From Lachnospiraceae bacterium (GTDB lineage: Bacteria; Bacillota; Clostridia; Lachnospirales; Lachnospiraceae), in the NCBI GenBank assembly GCA_014804785.1, contig JAAUZD010000012.1, forward strand, positions 54,311 through 109,233: 54,923 nucleotides of DNA. The letters are read 5' to 3'. A program made the position numbers and the translations under genes. Below the pieces are notes generated by a model that made no database searches, was not told where the DNA came from, and was given only the letters and a program-made list of their open reading frames with translations. Positions 1 to 54,923 of this stretch are shown in pieces (the first letter of the stretch is position 1; each line of letters begins with the position of its first letter).

Positions 1-36
1 GATAAGGTGCTGCCGGAGCTTCTTATTGGTATATAA
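1..36 (+). CDS. C-terminal tail of an upstream gene (partial)
   Basis: The first 36 bases read in frame 1 as DKVLPELLIGI followed by TAA. The stop is 13 bases before the ATG of the next gene, the spacing expected inside an operon. In many Firmicutes the gene ahead of a transglutaminase of this type encodes a DUF58 protein, so that is a guess from context only. Too little is left to identify a family. Confidence 0.4.
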   Translation, partial: DKVLPELLIGI

Positions 37-49
37 GGCTGGTAGGGAA

Positions 50-2563
50 ATGAAGGCTTTAAAAAGAAAGAAAAAGACAGAGCAGGTTTATAGTGAAGAC
101 ATTTGTATTATATCCCGGGAGCTGATTCAGACAGATGGAAAAAGACCCAATAAGGTATTTGCCTTTGTAATTGCCACAGCCTTATTATTTTTAGCAGCAG
201 CGGGATTTGCAGGTACATTTATTTCTGCATTTTCGATTTCCTATATAGCGCCTTTGTTTTATCCGGTCCTTTTGGCATTCTGCTTTTTTTGGGCAGGATT
301 TGCCAGGTTGAAGGTGGAGGGCGTTTACAGATTCCTGGCGCTGCTTGCGGCACTGATTGTATTCAGCGTGCTTCTTCTGATACTGCAGGGTTTCGTTATA
401 CCCGGTTTTTTGGAAACAATCAACAGTGTCATGAATAAATTGAATGAAGAATATGATGGAAATCTCGCACTGTATCAGGTAGCAGAAAATTCGGTGCAGA
501 TGACCGTTTTCCTTATTTTTGCGTGTTTTCTGGTGGCTGGCATTATTTCAGCCGGTCTGATGTACAGACCAAATATATGGTGCCTTATGGCAGTGGCTTT
601 TCCGCTGATCATGGGTGTACTGCTTGCCGGGGGAGCTCCCGGCGTAGGGTTCCTGCTTATGATACTGCTCGCCCTGATTGGCACCATTACAGCATCCACC
701 TTAAAAGATCCGCCTACCTTCTGGAAAGAAGGGGATAAAGAGCAGTTTGAACAAAACATGAACTGTTATGAAAGCATCCGGAGCAAAATAGTGGTGTTTA
801 TCATCGTTCTTGTGATGGCTTTGGCTGTACCTTCATTTTTCCTGTTAAGACCGGGACTTAATGTTCCGATAGAATTAGCAAGGCAGTCAGGGATGAAAGC
901 AGAAAATGGTATTCTGCAGGCGGTCTGGGGAATCCTGCCCAGGGTATCTGGCGGGCGCTTAAAGCTGTCGCTGGAAGGAGTCGGCGGCGGTGTGGATGAT
1001 GGCACATTAGGCGAAGTAGAAGGCTACTATTTTGGAAAGGTGCAGGCTCTTAAGCTGACAGCGCCGGAAAGACCGGAGGAAACCGTTTATCTTAAAGGTT
1101 TCATTGGATCGGTTTATAGTGGAAGCAGATTTGATGCCGCTGATGAAAACCGTTTCCTGAATGCAGCGTCAAACTGGAAAACACAGGATAATCCTGCTTT
1201 ATATGTGCACAATCTCCCATTCCTCCGGATGATGTATTCAGAAAATGTAAGCTTCTCTGAGGATCAGGATGATGTGACGCCGGAACTTTCAGGTGAGGTG
1301 GCATCATCTGCAAAAGAGCTTACTGTTGAAAATCTGGACGCTAATGATGCTTATGCATATCTGCCTTACAATGCTTTCCTAAATGAGTATTATGTGATGC
1401 TTGCCGGGGACGGTGCAGTAGAAGGGCAGACACGGCAGGATGATATTTTTTCTTATTATCCCAGGGAAATTTATCAGGAAACCATGGAAGACTGGATGCT
1501 CCATGAAGATTATCATAGTGTTTTAGACACTGCAATGACTTCTTATGAAAATTATGTGAATGCAGTGGACCTTCAGATTCCCGAGAGCGGTCTTGAGAGA
1601 CTGAAAGCAGATTGTGAGGCAGCGGAACTTACTGATATAGATGAGATTAAGGATTATGTGGTAAACACCTTATCACAGAATTATGTTTTCAACAGAGATG
1701 TGGAGCCCTTACCGGATGGAAAGGATTTTGTAGAATGGTTCTTATATGAGACAGGGGAAGGATATTCCACACATTTTGCAGCAGCAGCAACGATGATGTT
1801 CCGCATGTTCGGCGTACCTGCCAGATATGTAGTCGGGTATGTGGCGCCAAAGAGCATCTTTTCCAGACAGTCAGATGGTACTTACACGGCAATTCTGGAG
1901 GATGATAACGCACACGCATGGACAGAGATTTTTGTCTCCGGCGTGGGCTGGGTTCCGGTGGAGACCACACCTGGATTTGTGGCAATGCTGGAAGAGGCGA
2001 ATTATGATGCACAAAATGCCGGCGGAGAATCTGCAGGCAGTCAGACAGAGAAGCAGGAAGAGGAGCAGTCTGCTGCGGAATCAAAGGATGAGCAGGCAGG
2101 AGTGGAGAAAGAGAAATCATCTTCTTCATTCGGAGTATGGATGATCCTGCCGGTGATTGTCGGTGTTCTTCTCGTAAATGCCCTGATAATCCTGATCATT
2201 CACAGGAGGCATCTGCTGAAAAGAAGACTGGGGAAACTTTCAAAAAATAGCACAAAAGAAAATTTGAAATATGTTTACAAGAGTTTTTATGAGATGCTTT
2301 TATTTGATGGATGGCAGAGCGGACTAGGATGTTCTGATGATGCTTTTCCGGAAGAGGTTGCAGAGAAATATAAGGATTTGTCTGCAGAACAGGTGGGAGC
2401 CCTTGCAAGGATGGTGCTGCAGGCACATTATGGATATCAGGAGCAGGGGAAAAAGGAACTTTCATTTGTACGGAGTTCCTATATGAAGTTAGGAAAAGCA
2501 GTTTACAAAAAACAGCGCTTCAGGAAAAAGATCCAGTTCAAGCTGATCAAGTGCTATCTGTAA
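50..2563 (+). CDS. Membrane transglutaminase-like protein (TgpA type), catalytic Cys replaced by Ser
   Basis: About 837 residues. The ATG at 50 is chosen because GGTAGGG lies just upstream; a TTG at 26 would run into the previous gene. Hydrophobic segments at roughly 35-57, 61-81, 91-113, 151-173, 178-213 and 250-270 are followed by a long extracytoplasmic region, a transglutaminase-core domain near 550-645, an acidic linker, one more membrane helix near 710-732 and a cytoplasmic tail. This is the TgpA/DUF3488 plan. The domain keeps the VPARYVVGY block and the AHAWTE histidine (His622). The position normally held by the nucleophilic Cys is Ser573 (GYSTHFA, codon TCC), and the usual Asp is Glu638 (VETTPG). 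A classical thiol mechanism is therefore not expected; binding or an altered reaction is possible. Two sortase genes follow, 19 bases downstream, suggesting a role at the cell wall. Confidence 0.85.
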   Translation: MKALKRKKKTEQVYSEDICIISRELIQTDGKRPNKVFAFVIATALLFLAAAGFAGTFISAFSISYIAPLFYPVLLAFCFFWAGFARLKVEGVYRFLALLAALIVFSVLLLILQGFVIPGFLETINSVMNKLNEEYDGNLALYQVAENSVQMTVFLIFACFLVAGIISAGLMYRPNIWCLMAVAFPLIMGVLLAGGAPGVGFLLMILLALIGTITASTLKDPPTFWKEGDKEQFEQNMNCYESIRSKIVVFIIVLVMALAVPSFFLLRPGLNVPIELARQSGMKAENGILQAVWGILPRVSGGRLKLSLEGVGGGVDDGTLGEVEGYYFGKVQALKLTAPERPEETVYLKGFIGSVYSGSRFDAADENRFLNAASNWKTQDNPALYVHNLPFLRMMYSENVSFSEDQDDVTPELSGEVASSAKELTVENLDANDAYAYLPYNAFLNEYYVMLAGDGAVEGQTRQDDIFSYYPREIYQETMEDWMLHEDYHSVLDTAMTSYENYVNAVDLQIPESGLERLKADCEAAELTDIDEIKDYVVNTLSQNYVFNRDVEPLPDGKDFVEWFLYETGEGYSTHFAAAATMMFRMFGVPARYVVGYVAPKSIFSRQSDGTYTAILEDDNAHAWTEIFVSGVGWVPVETTPGFVAMLEEANYDAQNAGGESAGSQTEKQEEEQSAAESKDEQAGVEKEKSSSSFGVWMILPVIVGVLLVNALIILIIHRRHLLKRRLGKLSKNSTKENLKYVYKSFYEMLLFDGWQSGLGCSDDAFPEEVAEKYKDLSAEQVGALARMVLQAHYGYQEQGKKELSFVRSSYMKLGKAVYKKQRFRKKIQFKLIKCYL

Positions 2564-2581
2564 GAGGAGTATAAAAGAAGG

Positions 2582-3295
2582 ATGAGAAGACGTTTGCCTA
2601 TGGTCCTGGCAGTTATCGTATGTCTTGCCGGATTGGGAGTTTTACTGTATCCTACCGTCAGTAATTGGTGGAATCTGTGGATGCAGTCCCGGTTGATTTC
2701 AGAATATGAAAGAAAAGTGGAAGAACTGGATGAGGAAGAATTTACAGAGATATATGATGCAGCAAGAATTTATAACGAAAAGCTATATCAGCTGGGGCTT
2801 TCCTTTGCAAGTATAGATGCAAATGATGAAAGACTCAGCGTAAATGGTCAGAATTACGACCAGCTCCTCAACATAAACGGAAATGGAGTGATGGGATATG
2901 TGGTCATCGACAAGATTGGTGTACGGCTCGCCATCAATCATGGAACAGATGATGAGGTACTGCATGACGCTGTGGGACATCTGGAAGGCAGTTCGCTTCC
3001 AGTGGGAGGCGAGAATACACATGCTGCATTGTTCGGACACAGGGGACTGCCCTCTGCACTGCTGTTTACAGATCTGGATCAGATAGAAATTGGGGATTAT
3101 TTTCAGGTCAATATTCTGGGAAGGAGCCTGAATTATCAGGTGGATCAGATTCTTGTGGTTGAACCTCATGAAACGGATCCGCTTGAAATTGAAGATGGGA
3201 AAGACTATGTCACCCTGGTAACTTGTACGCCTTATGCGGTCAACACGCACAGGCTTTTAATCCGGGGAGTCCGGGTGGATAGTGAAATAGAGTAA
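2582..3295 (+). CDS. Class C-type (pilin) sortase
   Basis: 237 residues, start ATG at 2582 behind AGAGGAG and AGAAGG. An N-terminal membrane helix (about 5-27) is followed by a helical spacer and the sortase barrel. The catalytic residues are visible: His153 in LFGHRGLP, Cys215 in TLVTCTPY and Arg224 in NTHRLLIRG. The TCTPYxVNTHRLLxRG pattern is typical of class C sortases, which polymerise pilins by cutting LPXTG-like signals and joining the product to a lysine. The classical class C lid is not obvious, so the class call rests on the core motifs. It lies between the transglutaminase-like gene and a gene that supplies an LPQTG substrate, which is its likely partner. Confidence 0.9.
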   Translation: MRRRLPMVLAVIVCLAGLGVLLYPTVSNWWNLWMQSRLISEYERKVEELDEEEFTEIYDAARIYNEKLYQLGLSFASIDANDERLSVNGQNYDQLLNINGNGVMGYVVIDKIGVRLAINHGTDDEVLHDAVGHLEGSSLPVGGENTHAALFGHRGLPSALLFTDLDQIEIGDYFQVNILGRSLNYQVDQILVVEPHETDPLEIEDGKDYVTLVTCTPYAVNTHRLLIRGVRVDSEIE

Positions 3296-3354
3296 GATGG
3301 AATTTCGGAAGTATCACTGGCTGTTTCATCATTTAGAGAAAAGAGGGAGATGAG

Positions 3355-5013
3355 ATGAAAATGAAAAGGTGGATAAGAAAAATTGTCCCAATCGTGAGCG
3401 CAGTGCTCCTTACGTTGTCCTGTGGTATCATCGCCTATGCTGATGGGAATATCAGCGGGCCAGGGAGCCTTAGAATCGACGTTGATGACGGAGAAGATGG
3501 CATTGCGGGTGCTGAATTTACGATCTATCAGGTACAGCAATGGACCGCAACGGGACCGGATCAGGATCTTGAGTGGATTGGAGACTTTGCAGAATATGGA
3601 AAGCAGGATATCGGAAGCCTCCGTGGTAAGTCGGCAAGGTTTTTAAAGTCAGCCGCAGAGTTATTACTCGCTTATATTGATGAAAATGATATTTCCGGTT
3701 ATGACTATAAATCTACCAAAACGGATGGAACTGTAACATTTAATAATCTTAATCCTGGTGTATATCTGGTAGTAGTGACCGAGCAGCCTGATGGTTATAC
3801 TGTGACCTCTCCTTTTCTGGCATTTGTGCCGAGAGTAGAGACCAACGGTGATGTATATTATAACGTGAGTGTGGAAGCTAAGATAGAGGCAGCGCCGACA
3901 CCGACGCCGACACCGACCCCTACACCGACAGCGACACCTAAGCCGACGGCAACGCCTACTCCGACGGCAACGCCTACTCCGACGGCAACGCCTACTCCGA
4001 CGGCAACTCCTAAGCCGACAGCGACTCCTACACCAAAGCCGTCAAGTACACCGGGACCGACGAACCCGCCAACCCCGGCACCGCCGACACCGGGACCGAC
4101 AGCACCTGCCACCCCGGGACCGACAGCGCCACCGACACCAGCGCCTACCCCGGGACCGACGGAGGTGCCTCCGCAGATAACACCCAGTACGCCTGCACCG
4201 GTGCCCACGCCTGACAAGGGAGTCCTTGGCATGCGCAGGAAAAGAGGCTGGGACCAGGGCGTATTAGGAAAGAGAAGGCTTCCCCAGACAGGAACGCTGC
4301 AGTGGCCCATACCTGTACTCGCAGGAGCAGGAATCCTGCTGTTCTTCCTTGGCTGGATGAGAATGTACGGGAAGAAGAATAAAACAGAAGACGAAAGCGG
4401 AAATAAAAAGAAAAGAAAAGGCATGCTGCTCATGAGCGTCGGACCGCTTATGATCGTTGGCGGCATGGGAATCCTGCTTTATAACAACTGGGATAACGAC
4501 AGGGCAGCGAAGGCTGCACAGGAAGTGCTCGTCCAGATAGAGCAGAACGCTGAGAAGGCGGAAAAAGCGAAAAGCGGAATCGTCCTGGAAGAAAAGGAAG
4601 AGATAGACCTGACCATGTCAACGATTGAGGTGGACGGTTTCACCTACATTGGGGAAGTTGCGATTCCGGCAATCGATATCTCCCTGCCTGTGATGAATTC
4701 CGTTACCGGCGAGGGCCTTAAGATCGCACCGGGCAGATATGAAGGCAACTATAAGGAAAATTCCCTGATCATAGCCGCCCATAATTATCAGAGGCATTTT
4801 GGAAACATCAAGTATCTCACTCCGGGAGACCAGGTAGTCTTTCTGGATGTGGACGGAACAGAGTACTTCTATGAAGTAGCAGAGATTGAGACTGTTGGAG
4901 GTACAAAAGTATCAGCAATGTCTGAGGGGGACTGGGATTTGACTTTGTTCACCTGTACCTATGGAGGAAGAAACAGGGTAACGGTAAGATGTAATCTGCA
5001 GGAAGAAGTATAA
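3355..5013 (+). CDS. Pilin-like LPQTG protein fused to its own sortase domain
   Basis: 552 residues in one open frame, start ATG at 3355 behind AAGAGGGAGA. Order: signal peptide (1-30); one Cna-B/SpaA-like domain (about 35-175, with GAEFTIYQV and the Glu-containing VTEQPDGY strand typical of isopeptide pilin domains); a Pro/Thr linker of TPTP and PGPT units (about 180-290); a doubled GVLGxRR segment; LPQTG at 309-313; a membrane helix and basic tail (KKNK, KKKRK); a second membrane helix (about 358-378); and a complete sortase domain. The sortase has His476 in IIAAHNYQ, Cys534 in LFTCTYGG and Arg541 (or Arg545) in RNRVTVRC, resembling class B/D-like housekeeping enzymes. Substrate and sortase are normally separate genes. 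An internal ATG near 4423 has only a weak ribosome site, so separate translation of the sortase is possible but not favoured. A hairpin terminator follows. Confidence 0.9.
   Translation: MKMKRWIRKIVPIVSAVLLTLSCGIIAYADGNISGPGSLRIDVDDGEDGIAGAEFTIYQVQQWTATGPDQDLEWIGDFAEYGKQDIGSLRGKSARFLKSAAELLLAYIDENDISGYDYKSTKTDGTVTFNNLNPGVYLVVVTEQPDGYTVTSPFLAFVPRVETNGDVYYNVSVEAKIEAAPTPTPTPTPTPTATPKPTATPTPTATPTPTATPTPTATPKPTATPTPKPSSTPGPTNPPTPAPPTPGPTAPATPGPTAPPTPAPTPGPTEVPPQITPSTPAPVPTPDKGVLGMRRKRGWDQGVLGKRRLPQTGTLQWPIPVLAGAGILLFFLGWMRMYGKKNKTEDESGNKKKRKGMLLMSVGPLMIVGGMGILLYNNWDNDRAAKAAQEVLVQIEQNAEKAEKAKSGIVLEEKEEIDLTMSTIEVDGFTYIGEVAIPAIDISLPVMNSVTGEGLKIAPGRYEGNYKENSLIIAAHNYQRHFGNIKYLTPGDQVVFLDVDGTEYFYEVAEIETVGGTKVSAMSEGDWDLTLFTCTYGGRNRVTVRCNLQEEV
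3951..4004 (+). repeat. Three perfect 18-bp tandem repeats in the Pro/Thr linker
   Basis: The unit AACGCCTACTCCGACGGC occurs three times head to tail, encoding TPTPTA-type units. The flanking 250 bases contain further degenerate copies (CCGACACCGACG and similar). The 18-bp period is in frame, so slippage would change the length of the wall-spanning stalk without breaking the gene. Confidence 0.9.
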
Positions 5014-5024
5014 TATCATAAGAT

Positions 5025-5068
5025 TTAAAAAAGGGACTGTTCAATATGCAACAGTCCCTTCGCTATTG
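5025..5068 (+). terminator. Intrinsic terminator after the pilin-sortase gene
   Basis: An 11-bp perfect stem, AAGGGACTGTT (5031-5041) and AACAGTCCCTT (5050-5060), with an 8-base loop, 18 bases after the stop codon. An A-run precedes it and a moderately T-rich stretch follows. It separates the surface operon from cwlD. Confidence 0.75.
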
Positions 5069-5138
5069 TTTCAAGCATTAAGGATAAGCTGTGGGGGTAT
5101 ACCTGCAGCTTATTTTTCATACATATAAAGGAAGGTAA

Positions 5139-5177
5139 ATGCTGAGAGGCGCAGAACGTGACAAGCAATCAAAATAG
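5139..5177 (+). CDS. Possible 12-residue upstream overlapping leader of cwlD
   Basis: ATG at 5139 has the strongest Shine-Dalgarno in the area (AAAGGAAGG, 5127-5135) and reads MLRGAERDKQSK then TAG at 5175-5177. The cwlD GTG at 5158 lies inside it in another frame. Ribosomes ending at 5177 could re-initiate or be coupled to cwlD. It may equally be a chance frame; there is no homology argument. Confidence 0.3.
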   Translation: MLRGAERDKQSK

Positions 5178-5868
5178 AATTTTAAAATTAGTAATGGTAG
5201 GAATTTTAATGTTTTCCATGTTTGTTGTGGCAAGGGAGAGCGCTGTCTATGTAAATTCCACGAAGGTGGAAGAAAAAAAGAATATTTGTGTAGTGATTGA
5301 TGCAGGACATGGAGGTGCTGATCCCGGCAAGGTCGGTATTAATGATCAGTTGGAAAAGGATATCAATTTACAAATTGCCCAGATGCTGAAGCAGTTTTTA
5401 CAGGATGAGGGAATCACAGTGGTCATGACCCGGGAAGGGGATGGCGGACTTTATGATGAAAATGCGTCCAATAAAAAAGTGCAGGATATGAAAAAAAGGC
5501 TTGAAATCATTGAAGAAGCTGATCCAGTACTTGTGGTCAGCATTCATCAGAATAGTTATCACGAAGAATATGTAAAAGGCGCCCAGGTTTTTTATTATGA
5601 GACCAGTCAGAATAGTATGCAGCTTGCCAAAATCATACAGGAGCAGCTTCGAATTCTTGATCCTGAAAATAAAAGGGAAGCAAGAGGAAATGACAGTTAT
5701 TTCCTGTTGAAAAAGACTTCCAAACCGATTGTGATTGTGGAATGTGGATTTTTATCGAACAACGAGGAAGCTGCAGAATTATCCACACCTTTATATCAGG
5801 AAAAAATGGCATGGAATATTCACATGGGAGTTATGAAATACTTGAATGGGGTTACCGTTGATGAGTAA
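5158..5868 (+). CDS. cwlD: Germination-type N-acetylmuramoyl-L-alanine amidase CwlD
   Basis: 236 residues, close to the 237 of Bacillus subtilis CwlD. An N-terminal signal-anchor (about 8-26) precedes one Amidase_3 domain. Zinc ligands and catalytic residues are present: DAGHGG, the Glu in LEKDINL, SIHQNS and the Glu of VECGFLSN. CwlD removes peptide side chains from muramic acid so that muramic-delta-lactam can form in the spore cortex, which supports a spore-forming host. The start is taken as GTG at 5158, with GAGAGG upstream. A 12-codon reading frame with a better ribosome site (5139-5177) overlaps this start in another frame. Confidence 0.88.
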   Translation: MTSNQNRILKLVMVGILMFSMFVVARESAVYVNSTKVEEKKNICVVIDAGHGGADPGKVGINDQLEKDINLQIAQMLKQFLQDEGITVVMTREGDGGLYDENASNKKVQDMKKRLEIIEEADPVLVVSIHQNSYHEEYVKGAQVFYYETSQNSMQLAKIIQEQLRILDPENKREARGNDSYFLLKKTSKPIVIVECGFLSNNEEAAELSTPLYQEKMAWNIHMGVMKYLNGVTVDE

Positions 5869-5883
5869 AAGTAGAAAGCCACT

Positions 5884-6092
5884 GCTCTTCCCTTAAATCG
5901 TCGCGGTGATAATGCATAAACGATTGTTTAGGGAAAGAGCATGGTGAATCTGCACAAATACTATATAATGTATTTTGTTTGTGTAATAAAGGGAAAACAG
6001 CGGCATATCTTGTGGCAATGGCAATCGCAAAGGGAGTTCATGAATCGACTTTTCTACAGGTCGTTTTGCAAACAGGGATTGCGTTTGCCATA
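5884..6092. other. Gene-free stretch with two long-range hairpins
   Basis: The 340 bases between cwlD and the next gene hold no convincing reading frame. One imperfect stem pairs GCTCTTCCCTTAAATCG (5884-5900) with CGATTGTTTAGGGAAAGAGC (ending 5940). A second pairs ATGGCAATCGCAA (about 6019-6031) with TTGCGTTTGCCAT (about 6080-6092) around an inner CGAC/GTCG. The first could be the cwlD terminator, but it lacks a T-run. A TATAAT at about 5965 has no good -35 partner. Confidence 0.4.
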
Positions 6093-6208
6093 AAAACGTA
6101 GTATAAAAAAGATATTCGATTCTTTTCATATCTAAATTTTATTGTTACTCTATTTTTTAAATATAGTTCCATTTAAAAACGTATCAACAATTCTAAGGAG
6201 AAATTTAC

Positions 6209-7408
6209 ATGTCTGTAAATAACACATCTGATTATATTTCTGGCGACGCTGACAATCATATATTTTATAAAACATCTGCGAATGCAACCAATTATGTAAC
6301 TAATAAAACATTTGCTGATGCAGTCGATTGTATATCTGAAAAAATCACAGAAAAAGTAAATATTTCGTTTTTGCCCTCTTTTTCTTCTTATGATGAAGTA
6401 AGGCGGCACTTTGTGGAATACCCAGAGATATGGGAATCATTTTTGAAACTGCCAGCTAGGCTACAGCGAGAACTGCTAGACTTCTGCATGGGGAAGCACG
6501 GGCTTAAGGTGACTTATGATCCGGTCTTCCAGAGGGTATTCCATCCTGTGAAACACCCGGAGCGTTTAGAATCCTTCCTTTCATCTTTTCTTGGAAAGAA
6601 AATCCGCATCATAGACATTCTTCCAAGGCAGGGAACGCAGATGGTGGAGAAAGGAAGTTTTGTTATTTTGGATGCCCTTGTGCAGCTTGATGATTGTTCC
6701 TATGCCAACGTGGAGATGCAGAAGATCGGCTACAAATTTCCCCTTGCCAGGACAGACTGCTACGTTTCAGATATCATCATGCGCCAGTACGAATGGAAAC
6801 GTGCACAACTGGGGAAGGAATTTGACTTTCAAAAACTCCAAAAGGTATACTGCATCATCCTGATGGAACAGAGTTCTTCAGAATTTCATACTGCCAAAGG
6901 TAGCTACATACATAAACGTTCATCTTCCTTTAATACGGGAATCTTCCGGGACAATCCGGGGCTCCATGAAGAATTCTTTATCTGTCTTGACATTTTCCGT
7001 TCCAATACACATAATATAACTAAATACAGTACTGTTTTGGATGCGTGGCTGACATTTTTCAGTACTACAGAACTTGGAGCAATCAGGGAATTGATTGAAC
7101 GCTTCCCCATGTTCCTGCCCATTTATCAAGAAATCACAGAATTTGTCAGAGAACCGGAGGAGTTGATGCATATGTTTACAGAAGCGCTTTACATTATGGA
7201 TCGTAATACGGAACGGCTTATGGTGAGCGAACTGCAGGATGAAGTGGATGGACTGAAGTCCAGAGTCAAGGTGGTAGCTGCAGAACGGGACGTATTCAAA
7301 TTGCGATTTAAAGGTAAAATAGCTGAAGAAATTGCCGAAGAACTTTCCATCAGCGTTGGAAGGGTGAAGGAGATTCTGGGGGAGAGTAATCAAGGTAGTC
7401 AAAATTAG
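6209..7408 (+). CDS. Rpn-family recombination-promoting nuclease / PD-(D/E)XK transposase-like protein
   Basis: 399 residues, ATG at 6209 behind AAGGAG. The central part (from YDPVFQRVFHP, about residue 103, to 270) has the layout of Rpn/PDDEXK_2 proteins: a D in VILDALVQL, then the ExQ-type NVEMQKIGY catalytic pair, then a RTDCYVSDIIMRQYEW helix. The last 60 residues form a helix and a putative helix-turn-helix (AEEIAEELSISVGRVKEIL). The first 60 residues are Asn/Thr rich and do not look like the family core. Rpn proteins are DNA endonucleases linked to RecA-independent recombination and often occur as scattered multicopy genes. A truncated relative is present at 19612-19875. Confidence 0.8.
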   Translation: MSVNNTSDYISGDADNHIFYKTSANATNYVTNKTFADAVDCISEKITEKVNISFLPSFSSYDEVRRHFVEYPEIWESFLKLPARLQRELLDFCMGKHGLKVTYDPVFQRVFHPVKHPERLESFLSSFLGKKIRIIDILPRQGTQMVEKGSFVILDALVQLDDCSYANVEMQKIGYKFPLARTDCYVSDIIMRQYEWKRAQLGKEFDFQKLQKVYCIILMEQSSSEFHTAKGSYIHKRSSSFNTGIFRDNPGLHEEFFICLDIFRSNTHNITKYSTVLDAWLTFFSTTELGAIRELIERFPMFLPIYQEITEFVREPEELMHMFTEALYIMDRNTERLMVSELQDEVDGLKSRVKVVAAERDVFKLRFKGKIAEEIAEELSISVGRVKEILGESNQGSQN

Positions 7409-7482
7409 GAAAATGTGATAAAGTATGTGTGGGAAGAGTGATGATTTCAAAAAGAAATCCTTTTCCGTGGAGTTTACGCGAG

Positions 7483-8544
7483 ATGGAGACAAGGATAATA
7501 AGGATAGAAGAAAATATTGATTTACAGCTTATTGCGGAAGCAGGCGCGTTAATCAAGGCTGGAGGGCTTGTGGCGTTTCCAACAGAAACGGTATATGGTC
7601 TTGGCGGAGATGCCTTAAACGCTGCGTCCTCAGGCAAGATTTATGCGGCGAAGGGAAGACCATCTGATAATCCTTTGATTGTGCATATCGCAGATATGAA
7701 GATGCTTCATAGAATCGTAACGGAGGTGCCGGAGGCTGCGTATAAACTGGCTGAAAGGTATTGGCCGGGACCTCTCACCATGATTTTCAATAAGGCAGAG
7801 TGTGTGCCGAAAGAAACCACAGGCGGTCTGGAAACAGTTGCCGTTCGAATGCCGTCTAATAAAATAGCGAAGGCATTGATTGAGGCGGCAGGGGGATATA
7901 TTGCGGCGCCCAGTGCGAATCTTTCCGGACGTCCAAGCCCCACTGCGGTGAAATATGTGATTGAAGATCTGGATGGTCGGGTGGATATGATTATTGATGG
8001 CGGAGAGGCAGATATTGGTCTGGAATCCACCATCATTGATCTGACAGGAAAGGAACCCATGATTTTAAGACCGGGATATGTTACGGAGGAAATGCTTAAG
8101 GAGGCAATTGGCAGAGTTGACACAGACAGAACGATTCTGGATGGCGATTACAAGCAGGCACCGAAGGCTCCGGGGATGAAGTACAGGCATTATGCGCCGA
8201 AAGGAAATTTGGTTCTTGTGGAGGGAACGGCGGCACAGGTTGTTTCTTATATTAACGAACAATTGACGGGGCACAAGTCCCGGGGTGCTAAGACTGGGGT
8301 AATTGCCACAGATGAAACGGTGAATGATTATCATGCAGACAGTATTAAAAGTGTGGGGAAACGTGAGGATGAAGAGCAGATTGCAAAGCATCTTTTCAGG
8401 GTCCTCAGGGAGTTTGATGATGAGGAAATACAGGTAATTTACGCTGAAAGCTTTGAAAGCCGCGGAGTTGGAGAGGCGATTATGAACAGGCTTTTAAAGG
8501 CTGCGGGGCATCAAGTAGTACATCTGTCTGAATTTTGCCCTTGA
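7483..8544 (+). CDS. L-threonylcarbamoyladenylate synthase (Sua5/YwlC type)
   Basis: About 353 residues. It makes threonylcarbamoyl-AMP from threonine, bicarbonate and ATP for the t6A37 modification of tRNA. The YrdC domain is complete: GGLVAFPTETVYGLG, AAKGRPSDNPLIVHI, WPGPLT, TVAVRMPSN, APSANLSGRPSPT and GLESTIIDL. It is followed by the PGMKYRHYAPK linker and the C-terminal Sua5 domain, so this is the long Sua5 form. ATG at 7483 is preferred because the protein then begins METRIIRI as is usual; GTG 7429 and ATG 7441 in the same frame would add an odd N-terminus. Confidence 0.92.
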   Translation: METRIIRIEENIDLQLIAEAGALIKAGGLVAFPTETVYGLGGDALNAASSGKIYAAKGRPSDNPLIVHIADMKMLHRIVTEVPEAAYKLAERYWPGPLTMIFNKAECVPKETTGGLETVAVRMPSNKIAKALIEAAGGYIAAPSANLSGRPSPTAVKYVIEDLDGRVDMIIDGGEADIGLESTIIDLTGKEPMILRPGYVTEEMLKEAIGRVDTDRTILDGDYKQAPKAPGMKYRHYAPKGNLVLVEGTAAQVVSYINEQLTGHKSRGAKTGVIATDETVNDYHADSIKSVGKREDEEQIAKHLFRVLREFDDEEIQVIYAESFESRGVGEAIMNRLLKAAGHQVVHLSEFCP

Positions 8545-8561
8545 GATAGTGTATACATTCA

Positions 8562-8590
8562 TTGACATAGAATTTTCAGAAGTAGAAAAT
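8562..8590 (+). promoter_or_regulatory. Possible sigma-A promoter for the SleB-like gene
   Basis: TTGACA (8562-8567), a 17-base spacer and GAAAAT (8585-8590, four of six consensus bases). It lies 70 bases before the ATG at 8660. Confidence 0.35.
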
Positions 8591-8659
8591 CACATGCGCA
8601 GAGTAGGAATCCTGAAAAAACAGAATTAGAACGATGGAGGATAAAGGCAGGTAAAGGAA

Positions 8660-9826
8660 ATGAGAAGGGTAAAGAAAAAAAGTATTGCTGTGTTCATGGC
8701 GACAGTTCTTTTGATATGCGCTTTTCCCATAACTGTATATGCCGATAAAATATCGGAACTAGAAGAAGAAATTAATAAGAAGAACGCTGAAAAAGAACAG
8801 ACCGAAAACGAAATCAATGAGAAGAAAGATGAACTGGAAGACCTGAACGAAACTGCAGAGGGTCTTAAGGGACAACTTAACAAACTGAACGCAGATTTGA
8901 CGACTGTCAGCAATAATCTCGCGGAACTTGAAGAAAAGATAGAAATTAAGAATGCAGAAATCGAAACTATCGAATCAGAGCTGGAAGAAGCAAAAAAGGT
9001 AGAGGAAGAACAATATGCCGCAATGAAGAAGCGAGTGCAGTTCATGTATGAAAAAAGAGATTACGTCATGCTGGAGATGCTTTTTGGCTCGGCAAGTTTT
9101 TCGGATTTTTTGAATCGTAATGATTATATCGAACAGCTTTCTGCATATGACAGGAAGCAGCTTGAGCAATATAAAGAAACCCGCCAGGAAATTGAGGACA
9201 AGGAGGCACAGCTTGTAAAAGAAAAAGAAGAACTGGATGAGCTGCGCGCTTCAGTGGAACAAGAACAGAATCATGTGGCAGGGCTGGTAAACCAGACGTC
9301 CGGAAAGATTTCCAGCAATCAGAATGAAATTTCACAGACAGAAGCGGAAATGCTGGCGTATGAGAAGCAGCTGGAGGCACAGAAAAACGATATTGCAAAT
9401 CTCCAGGCAGAGTTGGCAGAAGAAAGAAGACTTTCCGCATTGGCGGCGCAATCTGCCTGGCGAGATATTTCGGAGATTTCTTTTGCCGAAGGAGATAGAT
9501 ATCTTCTGGCAAATCTGATTTATTGCGAAGCGGGCAATCAGCCTTATGAAGGACAGGTTGCAGTGGGGGCAGTCGTTATGAATCGTGTCATGAGTTCCGT
9601 ATTCCCGGATACGGTGGTAGGGGTCATCTATCAGAATAAACAGTTCTCTCCGGTTGCAAGCGGGCGTCTTGCGCTTGCCCTTGCAGAGGACCATGCGACA
9701 GCTGCCTGCTACAAAGCAGCGGATGCAGCTATGGCGGGGCAGACTACGGTAGGAAACTGCCTGTTCTTCAGGACACCGATTGAAGGTCTTACAGGCACCC
9801 AGATCGGCGGACATATTTTCTATTAG
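8660..9826 (+). CDS. Secreted coiled-coil protein with SleB-type cell-wall hydrolase domain
   Basis: 388 residues. A Sec signal peptide (1-28, cleavage near VYADK) is followed by a long coiled coil (about 30-265) rich in Glu, Lys and Asn, with the RVQFMYEKRDYVMLEMLFGS block seen in PcsB/CwlO-type proteins. The C-terminal 120 residues are a Hydrolase_2 (SleB) domain: LANLIYCEAGNQPYEGQ, AVGAVVMNRV, FSPVASGRL and a terminal IGGHIFY. The Glu in YCEAGNQ is the expected catalytic acid of this lytic-transglycosylase-like fold. It probably cuts peptidoglycan at division or in spore cortex; the coiled coil may hold the enzyme inactive until a partner such as FtsEX engages it. Confidence 0.88.
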   Translation: MRRVKKKSIAVFMATVLLICAFPITVYADKISELEEEINKKNAEKEQTENEINEKKDELEDLNETAEGLKGQLNKLNADLTTVSNNLAELEEKIEIKNAEIETIESELEEAKKVEEEQYAAMKKRVQFMYEKRDYVMLEMLFGSASFSDFLNRNDYIEQLSAYDRKQLEQYKETRQEIEDKEAQLVKEKEELDELRASVEQEQNHVAGLVNQTSGKISSNQNEISQTEAEMLAYEKQLEAQKNDIANLQAELAEERRLSALAAQSAWRDISEISFAEGDRYLLANLIYCEAGNQPYEGQVAVGAVVMNRVMSSVFPDTVVGVIYQNKQFSPVASGRLALALAEDHATAACYKAADAAMAGQTTVGNCLFFRTPIEGLTGTQIGGHIFY

Positions 9827-9836
9827 AATATGCAAG

Positions 9837-9861
9837 CCCCCAAACGAATATCGTTTGGGGG
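9837..9861. terminator. Bidirectional intrinsic terminator
   Basis: Perfect 10-bp stem CCCCCAAACG (9837-9846) / CGTTTGGGGG (9852-9861) with loop AATAT, lying between the convergent SleB-like gene and the DUF402 gene. Confidence 0.8.
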
Positions 9862-9869
9862 TGTTAAGA

Positions 9870-10337
9870 TTACATGATATATTTTTGGAGGGAATCAAAG
9901 TTGCCGGAGTAAATAATCGCTAATAACCGGTCAAGCCGTATGAGACTTGCTTTTAAAGTATCTAAGTCTATAGAACGGGCTTCCAAGGCAGTGACCAGTT
10001 CATCCAAATCTACGACTTTTACAAAGCCGTCAGGATAAACGATTACATCGGCAAGAAGGTCTGTCACAATCAAAGTATTATCGGAGGCGTGAAAATCATA
10101 ATCCACAATATCGCAGTACCAGTACAGCAGTTCTCCGTTTTCTCTACAGAACTTGCTTACCTTGAAGCCCTCTTTCAGAAAATAGCAGGAACTGCCGTGG
10201 TGAAGGTCCTTCTTGGGATGCAGAGTATGCCAAGAGGTGACGATATGGTCTTCGTCACAGGAGAGAATAATGTCATCCTTAAGAAGGACGCATTCTTCCG
10301 GAATAATTCGCCTGCGGTACAAAATTGGATTCGCCAT
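9870..10337 (-). CDS. DUF402 family protein (possible nucleotide phosphohydrolase)
   Basis: 155 residues; ATG at 10337 preceded by GGAGG. The sequence follows the DUF402/FomD pattern: RRRIIPEE, LKDDIILSCDEDHIVTSW, WYCDIVDYDFH, and the acidic DLLADVIVYPDGFVKVVDLDEL block that binds divalent metal in this family. Characterised relatives hydrolyse nucleoside di- or triphosphates, or cytidylyl intermediates. The substrate here is unknown. It is convergent with the preceding gene and divergent from the atp operon. Confidence 0.75.
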   Translation of the reverse strand: MANPILYRRRIIPEECVLLKDDIILSCDEDHIVTSWHTLHPKKDLHHGSSCYFLKEGFKVSKFCRENGELLYWYCDIVDYDFHASDNTLIVTDLLADVIVYPDGFVKVVDLDELVTALEARSIDLDTLKASLIRLDRLLAIIYSGNFDSLQKYIM

Positions 10338-10467
10338 AAAACCTCCAGAATAGTAATAATCTATTTAAAAAAATACTACTATTAATTGGGGGGAAAGTCA
10401 ACGAATTTGCTAAATCTTGCAGAAAACGTTTTAATGGCAAATTTTATGATAATTTTATCATTATTCC

Positions 10468-10496
10468 TAGACAGAACTAGAAAAAATAGGTATAAT
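10468..10496 (+). promoter_or_regulatory. Sigma-A promoter of the atp operon
   Basis: TAGACA (10468-10473), exactly 17 bases, then TATAAT (10491-10496), about 50 bases before the first gene. The 200-base gap between DUF402 and the operon otherwise holds only AT-rich sequence. Confidence 0.75.
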
Positions 10497-10546
10497 CAAT
10501 AAGTGAGTGCAGGCAGTAAATAAGGCACTTTGAAAGGGCGAGGCAT

Positions 10547-10852
10547 GTGAAGTTTAATCGAAAGGTTTATCAGGCATTGGCGATGATTGGACAATTCGGA
10601 ATCAACATGTTGGTCCCTGTTTTTATTTGTTCTTTTCTGGGTATGTTCCTTGATAGGAAACTGGGGACGAACTTTCTTGTAATAATATTGTTTTTTGTAG
10701 GTGCAGTGGCAGGCGGATATAACGTATATCGATTTGCCAGAGGAATTTATGCAGGCGGCAGTGAGCAGTCGGCCTACCTTCATAAGAGCAGAAGGAACAG
10801 GGGAGAAACAAATGAAAGAAAAAATCGCCAGGATAAACAGGACTCTGTTTGA
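10547..10852 (+). CDS. AtpZ/AtpI-family membrane protein, first gene of the atp operon
   Basis: 101 residues, GTG start at 10547 behind AAAGGGCGAGG. Two hydrophobic helices (about 14-34 and 41-61) flank the short basic loop DRKLGTNF, the AtpZ layout (FGINMLVPVF, GAVAGGYNVYRF). AtpZ/I proteins help assemble the c-ring or supply magnesium or calcium. The highly charged tail (RRNRGETNERKNRQDKQD) overlaps the start of the next gene by 41 bases. Confidence 0.8.
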   Translation: MKFNRKVYQALAMIGQFGINMLVPVFICSFLGMFLDRKLGTNFLVIILFFVGAVAGGYNVYRFARGIYAGGSEQSAYLHKSRRNRGETNERKNRQDKQDSV

Positions 10853-11258
10853 ACTTGAGACGGGGATTATTATATTTGGTGCAGTGTGCCAGATTTTTGT
10901 CTTTCTGGTGGAAGATAAGGCAGGGTACAGCCGCGGACTCTGGCTGGGGATACTTATAGCGGCACTTAGTGCATTTCATATGTGGTGGTCTTTGGAAAAA
11001 GCGCTTGATCTTCCTGAAAGGTCAGCTGTTAAATCTATGAGTGCCCATACGATACTCCGTTATGTATTGATTGCAGCGGCGCTTGCGGTGACGGCAATAA
11101 GCGGGATTGGCAATCCGCTTTCCGCATTTTTAGGTATCATGGGGCTTAAGGTGTCTGCCTATATGCATTTTATTACCAAAAAGATCAGTACTATTATTTA
11201 TGGGGAAGAAGTTCTCCCCCCGCTGATAGAAGAACCTGCCGGAGAGCAGGATAGGTAA
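10812..11258 (+). CDS. ATP synthase subunit I (AtpI-like)
   Basis: 148 residues from the ATG at 10812, which follows AGGGGAGA. Four hydrophobic segments (about 11-31, 37-55, 76-95, 100-120) match the small ATP synthase I chain that precedes subunit a in Firmicute operons. An earlier in-frame start at 10701 is rejected because it would lie deep inside the previous gene. The protein probably acts as a c-ring assembly chaperone in the membrane. Confidence 0.75.
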   Translation: MKEKIARINRTLFELETGIIIFGAVCQIFVFLVEDKAGYSRGLWLGILIAALSAFHMWWSLEKALDLPERSAVKSMSAHTILRYVLIAAALAVTAISGIGNPLSAFLGIMGLKVSAYMHFITKKISTIIYGEEVLPPLIEEPAGEQDR

Positions 11259-11270
11259 GGAGGTGAAGAT

Positions 11271-11993
11271 ATGGGACAAGGAATTCTGTTATCTGGAAGT
11301 ACTGAAGTAGACTTTATGATTCATGGGGTCTTTTCCTATGAATTGTTTGGTCAGCAGGTATGGATCACGACAACGCATGTATGCGTCTTGATTGTCATGT
11401 TGATCATCATCGGATTCTGCATTGCAGCAAATCGGGCAATCAAACATGCCACCGAGGTGCCTTCTGGGGTTCAAAATGTGGTGGAAATGATAGTAGAAAT
11501 GTTAGATGGGATGATTAGCGGTGTAATGGGCGGTCAGGCAGTCAGATTCCGGAATTATATCGGAACGATTTTTATTTTCATTCTGATTAGCAATATTTCC
11601 GGACTTTTAGGGCTTCGCCCTCCGACAGCAGACTATGGAGTGACCTTTGCGCTTGGTATTATCACATTTACATTGATTCACTTTAATAAGTTCAAATACC
11701 AAAAGGTCTCCGGCGTGCTGAAAGGACTGTGCAATCCATGGCCGATCTGGGCGCCGATTAATATTATAAGCGATCTGGCAGTTCCGGTTTCGCTCTCGCT
11801 CCGTCTGTTTGCAAATATCCTGTCAGGAACAGCAATCATGGCGTTGATCTACGCACTACTGAGTAAGTTTGCCATTATATGGCCGGCAGCGCTTCATGTA
11901 TATTTTGACCTGTTTTCAGGTGCAATCCAGACCTATGTATTCTGTATGCTCACGATGACTTATATTACAGATGCATGTAATACAGAAGGATAG
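11271..11993 (+). CDS. atpB: ATP synthase F0 subunit a
   Basis: 240 residues, start ATG at 11271 behind AAGGAGGTG. It forms the ion half-channels against the c-ring. The essential arginine is in LSLRLFANILSG, and NPWPIWAPINIISDLAVP matches the conserved region before it. Five or more membrane helices are visible. It is somewhat shorter than the E. coli protein, normal for clostridial forms. Confidence 0.95.
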   Translation: MGQGILLSGSTEVDFMIHGVFSYELFGQQVWITTTHVCVLIVMLIIIGFCIAANRAIKHATEVPSGVQNVVEMIVEMLDGMISGVMGGQAVRFRNYIGTIFIFILISNISGLLGLRPPTADYGVTFALGIITFTLIHFNKFKYQKVSGVLKGLCNPWPIWAPINIISDLAVPVSLSLRLFANILSGTAIMALIYALLSKFAIIWPAALHVYFDLFSGAIQTYVFCMLTMTYITDACNTEG

Positions 11994-12028
11994 GAAATGA
12001 AAATCACAGAGTAAGTAAAAATTTTTAA

Positions 12029-12319
<291 letters not shown>

Positions 12320-12359
12320 AACGAGAAAGCCCAATGATATAAGGAAAGGAGGTTTATGG

Positions 12360-12865
12360 ATGGAACCGAGATTGTTTGATCTTGACTTGCAGCTGCTTTC
12401 GGATGCGGTGCTTATGATCATTGCGATTTTTGTGTTGTTTTTGGTGGCGTCTTATTTTCTGTTTAATCCTGCAAGGGAGATGCTGGCGAAGAGACGGGCA
12501 AAGATTAAGGATGAACTGGATAGTGCAGCTAAGGATAAGGAAGACGCATCTTTATTAAAGCTTCAGTATGAGGAAAAGCTTAAGAACATTAACAAGGAAG
12601 CTGAAGAGATTCTGAGTGATGCCAGAAAGCGGGCGCTGGATAATGAAAATAAGATTGTTGCTGAGGCGAAAGAAGAAGCGGCAAGAATCATTGACAGAGC
12701 CAAGGTGGAAGCCGAGCTTGAAAAGCAAAAGGCAGCAGATGATGTGAAGCGCGAAATGGTAGTGCTTGCGTCCATGATTGCCGGTAAGGTAGTGAAGGCA
12801 TCTATCGATACAACCATACAGGAAAGCCTGGTAAATGAAACGTTAAAGGAAATAGGTGAGAGCAC

Positions 12866-12878
<13 letters not shown>
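12360..12878 (+). CDS. atpF: ATP synthase F0 subunit b
   Basis: 172 residues: one N-terminal membrane helix (about 13-35, ending in FNPAREML) and a long charged coiled coil that forms the peripheral stalk. The start is ATG at 12360. A second ATG four bases earlier (12356), after the AAAGGAGG site, reads only seven codons before a stop and is rejected. The end overlaps atpH by 13 bases. Confidence 0.95.
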
Positions 12879-14949
<2,071 letters not shown>

Positions 14950-14977
14950 TAGGAAAAGATAAGGATAAGGTGATAGT

Positions 14978-15856
14978 ATGGCTTCAATGCGTGACATAAA
15001 AAGGCGTAAGGGCAGTATCCAAAGCACCCAGCAGATTACCAAGGCCATGAAGCTTGTTTCCACTGTTAAGCTGCAGAGAGCAAAACAAAATGCAGAGAAA
15101 TCAGGAAATTATTTTCACTGTATGTATGAGACGGTGAACTCCATTTTGCAGAGGACAAAGAATCTGGATCATAAGTATTTAAAATCCGGTGTGTCAGGCA
15201 AAAAGGCAGTCATCGTGATTACATCCAACAGAGGTCTGGCAGGCGGCTATAACTCCAATGTAATCAAACTGATTACAAGAGGCGACCTGGCAGAAGAAGA
15301 CCTGGCAATCTATGCAGTTGGGAAAAAGGGCAAGGATGCACTGCAAAGGCACTATGAGATTAAGGCTGATTATTCAGACGTGATTGAAGAGCCTGTTTAT
15401 GCGGATGCAATGGCAATCGGAAAAGAAGTGCTTGAAGCTTTTGCCAAAGGTGAAATCAGTGAGATTTATCTTGCCTATACCGCATTTAAGAATACGGTTG
15501 TACATGTTCCTACTCTCCTTAAGCTCCTTCCGGTGGAAGTAAATGAGGAAGGAAAACTGCAAGGGGATGTCGAGGAAACAGCAGACGGCGAGGATAAAGC
15601 GCTGATGAATTTCGAGCCGGAGGATGAGGAAGCTTTGAATCTGCTCATACCCAAATATATAACCAGTTTGATTTACGGCGGCATGGTCGAAGCGGTAGCC
15701 AGTGAAAACGGAGCCAGAATGCAGGCGATGGATTCGGCTACCAGCAATGCAGAAGAAATGATAGATCATTTGACACTGCTGTACAACAGAGCGCGTCAGG
15801 GCTCCATTACTCAGGAACTGACAGAGATCATTGCAGGTGCAAATGCAATCTCTTAG
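14978..15856 (+). CDS. atpG: ATP synthase F1 subunit gamma
   Basis: 292 residues. The N-terminal helix (MASMRDIKRRKGSIQSTQQI, KAMKLVSTVKLQRAK) and the C-terminal helix (MQAMDSATSNAEEMI, YNRARQGSITQELTEI) form the rotating coiled coil. The central Rossmann-like part has SNRGLAGGYNSN. An acidic insertion (EETADGEDKALMNFEPEDEE) precedes the last helix. The rotor couples ion flow to ATP synthesis. Confidence 0.96.
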   Translation: MASMRDIKRRKGSIQSTQQITKAMKLVSTVKLQRAKQNAEKSGNYFHCMYETVNSILQRTKNLDHKYLKSGVSGKKAVIVITSNRGLAGGYNSNVIKLITRGDLAEEDLAIYAVGKKGKDALQRHYEIKADYSDVIEEPVYADAMAIGKEVLEAFAKGEISEIYLAYTAFKNTVVHVPTLLKLLPVEVNEEGKLQGDVEETADGEDKALMNFEPEDEEALNLLIPKYITSLIYGGMVEAVASENGARMQAMDSATSNAEEMIDHLTLLYNRARQGSITQELTEIIAGANAIS

Positions 15857-15910
15857 TGAGTTTAATACAGCAGAATTATAAGGAAAGAAACATGGTCCGG
15901 CATGCTTTAA

Positions 15911-17344
<1,434 letters not shown>

Positions 17345-17360
17345 TGACGGGAGGAAGCAG

Positions 17361-17765
17361 ATGGCAGACAACAATTTATTTACATTAAAAATCATTACTC
17401 CCGACCGTGTGTTTTATGAGGGATCGGCTTCTATGGTTGAATTTAATACCACTGAGGGAGAAATCGGTATTTATAAGAAGCATGTGCCGATGACAGTGAT
17501 TGTAAGCCCGGGGATTCTCACAATCACGGAAGCGGAAGGGACGAAGGAAGCTGCCCTTCACGCTGGCTTTGCAGAGATTCTTCAGGACGAAGTGGTCATC
17601 TTGGCGGAAATCGTTGAATGGCCCGATGAAATCGATGTAAACCGGGCACAGGCGGCGAAGGAACGTGCAGAAGAAAGACTGCGCAGCAAAACGCCGGAGA
17701 CGGATATCCTGCGTGCGGAAACCGCATTGCAGAGAGCGCTGGCACGTATTCATGTTATTAAATAA
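17361..17765 (+). CDS. atpC: ATP synthase F1 subunit epsilon
   Basis: 134 residues: the N-terminal beta-sandwich (FTLKIITPDRVFYEG, GEIGIYKKHVPM) and the C-terminal two-helix lever (NRAQAAKERAEERL, AETALQRALARI). It is the last gene of the operon. No terminator of its own is seen; a group II intron begins about ten bases after its stop, on the other strand. Confidence 0.95.
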   Translation: MADNNLFTLKIITPDRVFYEGSASMVEFNTTEGEIGIYKKHVPMTVIVSPGILTITEAEGTKEAALHAGFAEILQDEVVILAEIVEWPDEIDVNRAQAAKERAEERLRSKTPETDILRAETALQRALARIHVIK

Positions 17766-17782
17766 AAACAAATCGGGTAGGA

Positions 17783-17847
17783 GGTAGATAATTATTTTAT
17801 CTACCGACCTCCCACACCACCGTACGTACGGTTCCGTATACGGCGGT
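17783..17847 (-). ncRNA. Group II intron domains V and VI
   Basis: Domain V (17816-17847, minus strand) folds as ACCGCCGTA / TACGGTGGT with a two-base CG bulge, an inner TAC/GTA pair and a GGAACC loop, matching the catalytic hairpin with its CGC triad. Domain VI follows as GGTAGATAA-AATAA-TTATCTACC (17783-17805). This order and spacing fixes the intron 3' end near 17774-17778. Confidence 0.85.
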
Positions 17848-17850
17848 TCC

Positions 17851-19269
17851 TTAGTTTTCACATACTTTCAGATAAAACTCTGTGAATGTTGGGTATCCAA
17901 GTTCACGGAGTTTCTTGTTGTTAAATGCAGTCTGCAATACGAAATAGCCACCGCAGTACCAGTTTCCATTCCGCATGTTGGCACAGATCCATGCCTTTTC
18001 CTCTTCCACACCTAACTTCTTTAACTCTTTAAATTTCGTCTTGACTTTCTTCCATTGTTTCCAGTAGACAGTTCTTATCTTATGCCTTAACCATTCGTCA
18101 GTTTCACTTAATAGTCTCTTCATATCGGCAAGTGAGAAATAATTTACCCATCCTCTGACATACTGCGTCAGTTTCATGGCTCTGTATTCATTTCCCCATC
18201 CGTTGCTTCTTTTTGTCAGTTCTCTGATTCTGTCTTTCATCTTTGCCACTGACTTTGGATGTACCCGTAACCTGCATTTCCCTTTATAACGGTAAAATGC
18301 GTATCCAAGATATTTTGCTTTGCTGACATGTGCCACGCCTGTTTTCTTCCGGTTTACTTTCAGAAAAGGTTTCCCCTCGATAAACGGAATGATATTTCCA
18401 AGGGCTCTCTCTGCACTCTTTCTGCTTTTACAGAAAATCATACAGTCATCCGCATACCTCACAAATCTGTGCCCTCTGCGTGTCAGTTCCCTGTCCAGTT
18501 CATTCAGCATGACATTGCTAAGCAGTGGACTTAGCGGTCCACCTTGTGGCATTCCGGTTTCTGTCTTTTCAAACATCCCCCTGTTGATAACTCCCGCGTT
18601 GAGATATTTGTGTATCAGCGATATTACCCGCCCGTCTCCTATGGTTCTTGATAACACTTCTATCAGTTTGCTCTGACATACCGTATCAAAGAATTTCTCT
18701 AAATCCATGTCCACGACATACACATATCCATCATTGACGTTCTGCTGACATTGTTTCAGTGCGTCATGCGCACTTCTTTTGGGTCGAAAGCCGAAACTGT
18801 TTTCTGAAAACTGCTCCTCATAAATCGGAGAAAGCACCTGTGTGATTGCCTGCTGGAATACCCTGTCAACCACTGTCGGTACTCCCAGTTTTCGGTATTC
18901 GCCTTTTGTTTCTTTGGGTATCTCTACCCTGCGGACTGGGTTGGGTTTGTATTTCCCTTCCTTTAACTGCTGGATTAGTTGCATTTGGTTGTCTCTGAGG
19001 AACGGCAGAAGTTCATCCACGCTCATCCCATCAACACCGCCTGCCCCTTTGTTAGATTTTACTTTCCTGTATGCATTGTTTAAATTTGTCGGTTGTAAAA
19101 TCCTCTCCAACAGTCTGTCCGTCTGAAAGTCTGTGATGATGCGGTTGTTTTCAGCAATCCTCTGGCAGGCGGTCACTTCTGCATACTCTTTCGATTCCGT
19201 CGATACCATTTGCAGATAGTCCTCATTATGAAGTTGTCTGTCCTTAAATCTGTCGTTGGTTACATTCAT
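17851..19269 (-). CDS. ltrA: Group II intron reverse transcriptase / maturase
   Basis: 472 residues. The reverse transcriptase palm holds FVRYADDCMIF (the YADD active site), GMPQGGPLSPLLSN and EEQFSENSFGFRPKRSAHDAL. Domain X (maturase) follows with TQYVRGWVNYFS. The end CANMRNGNWYCGG is typical of bacterial intron proteins without an HNH endonuclease domain. The start ATG at 19269 follows AGGAGATG. The enzyme binds intron RNA, aids splicing and copies it into DNA. The gene itself looks intact, so it could act in trans even if its own intron RNA is incomplete. Confidence 0.95.
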   Translation of the reverse strand: MNVTNDRFKDRQLHNEDYLQMVSTESKEYAEVTACQRIAENNRIITDFQTDRLLERILQPTNLNNAYRKVKSNKGAGGVDGMSVDELLPFLRDNQMQLIQQLKEGKYKPNPVRRVEIPKETKGEYRKLGVPTVVDRVFQQAITQVLSPIYEEQFSENSFGFRPKRSAHDALKQCQQNVNDGYVYVVDMDLEKFFDTVCQSKLIEVLSRTIGDGRVISLIHKYLNAGVINRGMFEKTETGMPQGGPLSPLLSNVMLNELDRELTRRGHRFVRYADDCMIFCKSRKSAERALGNIIPFIEGKPFLKVNRKKTGVAHVSKAKYLGYAFYRYKGKCRLRVHPKSVAKMKDRIRELTKRSNGWGNEYRAMKLTQYVRGWVNYFSLADMKRLLSETDEWLRHKIRTVYWKQWKKVKTKFKELKKLGVEEEKAWICANMRNGNWYCGGYFVLQTAFNNKKLRELGYPTFTEFYLKVCEN

Positions 19270-19468
19270 TTACCCACATCTCCTAAAGTTCAGTCCTTCC
19301 CATCATGTTTGCAACCACAATGGTACTCCGTCCCATCTTTGAAAATAGTAAAAAATGAGAAAACCTTGAAAATGACAATAAGATTCCTCGTGTTTATTAT
19401 TAAGTGGTTTGATTACATTTGGTTACAGCTGGTTACACGCTACAAAACATAATAAGAGAAAAATGTTA

Positions 19469-19497
19469 TTGAAAAAACGAGAATTTATTGTTATAAT
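19469..19497 (+). promoter_or_regulatory. Orphan sigma-A promoter
   Basis: TTGAAA (19469-19474), 17 bases, TATAAT (19492-19497). No intact gene follows; the nearest coding trace on this strand is the Rpn remnant starting about 110 bases on, so it may be the promoter of the lost gene. Transcription would run into the 3' end of the integrase gene in antisense. Confidence 0.55.
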
Positions 19498-19611
19498 ATG
19501 TTCAAAGCAAAAGATTTCTATAGGCGGCGCAGCCGTATCTGAAAATATCTATTTCTGACATTCTCGAAATCCTGCTTTTAAATCCAACAACTAAAACATA
19601 GCAGGAAGTGT

Positions 19612-19875
19612 AGAGAACGCCCGGAATTAAGCCTTGGGGACGGGGCAATCAGAATCTTTATCAACACGAATGGTAGGAACAGGGGGGAATTTTCTCAGGA
19701 GTTCTTAGATTTTATGGATTATATCAACGCATCAACGGATGAAGTGGCGGACAGGACAGACAGTGCAAAAATAAAAATGATACATGAAAAAGTTAAGAGA
19801 ATTAAGGTTTCGGAGAAAATGGGGGTGAAGTATATGCAGAAATGGGAAGAGATTGTGTATGCCAGAGAAGAGTGC
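19612..19875 (+). pseudogene. C-terminal remnant of an Rpn/PD-(D/E)XK family gene
   Basis: Frame 1 reads RERPELSLGDGAIRIFINTN, then EFSQEFLDFMDYINASTDE, DSAKIKMIHEKVKRIK and MGVKYMQKWEEIVYAREE. This is the familiar C-terminal part of a multicopy Lachnospiraceae Rpn-like nuclease. A stop lies at 19579 in the same frame and no N-terminal catalytic part is found upstream. After about 19870 the frame runs into the antisense of the integrase. The gene has therefore lost its front to rearrangement, and possibly its last codons to the junction. Confidence 0.7.
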
Positions 19876-20913
19876 AGCTTCAAATGCAGCAGCTCTTTTT
19901 ATCATAGAATCAGTAGGAAATTCATAAAATTTTTCCGTAGTAGCGAAATCTTCATGCCCTGCAAACATTCTGATTTCCTCGTTGGTTAATTTCTTAGATG
20001 AGATCATTTTGGAAATACATGTTTTCCTGATTTTATGATTGGACTTCTGATTGGTACCGATTTTACTGTTCAGGTTTCTTAAAGCATTGTTGACAGAAAA
20101 TTCATGGATTCTTTGATCGTTTTTATCCAAAAATAGATATTCGCTGTCAAATCCGTTCTGCCTGTTATGTTCTAAAATCATGGCAAGATATTTTTTTGCC
20201 CTCATGGATAAAAACACATCGCGTTTTCCTGCTTCTGTTTTAGGGTAGGGAACTATGCTATATCCTTTTGTGTAAAATTTACCATTTTTATCAATATAGT
20301 GCGTTTTCCTATATTGTATTTCCGCTTGTTTTAGAATTAGTTGTTCTTCATTATCAATATATACTTGCTCGGTTATCTCCTTTCTGGGTGGCTCGGTATA
20401 TTTCTTGCTGGAAATTCCATGTACATTCCGTGATACATTGATGGTCACGAAGCGCTTTTCCACAGCAAAATCAAAAAGCATGTTTGCCAAAGATTTCATT
20501 TCTTTATATCGCTTACTCGAAAGTTTGTGCTTACCAATTACTTTTAAATACCATGACTTGATAGTAATTACGTCGATCTTTTCTATGTTCATATCTATGA
20601 TATCGGAATCAGCATAGTATTTATTCCACACCCACTGCAGCTTAGCTGCATTAGCTTTTGATGAATCTATCATTTTATATTTAAGCCATTCAGGGAATAG
20701 GGATTTCATGGTTTGAGTATTTTCTTTCCGTCCCTGTTTGAGCTTGTACCATTCAATTATAAATTTTTCAAGATCGGCCCGGCTTGTTTTTGCAATCAGT
20801 CTTTTGCCGCCAGGTTTGCTTTCGTCAGGGAGTTTGGTCTTGAAACGTCCATCGGTTGCCTGCCATATACTGCAGAATTGTTCATGTTGTGTTAAAATTT
20901 TTTTATGATTCAT
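19732..20913 (-). CDS. Tyrosine recombinase (integrase) with internal deletion, probably inactive
   Basis: Start ATG at 20913 behind AAGGAGG, giving MNHKKILTQ. The SAM-like core-binding domain is present (about 50-160), as are C-terminal motifs NHKIRKTCISKM (box II HxxR), GHEDFATTEKFY (GH and nucleophilic Tyr). The segment that should hold box I (FxxGLRxGELxAL) is missing: the chain passes straight from LILKQAEIQYRKTH to YIDKNGKFYTKGYSIVPYPKTEAGKRD. About 40-45 residues seem to have been removed in frame near 20300-20315, so the first catalytic arginine is gone. The normal end is near 19875; the reading frame continues into the Rpn remnant. The element it once moved is not evident. Confidence 0.8.
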   Translation of the reverse strand: MNHKKILTQHEQFCSIWQATDGRFKTKLPDESKPGGKRLIAKTSRADLEKFIIEWYKLKQGRKENTQTMKSLFPEWLKYKMIDSSKANAAKLQWVWNKYYADSDIIDMNIEKIDVITIKSWYLKVIGKHKLSSKRYKEMKSLANMLFDFAVEKRFVTINVSRNVHGISSKKYTEPPRKEITEQVYIDNEEQLILKQAEIQYRKTHYIDKNGKFYTKGYSIVPYPKTEAGKRDVFLSMRAKKYLAMILEHNRQNGFDSEYLFLDKNDQRIHEFSVNNALRNLNSKIGTNQKSNHKIRKTCISKMISSKKLTNEEIRMFAGHEDFATTEKFYEFPTDSMIKRAAAFEAALFSGIHNLFPFLHILHPHFLRNLNSLNFFMYHFYFCTVCPVRHFIR

Positions 20914-21145
20914 ATGTGCCTCCTTGCGTAAAGATATATGCTGTATTTTATCCGTTTTTTGAGTTTGGGAAAAGCATAGCGCAATAAAAGTTTTTAAACA
21001 TTGATAACACAAACTTATTTTTTTGAAAGTTTGTAACATCAAAGTGAAAGATTTTTTACTGGACGAAAATGAGCAGGCACAGTAGAGGCACGGCAGTGGG
21101 CAGGGATGCATATGATAGGAATAAAGAGATAAGGAAGTTGTTTCT

Positions 21146-21535
21146 ATGTATGAGCGTAAAATTTTGCCCTTTTATATGACATATCCACTGCCTATGTATT
21201 ATGAGGAGGAGGACTCTATTATAAGGGATCTGGAATATCTGCAGCAGATGTATCCATCAGAAGCAAAGCGATACCAGAAGGTCATAAGCGGTATCTTAGA
21301 TAAGCTGGATTATGAGGGCAGCATGATTTATGATGAGTATCCAGACAAATGGCAGATTTACAGGTTGTCCAGGGACATATTAGACAGGATCAAGCGGGAA
21401 GAGGAAAAAGAAAACCCTGACGGTGAATTTCCGCCGGAAAGGTGGGAATGGCTTGGAGATCTGGTGCAGATTCTTCTTTGCTATGAGATATACAGAAGGA
21501 GACACAACACGAAAAGAGGGATTCTCAGGTTCTGA
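21146..21535 (+). CDS. Conserved hypothetical protein
   Basis: 129 residues, start ATG at 21146. I know this only as a conserved Lachnospiraceae protein (LPFYMTYPLPMYYEEED, IIRDLEYLQQMYPSEAKRYQ, LDYEGSMIYDEYPDKW, LVQILLCYEIYRRRH). It is acidic and aromatic-rich, with no signal peptide or membrane helix and no catalytic motif. The tyrosine-rich N-terminus and the YDEYPD block recall small spore-associated proteins, which is speculation. It stands alone, divergent from the defective integrase. Confidence 0.65.
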   Translation: MYERKILPFYMTYPLPMYYEEEDSIIRDLEYLQQMYPSEAKRYQKVISGILDKLDYEGSMIYDEYPDKWQIYRLSRDILDRIKREEEKENPDGEFPPERWEWLGDLVQILLCYEIYRRRHNTKRGILRF

Positions 21536-21634
21536 TAAAGTTTTAGTTGTGATTTTCCAGCTAAATAAGTAAAATATAGTCATGACGCAAAGTTATGGCT
21601 ATATTTGTGTACTGGAAACCAGGAGAATGAATTT

Positions 21635-22792
21635 GTGGAAGAATTAAAGGAAAAGCTGTCCGCGGCGCTGTCGGACAGGCTCTATCAGATTATTATCAGC
21701 AATCCAAAGAAAAAAGAGGGTGCTTTCAAAATAAAGATACGTCCGGTCATGGTGAAGGGAAGGATCTGCTTTCAGGAAACGATATCAAAGGGAACTCAGG
21801 TTTTTCATGAAAATCATGAGAAGGATGAGATGCTTTTAAGGATTCTTTCTTATATGGAAACGGATTTTAAGCAGTTAGAGGCGGAAAGCATGGACGGAAA
21901 GATGACTGTGCTTGTCAGCAAAAAGGGAAAGATTACAGTGAAGCAGCAGAAGAGTAAAGGAGAGAAAGCCGGGGACAAGCCGGAGCTGTCACATAACAGA
22001 GTGAAGAAATATATTCTTGAGGAGGGGGAGGCAGTCCCTTTTCTGGTGGATCTGGGTGTGCAGACGAAGGATGGCAGGATTGTACATGCCAGATATGACA
22101 AATTTAAGCAGATTAACCGATATTTGGAATTTGTTGAGGATATACTACCTTCATTGGAAAAGAAGGAACCGGTGCATATCATTGATTTTGGCTGCGGAAA
22201 ATCTTATCTGACCTTTGCTCTTTATTATTATTTTCATGAACTTAAGGGAATGGAGGTCTGTATCACAGGGCTGGACCTGAAGAAAGATGTGATTGAAAAA
22301 TGTAATCTGCTGGCACTTCGGTATGGGTACCGGAATCTGCATTTTTACCAGGGTGATATCAGCACTTTTCAGGGAGTGGAGAAGGTGGATATGGTAGTTA
22401 CCCTCCATGCCTGCGATACGGCGACGGACTATGCCATTAAAAAGGCGGTGGACTGGAATGCAAAGGTGATTTTTACCGTTCCTTGCTGTCAGCATGAGGT
22501 CAATGGTCAGATTGCCAATGAAGTGATGGAACCGGTTTTGAGATATGGTCTTTTGAAGGAGAGGATGGCGGCGCTTATAACGGATGGGATACGCGCGAAC
22601 CTTCTGGAAGAAGCGGGTTATAATACCCAGGTGCTGGAATTTATTGACATGGAGCATACGCCCAAGAATATACTGATAAGGGCGGTAAAACGGCAGGCGC
22701 AAGAAAGCGGGCATAAAAAAGAAACTGGAATCAGCCGTATGAGTGAAGCATTCAAGGTAAATACGACCCTGCAGAGATTAATGCAGGAATAG
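21635..22792 (+). CDS. Class I SAM-dependent methyltransferase
   Basis: About 385 residues from GTG 21635, chosen because AGGAG lies eight bases upstream; TTG 21605 has no ribosome site. The N-terminal 170 residues are mixed alpha/beta of unknown role. The Rossmann domain starts with IIDFGCGKSYLTFAL (about 181-195) and has the acidic GLDLKKD turn, then VTLHACDTATDYAI and VPCCQHEVN. This arrangement (HACD followed by PCCQ) is that of the Methyltransf_32/GSTCD-like group, in which a PCC motif sits near the active site. The substrate is probably RNA or protein but cannot be told from the sequence. The next gene begins 11 bases on. Confidence 0.8.
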   Translation: MEELKEKLSAALSDRLYQIIISNPKKKEGAFKIKIRPVMVKGRICFQETISKGTQVFHENHEKDEMLLRILSYMETDFKQLEAESMDGKMTVLVSKKGKITVKQQKSKGEKAGDKPELSHNRVKKYILEEGEAVPFLVDLGVQTKDGRIVHARYDKFKQINRYLEFVEDILPSLEKKEPVHIIDFGCGKSYLTFALYYYFHELKGMEVCITGLDLKKDVIEKCNLLALRYGYRNLHFYQGDISTFQGVEKVDMVVTLHACDTATDYAIKKAVDWNAKVIFTVPCCQHEVNGQIANEVMEPVLRYGLLKERMAALITDGIRANLLEEAGYNTQVLEFIDMEHTPKNILIRAVKRQAQESGHKKETGISRMSEAFKVNTTLQRLMQE

Positions 22793-22803
22793 ATGGGAGT
22801 TAT

Positions 22804-25338
22804 ATGAAAAGAACGATTATCAAAGGGGTTATTGTGGCAGCTGTATTTTTTGCAACCCTTTTTATTGTCAGCAGTGTTATGAATAAAGGGAATACCGATA
22901 TGACTATGGAGATGAGTCAGGCCTCTTATCCTGTAGTAGGAATACGGTATGGCGGGTTTCTGATCAATAGAATGCATGGCTATGGGCAGGTAATGGAGCT
23001 GGGACAGATGCGCGAGAGCATTACACCGCTTGCTGCCGGCAGAAAGGTCAGTCTGGAGATCGATACTTATGGGCGGGAGATTGCCCAGATTGTATATGAA
23101 GTGAGGAATCTGGATGGAAGCCGTCTGATTGAAAGTACGCAGGTGGCAGAATTCGAGCAAAACGGGGAAAGTATTTCATTGTCTTTTGGATTAAAGGACT
23201 TGATTGAGACTAATCAGGAGTATATGCTGGTCATTCTGCTGACGTTGGATGATGGAAATGAAATCAGATATTATACAAGGATTGTCAGTACAGAAGAGTA
23301 TCATGCGAGTGATAAGCTTGATTATATCTATGATTTTTCAAGAAGAACTTTTGACAAGGAAGCTGCAAAGGAGATTACAAAGTATCTGGAGTCCAATGCA
23401 GAGGGAGATAATACGACTTTTGGCAGAGTCACGATTCACAGCAGCTTTAGGCAGGTGACATGGGGGGATTTAGAGATTACAAGGGAAAGCCAGCCGGAGA
23501 TTACGATTAAAGAACTGGGAGCCCAGACGGGGAGTTTTATACAGGAATATTATGTATCTACGCCGGACGGCGAGAATAAAAATTATTACAGGGTAAAAGA
23601 ATTTTATCGTGTGCGCTATACACCTGAGAGAATGTATCTTCTAGAGTTTGAGAGGACAATGGATCAGATGTTTGAGGCGGATGGGGATGTGTATGCCAAT
23701 AACAAGATCATGCTTGGAATTATCAGCGATCAGGTACCACTTACGGAAAGCGATGGGGGGAATGTTCTTGCATTTGTTGTTGGAAACCGTTTATACAGTT
23801 ATAACGTAGTGGACAATAAAATGGCGCTTTTGTTCGGTTTTTATGATAAGGACAATCTGGATCAACGGACCTTGTATGACGGACATGAAATCAAAATACT
23901 GAATGTGGATGAGGGCGGCAATGTTACTTTTCTGGTTTATGGATATATGAACAGAGGACACCATGAGGGACAGGTAGGAATTTCGGTTTATTATTACGAC
24001 AATGCGGTGAATACGGTGGAAGAGATGGTATATATTCCTTTTACCAGTTCTCAGGAACTGCTCATGGAAGAAGTAGATCAGCTGGCATATATCAACAGGA
24101 ACAGTATGCTCTATATGAAGTGGGGGAATCAGATTTACGGTGTAAATATTATGGATCGTACCTGTGAGGTGATGGTGGAGAATCTTTCTGAAGGGAGCTA
24201 CAAAGTGTCTGACAGTAATAGAATGGCTGTCTGGCAGAAAGGGGATGACCCTTATCATGTAAAAGAGCTGATTCTGATGAATCTGACCACCGGAAAGCAG
24301 AAGAGTATCCAGGCTGGAAGCGGAGAAGTCATCGCGCCTATTGGGTTTATGGGAGAGGATCTGATTTATGGCGTCGCAAGAGAAAGGGATATAGTGGTGG
24401 ATTTTGCCGGAAACACCGTATTTCCGATGTATTGTGTGAAGATTGAAGACGAAACGGAAGGGGTGCTTAAGACTTACCAGCAGGAGAATGTTTATATTAC
24501 GGATGGAAAAGTAAGCGAAAACCAGATCATCCTTTCCCGCGTGGAAAAGGGTGAGGATGGATTTTATCAGGAAATCAAAGACGATCAAATCATGAATGGA
24601 GAAACGGAGCTGAACAGCAAGAACTCTATTGAAATTGCTGTTACGGAAAAATATGAGAAGCTGACGCAGATTGCCGTTATGAAAACGATTAATGCAGCGG
24701 CAATGAAACAACTCACTCCGCGTGAGGTTATATTTGAAGGTGAAAGAAATGTGGCGCTGGCTGTTCCCGAAGAGCAGCCGGACAGATACTATGTATATGG
24801 GAAAGACGGCATAGAAAATATCTTTACCAATGAAAATAACGCGGTAAGCTGCGCGGAAGCCATTTCGGGAGTCGTCGTTAATGAAGATGGGTACTATGTA
24901 TGGTCGAAAGGGAACCGCAGCCTGAAGAACCAGATTATGGCGATTCATGGAGAAATGATGACAGAGGAAAAAGATTCTCTTGCAGTCTGCCTTGATACGA
25001 TGTTGGAATACGAGGGAGTCATAAGAAATTCAAAATATATGCTGGCAAGCGGAGATTCTGTCTTAAGTATTCTGGAAGAAGGTCTGCCGGATATGCAGAT
25101 ACTCGATTTGACAGGATGCTCACTGGATGCAGTGTTATATTATGTAAACAAGGATATCCCTGTGCTGGTCATGATGCGGGACGGTTCTGCAGTGCTGCTG
25201 ATTGGATTTAATGAGCTTAATACCGTTGTGATGAATCCGGAGACGGGGACGGTTTATAAAGTGGGGATGAATGATTCTAAGGAGTGGTTTGAAGAAAACG
25301 GGAATTGCTTTATTACCTATATCAGAAATGAAGGATGA
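22804..25338 (+). CDS. Membrane-anchored large protein, unknown function, with degenerate C39-like end
   Basis: 844 residues, ATG at 22804 after GGGAG. One N-terminal helix (about 6-26) anchors it, leaving about 815 residues outside. The first 200 residues look like beta-sandwich; the middle (about 290-600) has repeated short strands of beta-propeller type (NVLAFVVGNRLYSYNVVD, NMLYMKWGNQIYGVNI-like units). The last 75 residues resemble peptidase C39-like folds (LDLTGCSLDAVLYYVNKDIP, then VLLIGFNELNTVVMNPETG), but the usual Cys-Gly-Pro and Gly-His motifs are not clear, so activity is doubtful. I do not know a characterised homologue. Confidence 0.7.
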   Translation: MKRTIIKGVIVAAVFFATLFIVSSVMNKGNTDMTMEMSQASYPVVGIRYGGFLINRMHGYGQVMELGQMRESITPLAAGRKVSLEIDTYGREIAQIVYEVRNLDGSRLIESTQVAEFEQNGESISLSFGLKDLIETNQEYMLVILLTLDDGNEIRYYTRIVSTEEYHASDKLDYIYDFSRRTFDKEAAKEITKYLESNAEGDNTTFGRVTIHSSFRQVTWGDLEITRESQPEITIKELGAQTGSFIQEYYVSTPDGENKNYYRVKEFYRVRYTPERMYLLEFERTMDQMFEADGDVYANNKIMLGIISDQVPLTESDGGNVLAFVVGNRLYSYNVVDNKMALLFGFYDKDNLDQRTLYDGHEIKILNVDEGGNVTFLVYGYMNRGHHEGQVGISVYYYDNAVNTVEEMVYIPFTSSQELLMEEVDQLAYINRNSMLYMKWGNQIYGVNIMDRTCEVMVENLSEGSYKVSDSNRMAVWQKGDDPYHVKELILMNLTTGKQKSIQAGSGEVIAPIGFMGEDLIYGVARERDIVVDFAGNTVFPMYCVKIEDETEGVLKTYQQENVYITDGKVSENQIILSRVEKGEDGFYQEIKDDQIMNGETELNSKNSIEIAVTEKYEKLTQIAVMKTINAAAMKQLTPREVIFEGERNVALAVPEEQPDRYYVYGKDGIENIFTNENNAVSCAEAISGVVVNEDGYYVWSKGNRSLKNQIMAIHGEMMTEEKDSLAVCLDTMLEYEGVIRNSKYMLASGDSVLSILEEGLPDMQILDLTGCSLDAVLYYVNKDIPVLVMMRDGSAVLLIGFNELNTVVMNPETGTVYKVGMNDSKEWFEENGNCFITYIRNEG

Positions 25339-25365
25339 GAGAGCGGTAGGGTAGTGGAGGAGGAC

Positions 25366-25659
25366 GCCCTCCTGCGCCTGACCGGATTAAATGTCTGCAT
25401 GGACAGGATAAACCTGCATGCCGAACCTATGTACAGTGGTAAGAAGGACTAAGTATCTCTTTGTCAGATGTATCAATGAGGACGCAAACGGCGTATTGGT
25501 CCATCCGTGGACCAAGTTACGCCTTCGGCGGACGTCCTGTCCGCCGATTGCTGGTATGTCGGGAGAGATACTAAGTCCTTCTAACCGCTTCCCATAAGGT
25601 CCGGTATGGAGGTTTATCCAGTCCATGCAGACATTTAATCCGGTCAGGCGCAGGAGGGC
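25366..25659. repeat. 294-bp imperfect palindrome (MITE-like or hairpin RNA)
   Basis: The outer 39 bases at each end are perfect inverted copies (25366-25404 and 25621-25659; outer sequence GCCCTCCTGCGCCTGACCGG). Inside, the arms stay clearly complementary: GGATAAACCT / AGGTTTATCC, AGAAGGACTAAGTATCTC / GAGATACTAAGTCCTTCT, and GGTCCA / TGGACC near the centre, with scattered mismatches. A GGCGGAC-GTCC-GTCCGCC hairpin sits near 25537-25556. It occupies the gap after the 844-aa gene. A further weak inverted pair, GGTTTGCAACCAAT / ATTGGTGGCGCAACC (25689-25739), stands before the XRE gene and may be an operator. Confidence 0.85.
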
Positions 25660-25792
25660 TGGTTTCTCGTCAAATGCTGGTTTAAGGCGGTTTGCAACCA
25701 ATAGTTTCCTCTTTTCAAACTAGAATTGGTGGCGCAACCGGAGGGGGAATGGGTATAATCGGCTCGTGATGTGAGGAAAGGTAGGTATAAAG

Positions 25793-26620
25793 ATGAATAT
25801 TGAAATTGCAAATCGACTGGTGAATTTGAGGAAGAGTAATAATCTTTCTCAGGAGGCTTTGGCACAGAAGTTGGGGATTAGTAGGCAGGCGGTCAGTAAG
25901 TGGGAGAGGGCGGAGGCATCTCCTGATACGGATAATCTGATTTTGTTGGCGCGGCTTTATGGGATCTCTTTGGATGAATTGTTGAAAACGGATGATGAAA
26001 TTCCCAGACCTGATGAAGAAAGAATGGATGCCCAGCAGGAAGTCTGGAGGGATGAAGAATCTGGGGAAGGTGAAAATCCGGAGTATGTGCATGTTGGTTT
26101 CGGGGGAGTTCATGTAAAGGATAAGAATGGAGAGGTTCATGTGGGTTGGGACGGTATTCATGTTGACGACAAGGCAAAAGGAGACAGTGTGCATATTGAT
26201 AAGCAGGGAGTGTTTGTAAATGGGGAAAAGTATGACAAGGAATGGTGGTCTCACCATATGCACTTTCCTATGTTTTTGACGATTACGATTGTGTACATTA
26301 TTATTGGATGTGCTTTTGGGGCATGGCACCCGGGGTGGCTGTTATTTTTACTTGTACCAATCTGGTATTCGCTGGTGGAAGCAATAGAAAAGAGAAACGC
26401 CTATTGCTTTGCGTATCCTGTGCTGGCAACGTTGGTGTTCCTTTGTCTGGGATTCTTCTGGTTTGCATGGCATCCCGGTTGGGTGGTGTTTTTGACGATA
26501 CCGCTTTATTATGCGATGGTGTCCTATTTCCAGTCGCTGATGCAAAGAAGGAAAGAGATGAGAAACGATTCTGAAAATGACGTTTATGAAGAGGTAGGGG
26601 AGACGAATGAAGAAAGGTAA
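25793..26620 (+). CDS. XRE-type regulator with membrane domain
   Basis: 275 residues. The N-terminal 65 residues are a helix-turn-helix of the Cro/C1 type (LSQEALAQKLGISRQAVSKWERAE). A hinge rich in short beta units follows (VHVGFGGVHVKD, VHVGWDGIHVDD, VHIDKQGVFVNG), then four hydrophobic helices between about 160 and 250, including the paired AWHPGW turns. Such HTH-plus-membrane proteins are common in Lachnospiraceae and may sense an envelope signal. It overlaps the next gene by 14 bases, so the two probably act together. Confidence 0.8.
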   Translation: MNIEIANRLVNLRKSNNLSQEALAQKLGISRQAVSKWERAEASPDTDNLILLARLYGISLDELLKTDDEIPRPDEERMDAQQEVWRDEESGEGENPEYVHVGFGGVHVKDKNGEVHVGWDGIHVDDKAKGDSVHIDKQGVFVNGEKYDKEWWSHHMHFPMFLTITIVYIIIGCAFGAWHPGWLLFLLVPIWYSLVEAIEKRNAYCFAYPVLATLVFLCLGFFWFAWHPGWVVFLTIPLYYAMVSYFQSLMQRRKEMRNDSENDVYEEVGETNEER

Positions 26621-27590
26621 AATTGCTTTGCTGGCAGCGCTAATTGTTATGGCGGTGTTTGTCCTGTTCATCAGCGTGATGAGTGTCAGGAATGCACCAG
26701 GAAGGAGAGATATGGTCAGTTTTTCATTTGGCGGAAAAGCCGAGCTCAGAAATACGATTGAGATTCCCGCATCAGAATTGGATAGTCTTGTGATGGAATA
26801 TGGAAGTAAAAATATAAATGTTTACTTGTCAGAAGATGAAAATGTGATGATCAAAGAGTATTTATATAGTGGCAGCCCTAAAGCAGTCGCTTCGGTATCT
26901 TATAATGAGGATAAAGAGGTGGTTGTGACGGGCGGAGAGATGCATTCTATCGTTATCTTCGGCTTTTGGACGGAAGGGGAGCGGATTGAAGTTTATGTAC
27001 CGGAGAAAAGTCTTGTAAAACTTTCGTTGGAGACGGGCAGCGGCAATATCACGTCGGATGTATCCGGTGTCAGGGAAGAGGGAAGCCTTTTGATTAAAGC
27101 GGGAAGCGGTAATATCAAATTGAGCCATGCAGAGGCGGAAAATCTTTCCGTCCGGACGGGCAGCGGTAATGTGAAATTAGAGGATATAAAGGGAAATCTG
27201 AAGGTTGAAACAGGGAGCGGTAATATTACGGGAAATCTGATAGAGGGAGAGCTGGATGCACAAGCAGGAAGCGGAAATATCACTCTGACGGAAATTTCCG
27301 GTGAGGGAAGCATGGAAGCAGGCAGTGGAAATGTGAGAGTAGAAACTGATGCGGTAACGGGGGATATGAGCCTTACGACGAGAAGCGGAAATATTCATCT
27401 GGAACTGCCGGAGGGTCTTGCATTCCATTTTCAGGCAGAAACAGGAAGCGGGAACATCAGCACGGATTTTGATGGTGCCTTATCTTATAATAAAAAGGGA
27501 AATCAGGCGGAAGGAGAAGTGGGTGCAGAGGCACCGCAGATTGAGATTCATGTAAAAGCCGGCAGCGGCAATGTACGTGTCTCAAATTAG
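26607..27590 (+). CDS. DUF4097-type beta-repeat protein, membrane anchored
   Basis: 327 residues: an N-terminal helix (about 6-26), a head domain, then a beta-solenoid of nine repeats about 19-25 residues apart marked by GSGN[IV] (ETGSGNITSD, KAGSGNIKLS, RTGSGNVKLE and so on; one copy is RSGN). This is the DUF4097/adhesin-like solenoid. It begins inside the XRE regulator gene. Proteins of this type often accompany membrane-spanning regulators and may act as an anti-sigma-like or envelope-stress partner. The function is unknown. Confidence 0.8.
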   Translation: MKKGKIALLAALIVMAVFVLFISVMSVRNAPGRRDMVSFSFGGKAELRNTIEIPASELDSLVMEYGSKNINVYLSEDENVMIKEYLYSGSPKAVASVSYNEDKEVVVTGGEMHSIVIFGFWTEGERIEVYVPEKSLVKLSLETGSGNITSDVSGVREEGSLLIKAGSGNIKLSHAEAENLSVRTGSGNVKLEDIKGNLKVETGSGNITGNLIEGELDAQAGSGNITLTEISGEGSMEAGSGNVRVETDAVTGDMSLTTRSGNIHLELPEGLAFHFQAETGSGNISTDFDGALSYNKKGNQAEGEVGAEAPQIEIHVKAGSGNVRVSN

Positions 27591-27592
27591 CG

Positions 27593-27612
27593 GGTGCCCC
27601 TTGGAGGGCACC
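27593..27612. terminator. Short hairpin between convergent genes
   Basis: GGTGCCC (27593-27599) / GGGCACC (27606-27612) with a six-base loop, starting three bases after the DUF4097 stop and just before the queT stop on the other strand. No T-run follows on either side, so termination is uncertain. Confidence 0.4.
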
Positions 27613-27613
27613 G

Positions 27614-28138
27614 TCAGTTCCGGTCTGTAGGAAACAGCTTGCTGCGGTATTTGTTTAAGGCAAAAAGAAGCAGCATACCTAATACACCGCATGAAATAAT
27701 TTCCCCGATTGTTACCGTAATAAATGAGAACCAGAGGGGCTTTATCCCATAGGCGTACAGAAGGACAAGGGGAACTACAATGGCATTAGCGGCAATTGGC
27801 GGAACGGGTGCAAGCCATTTGTATTTGCGCAGCTTATAAGTAAAGAATGCGCCTACAACGGTGGCTAGGCTGCCGAAAATGATGTCGGGAAGTGCGCAGC
27901 CTGTCAACAGATTAGACAGCAGGCATCCGACGAAAAGTCCCGGTATGGCAGCAGGGGTGAAGTAAGGCAGGATGGTGAGAGCCTCTGAGAAACGCACCTG
28001 GATTGCCTGATTGGCAAGTCCCAATGCATTGGCGATAAAAGTGAGCACTATGTAAAGTGCAGCGATCATGGCTGCCTGAACGAGAGACAGCAAGGGCGCG
28101 GTTCCTGTGGGAGCCGCATTTGTGTTTTGAGTTTTCAT
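27614..28138 (-). CDS. queT: QueT-family queuosine-precursor transporter (ECF S component)
   Basis: 174 residues, about five membrane helices, with the family blocks IQVRFSEALTILPYFTP, AIPGLFVGCLLSNLLTG and DIIFGSLATVVGAFFTYKLR. QueT proteins bring in preQ1 or a related 7-deazaguanine with a shared ECF module. The call is strengthened by a preQ1-I-like riboswitch directly over its ribosome site. The start is ATG at 28138. A shared ECF ATPase/T pair is not adjacent in this operon; the nearest is encoded at 28731-31275. Confidence 0.9.
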   Translation of the reverse strand: MKTQNTNAAPTGTAPLLSLVQAAMIAALYIVLTFIANALGLANQAIQVRFSEALTILPYFTPAAIPGLFVGCLLSNLLTGCALPDIIFGSLATVVGAFFTYKLRKYKWLAPVPPIAANAIVVPLVLLYAYGIKPLWFSFITVTIGEIISCGVLGMLLLFALNKYRSKLFPTDRN

Positions 28139-28146
28139 GTTTTGTT

Positions 28147-28190
28147 CTCCTTTAGTATTTTTTTAACGAGTGGAAGGTCTCGAACACTCG
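28147..28190 (-). promoter_or_regulatory. preQ1-I-like riboswitch of queT
   Basis: Minus strand from 28190: stem CGAGTG / CACTCG, 12-base loop UUCGAGACCUUC, then the A-rich tail UUAAAAAAAUACUAAAGGAG. The loop CCUU can pair with AAGG of the tail, giving the H-type pseudoknot of preQ1-I, and this masks the Shine-Dalgarno AAGGAG eight bases before the ATG. Size, A-rich tail and gene partner all fit the class; ligand binding would block translation. Confidence 0.8.
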
Positions 28191-28266
28191 AAGCTGGTTT
28201 CGCCTGTATGTGATATACAGATGATAAATCAGCTTTTTATATAATGATGTCTCGCAGAGCGGGACA
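28191..28266 (-). other. Two extra leader stems ahead of the preQ1 riboswitch
   Basis: Minus-strand leader between promoter and aptamer. TGTCCCGC / GCGAGACA (28248-28266) pairs near the 5' end with one G-U. AAGCTG / CAGCTT (28230-28235 and 28191-28196) encloses CTGTAT / ATACAG (28215-28220 and 28204-28209). Neither has a T-run. They may stabilise the transcript or form a second regulatory domain. Confidence 0.5.
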
Positions 28267-28276
28267 TTCGTTGTAT

Positions 28277-28304
28277 AGTATAGCACGTGGCTGGGAAATG
28301 TCAA
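28277..28304 (-). promoter_or_regulatory. Sigma-A promoter of queT
   Basis: On the minus strand TTGACA (28304-28299), 16 bases, TATACT (28282-28277). Predicted start near 28270, giving a leader of about 130 bases that contains the riboswitch. Confidence 0.75.
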
Positions 28305-28357
28305 TAGGGGGTACGCCTTTATTGGGATTAGGTTATTTTTCATACTGTGAGTAGGGA

Positions 28358-28708
28358 GGACGCTCTGAGAGGATAAATAATCCAACGTCGCCGCGCTCTC
28401 GCTCCGCAAAAAGCGTAGCAGACGCTAGACTCGAAAAAACCTCGTCAAGCGCTGACGCTTTTTGAGGGGCTCCTTATGGATTATTTATCCTCTCAGAGCT
28501 GTGCACTGGCTACCCGTTGAAAAAAGAGAACCCATATTACACTTTGCAGGCTAGCCGATAACGTAGCACAGGACAGGTAAATATACCATAAGGAGTCCCT
28601 ATAAAAACGTCAGCGCTTGGCGAGGTTTCTCACGAGCCTAGCGTCTGTTACGTTTTTATGGAGCGGGAGCGCGACGACGTTGGTATATTTACCTGTCCTG
28701 TGCGGACT
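28358..28708 (+). repeat. Double-palindrome element, copy 1
   Basis: Two long hairpins in tandem. Hairpin A has perfect 22-bp arms (28363-28384 / 28477-28498, GAGAGGATAAATAATCCA type). Hairpin B has perfect 23-bp arms of different sequence (28566-28588 / 28681-28703, GCACAGGACAGGTAAATA type). The roughly 90-base cores are related to each other as reverse complements (ACGTCG, CGCTCC, CAGACGCTAG, AAGCGCTGACG shared). A linker of some 65 bases joins them. A second copy lies at 32184-32537 in the same orientation. No reading frame is convincing inside. Confidence 0.9.
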
Positions 28709-28730
28709 GTTGCTGGAAAATTATATTGAC

Positions 28731-29564
28731 TTATAAAAACGGATTGAAATACCGGCTCCCATCCCAGAAAGTCACTACCAGATCGACAACCAGAATCAGC
28801 AATACAAATCCAACCGTCAGCCAGTCATTTCTTTTCATTGGGCGCTTCGCATACCAGGTACGTTTCTTTTTCTTTCCGAATCCGCGAAGTTCCATGGCAT
28901 TACTGACCGTTTCGATGCGGTTCAGACTTGATAAAATAAGGGGCAGAAGAATTGCTACGGAATTTTTCATTCTGGTGAGCAGCTTATCTTTACCGGACAG
29001 ATCAATTCCTCTCGCCTGCTGCGCCTGGCTGATATTATGATATTCCCGCTGTACATCCGGTATATAGCGCAATGCAAGACTAACCGAATAGCCGATCCGG
29101 TAACTGACACCTATACTGGCTAAAGATGCCGCAAACTCGCTTGGATCCGTACATGCAATGAACAAAAGCGCCACCGGTACCACACAGATCACTTTCATGG
29201 TCATGTTCAGATGATAAAACAACTGCTGCAGTGTAATCGTATAAGGTCCGGCAATCGTAAAAAGAACTGTCCTGCTATTGTATAGCCCTACCCCGTATTC
29301 GGGAGAAAACAAGTACACAAACAGATTGTTCATGAGAAGAAAAACTGCCGCCAGGCCAAGTACTACGCTGATATCACGGATTTTGACCTTGCTGGCTTTA
29401 AAGACAGCAACACTAATCAGCAGCATACAGATCAGCACTCTTGTATCGTATGTAACCATACTCGCCACACTCCAGGCGATGAAGAAGATCAGCTTCGTGG
29501 TTCCCGTCAGCTCATGGACGAGACTGTTTCGCTTAATATAGCTCAATATTGCAATTCTTGCCAT
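28731..29564 (-). CDS. ECF transporter T component (EcfT)
   Basis: 277 residues from ATG 29564, which follows AAGGAGGTG; the longer frame to 29639 lies inside the ATPase gene and is rejected. Five or so membrane helices, with the two Ala-Arg-Gly-type coupling motifs of EcfT in QAQQARGIDLSG and AMELRGFGK. It couples ATP hydrolysis to toppling of the S component. The ATPase stop is one base upstream, so translation is probably coupled. Confidence 0.92.
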   Translation of the reverse strand: MARIAILSYIKRNSLVHELTGTTKLIFFIAWSVASMVTYDTRVLICMLLISVAVFKASKVKIRDISVVLGLAAVFLLMNNLFVYLFSPEYGVGLYNSRTVLFTIAGPYTITLQQLFYHLNMTMKVICVVPVALLFIACTDPSEFAASLASIGVSYRIGYSVSLALRYIPDVQREYHNISQAQQARGIDLSGKDKLLTRMKNSVAILLPLILSSLNRIETVSNAMELRGFGKKKKRTWYAKRPMKRNDWLTVGFVLLILVVDLVVTFWDGSRYFNPFL

Positions 29565-29565
29565 C

Positions 29566-31275
29566 TTAACGCACCTCCTTCTTCTCATATCCAATAAAGC
29601 ACTCTGTAAAGACCTGCGGATCCTCAATGCCACAGGCAAGGCTTAACGTATACAGGCTGGTCTCTTTTAGGTTTGCCGCCTGTACCAGTTCCGGATTATT
29701 TAATACATGTGCTGCCGTTGTATCAGCCAACATTCTTCCCTCACTGAAAACAATTGCACGCTCCGTATATTCCAGCATCAGATGCATGTCATGCGTGATC
29801 ATCAATATTGTATAACCTTTTTCGTTCAATTCCTTCAAGAACTCCATGATTTCCGTATAATGATGATAATCCTGCCCTGCCGTAGGCTCATCCAAGATGA
29901 TTATCTGAGGACGCTGAACAAGGATACTTGCAATCGTCACCCGCTTCTTCTGCCCAAAAGACAACGCCGAAACCGGCCAGTTCCGGAAAGAATACAAACC
30001 GCACACTTTCAAGGTTTCTTCTACTCGTTTGGTTCGCTCTTCCTTGGGCATGCCGCTCTGGACAAGCGCCATCTCCACCTCATCCCAGATCATCGGTTTC
30101 GAGATCATCTGGTTCGGATTCTGCATCACATAACCGATCCTTTCCGCTCTCTCCTTGATGGTATCTTTTTCTATATCTCTGCCGTCCATGTAAATGGCGC
30201 CCGAAACCGGTTTTTCAAAGCCACAGATTAATTTTGCAAGGGTGCTCTTTCCGGCTCCGTTCCTGCCCACAACACTTACCATTTCTCCCTTATGAATTGT
30301 AAAATTAACATCCTGCAAGTTATACTTGTCCGGCGTATAACCAAAATTCAGATTTTCCACCCGCAGCAGTTCCTCACCATGCTGTGTGGCATGTATTCCG
30401 GCTTTCTGCACCTGATACCAGCTTTGCACCTTCTCCTTATCTTCCGCTTTGAGGACAAGACTGTCCACATGTTCAGGATGCAGCGCTTCACTGACTTCAA
30501 CACCGGCATAACGAAGGGCAGTCAGATAAAGCGGTTCTCTGATTCCATGCTGCAAAAGCAGATTACCGGCAAGCAATTCTTCCACTGACATGTCCGCAGC
30601 AATTTCCCCTTCATTCATCAGAATGATACGATCCATACTGCGCCACAGCACATCCTCCAGTCTGTGTTCTATGATCAGAACTGCCGCTCCTGTACGCTCA
30701 TGCACCATATCAATCAGCTCTATTGCAGACCGTCCGGCTGCCGGATCCAGATTCGCCAGCGGTTCGTCAAACAACAGCACCTTCACATCTTCCACCATCA
30801 CCCCGGCCAGACTGACACGCTGCTTCTGCCCGCCAGAAAGTTCCTGCGGTGCATATTCAAGATGATGGTCGATATCCACCAGCTCGGCAACCCTGTTTAC
30901 CATCTCTTTCATCTCATCCTGCGGAACGCAATCATTCTCAGGTGCAAAGGCAATATCTTCGCCCACCGTCAATCCGATAAATTGCCCGTCCGTATCCTGC
31001 AATACCGTACCAACGGTATGGCTTAATTCAAAGATGCTGCTCTTATCGACTGGTGCACCGTCCACCAGAAGACTGCCCGAACTTTTTCCGGGATAAGCAA
31101 ACGGTATCAATCCGTTGATACAGTTTCCTATTGTACTTTTACCGCTGCCTGAAGTGCCGGCAATCAGTACCTTTTCCCCGGGATAAATATCCAGGTTGAT
31201 GTGCCGCAGTGTCGGCTCAGCCTGTGCTATATATTGAAAGCTGTAGTCCTTAAACGAAATCACTGGAGATGCCAT
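29566..31275 (-). CDS. ECF transporter energy protein with two fused ATPase domains
   Basis: 569 residues from ATG 31275 behind GAAGGAG. Domain 1: Walker A GTSGSGKST, signature LSGGQKQR, Walker B VLLFDEPLANLD. Domain 2 (from about 325): Walker A GRNGAGKST, signature LSFGQKKR (Phe for the usual Gly), Walker B IIILDEPTAGQD and a switch His in MITHD. The fusion replaces separate EcfA and EcfA' subunits, as in YkoD-type systems. A start further upstream would read through an intergenic palindrome. Confidence 0.93.
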   Translation of the reverse strand: MASPVISFKDYSFQYIAQAEPTLRHINLDIYPGEKVLIAGTSGSGKSTIGNCINGLIPFAYPGKSSGSLLVDGAPVDKSSIFELSHTVGTVLQDTDGQFIGLTVGEDIAFAPENDCVPQDEMKEMVNRVAELVDIDHHLEYAPQELSGGQKQRVSLAGVMVEDVKVLLFDEPLANLDPAAGRSAIELIDMVHERTGAAVLIIEHRLEDVLWRSMDRIILMNEGEIAADMSVEELLAGNLLLQHGIREPLYLTALRYAGVEVSEALHPEHVDSLVLKAEDKEKVQSWYQVQKAGIHATQHGEELLRVENLNFGYTPDKYNLQDVNFTIHKGEMVSVVGRNGAGKSTLAKLICGFEKPVSGAIYMDGRDIEKDTIKERAERIGYVMQNPNQMISKPMIWDEVEMALVQSGMPKEERTKRVEETLKVCGLYSFRNWPVSALSFGQKKRVTIASILVQRPQIIILDEPTAGQDYHHYTEIMEFLKELNEKGYTILMITHDMHLMLEYTERAIVFSEGRMLADTTAAHVLNNPELVQAANLKETSLYTLSLACGIEDPQVFTECFIGYEKKEVR

Positions 31276-31285
31276 ATAATTACTC

Positions 31286-31430
31286 CTTCGTAACTGTTCA
31301 GTACCTTCACAGTTACAATGCAAAATCCATCCTAAATTGCCTACGGCAATGGGATTTTGCATGCCTGAATCATATTCTTAGGTCTTGGCAGTAAATGCTT
31401 CGACCTGTACTGAATAGTTACACTCCTTCT
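31286..31430. repeat. Nested palindromic intergenic element inside the ECF operon
   Basis: Outer arms GTAACTGTTCAGTAC (31290-31304) and GTACTGAATAGTTAC (31407-31421) pair with one mismatch. Inner arms TGCAAAATCC (31319-31328) / GGATTTTGCA (31352-31361) and ATTGCC / GGCAAT (31336-31350) are perfect. GTAACTG / CAGTTAC forms a local alternative. It sits between the S-component gene and the ATPase gene and looks like a small inserted element. Confidence 0.7.
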
Positions 31431-31435
31431 ATATT

Positions 31436-31471
31436 TTATAAAAAGAGCAGCCGCATAAAACGACCGCTCTT
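31436..31471 (-). terminator. Intrinsic terminator after the S-component gene
   Basis: Minus strand: AAGAGCGGTCG / CGGCTGCTCTT (11 bp with two G-U pairs) around a TTTTATG loop, then TTTTTAT. It starts 18 bases after the stop of the S gene and precedes the ATPase gene, so readthrough would set the ratio of S to AT subunits. Confidence 0.7.
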
Positions 31472-31489
31472 AATAGTTACCGCTATAAA

Positions 31490-32032
31490 TTAGTCCTCCT
31501 TATTCAGAGAGCCTTTCTTTACAACTGTCTTAGAATATGCAACTAACAGAAGTGTACCAACGATTCCAGTTGTAAGCATATTGGAAATACCTGCTACAAG
31601 CCCTTGTGCAAATAACTTCTCAATCGGTTCCGAATAAATCAGAATATCCAGACAGGGTGCAACAAATCCCCATGCCAACAGGTGGGCAATAACCTGCGAA
31701 ACATTGAAATGAATAATCTTCTTAACATCAAGTCCCTCATTGATATCCAGCTTCAACGTAGCAATACCGATTACAAGACCTGCAAATGCAGAAGCAATAA
31801 TCCAACTCCACCAAGGACCATAACTGGTTGCATCAATCAATGTATGTCCAATGAACCCGATCAGCAGACCTGCTATCGGTCCAAATAGTGTAGCAAACAC
31901 AGCCTGGATCGCATACTGTAAGCTGATATAAGTATTAGGAACTGGAGTTGGAATCGAAATTTTTCCCAAAACAAAAAATAAAGCTGCACCGATACCGATT
32001 GCAACAACAGTTTTAACAGATAGTTTCTTCAT
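31490..32032 (-). CDS. ECF S component, UPF0397 family
   Basis: 180 residues, six membrane helices, start ATG at 32032 after GGGAGGAAA. Motifs VVAIGIGAALFFVLGKI, NTYISLQYAIQAVFATLFGP, AGLLIGFIGHTLIDATSYG and WWSWIIASAFAGLVIGI match the UPF0397/COG4720 family, usually found with a fused ECF ATPase and a T protein as here. The substrate is unsettled; a vitamin such as riboflavin or thiamine precursor has been proposed for the family. There is no riboswitch in its short leader to decide. Confidence 0.88.
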   Translation of the reverse strand: MKKLSVKTVVAIGIGAALFFVLGKISIPTPVPNTYISLQYAIQAVFATLFGPIAGLLIGFIGHTLIDATSYGPWWSWIIASAFAGLVIGIATLKLDINEGLDVKKIIHFNVSQVIAHLLAWGFVAPCLDILIYSEPIEKLFAQGLVAGISNMLTTGIVGTLLLVAYSKTVVKKGSLNKED

Positions 32033-32092
32033 TGGAATTTCCTCCCTCTTTCGCCATAAAAGCGTATTATTATGTAAGAATTATACATATTT

Positions 32093-32121
32093 ATTATAGG
32101 CTTACTGCCATATTGTGTCAA
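32093..32121 (-). promoter_or_regulatory. Sigma-A promoter of the ECF operon
   Basis: Minus strand TTGACA (32121-32116), 17 bases, TATAAT (32098-32093), both perfect. The leader to the ATG is only about 55 bases. Confidence 0.85.
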
Positions 32122-32183
32122 CTGAAACTCTGCTTGAGATTTACATCCGGCAATGGGGGTGTTTTTTTACACTTTGGCTAGAG

Positions 32184-32537
32184 GGACGCTCTGAGAGGAT
32201 AAATAATCCAACGTCGTCGCGCTCCCGCTCCGCAAAAAGCGTAGCAGACGCTAGACTCGAAAAAACCTCGTCAAGCGCTGACGCTTTTTGAGGGGCTCCT
32301 TATGGATTATTTATCCTCTCAGAGCTGTGCACTGGCTACTTGAAGAAAAAAGAGCTGAACATTATATTAACCTTTGCAGGCTAGCCGATAACGTAGCACA
32401 GGGCAGGTAAATATACCATAAGGAGTCCCTATAAAAACGTCAGCGCTTGGCGAGGTTCCTCACGAGCCTAGCATCTGTTACGTTTTTATGGAGCGGGAGC
32501 GCGACGACGTTGGTATATTTACCTGCCCTGTGCGAAC
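32184..32537 (+). repeat. Double-palindrome element, copy 2
   Basis: Same design and orientation as the copy at 28358-28708. Hairpin B arms are 32396-32418 and 32511-32533, again perfect. Relative to copy 1 the left arm has A to G (28573 to 32403) and the right arm has the matching T to C (28696 to 32526), so an A-T pair has become G-C. The linker between hairpins A and B has diverged more than the arms. The two copies bracket the ECF operon as direct repeats. Confidence 0.9.
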
Positions 32538-32683
32538 TACTGTCTACTCTGTGAACATTAATCCAAATGCTGCGCCGTATCTGTATTGCGAAAAAATTTT
32601 CGGCATGGTACATTATTAATAGTTTAATCGCAAAATTTCAGGTTTAAAGAAAGAACTGGAAATAAAACGGAGGGAGTATTGTT

Positions 32684-34261
32684 ATGTATCAGGACGGTAA
32701 GATTTGGGTTGGAAAGTCAGGGGAGGAGAAGGTATATATTTATCCTAAGATGGCGAATCGGCATGGAATGATTGCGGGGGCGACGGGAAGCGGAAAGACG
32801 GTCACTTTGAAGGTGCTTGCCGAATCGTTCAGCGATCTGGGTGTACCGGTGTTCCTGGCGGACGTGAAGGGGGATCTGGCGGCAATGTGCAGGCAGGGAG
32901 CGGAGAGCGAGAGTGTCAGGAAGAGAATCGATGCAATGGCACTTGGAGAAGAAGGATTCCAGTTCCGTAATTATCCGGTTGCTTATTGGGATGTTTATGG
33001 TGAGAAGGGATTACCGCTGAGGACGACGATCTCTGAGATGGGACCGCTTCTGCTTAGCAGGATCATGGAACTTAATGAGACGCAGTCGGATATACTGACG
33101 ATTATCTTTAAAATAGCGGATGATGAGGGACTGTTGCTTTTAGACACCAAGGATCTTCGTTCCATGATACAGTATGTGACGGAAAATGCCAAGGAATATG
33201 GGGCAAAGTATGGCAATTTATCCAAGCAGAGTCTGGGCGCGATCATGCGCGCAGTGGTGGCGCTGGAAGCCAAAGGCGGAGAAATTTTCTTTGGAGAACC
33301 GGCGCTTGATATTGGGGACTGGATGTGCACGGACTGCAATGGCAAGGGTGTTATTCAGGTATTGGATTGTCAGAAATTGATTAATAATCCCACGATGTAT
33401 TCCACTTTCATGCTCTGGATGATGTCGGAACTTTTTGAGACCCTGCCGGAGGCGGGAGATGGGGAAAAGCCCAAGATGGTATTTTTCTTTGATGAGGCAC
33501 ACCTTTTGTTTGATTCTGCGTCCAAGGCGCTGCTGGTTAAAATTGAGCAGGTGGTGAAGCTGATTCGTTCTAAGGGCGTGGGCATTTATTTTGTCACACA
33601 GAATCCCAAGGACATTCCGGACGGAGTGCTGGGGCAGCTGGGAAATAAAGTGCAGCATGCGCTCCATGCCTATACGCCGGCGGAGCAGAAGGGATGTAAG
33701 GCAGCAGCCCAGTCCTTTAGGGCGAATCCCGAGTTCGATACTTATGATGTGCTGACTCAGCTTGGAATCGGTGAAGCACTGATTTCTGTTCTGGACGAAG
33801 GCGGAGTGCCTACTATTGTAAAGAAGTGTCAGATTCTGCCGCCCCAGAGTCAGATGGGAGCGCTGGATGAGGCGGTAAGGCAGGAGCGGATTAAAGGAAG
33901 CCTTCTTTACAGTAAGTATTCCCAGATGCTGGATCGTGAGTCAGCTTATGAAATTCTGGAGAAGAAGGTGCTGGATCAGGAGGAAAGTAATCGCAAGGCA
34001 GCCGAGGATGCAGCGCAGGAGAAACAAAGATTGCGGGAAGAGGCAGCTGCAAAGAAGGAAGAAGAAAAGAAGACGGCTGCCAAAAATAATCAGGTCAAGA
34101 AAACGGTCAAATCGGCGGGGAACAGTGCAGCCGGAACCATAGGCAGAGAGGTTGGAAACAGCATCGGAAAGACACTTGGGGGCAGCTTTGGAAAGAAGGT
34201 CGGCGGCAATGTGGGCGCTTCTCTGGGAAGAGGTATTTTCAGTACTTTGTTCAAGCTGTAA
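32684..34261 (+). CDS. HerA-like ATPase (DUF853 family)
   Basis: 525 residues, ATG at 32684 behind GGAGGGAG. Walker A is GATGSGKTVT (about 33-42), Walker B is MVFFFDEAHLLFD and a sensor follows in IYFVTQNPKDIPDGVLGQLGNK. This is the bacterial HerA/DUF853 P-loop ATPase, a hexameric motor-like family with no settled role. After about residue 430 there is an Ala/Lys/Glu-rich coiled coil and a glycine-rich tail (GREVGNSIGKTLGGSFGKKVGG) that looks like a membrane-active or aggregation-prone glycine zipper. Confidence 0.88.
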   Translation: MYQDGKIWVGKSGEEKVYIYPKMANRHGMIAGATGSGKTVTLKVLAESFSDLGVPVFLADVKGDLAAMCRQGAESESVRKRIDAMALGEEGFQFRNYPVAYWDVYGEKGLPLRTTISEMGPLLLSRIMELNETQSDILTIIFKIADDEGLLLLDTKDLRSMIQYVTENAKEYGAKYGNLSKQSLGAIMRAVVALEAKGGEIFFGEPALDIGDWMCTDCNGKGVIQVLDCQKLINNPTMYSTFMLWMMSELFETLPEAGDGEKPKMVFFFDEAHLLFDSASKALLVKIEQVVKLIRSKGVGIYFVTQNPKDIPDGVLGQLGNKVQHALHAYTPAEQKGCKAAAQSFRANPEFDTYDVLTQLGIGEALISVLDEGGVPTIVKKCQILPPQSQMGALDEAVRQERIKGSLLYSKYSQMLDRESAYEILEKKVLDQEESNRKAAEDAAQEKQRLREEAAAKKEEEKKTAAKNNQVKKTVKSAGNSAAGTIGREVGNSIGKTLGGSFGKKVGGNVGASLGRGIFSTLFKL

Positions 34262-34300
34262 TTGCTGACCCGCATATAAACTGAGAGGAAAGGATTACAC

Positions 34301-35014
34301 ATGCTGCAGATTGCGATATGCGATGATGAGCAATTTTATAGAGAAAAGATACGGCGGCTCCTTGAGAATTACCTCAAGGAGCACGATTTAAGTTATGAGA
34401 TCTCGCTGTTCTTATCGGGAGAGGAGTTCCTTGAAAATGGCGAGAATGCAGTGAGGTACGACATTGTGTTTATGGATATCAACATGAATGAGATGGACGG
34501 GATTCAGACGGCAATGCGGATGCGCGCGTTTCATTCAGATACTTATATTGTGCTGATCACGGCTTTTATCAATTATGTGCTGGAAGGATATAAGGTAAAT
34601 GCAGTGCGGTATATTATGAAGGATACGCTGGATAACGCAATGACAGAATGCATGGATGCGATTTTGCAGAAAATGCAGATTGCCCAGGTGTCTTTTCCTT
34701 TTATGGAAGGTGAAAGAAGATTATATACAGACAATATTCTTTATGTGGAAAGTCAAAAGCACAAACTTACTTTTTACTATATGGAAGAACAGATGGTGGG
34801 CTACCATATTTATGATAAGCTGGACGTGATTGAGCAGAGGCTGCAGGGGTATGGGTTCTTGCGTATCCACAAAAGTTATCTGGTAAATATGAGGCATATC
34901 CGTAAGGTCAGCAATTATATTGTTTATCTGGATACGGGTGAGGAATTGCCGGTTCCGCGCCTTAAATTTCAGACCGTAAAGGAAGAGTTTGTGGCATATA
35001 AAGGAGCAATATGA
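34301..35014 (+). CDS. LytTR-family response regulator
   Basis: 237 residues. The receiver domain has the acidic pair CDDEQ, phosphate-accepting Asp in DIVFMDINMNEMDG and the conserved Thr/Lys positions in LITAF and YIMKD. The C-terminal LytTR DNA-binding domain has LYVESQKHKLTFY and FLRIHKSYLVNMRHI. AgrA-like. It overlaps the kinase gene by four bases (ATGA). Confidence 0.93.
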   Translation: MLQIAICDDEQFYREKIRRLLENYLKEHDLSYEISLFLSGEEFLENGENAVRYDIVFMDINMNEMDGIQTAMRMRAFHSDTYIVLITAFINYVLEGYKVNAVRYIMKDTLDNAMTECMDAILQKMQIAQVSFPFMEGERRLYTDNILYVESQKHKLTFYYMEEQMVGYHIYDKLDVIEQRLQGYGFLRIHKSYLVNMRHIRKVSNYIVYLDTGEELPVPRLKFQTVKEEFVAYKGAI

Positions 35015-36288
35015 TGGAAGATATTGTAAAATGTATCCTTTTCTCGATTATGATGGGCATCAGCTGCAAGGCATATTATGAAATTTTTGAACCATACCGG
35101 AAATGGAGGAATGGAGGGTTAGGATATTTGGTTGTCCTTACCACTGCGATAGGTTTTTTGATGATTGCTTTTACGGAAGTTCCGCCCTATATCTTCCAGC
35201 CGATTCGTTTTATCGCAGTCGTTGCAGTATCGGCACAGATCTGTTTTCAGATAAAAGTGGTGAAAAATCTGATTTTAGCGGTCATGTTCTGCGGGATTTA
35301 CTGGATTTTATCCATGATTTGCGTATCCTTTGCCTATGCATTTCCGGTGATGCAGACAGGACCCATATACGATATGACAGAATCAATTGTAGGAAGTCTC
35401 TTCTTATGCCTGATGCTCCTTTTGCGTTACAAATTTAAAAAGCGCACCTATAAACCGGCGGGCGGAAGATGGGGAACAGGACTGGCGGTCTTTCCCTTAT
35501 TTGGCATGATGGTCATTATGGCAATCAGTATGATGCCGGGGGATGGGAGCTCTGTGGATAAATACGCGAAGCTGATGGCGGTTCTGGGATTTTCGGCAAT
35601 CTGCTTCTGCCTCTTTTTCTACGTGGAAAATATGCTGGAAAAAGAAGAGGAAGTGCATAATCTGCGGCTGATGCAGGCGCGCACCCAAAATCAGATGAAT
35701 TTGTACCGCGGTATGCAGAAAAATTATGAGCAGCACAGAAGGCTGATGCACGATTACAAGAACCAGTTAAACTGCATTCAGGGAATGGTGTCCGGCGGGC
35801 AGAGCAAGGAAGCTTTGGAATATATTTCCAAACTGACGGGAAGTATCCGGAGCAATGCAGATTATGTAAATACAAACCATACCGTGGTGAATGTAGTGCT
35901 GAATCAGAAGTATCAGGAGGCATATGAAAAAGGAATTACCATGACAATGGCGGTCAATGATATGTCTGGACTTACCATAAGCGAGGAGGAAATCGTAATA
36001 TTGCTGGTCAATCTGATTGATAATGCCATAGAAGCATGTGAAAGATTGACCCATGATAAAATCATACAGTTCAAGATGATGCTGGAGGATGACCAGCTAG
36101 TGCTTTCCATCCGAAATCCGGCAAAAGAGGCGGTGAAAATAAAGGGGAAACTGGTTCCCACCAGTAAACGCGACGGGACCAAGCATGGGATTGGGCTGAT
36201 GAACGTGGATTCTGTCATTCGAAAAAATGGCGGCACAAGTGTCATAAAATGCGAAGACGGATGGTTTTATTTTTCGGCAATGATATGA
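35011..36288 (+). CDS. GHKL sensor histidine kinase (AgrC-like)
   Basis: 425 residues. Six or so membrane helices fill the first 215 residues, then a coiled linker, the phosphorylated His in RRLMHDYKNQLNC, and a HATPase_c_5 domain with VNLIDNAIEAC (N box) and KHGIGLMNV (G box). It is paired with the LytTR regulator. No autoinducer peptide or AgrB-like gene is seen nearby, so the signal is unknown. Confidence 0.92.
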   Translation: MMEDIVKCILFSIMMGISCKAYYEIFEPYRKWRNGGLGYLVVLTTAIGFLMIAFTEVPPYIFQPIRFIAVVAVSAQICFQIKVVKNLILAVMFCGIYWILSMICVSFAYAFPVMQTGPIYDMTESIVGSLFLCLMLLLRYKFKKRTYKPAGGRWGTGLAVFPLFGMMVIMAISMMPGDGSSVDKYAKLMAVLGFSAICFCLFFYVENMLEKEEEVHNLRLMQARTQNQMNLYRGMQKNYEQHRRLMHDYKNQLNCIQGMVSGGQSKEALEYISKLTGSIRSNADYVNTNHTVVNVVLNQKYQEAYEKGITMTMAVNDMSGLTISEEEIVILLVNLIDNAIEACERLTHDKIIQFKMMLEDDQLVLSIRNPAKEAVKIKGKLVPTSKRDGTKHGIGLMNVDSVIRKNGGTSVIKCEDGWFYFSAMI

Positions 36289-36306
36289 ATAGTGAGATTT
36301 GAAAGA

Positions 36307-36328
36307 AGACGCGAAGGCGTCTTTTTTT
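36307..36328 (+). terminator. Intrinsic terminator of the two-component operon
   Basis: AGACGC-GAAG-GCGTCT followed by six T, 19 bases after the kinase stop. Confidence 0.9.
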
Positions 36329-36452
36329 GTCTGCGGAGTGCCGATTTATGCCGGGCATATTGCTGTGAGGAAGGAGTGTAAATACAATAAAAGCAAAAAT
36401 AAAGTGTATGCTTTGGCGTGCGGCATATGAATTGGAAAGGAGCAAAAGAAAG

Positions 36453-37259
36453 ATGAGAGCAAGAGAGATGAAAACGAGAAAGATAAGGATACTAGTGGTG
36501 ATGTTGGTTCTTGGAGCAGTAATGATGACGAGCCTTGGATGTGCCCAAAAAGGACAGAAAGCATGGGGAGACACACCGGAGGAAACCGCGGAGTATATGA
36601 TGGAAAGGCTGAAGGAATTGGATCTTGCGGCATTTAATGAATGCACTGATAACTATGTGAGGACGTATCGCAACTGGATTGGGATTGCTACGCAGAGGGA
36701 GTACAGGGTGTTCAATGAACTGCTGCAGCCGGGGATGGTAAAGGGAAATAGGTATGAGTCGAACCACAAATTTGCAGAAAAAACTGTAGAGCATATGGAA
36801 TGGGAGATAACAGATATAAGGCAGGATGGGGAAAGGGCAGAAATCGATATGAAAATTACCAATATAAATATGCAGGATGTCATAGGAGAATATGAAATCA
36901 GTATATTGGAAAACATGCTTGAAAGTACAGGCATCGGCATGGGGGGACTTGTAAGGAATGTGTCCGATCTGGCGAATGGAAAGGAAGAGCTGCTTTCTAT
37001 TATGGAGGCATTGGATGAGACAAATCTTTGCACAATGGACGTTACTGTTTTGGCGTATTGGGAAAAGGATCAATGGAAGATTCATGTCAGCGAGGAGTTT
37101 ATCAATGCTTTTATGGGGAACATGATGGCGGCGAAGTATTCTGAGGAAATGGAGCAGAAAATTGAGAAGCTGATGGAAGAGTATGAAGGGAAGGTGGATG
37201 AATGGGCTGATGAGGTGGGAGAGAGCGTAGAGGACTGGGTGGAGAAGGTTTTTGGTTAG
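36453..37259 (+). CDS. Predicted lipoprotein
   Basis: About 268 residues from ATG 36453, with AAAGGAG ten bases upstream; an earlier ATG at 36408 lacks a site. The signal peptide ends in a lipobox (MMTSLGC), so the mature protein would be lipid-anchored at the Cys. The mature part is acidic with long helices and some similarity in style to DUF5105/DUF4878-type lipoproteins (ETAEYMMERLKELDLAAFNECT). The tail (MEQKIEKLMEEYEGKVDEWA) is a charged helix. The role is unknown. Confidence 0.75.
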   Translation: MRAREMKTRKIRILVVMLVLGAVMMTSLGCAQKGQKAWGDTPEETAEYMMERLKELDLAAFNECTDNYVRTYRNWIGIATQREYRVFNELLQPGMVKGNRYESNHKFAEKTVEHMEWEITDIRQDGERAEIDMKITNINMQDVIGEYEISILENMLESTGIGMGGLVRNVSDLANGKEELLSIMEALDETNLCTMDVTVLAYWEKDQWKIHVSEEFINAFMGNMMAAKYSEEMEQKIEKLMEEYEGKVDEWADEVGESVEDWVEKVFG

Positions 37260-37373
37260 TAGAGCGGAATTTGCATTAAAATTACGATGGAGCAGAGGAA
37301 GTTTGTGGTGTGGAGGTGAAAAATAAGATATAATGGAAAAATAGGAAAATATTTGAAAAGCAGGGAAAAGAAG

Positions 37374-39074
37374 ATGATGGATTACTGGAAAGAGTTATTT
37401 CGTCCCCATATTTTGGAACGGGGATTCAATTATTATGAAACGGGCGCCGTCATAGAGGTAAGAGCCACTGAACAGGGATTTCAGGCGGTAGTGGAAGGCA
37501 GCGAGGATTATGAGGTGGAGATTGAAATCCGGGATGGTGCAATTCACGATATGTGGTGTACTTGTCCGTATGCTGAGGATGGCAGCTACTGCAAGCATAT
37601 TGCAGCAGTTTTGTATGAAATTGAAGAAAAGGGAAGAAAAGGGGATTCTGCCGGTAATCCAGCATCCCTGCCGGGGGAAAAAGGTTGTGAAGCAGATCAG
37701 GAATTGAAGGATGTTATTTGGACAATTCAGGAAAACAAAGTCAGGGAGATTCTGCTGGAACTGGCAGAGGAAGATGTGCATCTGAAAAACAGGATTCTGA
37801 CGCAATACACGGAAAGTATCAGTGAGAAGCAGATGATACGGCTGAAAAAGGAAATTGATAGTATCGCGTATCAACATTCGGATCGTTATGGCTTTGTGGA
37901 CTGGAATAATGCAAGTGATTATATTTCGGCTATGGTATGTTTCCTTAACGATAATGTTCAGAGTATGATTGAAAAAGGCTTTTTGATGCAAGCCTTTGAA
38001 TTAGTCAATGCAGCCTTTATCAAAGTCGGAAATCAGGACATGGATGATTCCTACGGAGAAAGCGGGTGGCTTGCGAATGTCTGTTATGAATACTGGCAGG
38101 AGATTCTGGAACACTGCGGGGAGGAAGACAGAGGGAAGATGTTTGTATGGTTTAATGAGCAGCAGTCCGCCGGCACTGTAGTTGATTATATGGAAGACTA
38201 TCTTTCTGATTTTCTTATGAATGAGTTTCATGATGAGGAACTATTAAGAAAAAAGCTTGCCATGCTGGATGAAATGATTGAGCAGGCAGAAGGACAGCCG
38301 GACTGCGGCGAATATTGGAGTGCCCATTATGGATATGAAAATAATATCTTAAAAAGACTTGAAATCATGAAAGAACTTCAATATACAGAAGAGGAGATGC
38401 GGGCATACAAGGAAAAGAACTGGAGGTTTGCGGCGGTAAGGATGCTCCAGCTTTCTGAATATCTGGAGGAAGGAAAGCAGCAGGAAGCCATTGAACTGCT
38501 TCTGGAGAGTAAAAAGCTGGATGAAGGCTCTCCGGGACGGGTTGCAGAGTACAGCGCCAAGCTGATTGAGTTGTATCGTAATCTTGGCAGGACACAGGAA
38601 TACAAAGAGGAACTGGTTTTTCAAGTATTTCATTGCAACCAGCAATGTCTGAAGTATGTGGATGAGTTGAAGGCAATTTGCACGAAGGATGAATGGGAGG
38701 ATTACCGGGAACAGATTTTGGTCAGCAGGAGCGGATGGCTCATCCGGTATCCGCTGATGGAAAAGGAAGGATTGTATGAGCGGCTCCTTGAGGAGATTGT
38801 AAAAGAGAAGGATATTCTTTATTTAAATAAGTATGAAAAAACATTGAAAAAGGAATTTCCTGAGCGGGTGCGGGATATTTATGTGCAATATGTTAGGAAG
38901 CAGGCAGAACTTGTATCTGACAGAAAGCAATATAAGGAGTTGGTTCAATATTTGAAAAAAATCAGAAAGTACCCGGAAGGAGATGCGATGGCAAGCGAAA
39001 TTGCCGGGGAGTGGAAGGAAAAATATCGCAGACGCCCGGCAATGATGGATGAGCTTAGGAAAGCAAAATTTTGA
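37374..39074 (+). CDS. SWIM zinc-finger protein with helical repeats
   Basis: About 566 residues from ATG 37374 (TTG 37353 in frame is less likely). The SWIM finger is CTCPYAEDGSYCKHIAAVLYE near residue 60, preceded by the GFNYYETGAVIEV lead-in usual for this group. The rest is helical, TPR-like (QEAIELLLESKKLDE, AKLIELYRNLGRTQEYKEE). SWIM domains bind DNA or protein. A second SWIM protein at 47982 stands beside an SNF2 helicase, so the two may have related partners. Confidence 0.85.
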   Translation: MMDYWKELFRPHILERGFNYYETGAVIEVRATEQGFQAVVEGSEDYEVEIEIRDGAIHDMWCTCPYAEDGSYCKHIAAVLYEIEEKGRKGDSAGNPASLPGEKGCEADQELKDVIWTIQENKVREILLELAEEDVHLKNRILTQYTESISEKQMIRLKKEIDSIAYQHSDRYGFVDWNNASDYISAMVCFLNDNVQSMIEKGFLMQAFELVNAAFIKVGNQDMDDSYGESGWLANVCYEYWQEILEHCGEEDRGKMFVWFNEQQSAGTVVDYMEDYLSDFLMNEFHDEELLRKKLAMLDEMIEQAEGQPDCGEYWSAHYGYENNILKRLEIMKELQYTEEEMRAYKEKNWRFAAVRMLQLSEYLEEGKQQEAIELLLESKKLDEGSPGRVAEYSAKLIELYRNLGRTQEYKEELVFQVFHCNQQCLKYVDELKAICTKDEWEDYREQILVSRSGWLIRYPLMEKEGLYERLLEEIVKEKDILYLNKYEKTLKKEFPERVRDIYVQYVRKQAELVSDRKQYKELVQYLKKIRKYPEGDAMASEIAGEWKEKYRRRPAMMDELRKAKF

Positions 39075-39118
39075 TTTTGAATATTGGATGGTAAAATGTC
39101 AGTGAAGGGAGTTGTCAT

Positions 39119-39146
39119 AACCATTCAGAGTGAAAATAGAATGGTT
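39119..39146. terminator. Weak hairpin between SWIM gene and XRE gene
   Basis: AACCATTC (39119-39126) / GAATGGTT (39139-39146), 12-base loop, between convergent genes. No T-run. Confidence 0.35.
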
Positions 39147-39165
39147 TGCGCGGAGAGAGGAGTAG

Positions 39166-39408
39166 TTAGTCAGACTCGATATATCGAATGATATCTCCCG
39201 GAGTACATTCCAATACAAAGCAGATGCGGGCGAGTATGTCCGCATCAATTTTTTCTACATGTCCATTGTACCATTTGTCGATTACTTCAAAACGGGCATT
39301 AATGGCTCTTGCCAACATATTTCGATTAATACACTTCTCATCCATATGTGTCTTAATATCTATCGTAATTTTCCCATATTGATTCATTGTAAACAGAGTA
39401 TTTTTCAT
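39166..39408 (-). CDS. Small XRE-family regulator
   Basis: 80 residues, start ATG at 39408 behind AGAGGTG. The helix-turn-helix is MLARAINARFEVIDKWYNGH followed by DADILARICFVLECTPGDII, the usual compact YozG-like Cro/C1 repressor. It is divergent from a membrane protein gene, and a perfect palindrome lies in the shared promoter region. Confidence 0.85.
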   Translation of the reverse strand: MKNTLFTMNQYGKITIDIKTHMDEKCINRNMLARAINARFEVIDKWYNGHVEKIDADILARICFVLECTPGDIIRYIESD

Positions 39409-39450
39409 GATAGGACACCTCTACATATATACTATCTAAAAAGTAACATC

Positions 39451-39496
39451 TTGACGAATTACATAAATATAGTTACTATATACATAGTAACTATAT
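39451..39496 (+). promoter_or_regulatory. Promoter overlapped by a palindromic operator
   Basis: TTGACG (39451-39456), 17 bases, TACTAT (39474-39479). A perfect 12-bp inverted repeat, ATATAGTTACTA (39467-39478) / TAGTAACTATAT (39485-39496), covers the -10 box. It is the natural target for the divergent XRE regulator. Confidence 0.65.
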
Positions 39497-39540
39497 GATA
39501 AATCAGAGCATAACATTCATATGAAAAAAGGAGAAGCCAA

Positions 39541-41211
39541 GTGTTATCAGTCATATTAAGTTGGATATATATTTTCCTAATATGTACGCTGATTGGAATT
39601 GGTGTCTTGAATCTGTTTGAAAAGAGGAATTTCTCACTGAGTGGATATCTTGTAGCAGGCATCGTAGTCATTACCGTTTATGTAGAGTTTTTCAGTATTT
39701 TCATGAAAATAGGAGCCTGCGCTCATTTATTTCTTCTGTTGGCGGCGCTTTTAAGCGGATATGTAAAGCGGGATATAATTCAGCAGCTTTGGAGGAGATA
39801 CTGTCCTGCCATATGCTCATGGGAGGGATTCTTTTATGGCTGTTTTGTGTTGGGGATAGCATTTTTCACATCCAGAGGAGAGTTTCATACAGATACCAAT
39901 ATTTATCATGCGGCGGCAATTCGCATCTATGAAGAGTACGGTCTTGTTAAAGGCATTGGTAATTTACAGCTTCATTATGCTTATAATAGTTCTTATCTGG
40001 CATTTGCTTCCATATTCAGCCTAAAGTGGCTGCTCGGATATTCCGTACATACGACGACAGGTTTTCTGGAGACATTCATGTGCCTGTATGCTTTTGGCGG
40101 ACTAAAAGACTTTAAACGACATAAAAGCCATATCGCAGACATGATGAGAGTAGGGATTCTTTTGTATACGCTGATAAATGTAACACGCAGTATGTCTCCG
40201 GCAACGGACTATGCAACTATGTATTTTGTGCTATTTGTTATTACTGCATGGTGTGAAAACTTGTTTGAGAGTCATTCGGATGTCACAGTATATGCTTTGC
40301 TGTCTGTTGTGGCAGTGTTTGCAGTTACTTTGAAATTTTCCTCGTGCTTGCTCGTTATGCTGGCAGTCTATCCGGCATATTGTTTCATCAGGGACAAAAA
40401 ATGGAGGGAGATAATTGCTTATATTTTTTGCGGATGTATTATCATATGTCCGTTTCTGGTCAGAAATTATTTTATTTCGGGATGGCTTCTCTATCCTTTT
40501 GACGGAATAGATATTTTCCAGACAGTATGGAAAATCCCGAAGGAATATCTTCTGCATGATGCCAACCAGATTAAAGTATGGGGACGATGTCTTTATGATG
40601 TGAATAAAATTGATATGCCGGTTAAGCAGTGGCTGCCAATATGGTGGGAGCATCAGTTTCGTTATGAACAGATGTTTCTTGGAGCAGTTGTAATTGCTTC
40701 CATATTGCAGCTCGTGATACTATTTAGCAGAATACTGAAAAAAAAGAAACTGCGGCTGCAGCTTATTGTACTTCACATCGCTATATGGGGAAATATTGCC
40801 GTATGGTTTTTTATGGCGCCTTTTATCAGATATGGTCTTGCGTTTTTGATTGCGGTAATCATGATTGCCGTGGGAGAATATCTCAGCGAAAAGAAAAGGG
40901 GATTTTATAGTATTGTAACGGGAGGTTTAGTGTTTTGTATTATTGTATCGGTTTCTCCTTATTGGGACCAATACATTACGGATGCCGGTGTTTTTGTGAA
41001 ACAGGGGCTGAGTGACCCCTATTACATTAGGCAGAAGGATTATGATGAAGGCAGTATGGATAGCTGTGAGATTAACGGAAATGTAATTTGGTTCGCAGCG
41101 GAGGGAGAAATCAATAGTTATCATGTGTTTCCGGGAACATGCTATAAGGATATGTTGGATAGGAGCACATTGATTGGCGACAGGATTGAGGATGGGTTTT
41201 GCGCGAAATAA
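39541..41211 (+). CDS. Polytopic membrane protein, GT-C-like
   Basis: 556 residues from GTG 39541 behind AAAAGGAGAAG. At least twelve hydrophobic helices and an extracytoplasmic loop with EFHTDTNIYHAAAIRIYEEYG near residue 118. An Asp/His-bearing first large loop and the many helices recall GT-C glycosyltransferases and the LIC_10190 family of uncharacterised membrane proteins. The C-terminal 60 residues are soluble. A glycan-related role is an inference. Expression may be set by the divergent XRE regulator. Confidence 0.65.
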   Translation: MLSVILSWIYIFLICTLIGIGVLNLFEKRNFSLSGYLVAGIVVITVYVEFFSIFMKIGACAHLFLLLAALLSGYVKRDIIQQLWRRYCPAICSWEGFFYGCFVLGIAFFTSRGEFHTDTNIYHAAAIRIYEEYGLVKGIGNLQLHYAYNSSYLAFASIFSLKWLLGYSVHTTTGFLETFMCLYAFGGLKDFKRHKSHIADMMRVGILLYTLINVTRSMSPATDYATMYFVLFVITAWCENLFESHSDVTVYALLSVVAVFAVTLKFSSCLLVMLAVYPAYCFIRDKKWREIIAYIFCGCIIICPFLVRNYFISGWLLYPFDGIDIFQTVWKIPKEYLLHDANQIKVWGRCLYDVNKIDMPVKQWLPIWWEHQFRYEQMFLGAVVIASILQLVILFSRILKKKKLRLQLIVLHIAIWGNIAVWFFMAPFIRYGLAFLIAVIMIAVGEYLSEKKRGFYSIVTGGLVFCIIVSVSPYWDQYITDAGVFVKQGLSDPYYIRQKDYDEGSMDSCEINGNVIWFAAEGEINSYHVFPGTCYKDMLDRSTLIGDRIEDGFCAK

Positions 41212-41232
41212 ATTAGATAGGATATAGTGCTT

Positions 41233-41322
41233 TTAAACAGTCATAACCCCTCAGAATGCTTCATAGAATGTAAAAAAGTATTCTGAGGGGATTTCAAAAT
41301 CTACGGTACATATGGTTGTGAC
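41233..41322 (+). repeat. Deleted copy of the spoIIID leader and gene; left direct repeat
   Basis: 41233-41295 is identical over 63 bases to the spoIIID leader at 48736-48798. 41296-41322 then matches (24 of 27) an internal piece of spoIIID at 48899-48925. In spoIIID both joining points have GGGATTTC, exactly 100 bases apart (48791 and 48891), so this copy looks like the product of a deletion between short repeats. The hairpin CCCCTCAGAAT / ATTCTGAGGGG (41247-41257 / 41280-41290) is kept. No start codon or frame remains. Confidence 0.85.
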
Positions 41323-41348
41323 AAGATGGAACCTTACTATATATCCAA

Positions 41349-41954
41349 TTACTCGCTAACAACTTCATCTGCGGTATCAAAAGGTTTAAATTCTCTGTTA
41401 TCACAAATATCATCATAGTGTTCATTAAGCAAATAATTCATTGAACTAAATTGTTGTAAATCTGGTGATATGCTTTTATCAAATCCGACAATGTAAAGTT
41501 TTTTATCATTATCTTCAACGATATATCTTATGAAATCCTCAAAGTCACCATCCCCGGCAGAAAGAATTATTGCATCATATCGCCCAAACAGTCGCAAAGC
41601 CGTGGTAGCAATTCCAACGTCCACTCCTTTCTGAACCTTTATCGAAAAAGTTTTTCCACAGTCCCTGCATGTAATTTCTTTTTCTTTTAAATCATAAAGT
41701 TTTACTCTTATACCAGGACCTTTAGGTTCAGTGGTTTTTAGCCAACTGTGATACGCATTCTGACCATCTGTTGCTGGGTCAGGTGTTGAATTGAAATACC
41801 AGCCATCCAAAACATCAATTTGAAATTCTTTGCATAGGCAATCTTTTAATTTCTTATAGTCAATCCCCTTTTTGACATAACTTGGATTTTCTTTTTGAAA
41901 AGCTCTGCCTGCTTTATAAATATATGAACCATCAATTAACCATAACGCTCGCAT
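41349..41954 (-). CDS. NYN-domain protein (PIN-like ribonuclease family)
   Basis: 201 residues, start ATG at 41954 with GGAGGCA upstream. Acidic motifs of the NYN/LabA fold: WLIDGSYIY near the N-terminus, KGVDVGIATTALRL, and ILSAGDGDFEDFIRYI. A CRDCGKTFSI insert gives one half of a zinc knuckle. NYN proteins are usually metal-dependent RNases; the RNA target is unknown. Confidence 0.85.
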   Translation of the reverse strand: MRALWLIDGSYIYKAGRAFQKENPSYVKKGIDYKKLKDCLCKEFQIDVLDGWYFNSTPDPATDGQNAYHSWLKTTEPKGPGIRVKLYDLKEKEITCRDCGKTFSIKVQKGVDVGIATTALRLFGRYDAIILSAGDGDFEDFIRYIVEDNDKKLYIVGFDKSISPDLQQFSSMNYLLNEHYDDICDNREFKPFDTADEVVSE

Positions 41955-42212
41955 ATATATTGCCTCCTTGTATTTTTGTATTTATATTATACCCTATCAA
42001 GGCTTTTTTAAAAAAACTTATTACTCCTATGTCAGTTTATTTTGTAACTTGTTCACCAAGGCTGTTTGTTATAATGTGGTACAACTCCGTATCATGCATT
42101 TGGAAGAATTATAATAAAGTCTCCGAATGGTCTTCTTGTTATTACTGTTGTAATTAAAGGTCGGATAGGATAAAATGAGAAAAAAGGGTAGGGACAGAGA
42201 GAAACTAAATAT

Positions 42213-43526
42213 ATGAATGAAGTACAAAAAGCGATTGAAGAAATTACATACATGAGTGAAAAATTTCCGGAAGAAGCATTTCGGATAATCATATCAAATA
42301 AGGAGGAGGCAATTCCATATTTGCGGGAAGCTGTTGACTGTGCCATTAGTAAAGGAGTGGAGTTGGATGTAGATAAGCAGCTTCACTTTTATGCATTATA
42401 TTTATTGGGTGAGTTTCAGGACAGAGCTTATTTTTCAAAAATTATGGAGCTCGTTTCTTTGCCTGGAGATACTGTAGATTATCTGATTGGGGATTGTGTA
42501 ACGATGGAGTTGAAGGATATTCTTTATAATACATATGACGGCGATATTGCGTTGCTAAAAGAGTCGATTCAAAACAGAGATATTAACGAATTTGTCAGAT
42601 CGGCGATGCTTGACGTAATGGGGCAGTTATTTTTGGATGGAACTTTGGAAGAAAGTGAATGGAAAGAGTTTTTAAAAGAAAATGTGCATGATGGAAGAGA
42701 ATATGATTATATTTATAATGAAATAGGGTATATATTGTGTCAATGCCATTTTATTGATATGCTTCCGGAAATCCGTTATATGTTTAATAATGATCTTTTA
42801 GATGAGACTTCGATGGGAAAATATGATTCCTATGTAGATGCTATGTTTAATTATCAGGAGAATGAGAGAAGTTTTTGTATGACTTCCTTTAATGCTGCTG
42901 ATACTTTGCGGTCTTGTGCTATGTTTTCGGAATCAGAATATAAGGTACCTGGTGAAAAAGATTTTAGTAAAATGATGTGTACGCTTGAAAAAGAGTGGAA
43001 TCAACCTGTCCAAAAGAAAAAAATTGGCAGGAATGACCTATGTCCCTGTGGAAGTGGAAAAAAATATAAATATTGTTGTCTGAAAAAGCCCCAAGACTCC
43101 ATTGATCTGATAGAAAGTCCAGCGGAGCGCAGGAAATGGTTAAACAGATATCCATATACAGGGTCAGAAAGGATTGACGGTAGAATCTATCTTGCAGATT
43201 ATTTTGATGAGGAGAGCATAGAAACGGATAAGATTCTTTATCTTGCCTTGATGCACCGACCGGGGCTGATTTGGAGAAGAAATATTGAAGCTGAGGAGAA
43301 AAGAACAAAAGAATATCTGTACATTGCTTTTCAAAAGTGTATGGAAAGAATGGAAAAAGAACAGATTCCGTCCTTTGCCGAATATGATGAGAAATATAGT
43401 ATTCATTATCGGTGTGAGGAGTGGGTAGGCGAGTTGTGCAGACTTTTGCAAGAAAACAATGATATTGAAAGATATAAAAAGGTTAAGAAATTTGTTTCTG
43501 GCAACGGAATCTCAATACGGCAGTAA
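42213..43526 (+). CDS. SEC-C motif protein with HEAT-like (DUF1186) region
   Basis: 437 residues. The first 250 are helical repeats of the DUF1186 kind ([42 protein letters not shown]). A SEC-C zinc motif follows, [21 protein letters not shown] (about 270-290), and then a helical domain of 140 residues. SEC-C motifs bind zinc and often attach to SecB or nucleic acids. The start ATG at 42213 follows AGGGACAGAGAG. Confidence 0.8.
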
Positions 43527-43595
43527 CAAAACAGAGCGGTTTGTATAGACAATATGATTGAAAACTGTAGTTGTGAACAGAAAGGGAAACCGGTT

Positions 43596-45296
43596 ATGGC
43601 AAGGAAGATTGGTATTGGGAATCAGGATTTTGAAACGGTTCAAAAGCAGGGATACTTCTATATAGATAAAACAAAATTTATACAGGAGTGGTGGGAGTGC
43701 GGAGACGAAGTTACACTGATTACCCGCCCGCGTCGTTTTGGAAAAACCTTGAATATGAGCATGTTGGAGAAATTTTTTTCACTCAACTATGCAAACCGTG
43801 GGGAGCTGTTTGAAGGACTTTCCATATGGCAGGAGGAAAAGTACCGACAGCTACAGGGTACCTATCCGGTTATCTTTTTAAGTTTTGCAAACATTAAGGA
43901 GACATCCTATTCTGATGCAAGAAAAATGATTTGCCAGAATATTACGAAACTGTATAATCAGTTTGATTTTTTAATGGACAGCGATAAATTGAATGATAAG
44001 GAAAAAGCGTTTTACCAGAGTGTTTCAGCAGATATGGAGAATTATGTTGCGGCGGATTCCCTGAACGCTTTATCAAATTATTTAATGAAACATTATGGGA
44101 AAAAGGTCATCATACTTATGGACGAGTATGATACACCTATGCAGGAAGCGTATGTAAACGGGTACTGGCAGGAGTTGGCTGGATTTACCAGAAGTTTGTT
44201 TAATTCCGCTTTTAAAACGAATCCATATCTGGAACGTGCCATTATGACAGGAATTACCAGGGTAAGTAAAGAGTCAATTTTTTCTGATTTGAATAATTTG
44301 GAAGTGGTAACAACAACTTCTAAAAAGTATGCAGACAGTTTTGGATTTACAGAAGCAGAAGTGTATGAGGCACTGGACGAATATGGTATGATAGATCAGA
44401 AACAGCAGATAAAAGACTGGTATGATGGCTTTTGTTTTGGAGAACGAAAGGATATTTATAATCCATGGTCTGTGATTAATTTTCTTGACAAGAAGAAAGC
44501 AGGGCTCTATTGGGCTAATACAAGCTCAAACGGTCTTGCGGGGAAATTGATACGGGAAGGCAGTTCGGAGGTTAAGAAAACTTTTGAACAGTTGATGCAG
44601 GGTGACAGCATTTGGGTGGAGACTGATGAGCAGATTATTTACGACCAGCTTTCCGTGAAGAAGAATGCAGTCTGGAGTCTTCTGCTTGCCAGCGGCTATT
44701 TGAAGGTGAAGGATTATAAGTCATATATGTCGGAGTATGGTATATGGAAAGAAGAATATGAACTGACATTGACAAATTTGGAAACCAAAATTATGTTCGT
44801 TAATATGGTGAGGGGATGGTTTGATAATGCGTCACCTGATTATAATGATTTTATCAAGGCGCTGATGGTCGGCGATATCAAGGCAATGAATATTTATATG
44901 AACAAAGTTACTTCGGAAATGTTTAGTAGTTTTGACACAGGAAATAAGACATCTGAGAGGCAGCCGGAACGATTTTATCACGGTTTTGTTTTGGGGTTGG
45001 TTGTGGAGCTTGCTGACAGGTATGCGGTCACTTCTAACAGGGAGAGCGGTTTTGGAAGGTATGACGTAATGCTAGAGCCGAGAAATACGGAAGATGATGC
45101 AATTATTCTGGAATTTAAAGTGCAGGATGAAGAAGAAAAAGAATTGTCTGATACAGTACAAGAGGCACTTCGGCAGATAGAAAAAAAGAAGTATCAGGCG
45201 AATCTTGTTGCAAAGGGAATTTCGGAAGAACACATACGGAAATATGGATTTGCTTTCTGCGGAAAGAAAGTGCTGATTGGAAGTAACGAGAATTAG
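43596..45296 (+). CDS. AAA-ATPase-like / PD-(D/E)XK nuclease protein
   Basis: About 566 residues from ATG 43596, which has AAAGGGA upstream; ATG 43554 has none. The N-terminal AAA-ATPase_like domain has YFYIDKTKFIQEWW, a variant Walker A TRPRRFGKTLNMSML and Walker B KKVIILMDEYDTPM. The C-terminal domain, near FYHGFVLGLVVELA, FGRYDVMLEP and IILEFKVQD, is PDDEXK_9, with catalytic D and ExK. These proteins are very common and multicopy in gut Firmicutes and Bacteroides and are thought to be mobile or defence-related nucleases; the role is not known. Confidence 0.9.
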   Translation: MARKIGIGNQDFETVQKQGYFYIDKTKFIQEWWECGDEVTLITRPRRFGKTLNMSMLEKFFSLNYANRGELFEGLSIWQEEKYRQLQGTYPVIFLSFANIKETSYSDARKMICQNITKLYNQFDFLMDSDKLNDKEKAFYQSVSADMENYVAADSLNALSNYLMKHYGKKVIILMDEYDTPMQEAYVNGYWQELAGFTRSLFNSAFKTNPYLERAIMTGITRVSKESIFSDLNNLEVVTTTSKKYADSFGFTEAEVYEALDEYGMIDQKQQIKDWYDGFCFGERKDIYNPWSVINFLDKKKAGLYWANTSSNGLAGKLIREGSSEVKKTFEQLMQGDSIWVETDEQIIYDQLSVKKNAVWSLLLASGYLKVKDYKSYMSEYGIWKEEYELTLTNLETKIMFVNMVRGWFDNASPDYNDFIKALMVGDIKAMNIYMNKVTSEMFSSFDTGNKTSERQPERFYHGFVLGLVVELADRYAVTSNRESGFGRYDVMLEPRNTEDDAIILEFKVQDEEEKELSDTVQEALRQIEKKKYQANLVAKGISEEHIRKYGFAFCGKKVLIGSNEN

Positions 45297-45334
45297 TGAT
45301 ACTATAAAGCAGTACAAACGAGGAAATAGGAAAG

Positions 45335-47917
45335 ATGAGATTCATTTTTACGGAAAAAGGCTTTTATCTGGAAGAAGGTGATATGCTTTCAGAGGAGTTG
45401 CAGGTATGGCAGGAAGAATTTAAAAAAGATAAGGAATATGCTTGGTATTTATTGGGGTTGAAGGGCTGCCCGCCGGATGCAGATATTTCCATGCGTTTTC
45501 TGGGCAGGATTGCGGAAGGCTATTTCCGGTGTCTGACTTCGCTTCCGGAATTGGAGATTTCCAGGGAAAAGACTGAAGTGCTTCCAGATGCGGATATTGT
45601 CGCAGGGCTGGAAACTGCAGTTCCCTTTGTGATTGGTGCCGAATATCTGGACGGAAAGTGGATTGGCAGTGCGTTTGCCGGACTGCATACGATTTTTCAG
45701 AGAGAAATTGCAGCATATACGGGTACAGTTGCAATGTATTTAGCAGAACAGAGTCAGCAACTGCGTGTGCCGGAGCGCATTTTCTTTCATCTTGTGGAGA
45801 ACATCAAAGAAGAAGAATTCCCTTTTGCCTTTCTTGCGACTTACGCAACAAAAGATAAGGGGGGAAAGATCAACCATATGCCCTTGCAGTATGCGCTGGT
45901 GGAGTATCAGGGGGAACGGGAAAAACTGCTAAAGCTTTTGTCCTGCCTGAACAGAGCATCGGAAAAGTCAGGCTTTGTCCGAGAGGCGGTGGAGAGCGGG
46001 GAAATGTTCCACCCTCTGAAGCTTACGGCTCAAGAAGCTTATCAGTTTCTAAAGGAGATTCCTGTGATTGAAGAGGCGGGTATCCTGTGCCGCATCCCGA
46101 ACTGGTGGAAGAGAAGGGCGGCGATGGTCAGTATGAACGTGTCTCTCGGAGATGAGAAGCCCTCCTTCTTGGGATTTGACTCCGTTTTGTCTATGACGCC
46201 CCATCTGGAAGTGGACGGAACACCGCTGACGAGAGAAGACATCGAACTCCTGCTAAAGCAGACGGAAGGCTTGGCATTTTTAAAGGGAAAATGGGTCGAA
46301 GTAGACCATGGAAGGCTGGAACAGCTGTTAAAGGCGATGGATGAGCCGGGAGAAGGTGTGACTTTCCTTCAGGCATTAAGGAGAAATCCGGGAGATATGC
46401 TGCCAGAGGACGAGGGGGTCATCGTTTCCAACGGGAAGTGGCTTACGGAGCTGTTGCAGAAACTCCGCAAGCCGGAGACGATGCGAAAGGCAAGAGTTCC
46501 GGTAACCGTACACGCAGACCTGAGACCTTACCAGAAAAACGGTTTTACCTGGCTGAATTATATGAATGAGTTAGGATTCGGCGCTTGTCTGGCGGATGAT
46601 ATGGGTCTGGGTAAAACCCTTCAGGTACTGACCTTTTTGGAAAAGCTTCGGAAGGAAAAAGGGCAGAAACGAGTACTCCTAATTGTTCCAGCCTCCCTGT
46701 TGGGTAACTGGAAACGAGAGGCGGAGAAGTTTGTTCCGGACATGCCGGTTCATATTCTTCATGGTGGCGGCGCAGCTGTGCTGGCGGAAGAATTAAAACA
46801 AAAGGAACCGTTCCTGTTCATTACTACCTATGGAATGACAGTGAGAGTAAAAGAATTTGCGGAGCAGACTTGGGACTGTCTGATTCTGGATGAGGCGCAG
46901 GCAATCAAGAATCCGTCTGCAAAACAGACCCATGCGATCAAAAAGATTCCCTCTCGGATGCGGCTTGCCATGACGGGAACGCCTATTGAGAATGACTTGA
47001 CGAATCTATGGTCTATTTATGACTTTATTGATAAGGGACTTCTGGGAGGTTTCGGCGAATTTAAGGAGTATACTAAAAAGCTGGCAAGGGAACCGGAGGA
47101 ATATGCGCGTCTGAAATCTGCAATCTCTCCTTTCATGCTACGGCGTCTGAAAACAGACAGGAGAGTGATTACCGACTTGCCTGAGAAGGTGGAGACAGTG
47201 GATTATGTCAGCTTGAGCAAGAAGCAGATTGTGCTTTACCGCAAGTTGGTGGCTGAACTTGCAGAAAAACTGGAAACGCTGGAGGGCATTGAAAGGTGCG
47301 GACTGATTCTGGGAGCGCTTACCCGTCTGAAGCAGATTTGCAATCATCCGGATCAATATCTGGGACAGGAAAAGTTTGCACCGGAGGAAAGCGGAAAATG
47401 GGAGATGCTTAAGACAATCTGCACAACGATTTATGAGAAGAGGGAGCGTGTTCTGGTATTTACACAGTTTAAGGAGATGACGGAGCCGTTGTCGGCATTT
47501 TTGGAGACAATCTTTCAAAAGAGGGGATTTGTGCTTCATGGCGGCACTCCGGTGAAAAGGAGAAGCCAGATGGTGGAAGAGTTTAACGGAGAGGAATATG
47601 TTCCCTATATGGTTTTGTCAGTCAAGGCAGGCGGAACCGGGTTAAATCTTACAAGCGCCAATCATGTGATTCATTTTGACCGCTGGTGGAATCCGGCCGT
47701 GGAGAATCAGGCGACGGACCGCGCTTTCCGTATCGGACAGAAGCGGAATGTATTTGTACACAAGCTGGTATGTGAAAAAACAATCGAAGAAAAGATAGAT
47801 CAGATGCTGAAATTTAAAACGGAGCTGGCTGAGAATGTGATCGGAGGAAGTGGAGAGAACTGGATTACGGATCTCAGTAATGAAGAATTGCTTTCAATAT
47901 TACGGCTTGATTTGTAG
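45335..47917 (+). CDS. SNF2-family helicase
   Basis: 860 residues. The N-terminal 390 residues are the bacterial SNF2 leader (DUF3670-like part with GFDSVLSMTPHLEVDG). Helicase core: motif I DDMGLGKTLQVLTFLEKL, motif II DEAQAIKN, motif III AMTGTPIEN, motif V GGTGLNLTSANHV and motif VI DRAFRIGQKRNVFVH. It is a DNA translocase without unwinding activity. A SWIM protein gene follows, a pairing seen widely in bacteria, so the two probably form one remodelling unit. Confidence 0.93.
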   Translation: MRFIFTEKGFYLEEGDMLSEELQVWQEEFKKDKEYAWYLLGLKGCPPDADISMRFLGRIAEGYFRCLTSLPELEISREKTEVLPDADIVAGLETAVPFVIGAEYLDGKWIGSAFAGLHTIFQREIAAYTGTVAMYLAEQSQQLRVPERIFFHLVENIKEEEFPFAFLATYATKDKGGKINHMPLQYALVEYQGEREKLLKLLSCLNRASEKSGFVREAVESGEMFHPLKLTAQEAYQFLKEIPVIEEAGILCRIPNWWKRRAAMVSMNVSLGDEKPSFLGFDSVLSMTPHLEVDGTPLTREDIELLLKQTEGLAFLKGKWVEVDHGRLEQLLKAMDEPGEGVTFLQALRRNPGDMLPEDEGVIVSNGKWLTELLQKLRKPETMRKARVPVTVHADLRPYQKNGFTWLNYMNELGFGACLADDMGLGKTLQVLTFLEKLRKEKGQKRVLLIVPASLLGNWKREAEKFVPDMPVHILHGGGAAVLAEELKQKEPFLFITTYGMTVRVKEFAEQTWDCLILDEAQAIKNPSAKQTHAIKKIPSRMRLAMTGTPIENDLTNLWSIYDFIDKGLLGGFGEFKEYTKKLAREPEEYARLKSAISPFMLRRLKTDRRVITDLPEKVETVDYVSLSKKQIVLYRKLVAELAEKLETLEGIERCGLILGALTRLKQICNHPDQYLGQEKFAPEESGKWEMLKTICTTIYEKRERVLVFTQFKEMTEPLSAFLETIFQKRGFVLHGGTPVKRRSQMVEEFNGEEYVPYMVLSVKAGGTGLNLTSANHVIHFDRWWNPAVENQATDRAFRIGQKRNVFVHKLVCEKTIEEKIDQMLKFKTELAENVIGGSGENWITDLSNEELLSILRLDL

Positions 47918-47981
47918 GAACAGGCATATCTCTTTGACATACGGATAGTTTTTTAGGATAAAAGACGCAGGGAGGAATAAT

Positions 47982-48704
47982 ATGAGCCAGTATTGGGAAG
48001 GCACTGTTTATGAACAGCCGTCAGAAGATAAAATCAGGAAAAATGCTGCGGATACAGTACAGAAGGAAAAGAAAAAGGGCAAGACTCTGTCTCCGGTTAT
48101 CATAACAGGAAGAACCATAGCAAAAGAATGGTGGGGAAAGGCATGGTGCGAAAACCTGGAACGTTATGCGGATTATGAGAGTAGACTGGATCGGGGAAAA
48201 AGGTATGTCAGAACCGGGGCAGTAATCAACCTGCAGATACAGAAGGGAAAGGTCAGTGCAAGAGTACAGGGACGCAGGAAGACGCCTTATAAAGTAGAAA
48301 TCAAAATTAGCCCGCTTTCAGAAGAACGCTGCCAGAAGATTATTACTCTGTGTGGAAATAAGATACAGAATCTGGAGGCGTTGATGGAGGGAAATTTCCC
48401 CGAGGAGCTAAGAGAAGCTTTCTTGCAACAGGGAGGACTGTTCCCAGAGCCAAAGGAGATTAGTTTCGGATGCAGCTGTCCTGACTGGGCGCTTATGTGT
48501 AAGCATGTGGCGGCGGTTTTATATGGGGTCGGTGCCCGGTTTGACGAGAATCCGCTGCTGTTTTTTGAACTCCGTGGGCTTGATGTGGGAAGGCTGATTG
48601 ACGTGACTTTGGCAGATCGGGTAGAGAAGATGCTGGAAAATGCGGATCGACCCAGTGAGAGAATTATTCAACGGGAGGATTATCTGAAAATTTTCGGCTT
48701 TTGA
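47982..48704 (+). CDS. SWIM zinc-finger protein, SNF2 partner
   Basis: 240 residues, ATG at 47982 behind GGGAGGAA. It begins with WEGTVYEQPSEDKIRK and has the WWGKAWCENLERYADYESRL block found in SNF2-linked SWIM proteins. The finger is GCSCPDWALMCKHVAAVLY (about 162-180). It probably gives the SNF2 helicase its DNA or RNA target. Confidence 0.88.
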   Translation: MSQYWEGTVYEQPSEDKIRKNAADTVQKEKKKGKTLSPVIITGRTIAKEWWGKAWCENLERYADYESRLDRGKRYVRTGAVINLQIQKGKVSARVQGRRKTPYKVEIKISPLSEERCQKIITLCGNKIQNLEALMEGNFPEELREAFLQQGGLFPEPKEISFGCSCPDWALMCKHVAAVLYGVGARFDENPLLFFELRGLDVGRLIDVTLADRVEKMLENADRPSERIIQREDYLKIFGF

Positions 48705-48735
48705 AGTAACAATTTTATTTCCGTTTTTCAAATGC

Positions 48736-48798
48736 TTAAACAGTCATAACCCCTCAGAATGCTTCATAGAATGTAAAAAAGTATTCTGAGGGGATTTC
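48736..48798 (+). promoter_or_regulatory. spoIIID leader hairpin that contains the Shine-Dalgarno; right direct repeat
   Basis: CCCCTCAGAATGC (48750-48762) pairs with GTATTCTGAGGGG (48781-48793), 13 bp with one G-U, 18-base loop. The only ribosome site for the TTG start at 48801 is GAGGGG (48788-48793), which is inside the 3' arm. Translation of spoIIID should therefore depend on opening this stem. It is identical to 41233-41295. Confidence 0.75.
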
Positions 48799-48800
48799 CT

Positions 48801-49058
48801 TTGAAAGATTATATCGAGGAGAGAGCAATCGATATTGCCAATTATATCATTGACAACAATGCTACAGTAAGGCAGACGGCTAAGGCGTTTGGGATTTCAA
48901 AATCTACGGTACATAAGGATGTAACTGAAAGGCTTATGCAGATTAACCCCTCTCTTGCTAAAGAGGCAAGAAAGGTTCTAGATGTAAACAAACAGGAACG
49001 TCACATTCGGGGAGGCATGGCGACAAAAGAAAAGTATGCCCATCAGCATAGCGCATAA
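48801..49058 (+). CDS. spoIIID: Sporulation transcription factor SpoIIID
   Basis: 85 residues from TTG 48801, which gives the family N-terminus MKDYIEERAIDIANYIID. Helix-turn-helix: TVRQTAKAFGISKSTVHKDVTERL, then INPSLAKEARKVLD and HIRGGMATKEKY, closely matching Bacillus SpoIIID. It is the mother-cell regulator that works with sigma-E and helps switch to sigma-K. A TTG start with its Shine-Dalgarno locked in a hairpin suggests low or conditional translation. Confidence 0.95.
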   Translation: MKDYIEERAIDIANYIIDNNATVRQTAKAFGISKSTVHKDVTERLMQINPSLAKEARKVLDVNKQERHIRGGMATKEKYAHQHSA

Positions 49059-49104
49059 ATTTATGCAATGGTGCAGATTGATAGATTAAAAATTGTTTGG
49101 GATG

Positions 49105-49120
49105 GCCGGAGGTTTCCGGC
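49105..49120 (+). terminator. Probable terminator of spoIIID
   Basis: GCCGGA-GGTT-TCCGGC with TATTT after it, 47 bases past the spoIIID stop. A separate inverted pair, GTAACAGTT / AACTGTTAC (about 49136-49177), lies further on in the 225-base gap before guaA. Confidence 0.55.
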
Positions 49121-49207
49121 TATTTCGCGTTATAGGTAACAGTTTGGATTTGACTATGGGGATAGGATGAACTGTTACATTATAGAAAATAAGAGGCGGG
49201 GGAGTTG

Positions 49208-49235
49208 TTGACTTTCCTATTATAATAGATATAAT
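49208..49235 (+). promoter_or_regulatory. Sigma-A promoter of guaA
   Basis: TTGACT (49208-49213), 16 bases, TATAAT (49230-49235), 50 bases ahead of the ATG. No purine-riboswitch pattern is seen. Confidence 0.7.
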
Positions 49236-49285
49236 AAAAAGTAATTTACACGAAAAGAATTAGAACAGAAGATAGGAGCGCATTT

Positions 49286-50827
49286 ATGGATAAGGAAATG
49301 GTTATCGTACTTGACTTTGGAGGTCAATACAATCAGTTGATTGCCAGAAGGGTCAGAGAATGTCATGTATATTGTGAGGTTCATTCCTGCACCATAAGTC
49401 TGGAGCAGATCAAAGAGATGAATCCCAAAGGGATTATTTTTACGGGCGGACCCAACAGCGTTTATGCAGAAGAGTCTCCACGGTATTCGGCAGAGATTTT
49501 TGAACTTGGAATTCCGATTCTTGGTATTTGCTATGGTTCCCAGCTCATGGCATATCTTTTGGGCGGCAATGTAAAAACAGCGCCTGTCAGCGAATATGGC
49601 AAGACGGAAGTGGAAGTGGACAAGTCCTCAGTGCTCTTTTCAAACGTTTCAGATCAGACAATCTGCTGGATGAGCCATACGGATTATATTGAAAAAGCGC
49701 CAGCGGATTTCAGAGTGACGGCGCATACGCCGGTATGCCCGGTGGCAGCGATGGAGAATGCTGACAAAAAGCTCTATGCGGTGCAATTCCATCCAGAGGT
49801 CATGCATACCCAGGAAGGTATGAAAATGCTCTCCAATTTTGTATATAATGTGTGCCAGTGCAAAGGCGATTGGCGTATGGATTCTTTTGTGGAGACGACG
49901 ATTGAGCAGATCCGTGAAAAAGTCGGAGACGGCAAGGTGCTCTGTGCGCTTTCAGGAGGGGTGGACTCCTCAGTGGCAGCAGTCCTTCTGGCGAAAGCCG
50001 TGGGAAAACAGCTCACCTGTGTATTTGTAGATCATGGACTTCTGCGCAAAAATGAAGGCGATGAAGTAGAGGCGGTTTTCGGACCGGACGGTACGTATGA
50101 CTTAAACTTTATCCGCGTCAATGCCCAGGAGCGTTTTTATAAAAAACTCGCCGGTGTCACCGAGCCGGAGGCAAAGCGGAAAATCATAGGCGAGGAGTTT
50201 ATCCGTGTCTTTGAAGAGGAAGCAAAGAAAATCGGTGCAGTGGATTTCTTGGTGCAGGGAACCATTTACCCGGATGTGATTGAGAGCGGTCTCGGCAAAA
50301 GTGCCGTAATCAAATCGCATCATAACGTAGGCGGACTTCCGGACTATATTGATTTTAAGGAGATCATCGAACCGTTAAGGCTTCTGTTCAAGGACGAGGT
50401 GCGCGCGGCAGGTCTGGAGCTTGGCATTCCGGAACATCTGGTGTACAGACAGCCATTCCCGGGACCAGGACTTGGCATTAGAATTATCGGGGAAGTTACC
50501 GCCGAGAAGGTTCGGATTGTGCAGGATGCAGATGCAATATATCGGGAAGAGATTGCAAAAGCAGGCGTGGACAAAGGTCTTGGACAATACTTTGCCGCCC
50601 TTACGAACATGCGCAGCGTCGGCGTCATGGGAGACGAGAGGACCTATGACTATGCGGTGGCGCTTAGGGCTGTGAATACTTCGGACTTCATGACGGCTGA
50701 GGCAGCACAGATTCCTTGGGAAGTGCTGGGCGTGGTGACCAGTAGGATTGTGAATGAAGTGAAGGGGGTTAACCGGGTGTTGTATGACTGCACGGGGAAA
50801 CCGCCGGCGACGATTGAGTTTGAATAG
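49286..50827 (+). CDS. guaA: GMP synthase (glutamine-hydrolysing)
   Basis: 513 residues. Amidotransferase domain: [14 protein letters not shown], catalytic Cys in [12 protein letters not shown], His-Glu in [12 protein letters not shown] pyrophosphatase P-loop: [14 protein letters not shown]. Dimerisation domain: [16 protein letters not shown] and the end [18 protein letters not shown]. It converts XMP to GMP. The gene is intact. Its 3' end is a known landing site for integrative elements, and one follows here. Confidence 0.98.
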
Positions 50828-50836
50828 TAAACAGAG

Positions 50837-50876
50837 AGCCGGGAAGCCGCATAGACAGCGAACTTTCCGGCTTTTA
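50837..50876 (+). terminator. guaA terminator
   Basis: AGCCGGGAAG (50837-50846) / CTTTCCGGCT (50863-50872), one G-U pair, followed by TTTTAG. It starts nine bases after the guaA stop. Confidence 0.7.
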
Positions 50877-50886
50877 GTATGTGCTG

Positions 50887-50905
50887 TGATACCTTTTTGA
50901 TACCT
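50887..50905. other. Direct repeat TGATACCT-TTT-TGATACCT, likely integrase arm site
   Basis: Two copies of TGATACCT three bases apart (reverse complement AGGTATCAAAAAGGTATCA), 60 bases past guaA. Paired GGTATCA repeats of this kind are often seen close to the attachment sites of Firmicute tyrosine integrases. It probably marks the left end of the integrative element that includes the CBASS genes. Confidence 0.5.
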
Positions 50906-50914
50906 ATATGCTTA

Positions 50915-51469
50915 CTATGGTGCTGAATTAAACTTCATGTCTCCTATAGTTTTTCTATCAGTGAAATAATGTCCCGTTAATTTGCGAGGATTATCTACAC
51001 AGAGCATAGCCGTACCATAATGTATTTCACTTCTATGTCTTACGTTTGCATTGGGGGTATTCAAATAACAGTAAGTTAATACTGTTTCTCCTAAAATATC
51101 ATCTATAGTTGCTGATAAAGATTTACTTTTGCTTTCTCCTGTTATTAAAATTATTTGAATTGTTAAAAGGGTTTGCTTTATTTCAAGTTCAGCGTTTCGT
51201 TCAATATTATCGTAACTGGAGATTAGGGAACCAGTATATTTTTTTGAAAGAACGGGAGTTGATTCTAAAGGATTAAACTTCCATAGCCAGCGTTCGTAGG
51301 TTATAGATAATAATGTGGCAAGACTTATTGCTTCTCCTGCATAACCGAATAAACCATAAACTGAAAAAGCATTCTTTATATCATTCCATGATATAAAGCA
51401 GCGCAGGCAAAACAATATAATAGCAATCCAAATAGTTTTGCTCATTAATTTATTGAATTGTTCTTTCAT
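50915..51469 (-). CDS. cap15: CBASS effector, Cap15-like membrane beta-barrel
   Basis: 184 residues. Two membrane helices (about 11-30 and 36-58) are followed by a beta-rich domain: YTGSLISSYD, ELEIKQTLLTIQIILITG, HYGTAMLCVD and a final KLTGHYFTDRKTIGDMKF. This is the Cap15 plan, in which the small barrel binds a cyclic dinucleotide and the helices then assemble in the membrane and disrupt it, killing the infected cell. The ATG abuts the TAA of the CD-NTase gene (TAAATG), so the two are translationally coupled. Confidence 0.82.
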   Translation of the reverse strand: MKEQFNKLMSKTIWIAIILFCLRCFISWNDIKNAFSVYGLFGYAGEAISLATLLSITYERWLWKFNPLESTPVLSKKYTGSLISSYDNIERNAELEIKQTLLTIQIILITGESKSKSLSATIDDILGETVLTYCYLNTPNANVRHRSEIHYGTAMLCVDNPRKLTGHYFTDRKTIGDMKFNSAP

Positions 51470-52438
51470 TTAATCCTCCGTTATATCATATTCATAAAAA
51501 TTTTTTAAATCGTTGATAAAGTTACTCATTTTGCTAATATCACTGGAGTAAGGACATAGTGGTTTAATTCCGTTAGCTTCCTTATACGTAGATAATAGAT
51601 ACTTATTATTGTAAATATAGTCAACTATATCATCAAATATATATCGATATATAGAATATTTCGTAAAGATTTCATTTGGCAGATTCCATAAGAGAGATTC
51701 CAACCCAAAAGATGAAACTTCTTTTGCTGAAGAATAATAATTGTCATCCATTAAATATCGCATTTTTTTGATTATACGTACCATTTTTTTATAATAGTGA
51801 TTTGTTTCAATGTTTTTAGTTCTTCCATTAGCAATATGTTGTTCTGGATAATTAATGATTCTTTCACCATCATCTGCTAAAATTACAATGCCTCCGATAT
51901 AATTATTTTCATCGTTATAAAAATCTTGACGATAGTCACGATATCTTCTGCAAGGTACAGTATCGGCATCTTTACGATATGTATTTCCATGAACTTTAAT
52001 AGATTTATTTTTTCGTTCAACATCTCTACCAAATTTTTCTTTCAAACATTCTTCAACTTCATCTTTGAAAGATTTTTCACTAGGTTTTGCAGTTGAAAAA
52101 TTATAATTGCTATCAGATACGCCCTCACGGTAAACGGTTTGAAATATTTCTTCTTGAACAACAGCAATATCTACATCGCTTTGAGTACGTACATTAGTAT
52201 TATTAGCATATGAACCTTGAATAAATAATTTGATTTTTCTTGAACCATAGATGCTCCTCAGTTCTATAGCATATGCTAAAGTATCTTCATAGAGTAATGA
52301 TATAGGGCGTCCATTATCAGTAAAGCCTAAAGGCTTAAGTGCGTCACGCACCATTCCAATAGCATTTTTACATTTTTGATTTTCAGATTCACTTAATGGC
52401 GCAGCATAGAGTTTTAATTGTTTTTCTGTAAATTTCAT
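51470..52438 (-). CDS. CD-NTase of a type I CBASS system
   Basis: 322 residues, start ATG at 52438 behind AAAGGGGA. The nucleotidyltransferase signature is IQGSYANNTN (Gly75-Ser76) and SDVDIAVV (Asp88, Asp90), with the third acidic residue in RKDADTVPC (Asp157 or Asp159). Length and C-terminal helical domain fit the cGAS/DncV-like family that makes cyclic di- or trinucleotides on phage infection. The nucleotide product cannot be read from sequence. With only an effector beside it, and no Cap2/Cap3 or HORMA genes, this is a type I layout. The region is clearly more AT-rich than guaA. Confidence 0.9.
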   Translation of the reverse strand: MKFTEKQLKLYAAPLSESENQKCKNAIGMVRDALKPLGFTDNGRPISLLYEDTLAYAIELRSIYGSRKIKLFIQGSYANNTNVRTQSDVDIAVVQEEIFQTVYREGVSDSNYNFSTAKPSEKSFKDEVEECLKEKFGRDVERKNKSIKVHGNTYRKDADTVPCRRYRDYRQDFYNDENNYIGGIVILADDGERIINYPEQHIANGRTKNIETNHYYKKMVRIIKKMRYLMDDNYYSSAKEVSSFGLESLLWNLPNEIFTKYSIYRYIFDDIVDYIYNNKYLLSTYKEANGIKPLCPYSSDISKMSNFINDLKNFYEYDITED

Positions 52439-52451
52439 AACATATCCCCTT

Positions 52452-53036
52452 TCATTTGTTTGTCAACTTCCATTGATAACTATTATTCTTCTTATCCTTC
52501 CCTCTTTCATCAACAGTACTGCTTGTAGCAGGCCAGTTGATTTTCCATTCAAAATATTCGTCCTCTGAAATCTCCCCGTTTTTCAACTGTTCTTTTCGCA
52601 AACACCATTCACGCATGAAATCATTGACTAAACCGTACTCTAACCACATACCTACTGGTGGATGAGCAGGCCAGTCATCGTTGTCATAGTAACGAACTGA
52701 CTTATCGTCGGAATGATTGGTTTTGCCGGGATTGCGGACAAGCTGAAATAAATGAATCGTGCTGCGGTCGTCTTCATCAAGCCAAAGGAATGTAAGCATA
52801 ATATCCTCGGCGCAACCAGGAGTAACACCAATAAAATGGATATAGTTGACATTTAGTATTTTTGCCATTTCCATTAAAGTGTTGTTTTTGGGAACACGAT
52901 AGCCGGATTCATATTGTGCTATACGAACATCAGCATTGCGTTCCTCATATCCCAATTTCAAGCCTAATTCACGCTGTGTCAAGCCACGGAACGTGCGTAT
53001 TCTCTTTATCCGTTCTCCTAATACCATATTAGTCAT
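52452..53036 (-). CDS. XRE-family regulator with acidic C-terminal domain
   Basis: 194 residues from ATG 53036 behind AAAGGA. N-terminal helix-turn-helix LGERIKRIRTFRGLTQRELG with RIAQYESGYRVPKNNTLMEM. The C-terminal 110 residues (MLTFLWLDEDDRSTIHLFQL, HPPVGMWLEYGLVNDFMREW) are found in mobile-element regulators; the function is unknown. It precedes the CBASS genes by 14 bases and is probably co-transcribed, so it may control them or the element. Confidence 0.8.
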   Translation of the reverse strand: MTNMVLGERIKRIRTFRGLTQRELGLKLGYEERNADVRIAQYESGYRVPKNNTLMEMAKILNVNYIHFIGVTPGCAEDIMLTFLWLDEDDRSTIHLFQLVRNPGKTNHSDDKSVRYYDNDDWPAHPPVGMWLEYGLVNDFMREWCLRKEQLKNGEISEDEYFEWKINWPATSSTVDERGKDKKNNSYQWKLTNK

Positions 53037-53052
53037 ATCCTTTCTTTGATTT

Positions 53053-53562
53053 TTATAGATAGCAAATCATAATGTATTCTTCTTCATTCTCCCTTACAAT
53101 TTCAAAACCAACCTTTAAATACATCTTTGCCGCATAATTGGCTTTTTGAACAGAAAGAGAAATTCGGCGGTATCCATGTGTTTTTAGCAGGACAAGAATT
53201 TCTCTCATCATGGCTGTTCCAATGCCAAAGCCCCGATATTCTTTATAAAGTGAGATTGCCAAAGAGGGAGTTTCATCGTCTATATGTCCGTAATCGTTCA
53301 TGATGCGAGCCCAAACGGCACCAACAATTTTACCGTCAATCTCTGCCACTAATCCCTTATCATCTTTTAATTCACCGAAGTGTTCTACATAAACCTGCAA
53401 TTCGGGAGATGTGGTAATAGTTTTATGTGGAGGTTCAGTACCCTCTGGAATAAATATCGCTTCATATAAAAAATTATCCAGTAACGGATATTCCTGCTTC
53501 TGTATTTCCCGTATCGTCCATAGCTGACCGCTTGATTCTGTATTCTTAATATATTCTAGCAT
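53053..53562 (-). CDS. GNAT-family N-acetyltransferase
   Basis: 169 residues. Acetyl-CoA binding motif A is SLYKEYRGFGIGTAMMREIL (the R/QxxGxG/A loop), and motif B is SVQKANYAAKMYLKVGFEIV. The substrate is unknown. No Shine-Dalgarno lies before ATG 53562; a TATTAT element ends seven bases before the ATG, so the mRNA may be leaderless. It is divergent from the excisionase-like gene. Confidence 0.85.
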   Translation of the reverse strand: MLEYIKNTESSGQLWTIREIQKQEYPLLDNFLYEAIFIPEGTEPPHKTITTSPELQVYVEHFGELKDDKGLVAEIDGKIVGAVWARIMNDYGHIDDETPSLAISLYKEYRGFGIGTAMMREILVLLKTHGYRRISLSVQKANYAAKMYLKVGFEIVRENEEEYIMICYL

Positions 53563-53623
53563 AATTCAAATAATACAGCAACAAAAACTTATCAGAAATG
53601 TTAAATTTAATAAAAAAGATAAG

Positions 53624-53696
53624 TTTAACAAATATGCTATTGACAATAGCGTGAATGTTAAGTATAATACGAATACAATATTTAACAAAAACGCTA
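53624..53696 (+). promoter_or_regulatory. Promoter of the xis-int genes bracketed by a three-copy TTAAC-N4-AYGCTA motif
   Basis: TTGACA (53640-53645), 17 bases, TATAAT (53663-53668), a near-perfect promoter. The motif occurs as TTAACAAATATGCTA (53625-53639), inverted as TAGCGTGAATGTTAA (53647-53661, inside the spacer) and as TTAACAAAAACGCTA (53682-53696). Three sites around and within one promoter suggest an operator for the XRE regulator or autoregulation by the excisionase. Confidence 0.65.
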
Positions 53697-53715
53697 AATA
53701 AAAGGAGGGTGTTGA

Positions 53716-53907
53716 ATGAAGAATGAACTATTTGTAACTGCCGGGGAGGTAGCGCAGGAGTTGGGTGTTTCCAAACCATTTGCTTACAAATTAGTACGAC
53801 AGATGAATGAAGAACTGGAAGAAAAAGGTTTTATCACAATCGCCGGACGTGTCAGCAGAAAATATTATGAAGAAAAATTCTACGGCATGGCACAGGCGGC
53901 GAACTAA
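53716..53907 (+). CDS. Excisionase-like small HTH protein
   Basis: 63 residues, ATG at 53716 behind AAAGGAGGGTG. The winged-helix MerR-like motif VTAGEVAQELGVSKPFAYKLVRQMNEEL and the basic RVSRKYYEEKFYG end match small DNA-binding proteins found just ahead of integrases in clostridial elements. It probably directs the integrase towards excision. The integrase starts 13 bases on. Confidence 0.8.
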   Translation: MKNELFVTAGEVAQELGVSKPFAYKLVRQMNEELEEKGFITIAGRVSRKYYEEKFYGMAQAAN

Positions 53908-53919
53908 GGAGGGCAGATT

Positions 53920-54923
53920 ATGGCGGCATATAAAGATGAACAGCGTGGAACGTGGTATGTATCGTTCCATTATTATGACTGGACGGGGAAGAATTGCCGG
54001 AAAGTCAAGAGAGGTTTCAAGACCAAAAGAGAAGCTACAGAATGGGAACATCATTTCCGAATGAAAGAAGCGGCTGACTTGGATATGACTTTCGGGGAAT
54101 TTGTGCAGGCATACACAAGAGATATGAAGCCGAAGCTGAAGCATAATACTTGGCTGACAAAGGAGCATATCTTACGCACAAAATTGTTGCCGTATTTTGA
54201 GAATAAGAAAATGTGTGATATTCGTGCAAAAGATATTATCCAGTGGCAGAATGAGCAGATTTCTTATCGTGATGAAAAGGGAAAGCCTTATGCACCGACT
54301 TATTTGAAAACGCTGCAATCAGAATTGAGCGCATTATTTAATCATGCAGTACGATTCTACGAATTAAAAAGCAATCCCGTTGTCAAAGCTGGACCACTTG
54401 GAAAAGGGAAAGCAGAGGAGATGCTTTTTTGGACAAAAGAAGAATATCTAAAATTCATTGAAGCAGTAAAGGATAAACCATATTCCTATCAGGCATTTCA
54501 AATTTTATACTGGTGCGGCTTGCGTGTGGGCGAACTTTTAGCGCTCACGCCGCAGGATATTGATTCTGATAACAAGGTCATTCGGATAACAAAATCATAT
54601 CAGCGGTTGGAGAGGAAAGATGTAATAACAGACCCAAAGACATCGAAAAGCAAGCGCAATGTCAGTATGCCGGACTTTTTGTGCGAGGAATTAAAAGAGT
54701 ATATCGGCAGACTGTATGGACTTCTCCCAACTGACCGTATCTTTCATCTGACAAAAAGTTTCCTGCACCATGAAATGACAAGAGGGGCAGGGAAAGCAGG
54801 AGTTAAACGCATTAGAATCCACGATTTGCGACATTCACACGTTTCGTTGTTAATCAGTATGGGATTTTCGGCGGTATCAATCGGGAACCGGGTAGGACAT
54901 GAAAGTGTTGATATTACGTTTCG
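53920..54923 (+). CDS. Tyrosine integrase, cut by the window edge
   Basis: Start ATG at 53920 behind AAGGAGGG. At least 334 residues: N-terminal AP2-like arm-binding domain (YKDEQRGTWYVSFHYYDWTG), SAM-like core-binding domain (TFGEFVQAYTRDM, NTWLTKEHILRTKLLPYF), catalytic domain with Arg I in YWCGLRVGELLAL, HxxR in RIHDLRHSHVS and the start of the GHESVDIT box. The nucleophilic tyrosine would fall just past the end. Unlike the integrase at 19732-20913 it looks complete so far. It is the mover of the guaA-linked element. Confidence 0.93.
   Translation, partial: MAAYKDEQRGTWYVSFHYYDWTGKNCRKVKRGFKTKREATEWEHHFRMKEAADLDMTFGEFVQAYTRDMKPKLKHNTWLTKEHILRTKLLPYFENKKMCDIRAKDIIQWQNEQISYRDEKGKPYAPTYLKTLQSELSALFNHAVRFYELKSNPVVKAGPLGKGKAEEMLFWTKEEYLKFIEAVKDKPYSYQAFQILYWCGLRVGELLALTPQDIDSDNKVIRITKSYQRLERKDVITDPKTSKSKRNVSMPDFLCEELKEYIGRLYGLLPTDRIFHLTKSFLHHEMTRGAGKAGVKRIRIHDLRHSHVSLLISMGFSAVSIGNRVGHESVDITF

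Follow-up and report, generated by a model that had tools for sequence, protein, structure and literature searches.

A base-pilin-like LPQTG protein and a sortase encoded as one polypeptide in a Lachnospiraceae pilus operon

A single gene in a Lachnospiraceae pilus operon encodes both an LPQTG surface protein that resembles a pilus base pilin and a sortase. The gene lies in the window, a stretch of 54,923 nucleotides from contig JAAUZD010000012.1 (assembly GCA_014804785.1), and we consider it probable that its product is a pilus base subunit made in one chain with its own wall-anchoring sortase. The switch of a pilus from lengthening to wall anchoring depends on the base pilin meeting the anchoring sortase. 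Because the two are naturally fused here, the anchoring step becomes testable in one purified protein, and the several related bacteria with similar fusions form a natural system for studying pilus anchoring. Literature searches, with subscription papers mostly outside their reach, returned no description of a natural pilin-sortase fusion, and none of a sortase-substrate fusion was found in the accessible part of PMC1569441.

The fused gene is one forward-strand frame (Table 1), running from ATG to TAA over 552 codons with zero internal stops. Its product is ordered as signal peptide, pilin domain, Pro/Thr stalk, LPQTG, membrane helix, basic loop, second membrane helix and sortase. In Pfam comparisons, the SpaA prealbumin-like profile (PF17802) matched residues 43-153 at 33.2 bits and GramPos_pilinD1 (PF16555) matched residues 44-172 at 28.3 bits, both against a cut-off of 23.1. 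The NCBIfam LPXTG_anchor profile matched residues 309-342 at 16.6 bits, just over its cut-off of 15.9. Hydrophobic 19-mers scoring above 1.4 were confined to residues 10-28, 317-335 and 357-375 of the 552-residue protein. Given this order of domains and helices, both working halves, pilin and sortase, should be extracellular. The sortase residues His476, Cys534 and Arg541 were invariant in 39 aligned sequences. Reading frame, Pfam and hydropathy thus agree with the initial annotation, which had described one 552-codon frame with a signal peptide, a stalk, LPQTG, two helices and a sortase carrying these three residues. The domain it had called Cna-B is present, but by Pfam is better named a pilin D1/SpaA-type domain. 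Between positions 2400 and 6200, five terminator-like sites were found against 3.3 expected in shuffles.

Table 1. Features of the fused gene and its neighbours, in window coordinates
Feature	Position	Strand	Basis
Membrane transglutaminase-like protein, part of the MoxR-DUF58-transglutaminase set	26..2563	+	PF01841
Class C sortase (srtC2)	2582..3295	+	NF033745, 260 bits, cut-off 160
Fused gene, base-pilin-like LPQTG protein and sortase (552 aa)	3355..5013	+	ORF, Pfam, NCBIfam, genus alignment
Signal peptide region, residues 1-30 (hydrophobic core 10-28)	3355..3444	+	Hydropathy
Pilin D1/SpaA-type domain, residues ~37-180	3463..3894	+	PF16555 and PF17802, both above cut-off
Lys176, candidate linking lysine (aligns with that of the shaft-pilin motif)	3880..3882	+	Alignments, plain and K-masked
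Pro/Thr-rich stalk, residues 181-290	3895..4224	+	Sequence
LPQTG sorting motif, residues 309-313	4279..4293	+	TIGR01167; invariant in the five fusions of the genus
Membrane helix 1, residues 317-335	4303..4359	+	Hydropathy
Short basic loop, residues 336-356, presumably cytoplasmic	4360..4422	+	Hydropathy, genus alignment
Membrane helix 2, residues 357-375	4423..4479	+	Hydropathy
Sortase domain, residues 436-548	4660..4998	+	PF04203, 61.4 bits, cut-off 26.6
Sortase residues His476, Cys534, Arg541	4780-4782, 4954-4956, 4975-4977	+	Alignment
Terminator-like stem-loop, 11 pairs, directly behind the fused gene	5031..5060	+	Stem-loop scan, weak alone

The whole protein was found, with its frame open, in four other genomes of the same genus at 74-77% identity (60 genomes searched, own included), and the fusion occurred in 5 of the 37 genomes of the genus, again counting its own. 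Two of the four relatives (G004 and G009) are nearly identical, so the four comparisons amount to about three independent ones. The sole other matches in the genus at E<=1e-12 were two distant separate sortases (G003 and G008). A class C sortase upstream and CwlD downstream flanked the fusion in all four relatives. The transglutaminase was present in three; the contig of the fourth (G009) begins just before the class C sortase. In the genus alignment, the loop between the helices differed in length among species by whole codons. The initial annotation had named a missed stop between LPQTG and the second helix, or relatives in which the two genes are all split, as what would speak against the fusion. 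All four relatives read through this region with whole-codon loop differences, and close relatives that have the gene have it fused. The same domain order, which it had proposed to look for in other Lachnospiraceae, was present in these four genomes and in one rumen Lachnospiraceae. That a sequencing or assembly artefact joined two genes is therefore vanishingly improbable: nothing favours it except the rarity of the arrangement, and it is refuted by the same open fusion in four other genus assemblies and one rumen genome. We rejected it.

Within the genus, dN/dS over four pairs was 0.013-0.043 for the sortase, 0.04-0.08 for LPQTG with helix 1, 0.15-0.22 for the pilin domain and 0.12-0.68 for the 18-20 codon loop between the helices; these values come from a counting method and are rough, with synonymous sites near saturation. 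Judging from these comparisons, purifying selection acts on both halves of the fusion. It is very unlikely that internal initiation near Met357 or Met360 yields a second product besides the fused chain. ATG codons do stand at the start of helix 2, with purine-rich bases upstream in all five genomes of the genus. The purine run, however, stops one base short of the ATG, which is unfavourable spacing for ribosome binding, and the rumen form does not conserve it. There is also no stop, and the loop keeps its frame, with whole-codon differences, in the five genomes.

The operon around the fused gene encodes, in order, a 2434-aa protein, a 695-aa shaft pilin, a class C sortase, MoxR, DUF58, the transglutaminase, a second class C sortase and the fusion. 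The last three lie within the window and the remaining genes upstream of it. For the first sortase, MoxR, DUF58 and the giant protein, domains were identified on copies in another genome (G035), the N bases of our own sequence being left as N; on this copy the first sortase scored 274.8 bits as class C (cut-off 160). The shaft pilin has D1, backbone and SpaA domains and ends in LPTTGG. The 2434-aa protein ends in an MPATGG anchor and, from its size and position, is a putative tip adhesin. A PD-(D/E)XK transposase-family gene (PF12784) was seen downstream at window positions 6209-7408, and a gene that looks similar by eye upstream (G000:C12:39345-40298).

The MoxR-DUF58-transglutaminase set (window 26-2563 and G000:C12:52287-54346) was also seen inside pilus operons of other genera (L197 and L202, both G334; L198; L199; L201). 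In one of these, DUF58 and the transglutaminase are apparently joined in a single 1195-aa frame (L201:247-3837, minus strand, G211). Three operons (G334, G068 and G390) carry a shaft pilin, sortases and the set, followed by a second class C-like sortase. No LPQTG-sortase pair was found in the fetched stretch of these three operons, suggesting that such pili can do without the fused protein, a point that weighs slightly against our main reading.

We compared the substrate half with published base pilins. According to the accessible parts of three papers (PMC8244301, PMC7900414, PMC11389406), these carry between one and three CnaB domains and a linking lysine, in most cases also a proline-rich tail, and a housekeeping sortase encoded elsewhere anchors them. 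In the fusion, one CnaB/D1-type domain was recognised (both PF16555 and PF17802 exceed cut-off, in the window protein as in the G014 copy), a proline-rich tail at residues 181-290 precedes LPXTG, and the operon supplies a shaft pilin, a class C sortase and a tip protein, the last by its presumed role. The anchoring sortase is not separately encoded but forms part of the same chain. For the linking lysine, which base pilins have in the last strand of the domain, the first domains of six fusions, six shaft pilins and 11 hand-picked unfused LPQTG partners were aligned; one partner came from G045 and ten from the 35 found when 36 loci were tried. The Lys176 column coincided with the pilin-motif lysine in all six fusions, all six shaft pilins and nine of the 11 unfused partners, the alignment being of low identity. 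When all lysines were masked before aligning, they still coincided in 17 of 23 rows, the highest count for any column occupied in 12 or more rows; G286 among the fusions, two shaft pilins and three partners fell out of register.

The substrate half thus looks, from sequence, like a base pilin behind a full pilus operon rather than a fibre of itself. With the base pilins SpaB (Corynebacterium, L. rhamnosus GG) and FctB (Streptococcus pyogenes) it shares a signal peptide, a CnaB/D1-type domain and LPXTG, together with a candidate pilin-motif lysine, a Pro-rich tail and a pilus operon, as far as these are described in the accessible parts of PMC8244301 and PMC7900414. Their anchoring sortase, by contrast, is separate, with its gene elsewhere in the genome (PMC8244301, accessible part). 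The earlier proposal of a self-anchoring surface fibre is consistent with a real, conserved fusion beside a class C sortase; its fibre part gives way to a substrate half that looks like a base pilin and not like a self-built fibre.

The fused sortase resembles other PF04203 sortases in having the domain over cut-off and conserved His, Cys and Arg. It differs from them in that an LPQTG substrate and a membrane helix of its own precede it in the same chain, and in falling below every NCBIfam sortase cut-off. It scored 40.7 bits against the class C model NF033745 (cut-off 160), and 19.9 and 38 bits against the class D models NF033746 (cut-off 165) and NF058671 (cut-off 140); no NCBIfam sortase model, the general sortase_fam included, was matched over its cut-off. 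The closest solved structure by PDB sequence comparison was 2kw8, which decides no class. Neither NCBIfam nor PDB sequences therefore placed the enzyme, and the acceptor, wall precursor or lysine, is not readable from its class.

Its substrate was approached through the genome's other sortases and anchors. Seven sortase matches were found: two of class C, the fusion, three that came closest to class B, at 151.6, 123.3 and 116.1 bits, without reaching its cut-off of 153.75, and a weak one. LPQTG, with L or F allowed as first residue, has ten exact DNA matches in the genome, and only that of the fusion is followed by a helix. Five anchors exceeded the profile cut-off: the fusion, the shaft pilin (LPTTGG), the adhesin (MPATGG), a TPKTGD protein about 6 kb from a class B-like sortase, and one on the minus strand (C45), which has the helix and lacks an LPXTG-like motif. 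Neither the LPQTG pattern nor the anchor-profile search found another LPQTG anchor in the genome. The sole visible LPQTG substrate of the fused enzyme is thus its own chain.

It is rather unlikely, in our estimate, that LPQTG is cut by another enzyme, such as the adjoining class C sortase, and that the fused sortase serves other surface proteins, the fusion securing only co-production and co-location. The two class C sortases in the operon and the lack of an assigned class for the fused enzyme favour this alternative. Against it stand the single helix-backed LPQTG among ten matches, the other motif-bearing anchors being the operon pilins (LPTTGG and MPATGG) and TPKTGD near a class B-like sortase, and the adjacency of LPQTG genes to this sortase type in most of the best 80 of 207 relatives.

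These relatives came from a scan of named genomes with the sortase half, which returned 207; the best 80 were classified by script into 5 fused, 63 with an LPxTG-type gene upstream and 12 without. The end of the upstream gene fell anywhere from 289 bases ahead of the sortase match to 11 bases into it, and was no more than 80 bases from the match in 60 of the 63 calls. One call (L109) was dropped as false, its true upstream neighbour ending in the variant IHTGQLNW. After checking, 62 of these 80 loci had a separate sortase gene with an LPxTG-type gene directly upstream, the motif being LPQTG in 54, LPNTG in 3 and single variants in 5. Of the 12 loci without such a gene, one (L121) corresponds to the G045 locus; its pilus gene cluster does contain an LPQTG gene, about 3 kb further upstream. 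Among the same best 80, a class C-like sortase was present in 64 loci, a shaft-pilin-like match in 32 and the MoxR-DUF58-transglutaminase set in only 4, all of them fused.

The statement in the initial annotation that substrate and sortase are separate genes describes the rule in these 80 loci too, but fusions occur in five genera. The tandem pairs share with the fusion the substrate motif and gene order, and their sortases belong to the same family as the fused one (37-52% identity); unlike the window fusion, they are two genes. With such tandems so common among relatives, the fusion looks like a lost gene boundary, and it probably arose, on this sequence comparison, when a tandem pair of LPQTG gene and sortase gene lost the boundary between them. 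By the same token, the fusion suggests that the neighbouring LPQTG gene encodes the substrate of this unclassified clostridial sortase. Relatives of the sortase are frequent in the family, being found in 72 of 397 sampled genomes, own included, at E<=1e-12.

In the mechanism that we propose, the chain would be exported with its two helices in the membrane and the pilin and sortase halves outside, a topology taken from the helices. A class C sortase would link the final shaft pilin, through the threonine of its LPTTGG, to Lys176, ending growth. The fused sortase would cut its own LPQTG, or that of a neighbouring chain, at the expected T312-G313 bond, and the threonine T312 would be handed to a cell-wall precursor, leaving the pilus wall-bound and the rear part, G313-552, as a two-helix membrane sortase. 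We infer both the cutting, in cis or between molecules, and the wall attachment from sequence features. The lasting, strict 1:1 supply of enzyme and substrate proposed earlier would hold only at birth, since each cut would leave a two-helix sortase (G313-552) able to act again.

Fusions were found in a total of 11 genomes from five genera, three of these genera in addition to those of the window and the rumen form and with the same general layout. Among the 72 matching genomes of the family sample (397 searched, own included), at least 4 carried one, a lower bound as only longer frames were opened and small fusions could escape. In the order sample, 59 of 392 genomes matched at E<=1e-20 and five had fusions (our own, G071, G645, G735 and G737). 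In the class sample, 35 of 391 genomes matched, and the sole long frame besides our own (G1093) was rejected as a fusion because its upstream stretch is out of frame, as was that of L087. G279 was also rejected, its long frame reflecting an extra C-terminal part; this sortase (L162) has a long C-terminal extension, a reverse domain order.

The rumen fusion (L056, identical in sequence to G090) has 443 aa and stands in an operon of shaft pilin, class C sortase, MoxR, DUF58, transglutaminase, class C sortase and fusion; unlike in the window genus, CwlD does not follow. Two further fusions, of 527 aa from its ATG (G286) and 437 aa (G071), immediately follow genes for a pilin and a class C sortase. 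In genus g178, three species encode proteins of 1019-1034 aa with LPEAG, two helices and a sortase. These (L209, L210 and L211) have Cys-rich repeats and a long ectodomain, LPEAG in place of LPxTG, a helix, a charged loop, a second helix and the sortase, and adjoin a class C sortase (tested in L211) and a pilin ending in LPSTGG. The LPEAG of g178, in all three species opened, is what would favour a chain that is never cut, its sortase staying tethered to the pilin-like stalk and the pilus membrane-bound through it. We regard this as improbable: the window genus, the rumen form and G286 all retain LPQTG, PQTG is present in 6 of 6 aligned fusions, and LPQTG with helix 1 has a low dN/dS (0.04-0.08). 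LPEAG itself may be cut, as SrtA reportedly recognises LPLAG in a streptococcal base pilin (PMC7900414, accessible part).

Cleavage of LPQTG by the fused sortase remains our preferred reading. A more specific form of it, in which the protein is a self-processing pilus terminator that cuts itself in cis, so that the growth-ending event would bring the anchoring enzyme to the fibre concerned and free a reusable membrane sortase, and which arose several times from an ancient tandem pair, is possible but doubtful as a whole. The number of origins was addressed with trees that exclude the g178 fusions. In a careful 38-row tree, the window genus and the rumen form made one clade (95/97), with G286 and G071 elsewhere, and all fusions grouped together in 0% of 200 bootstrap trees. 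The AU test, by contrast, gave p = 0.812 for all fusions as one clade, in a comparison whose free quick search had overlooked a better tree, and p = 0.164 without G071. As the AU tests do not reject a single clade, several independent origins of the fusion are likely, from sequence, rather than certain.
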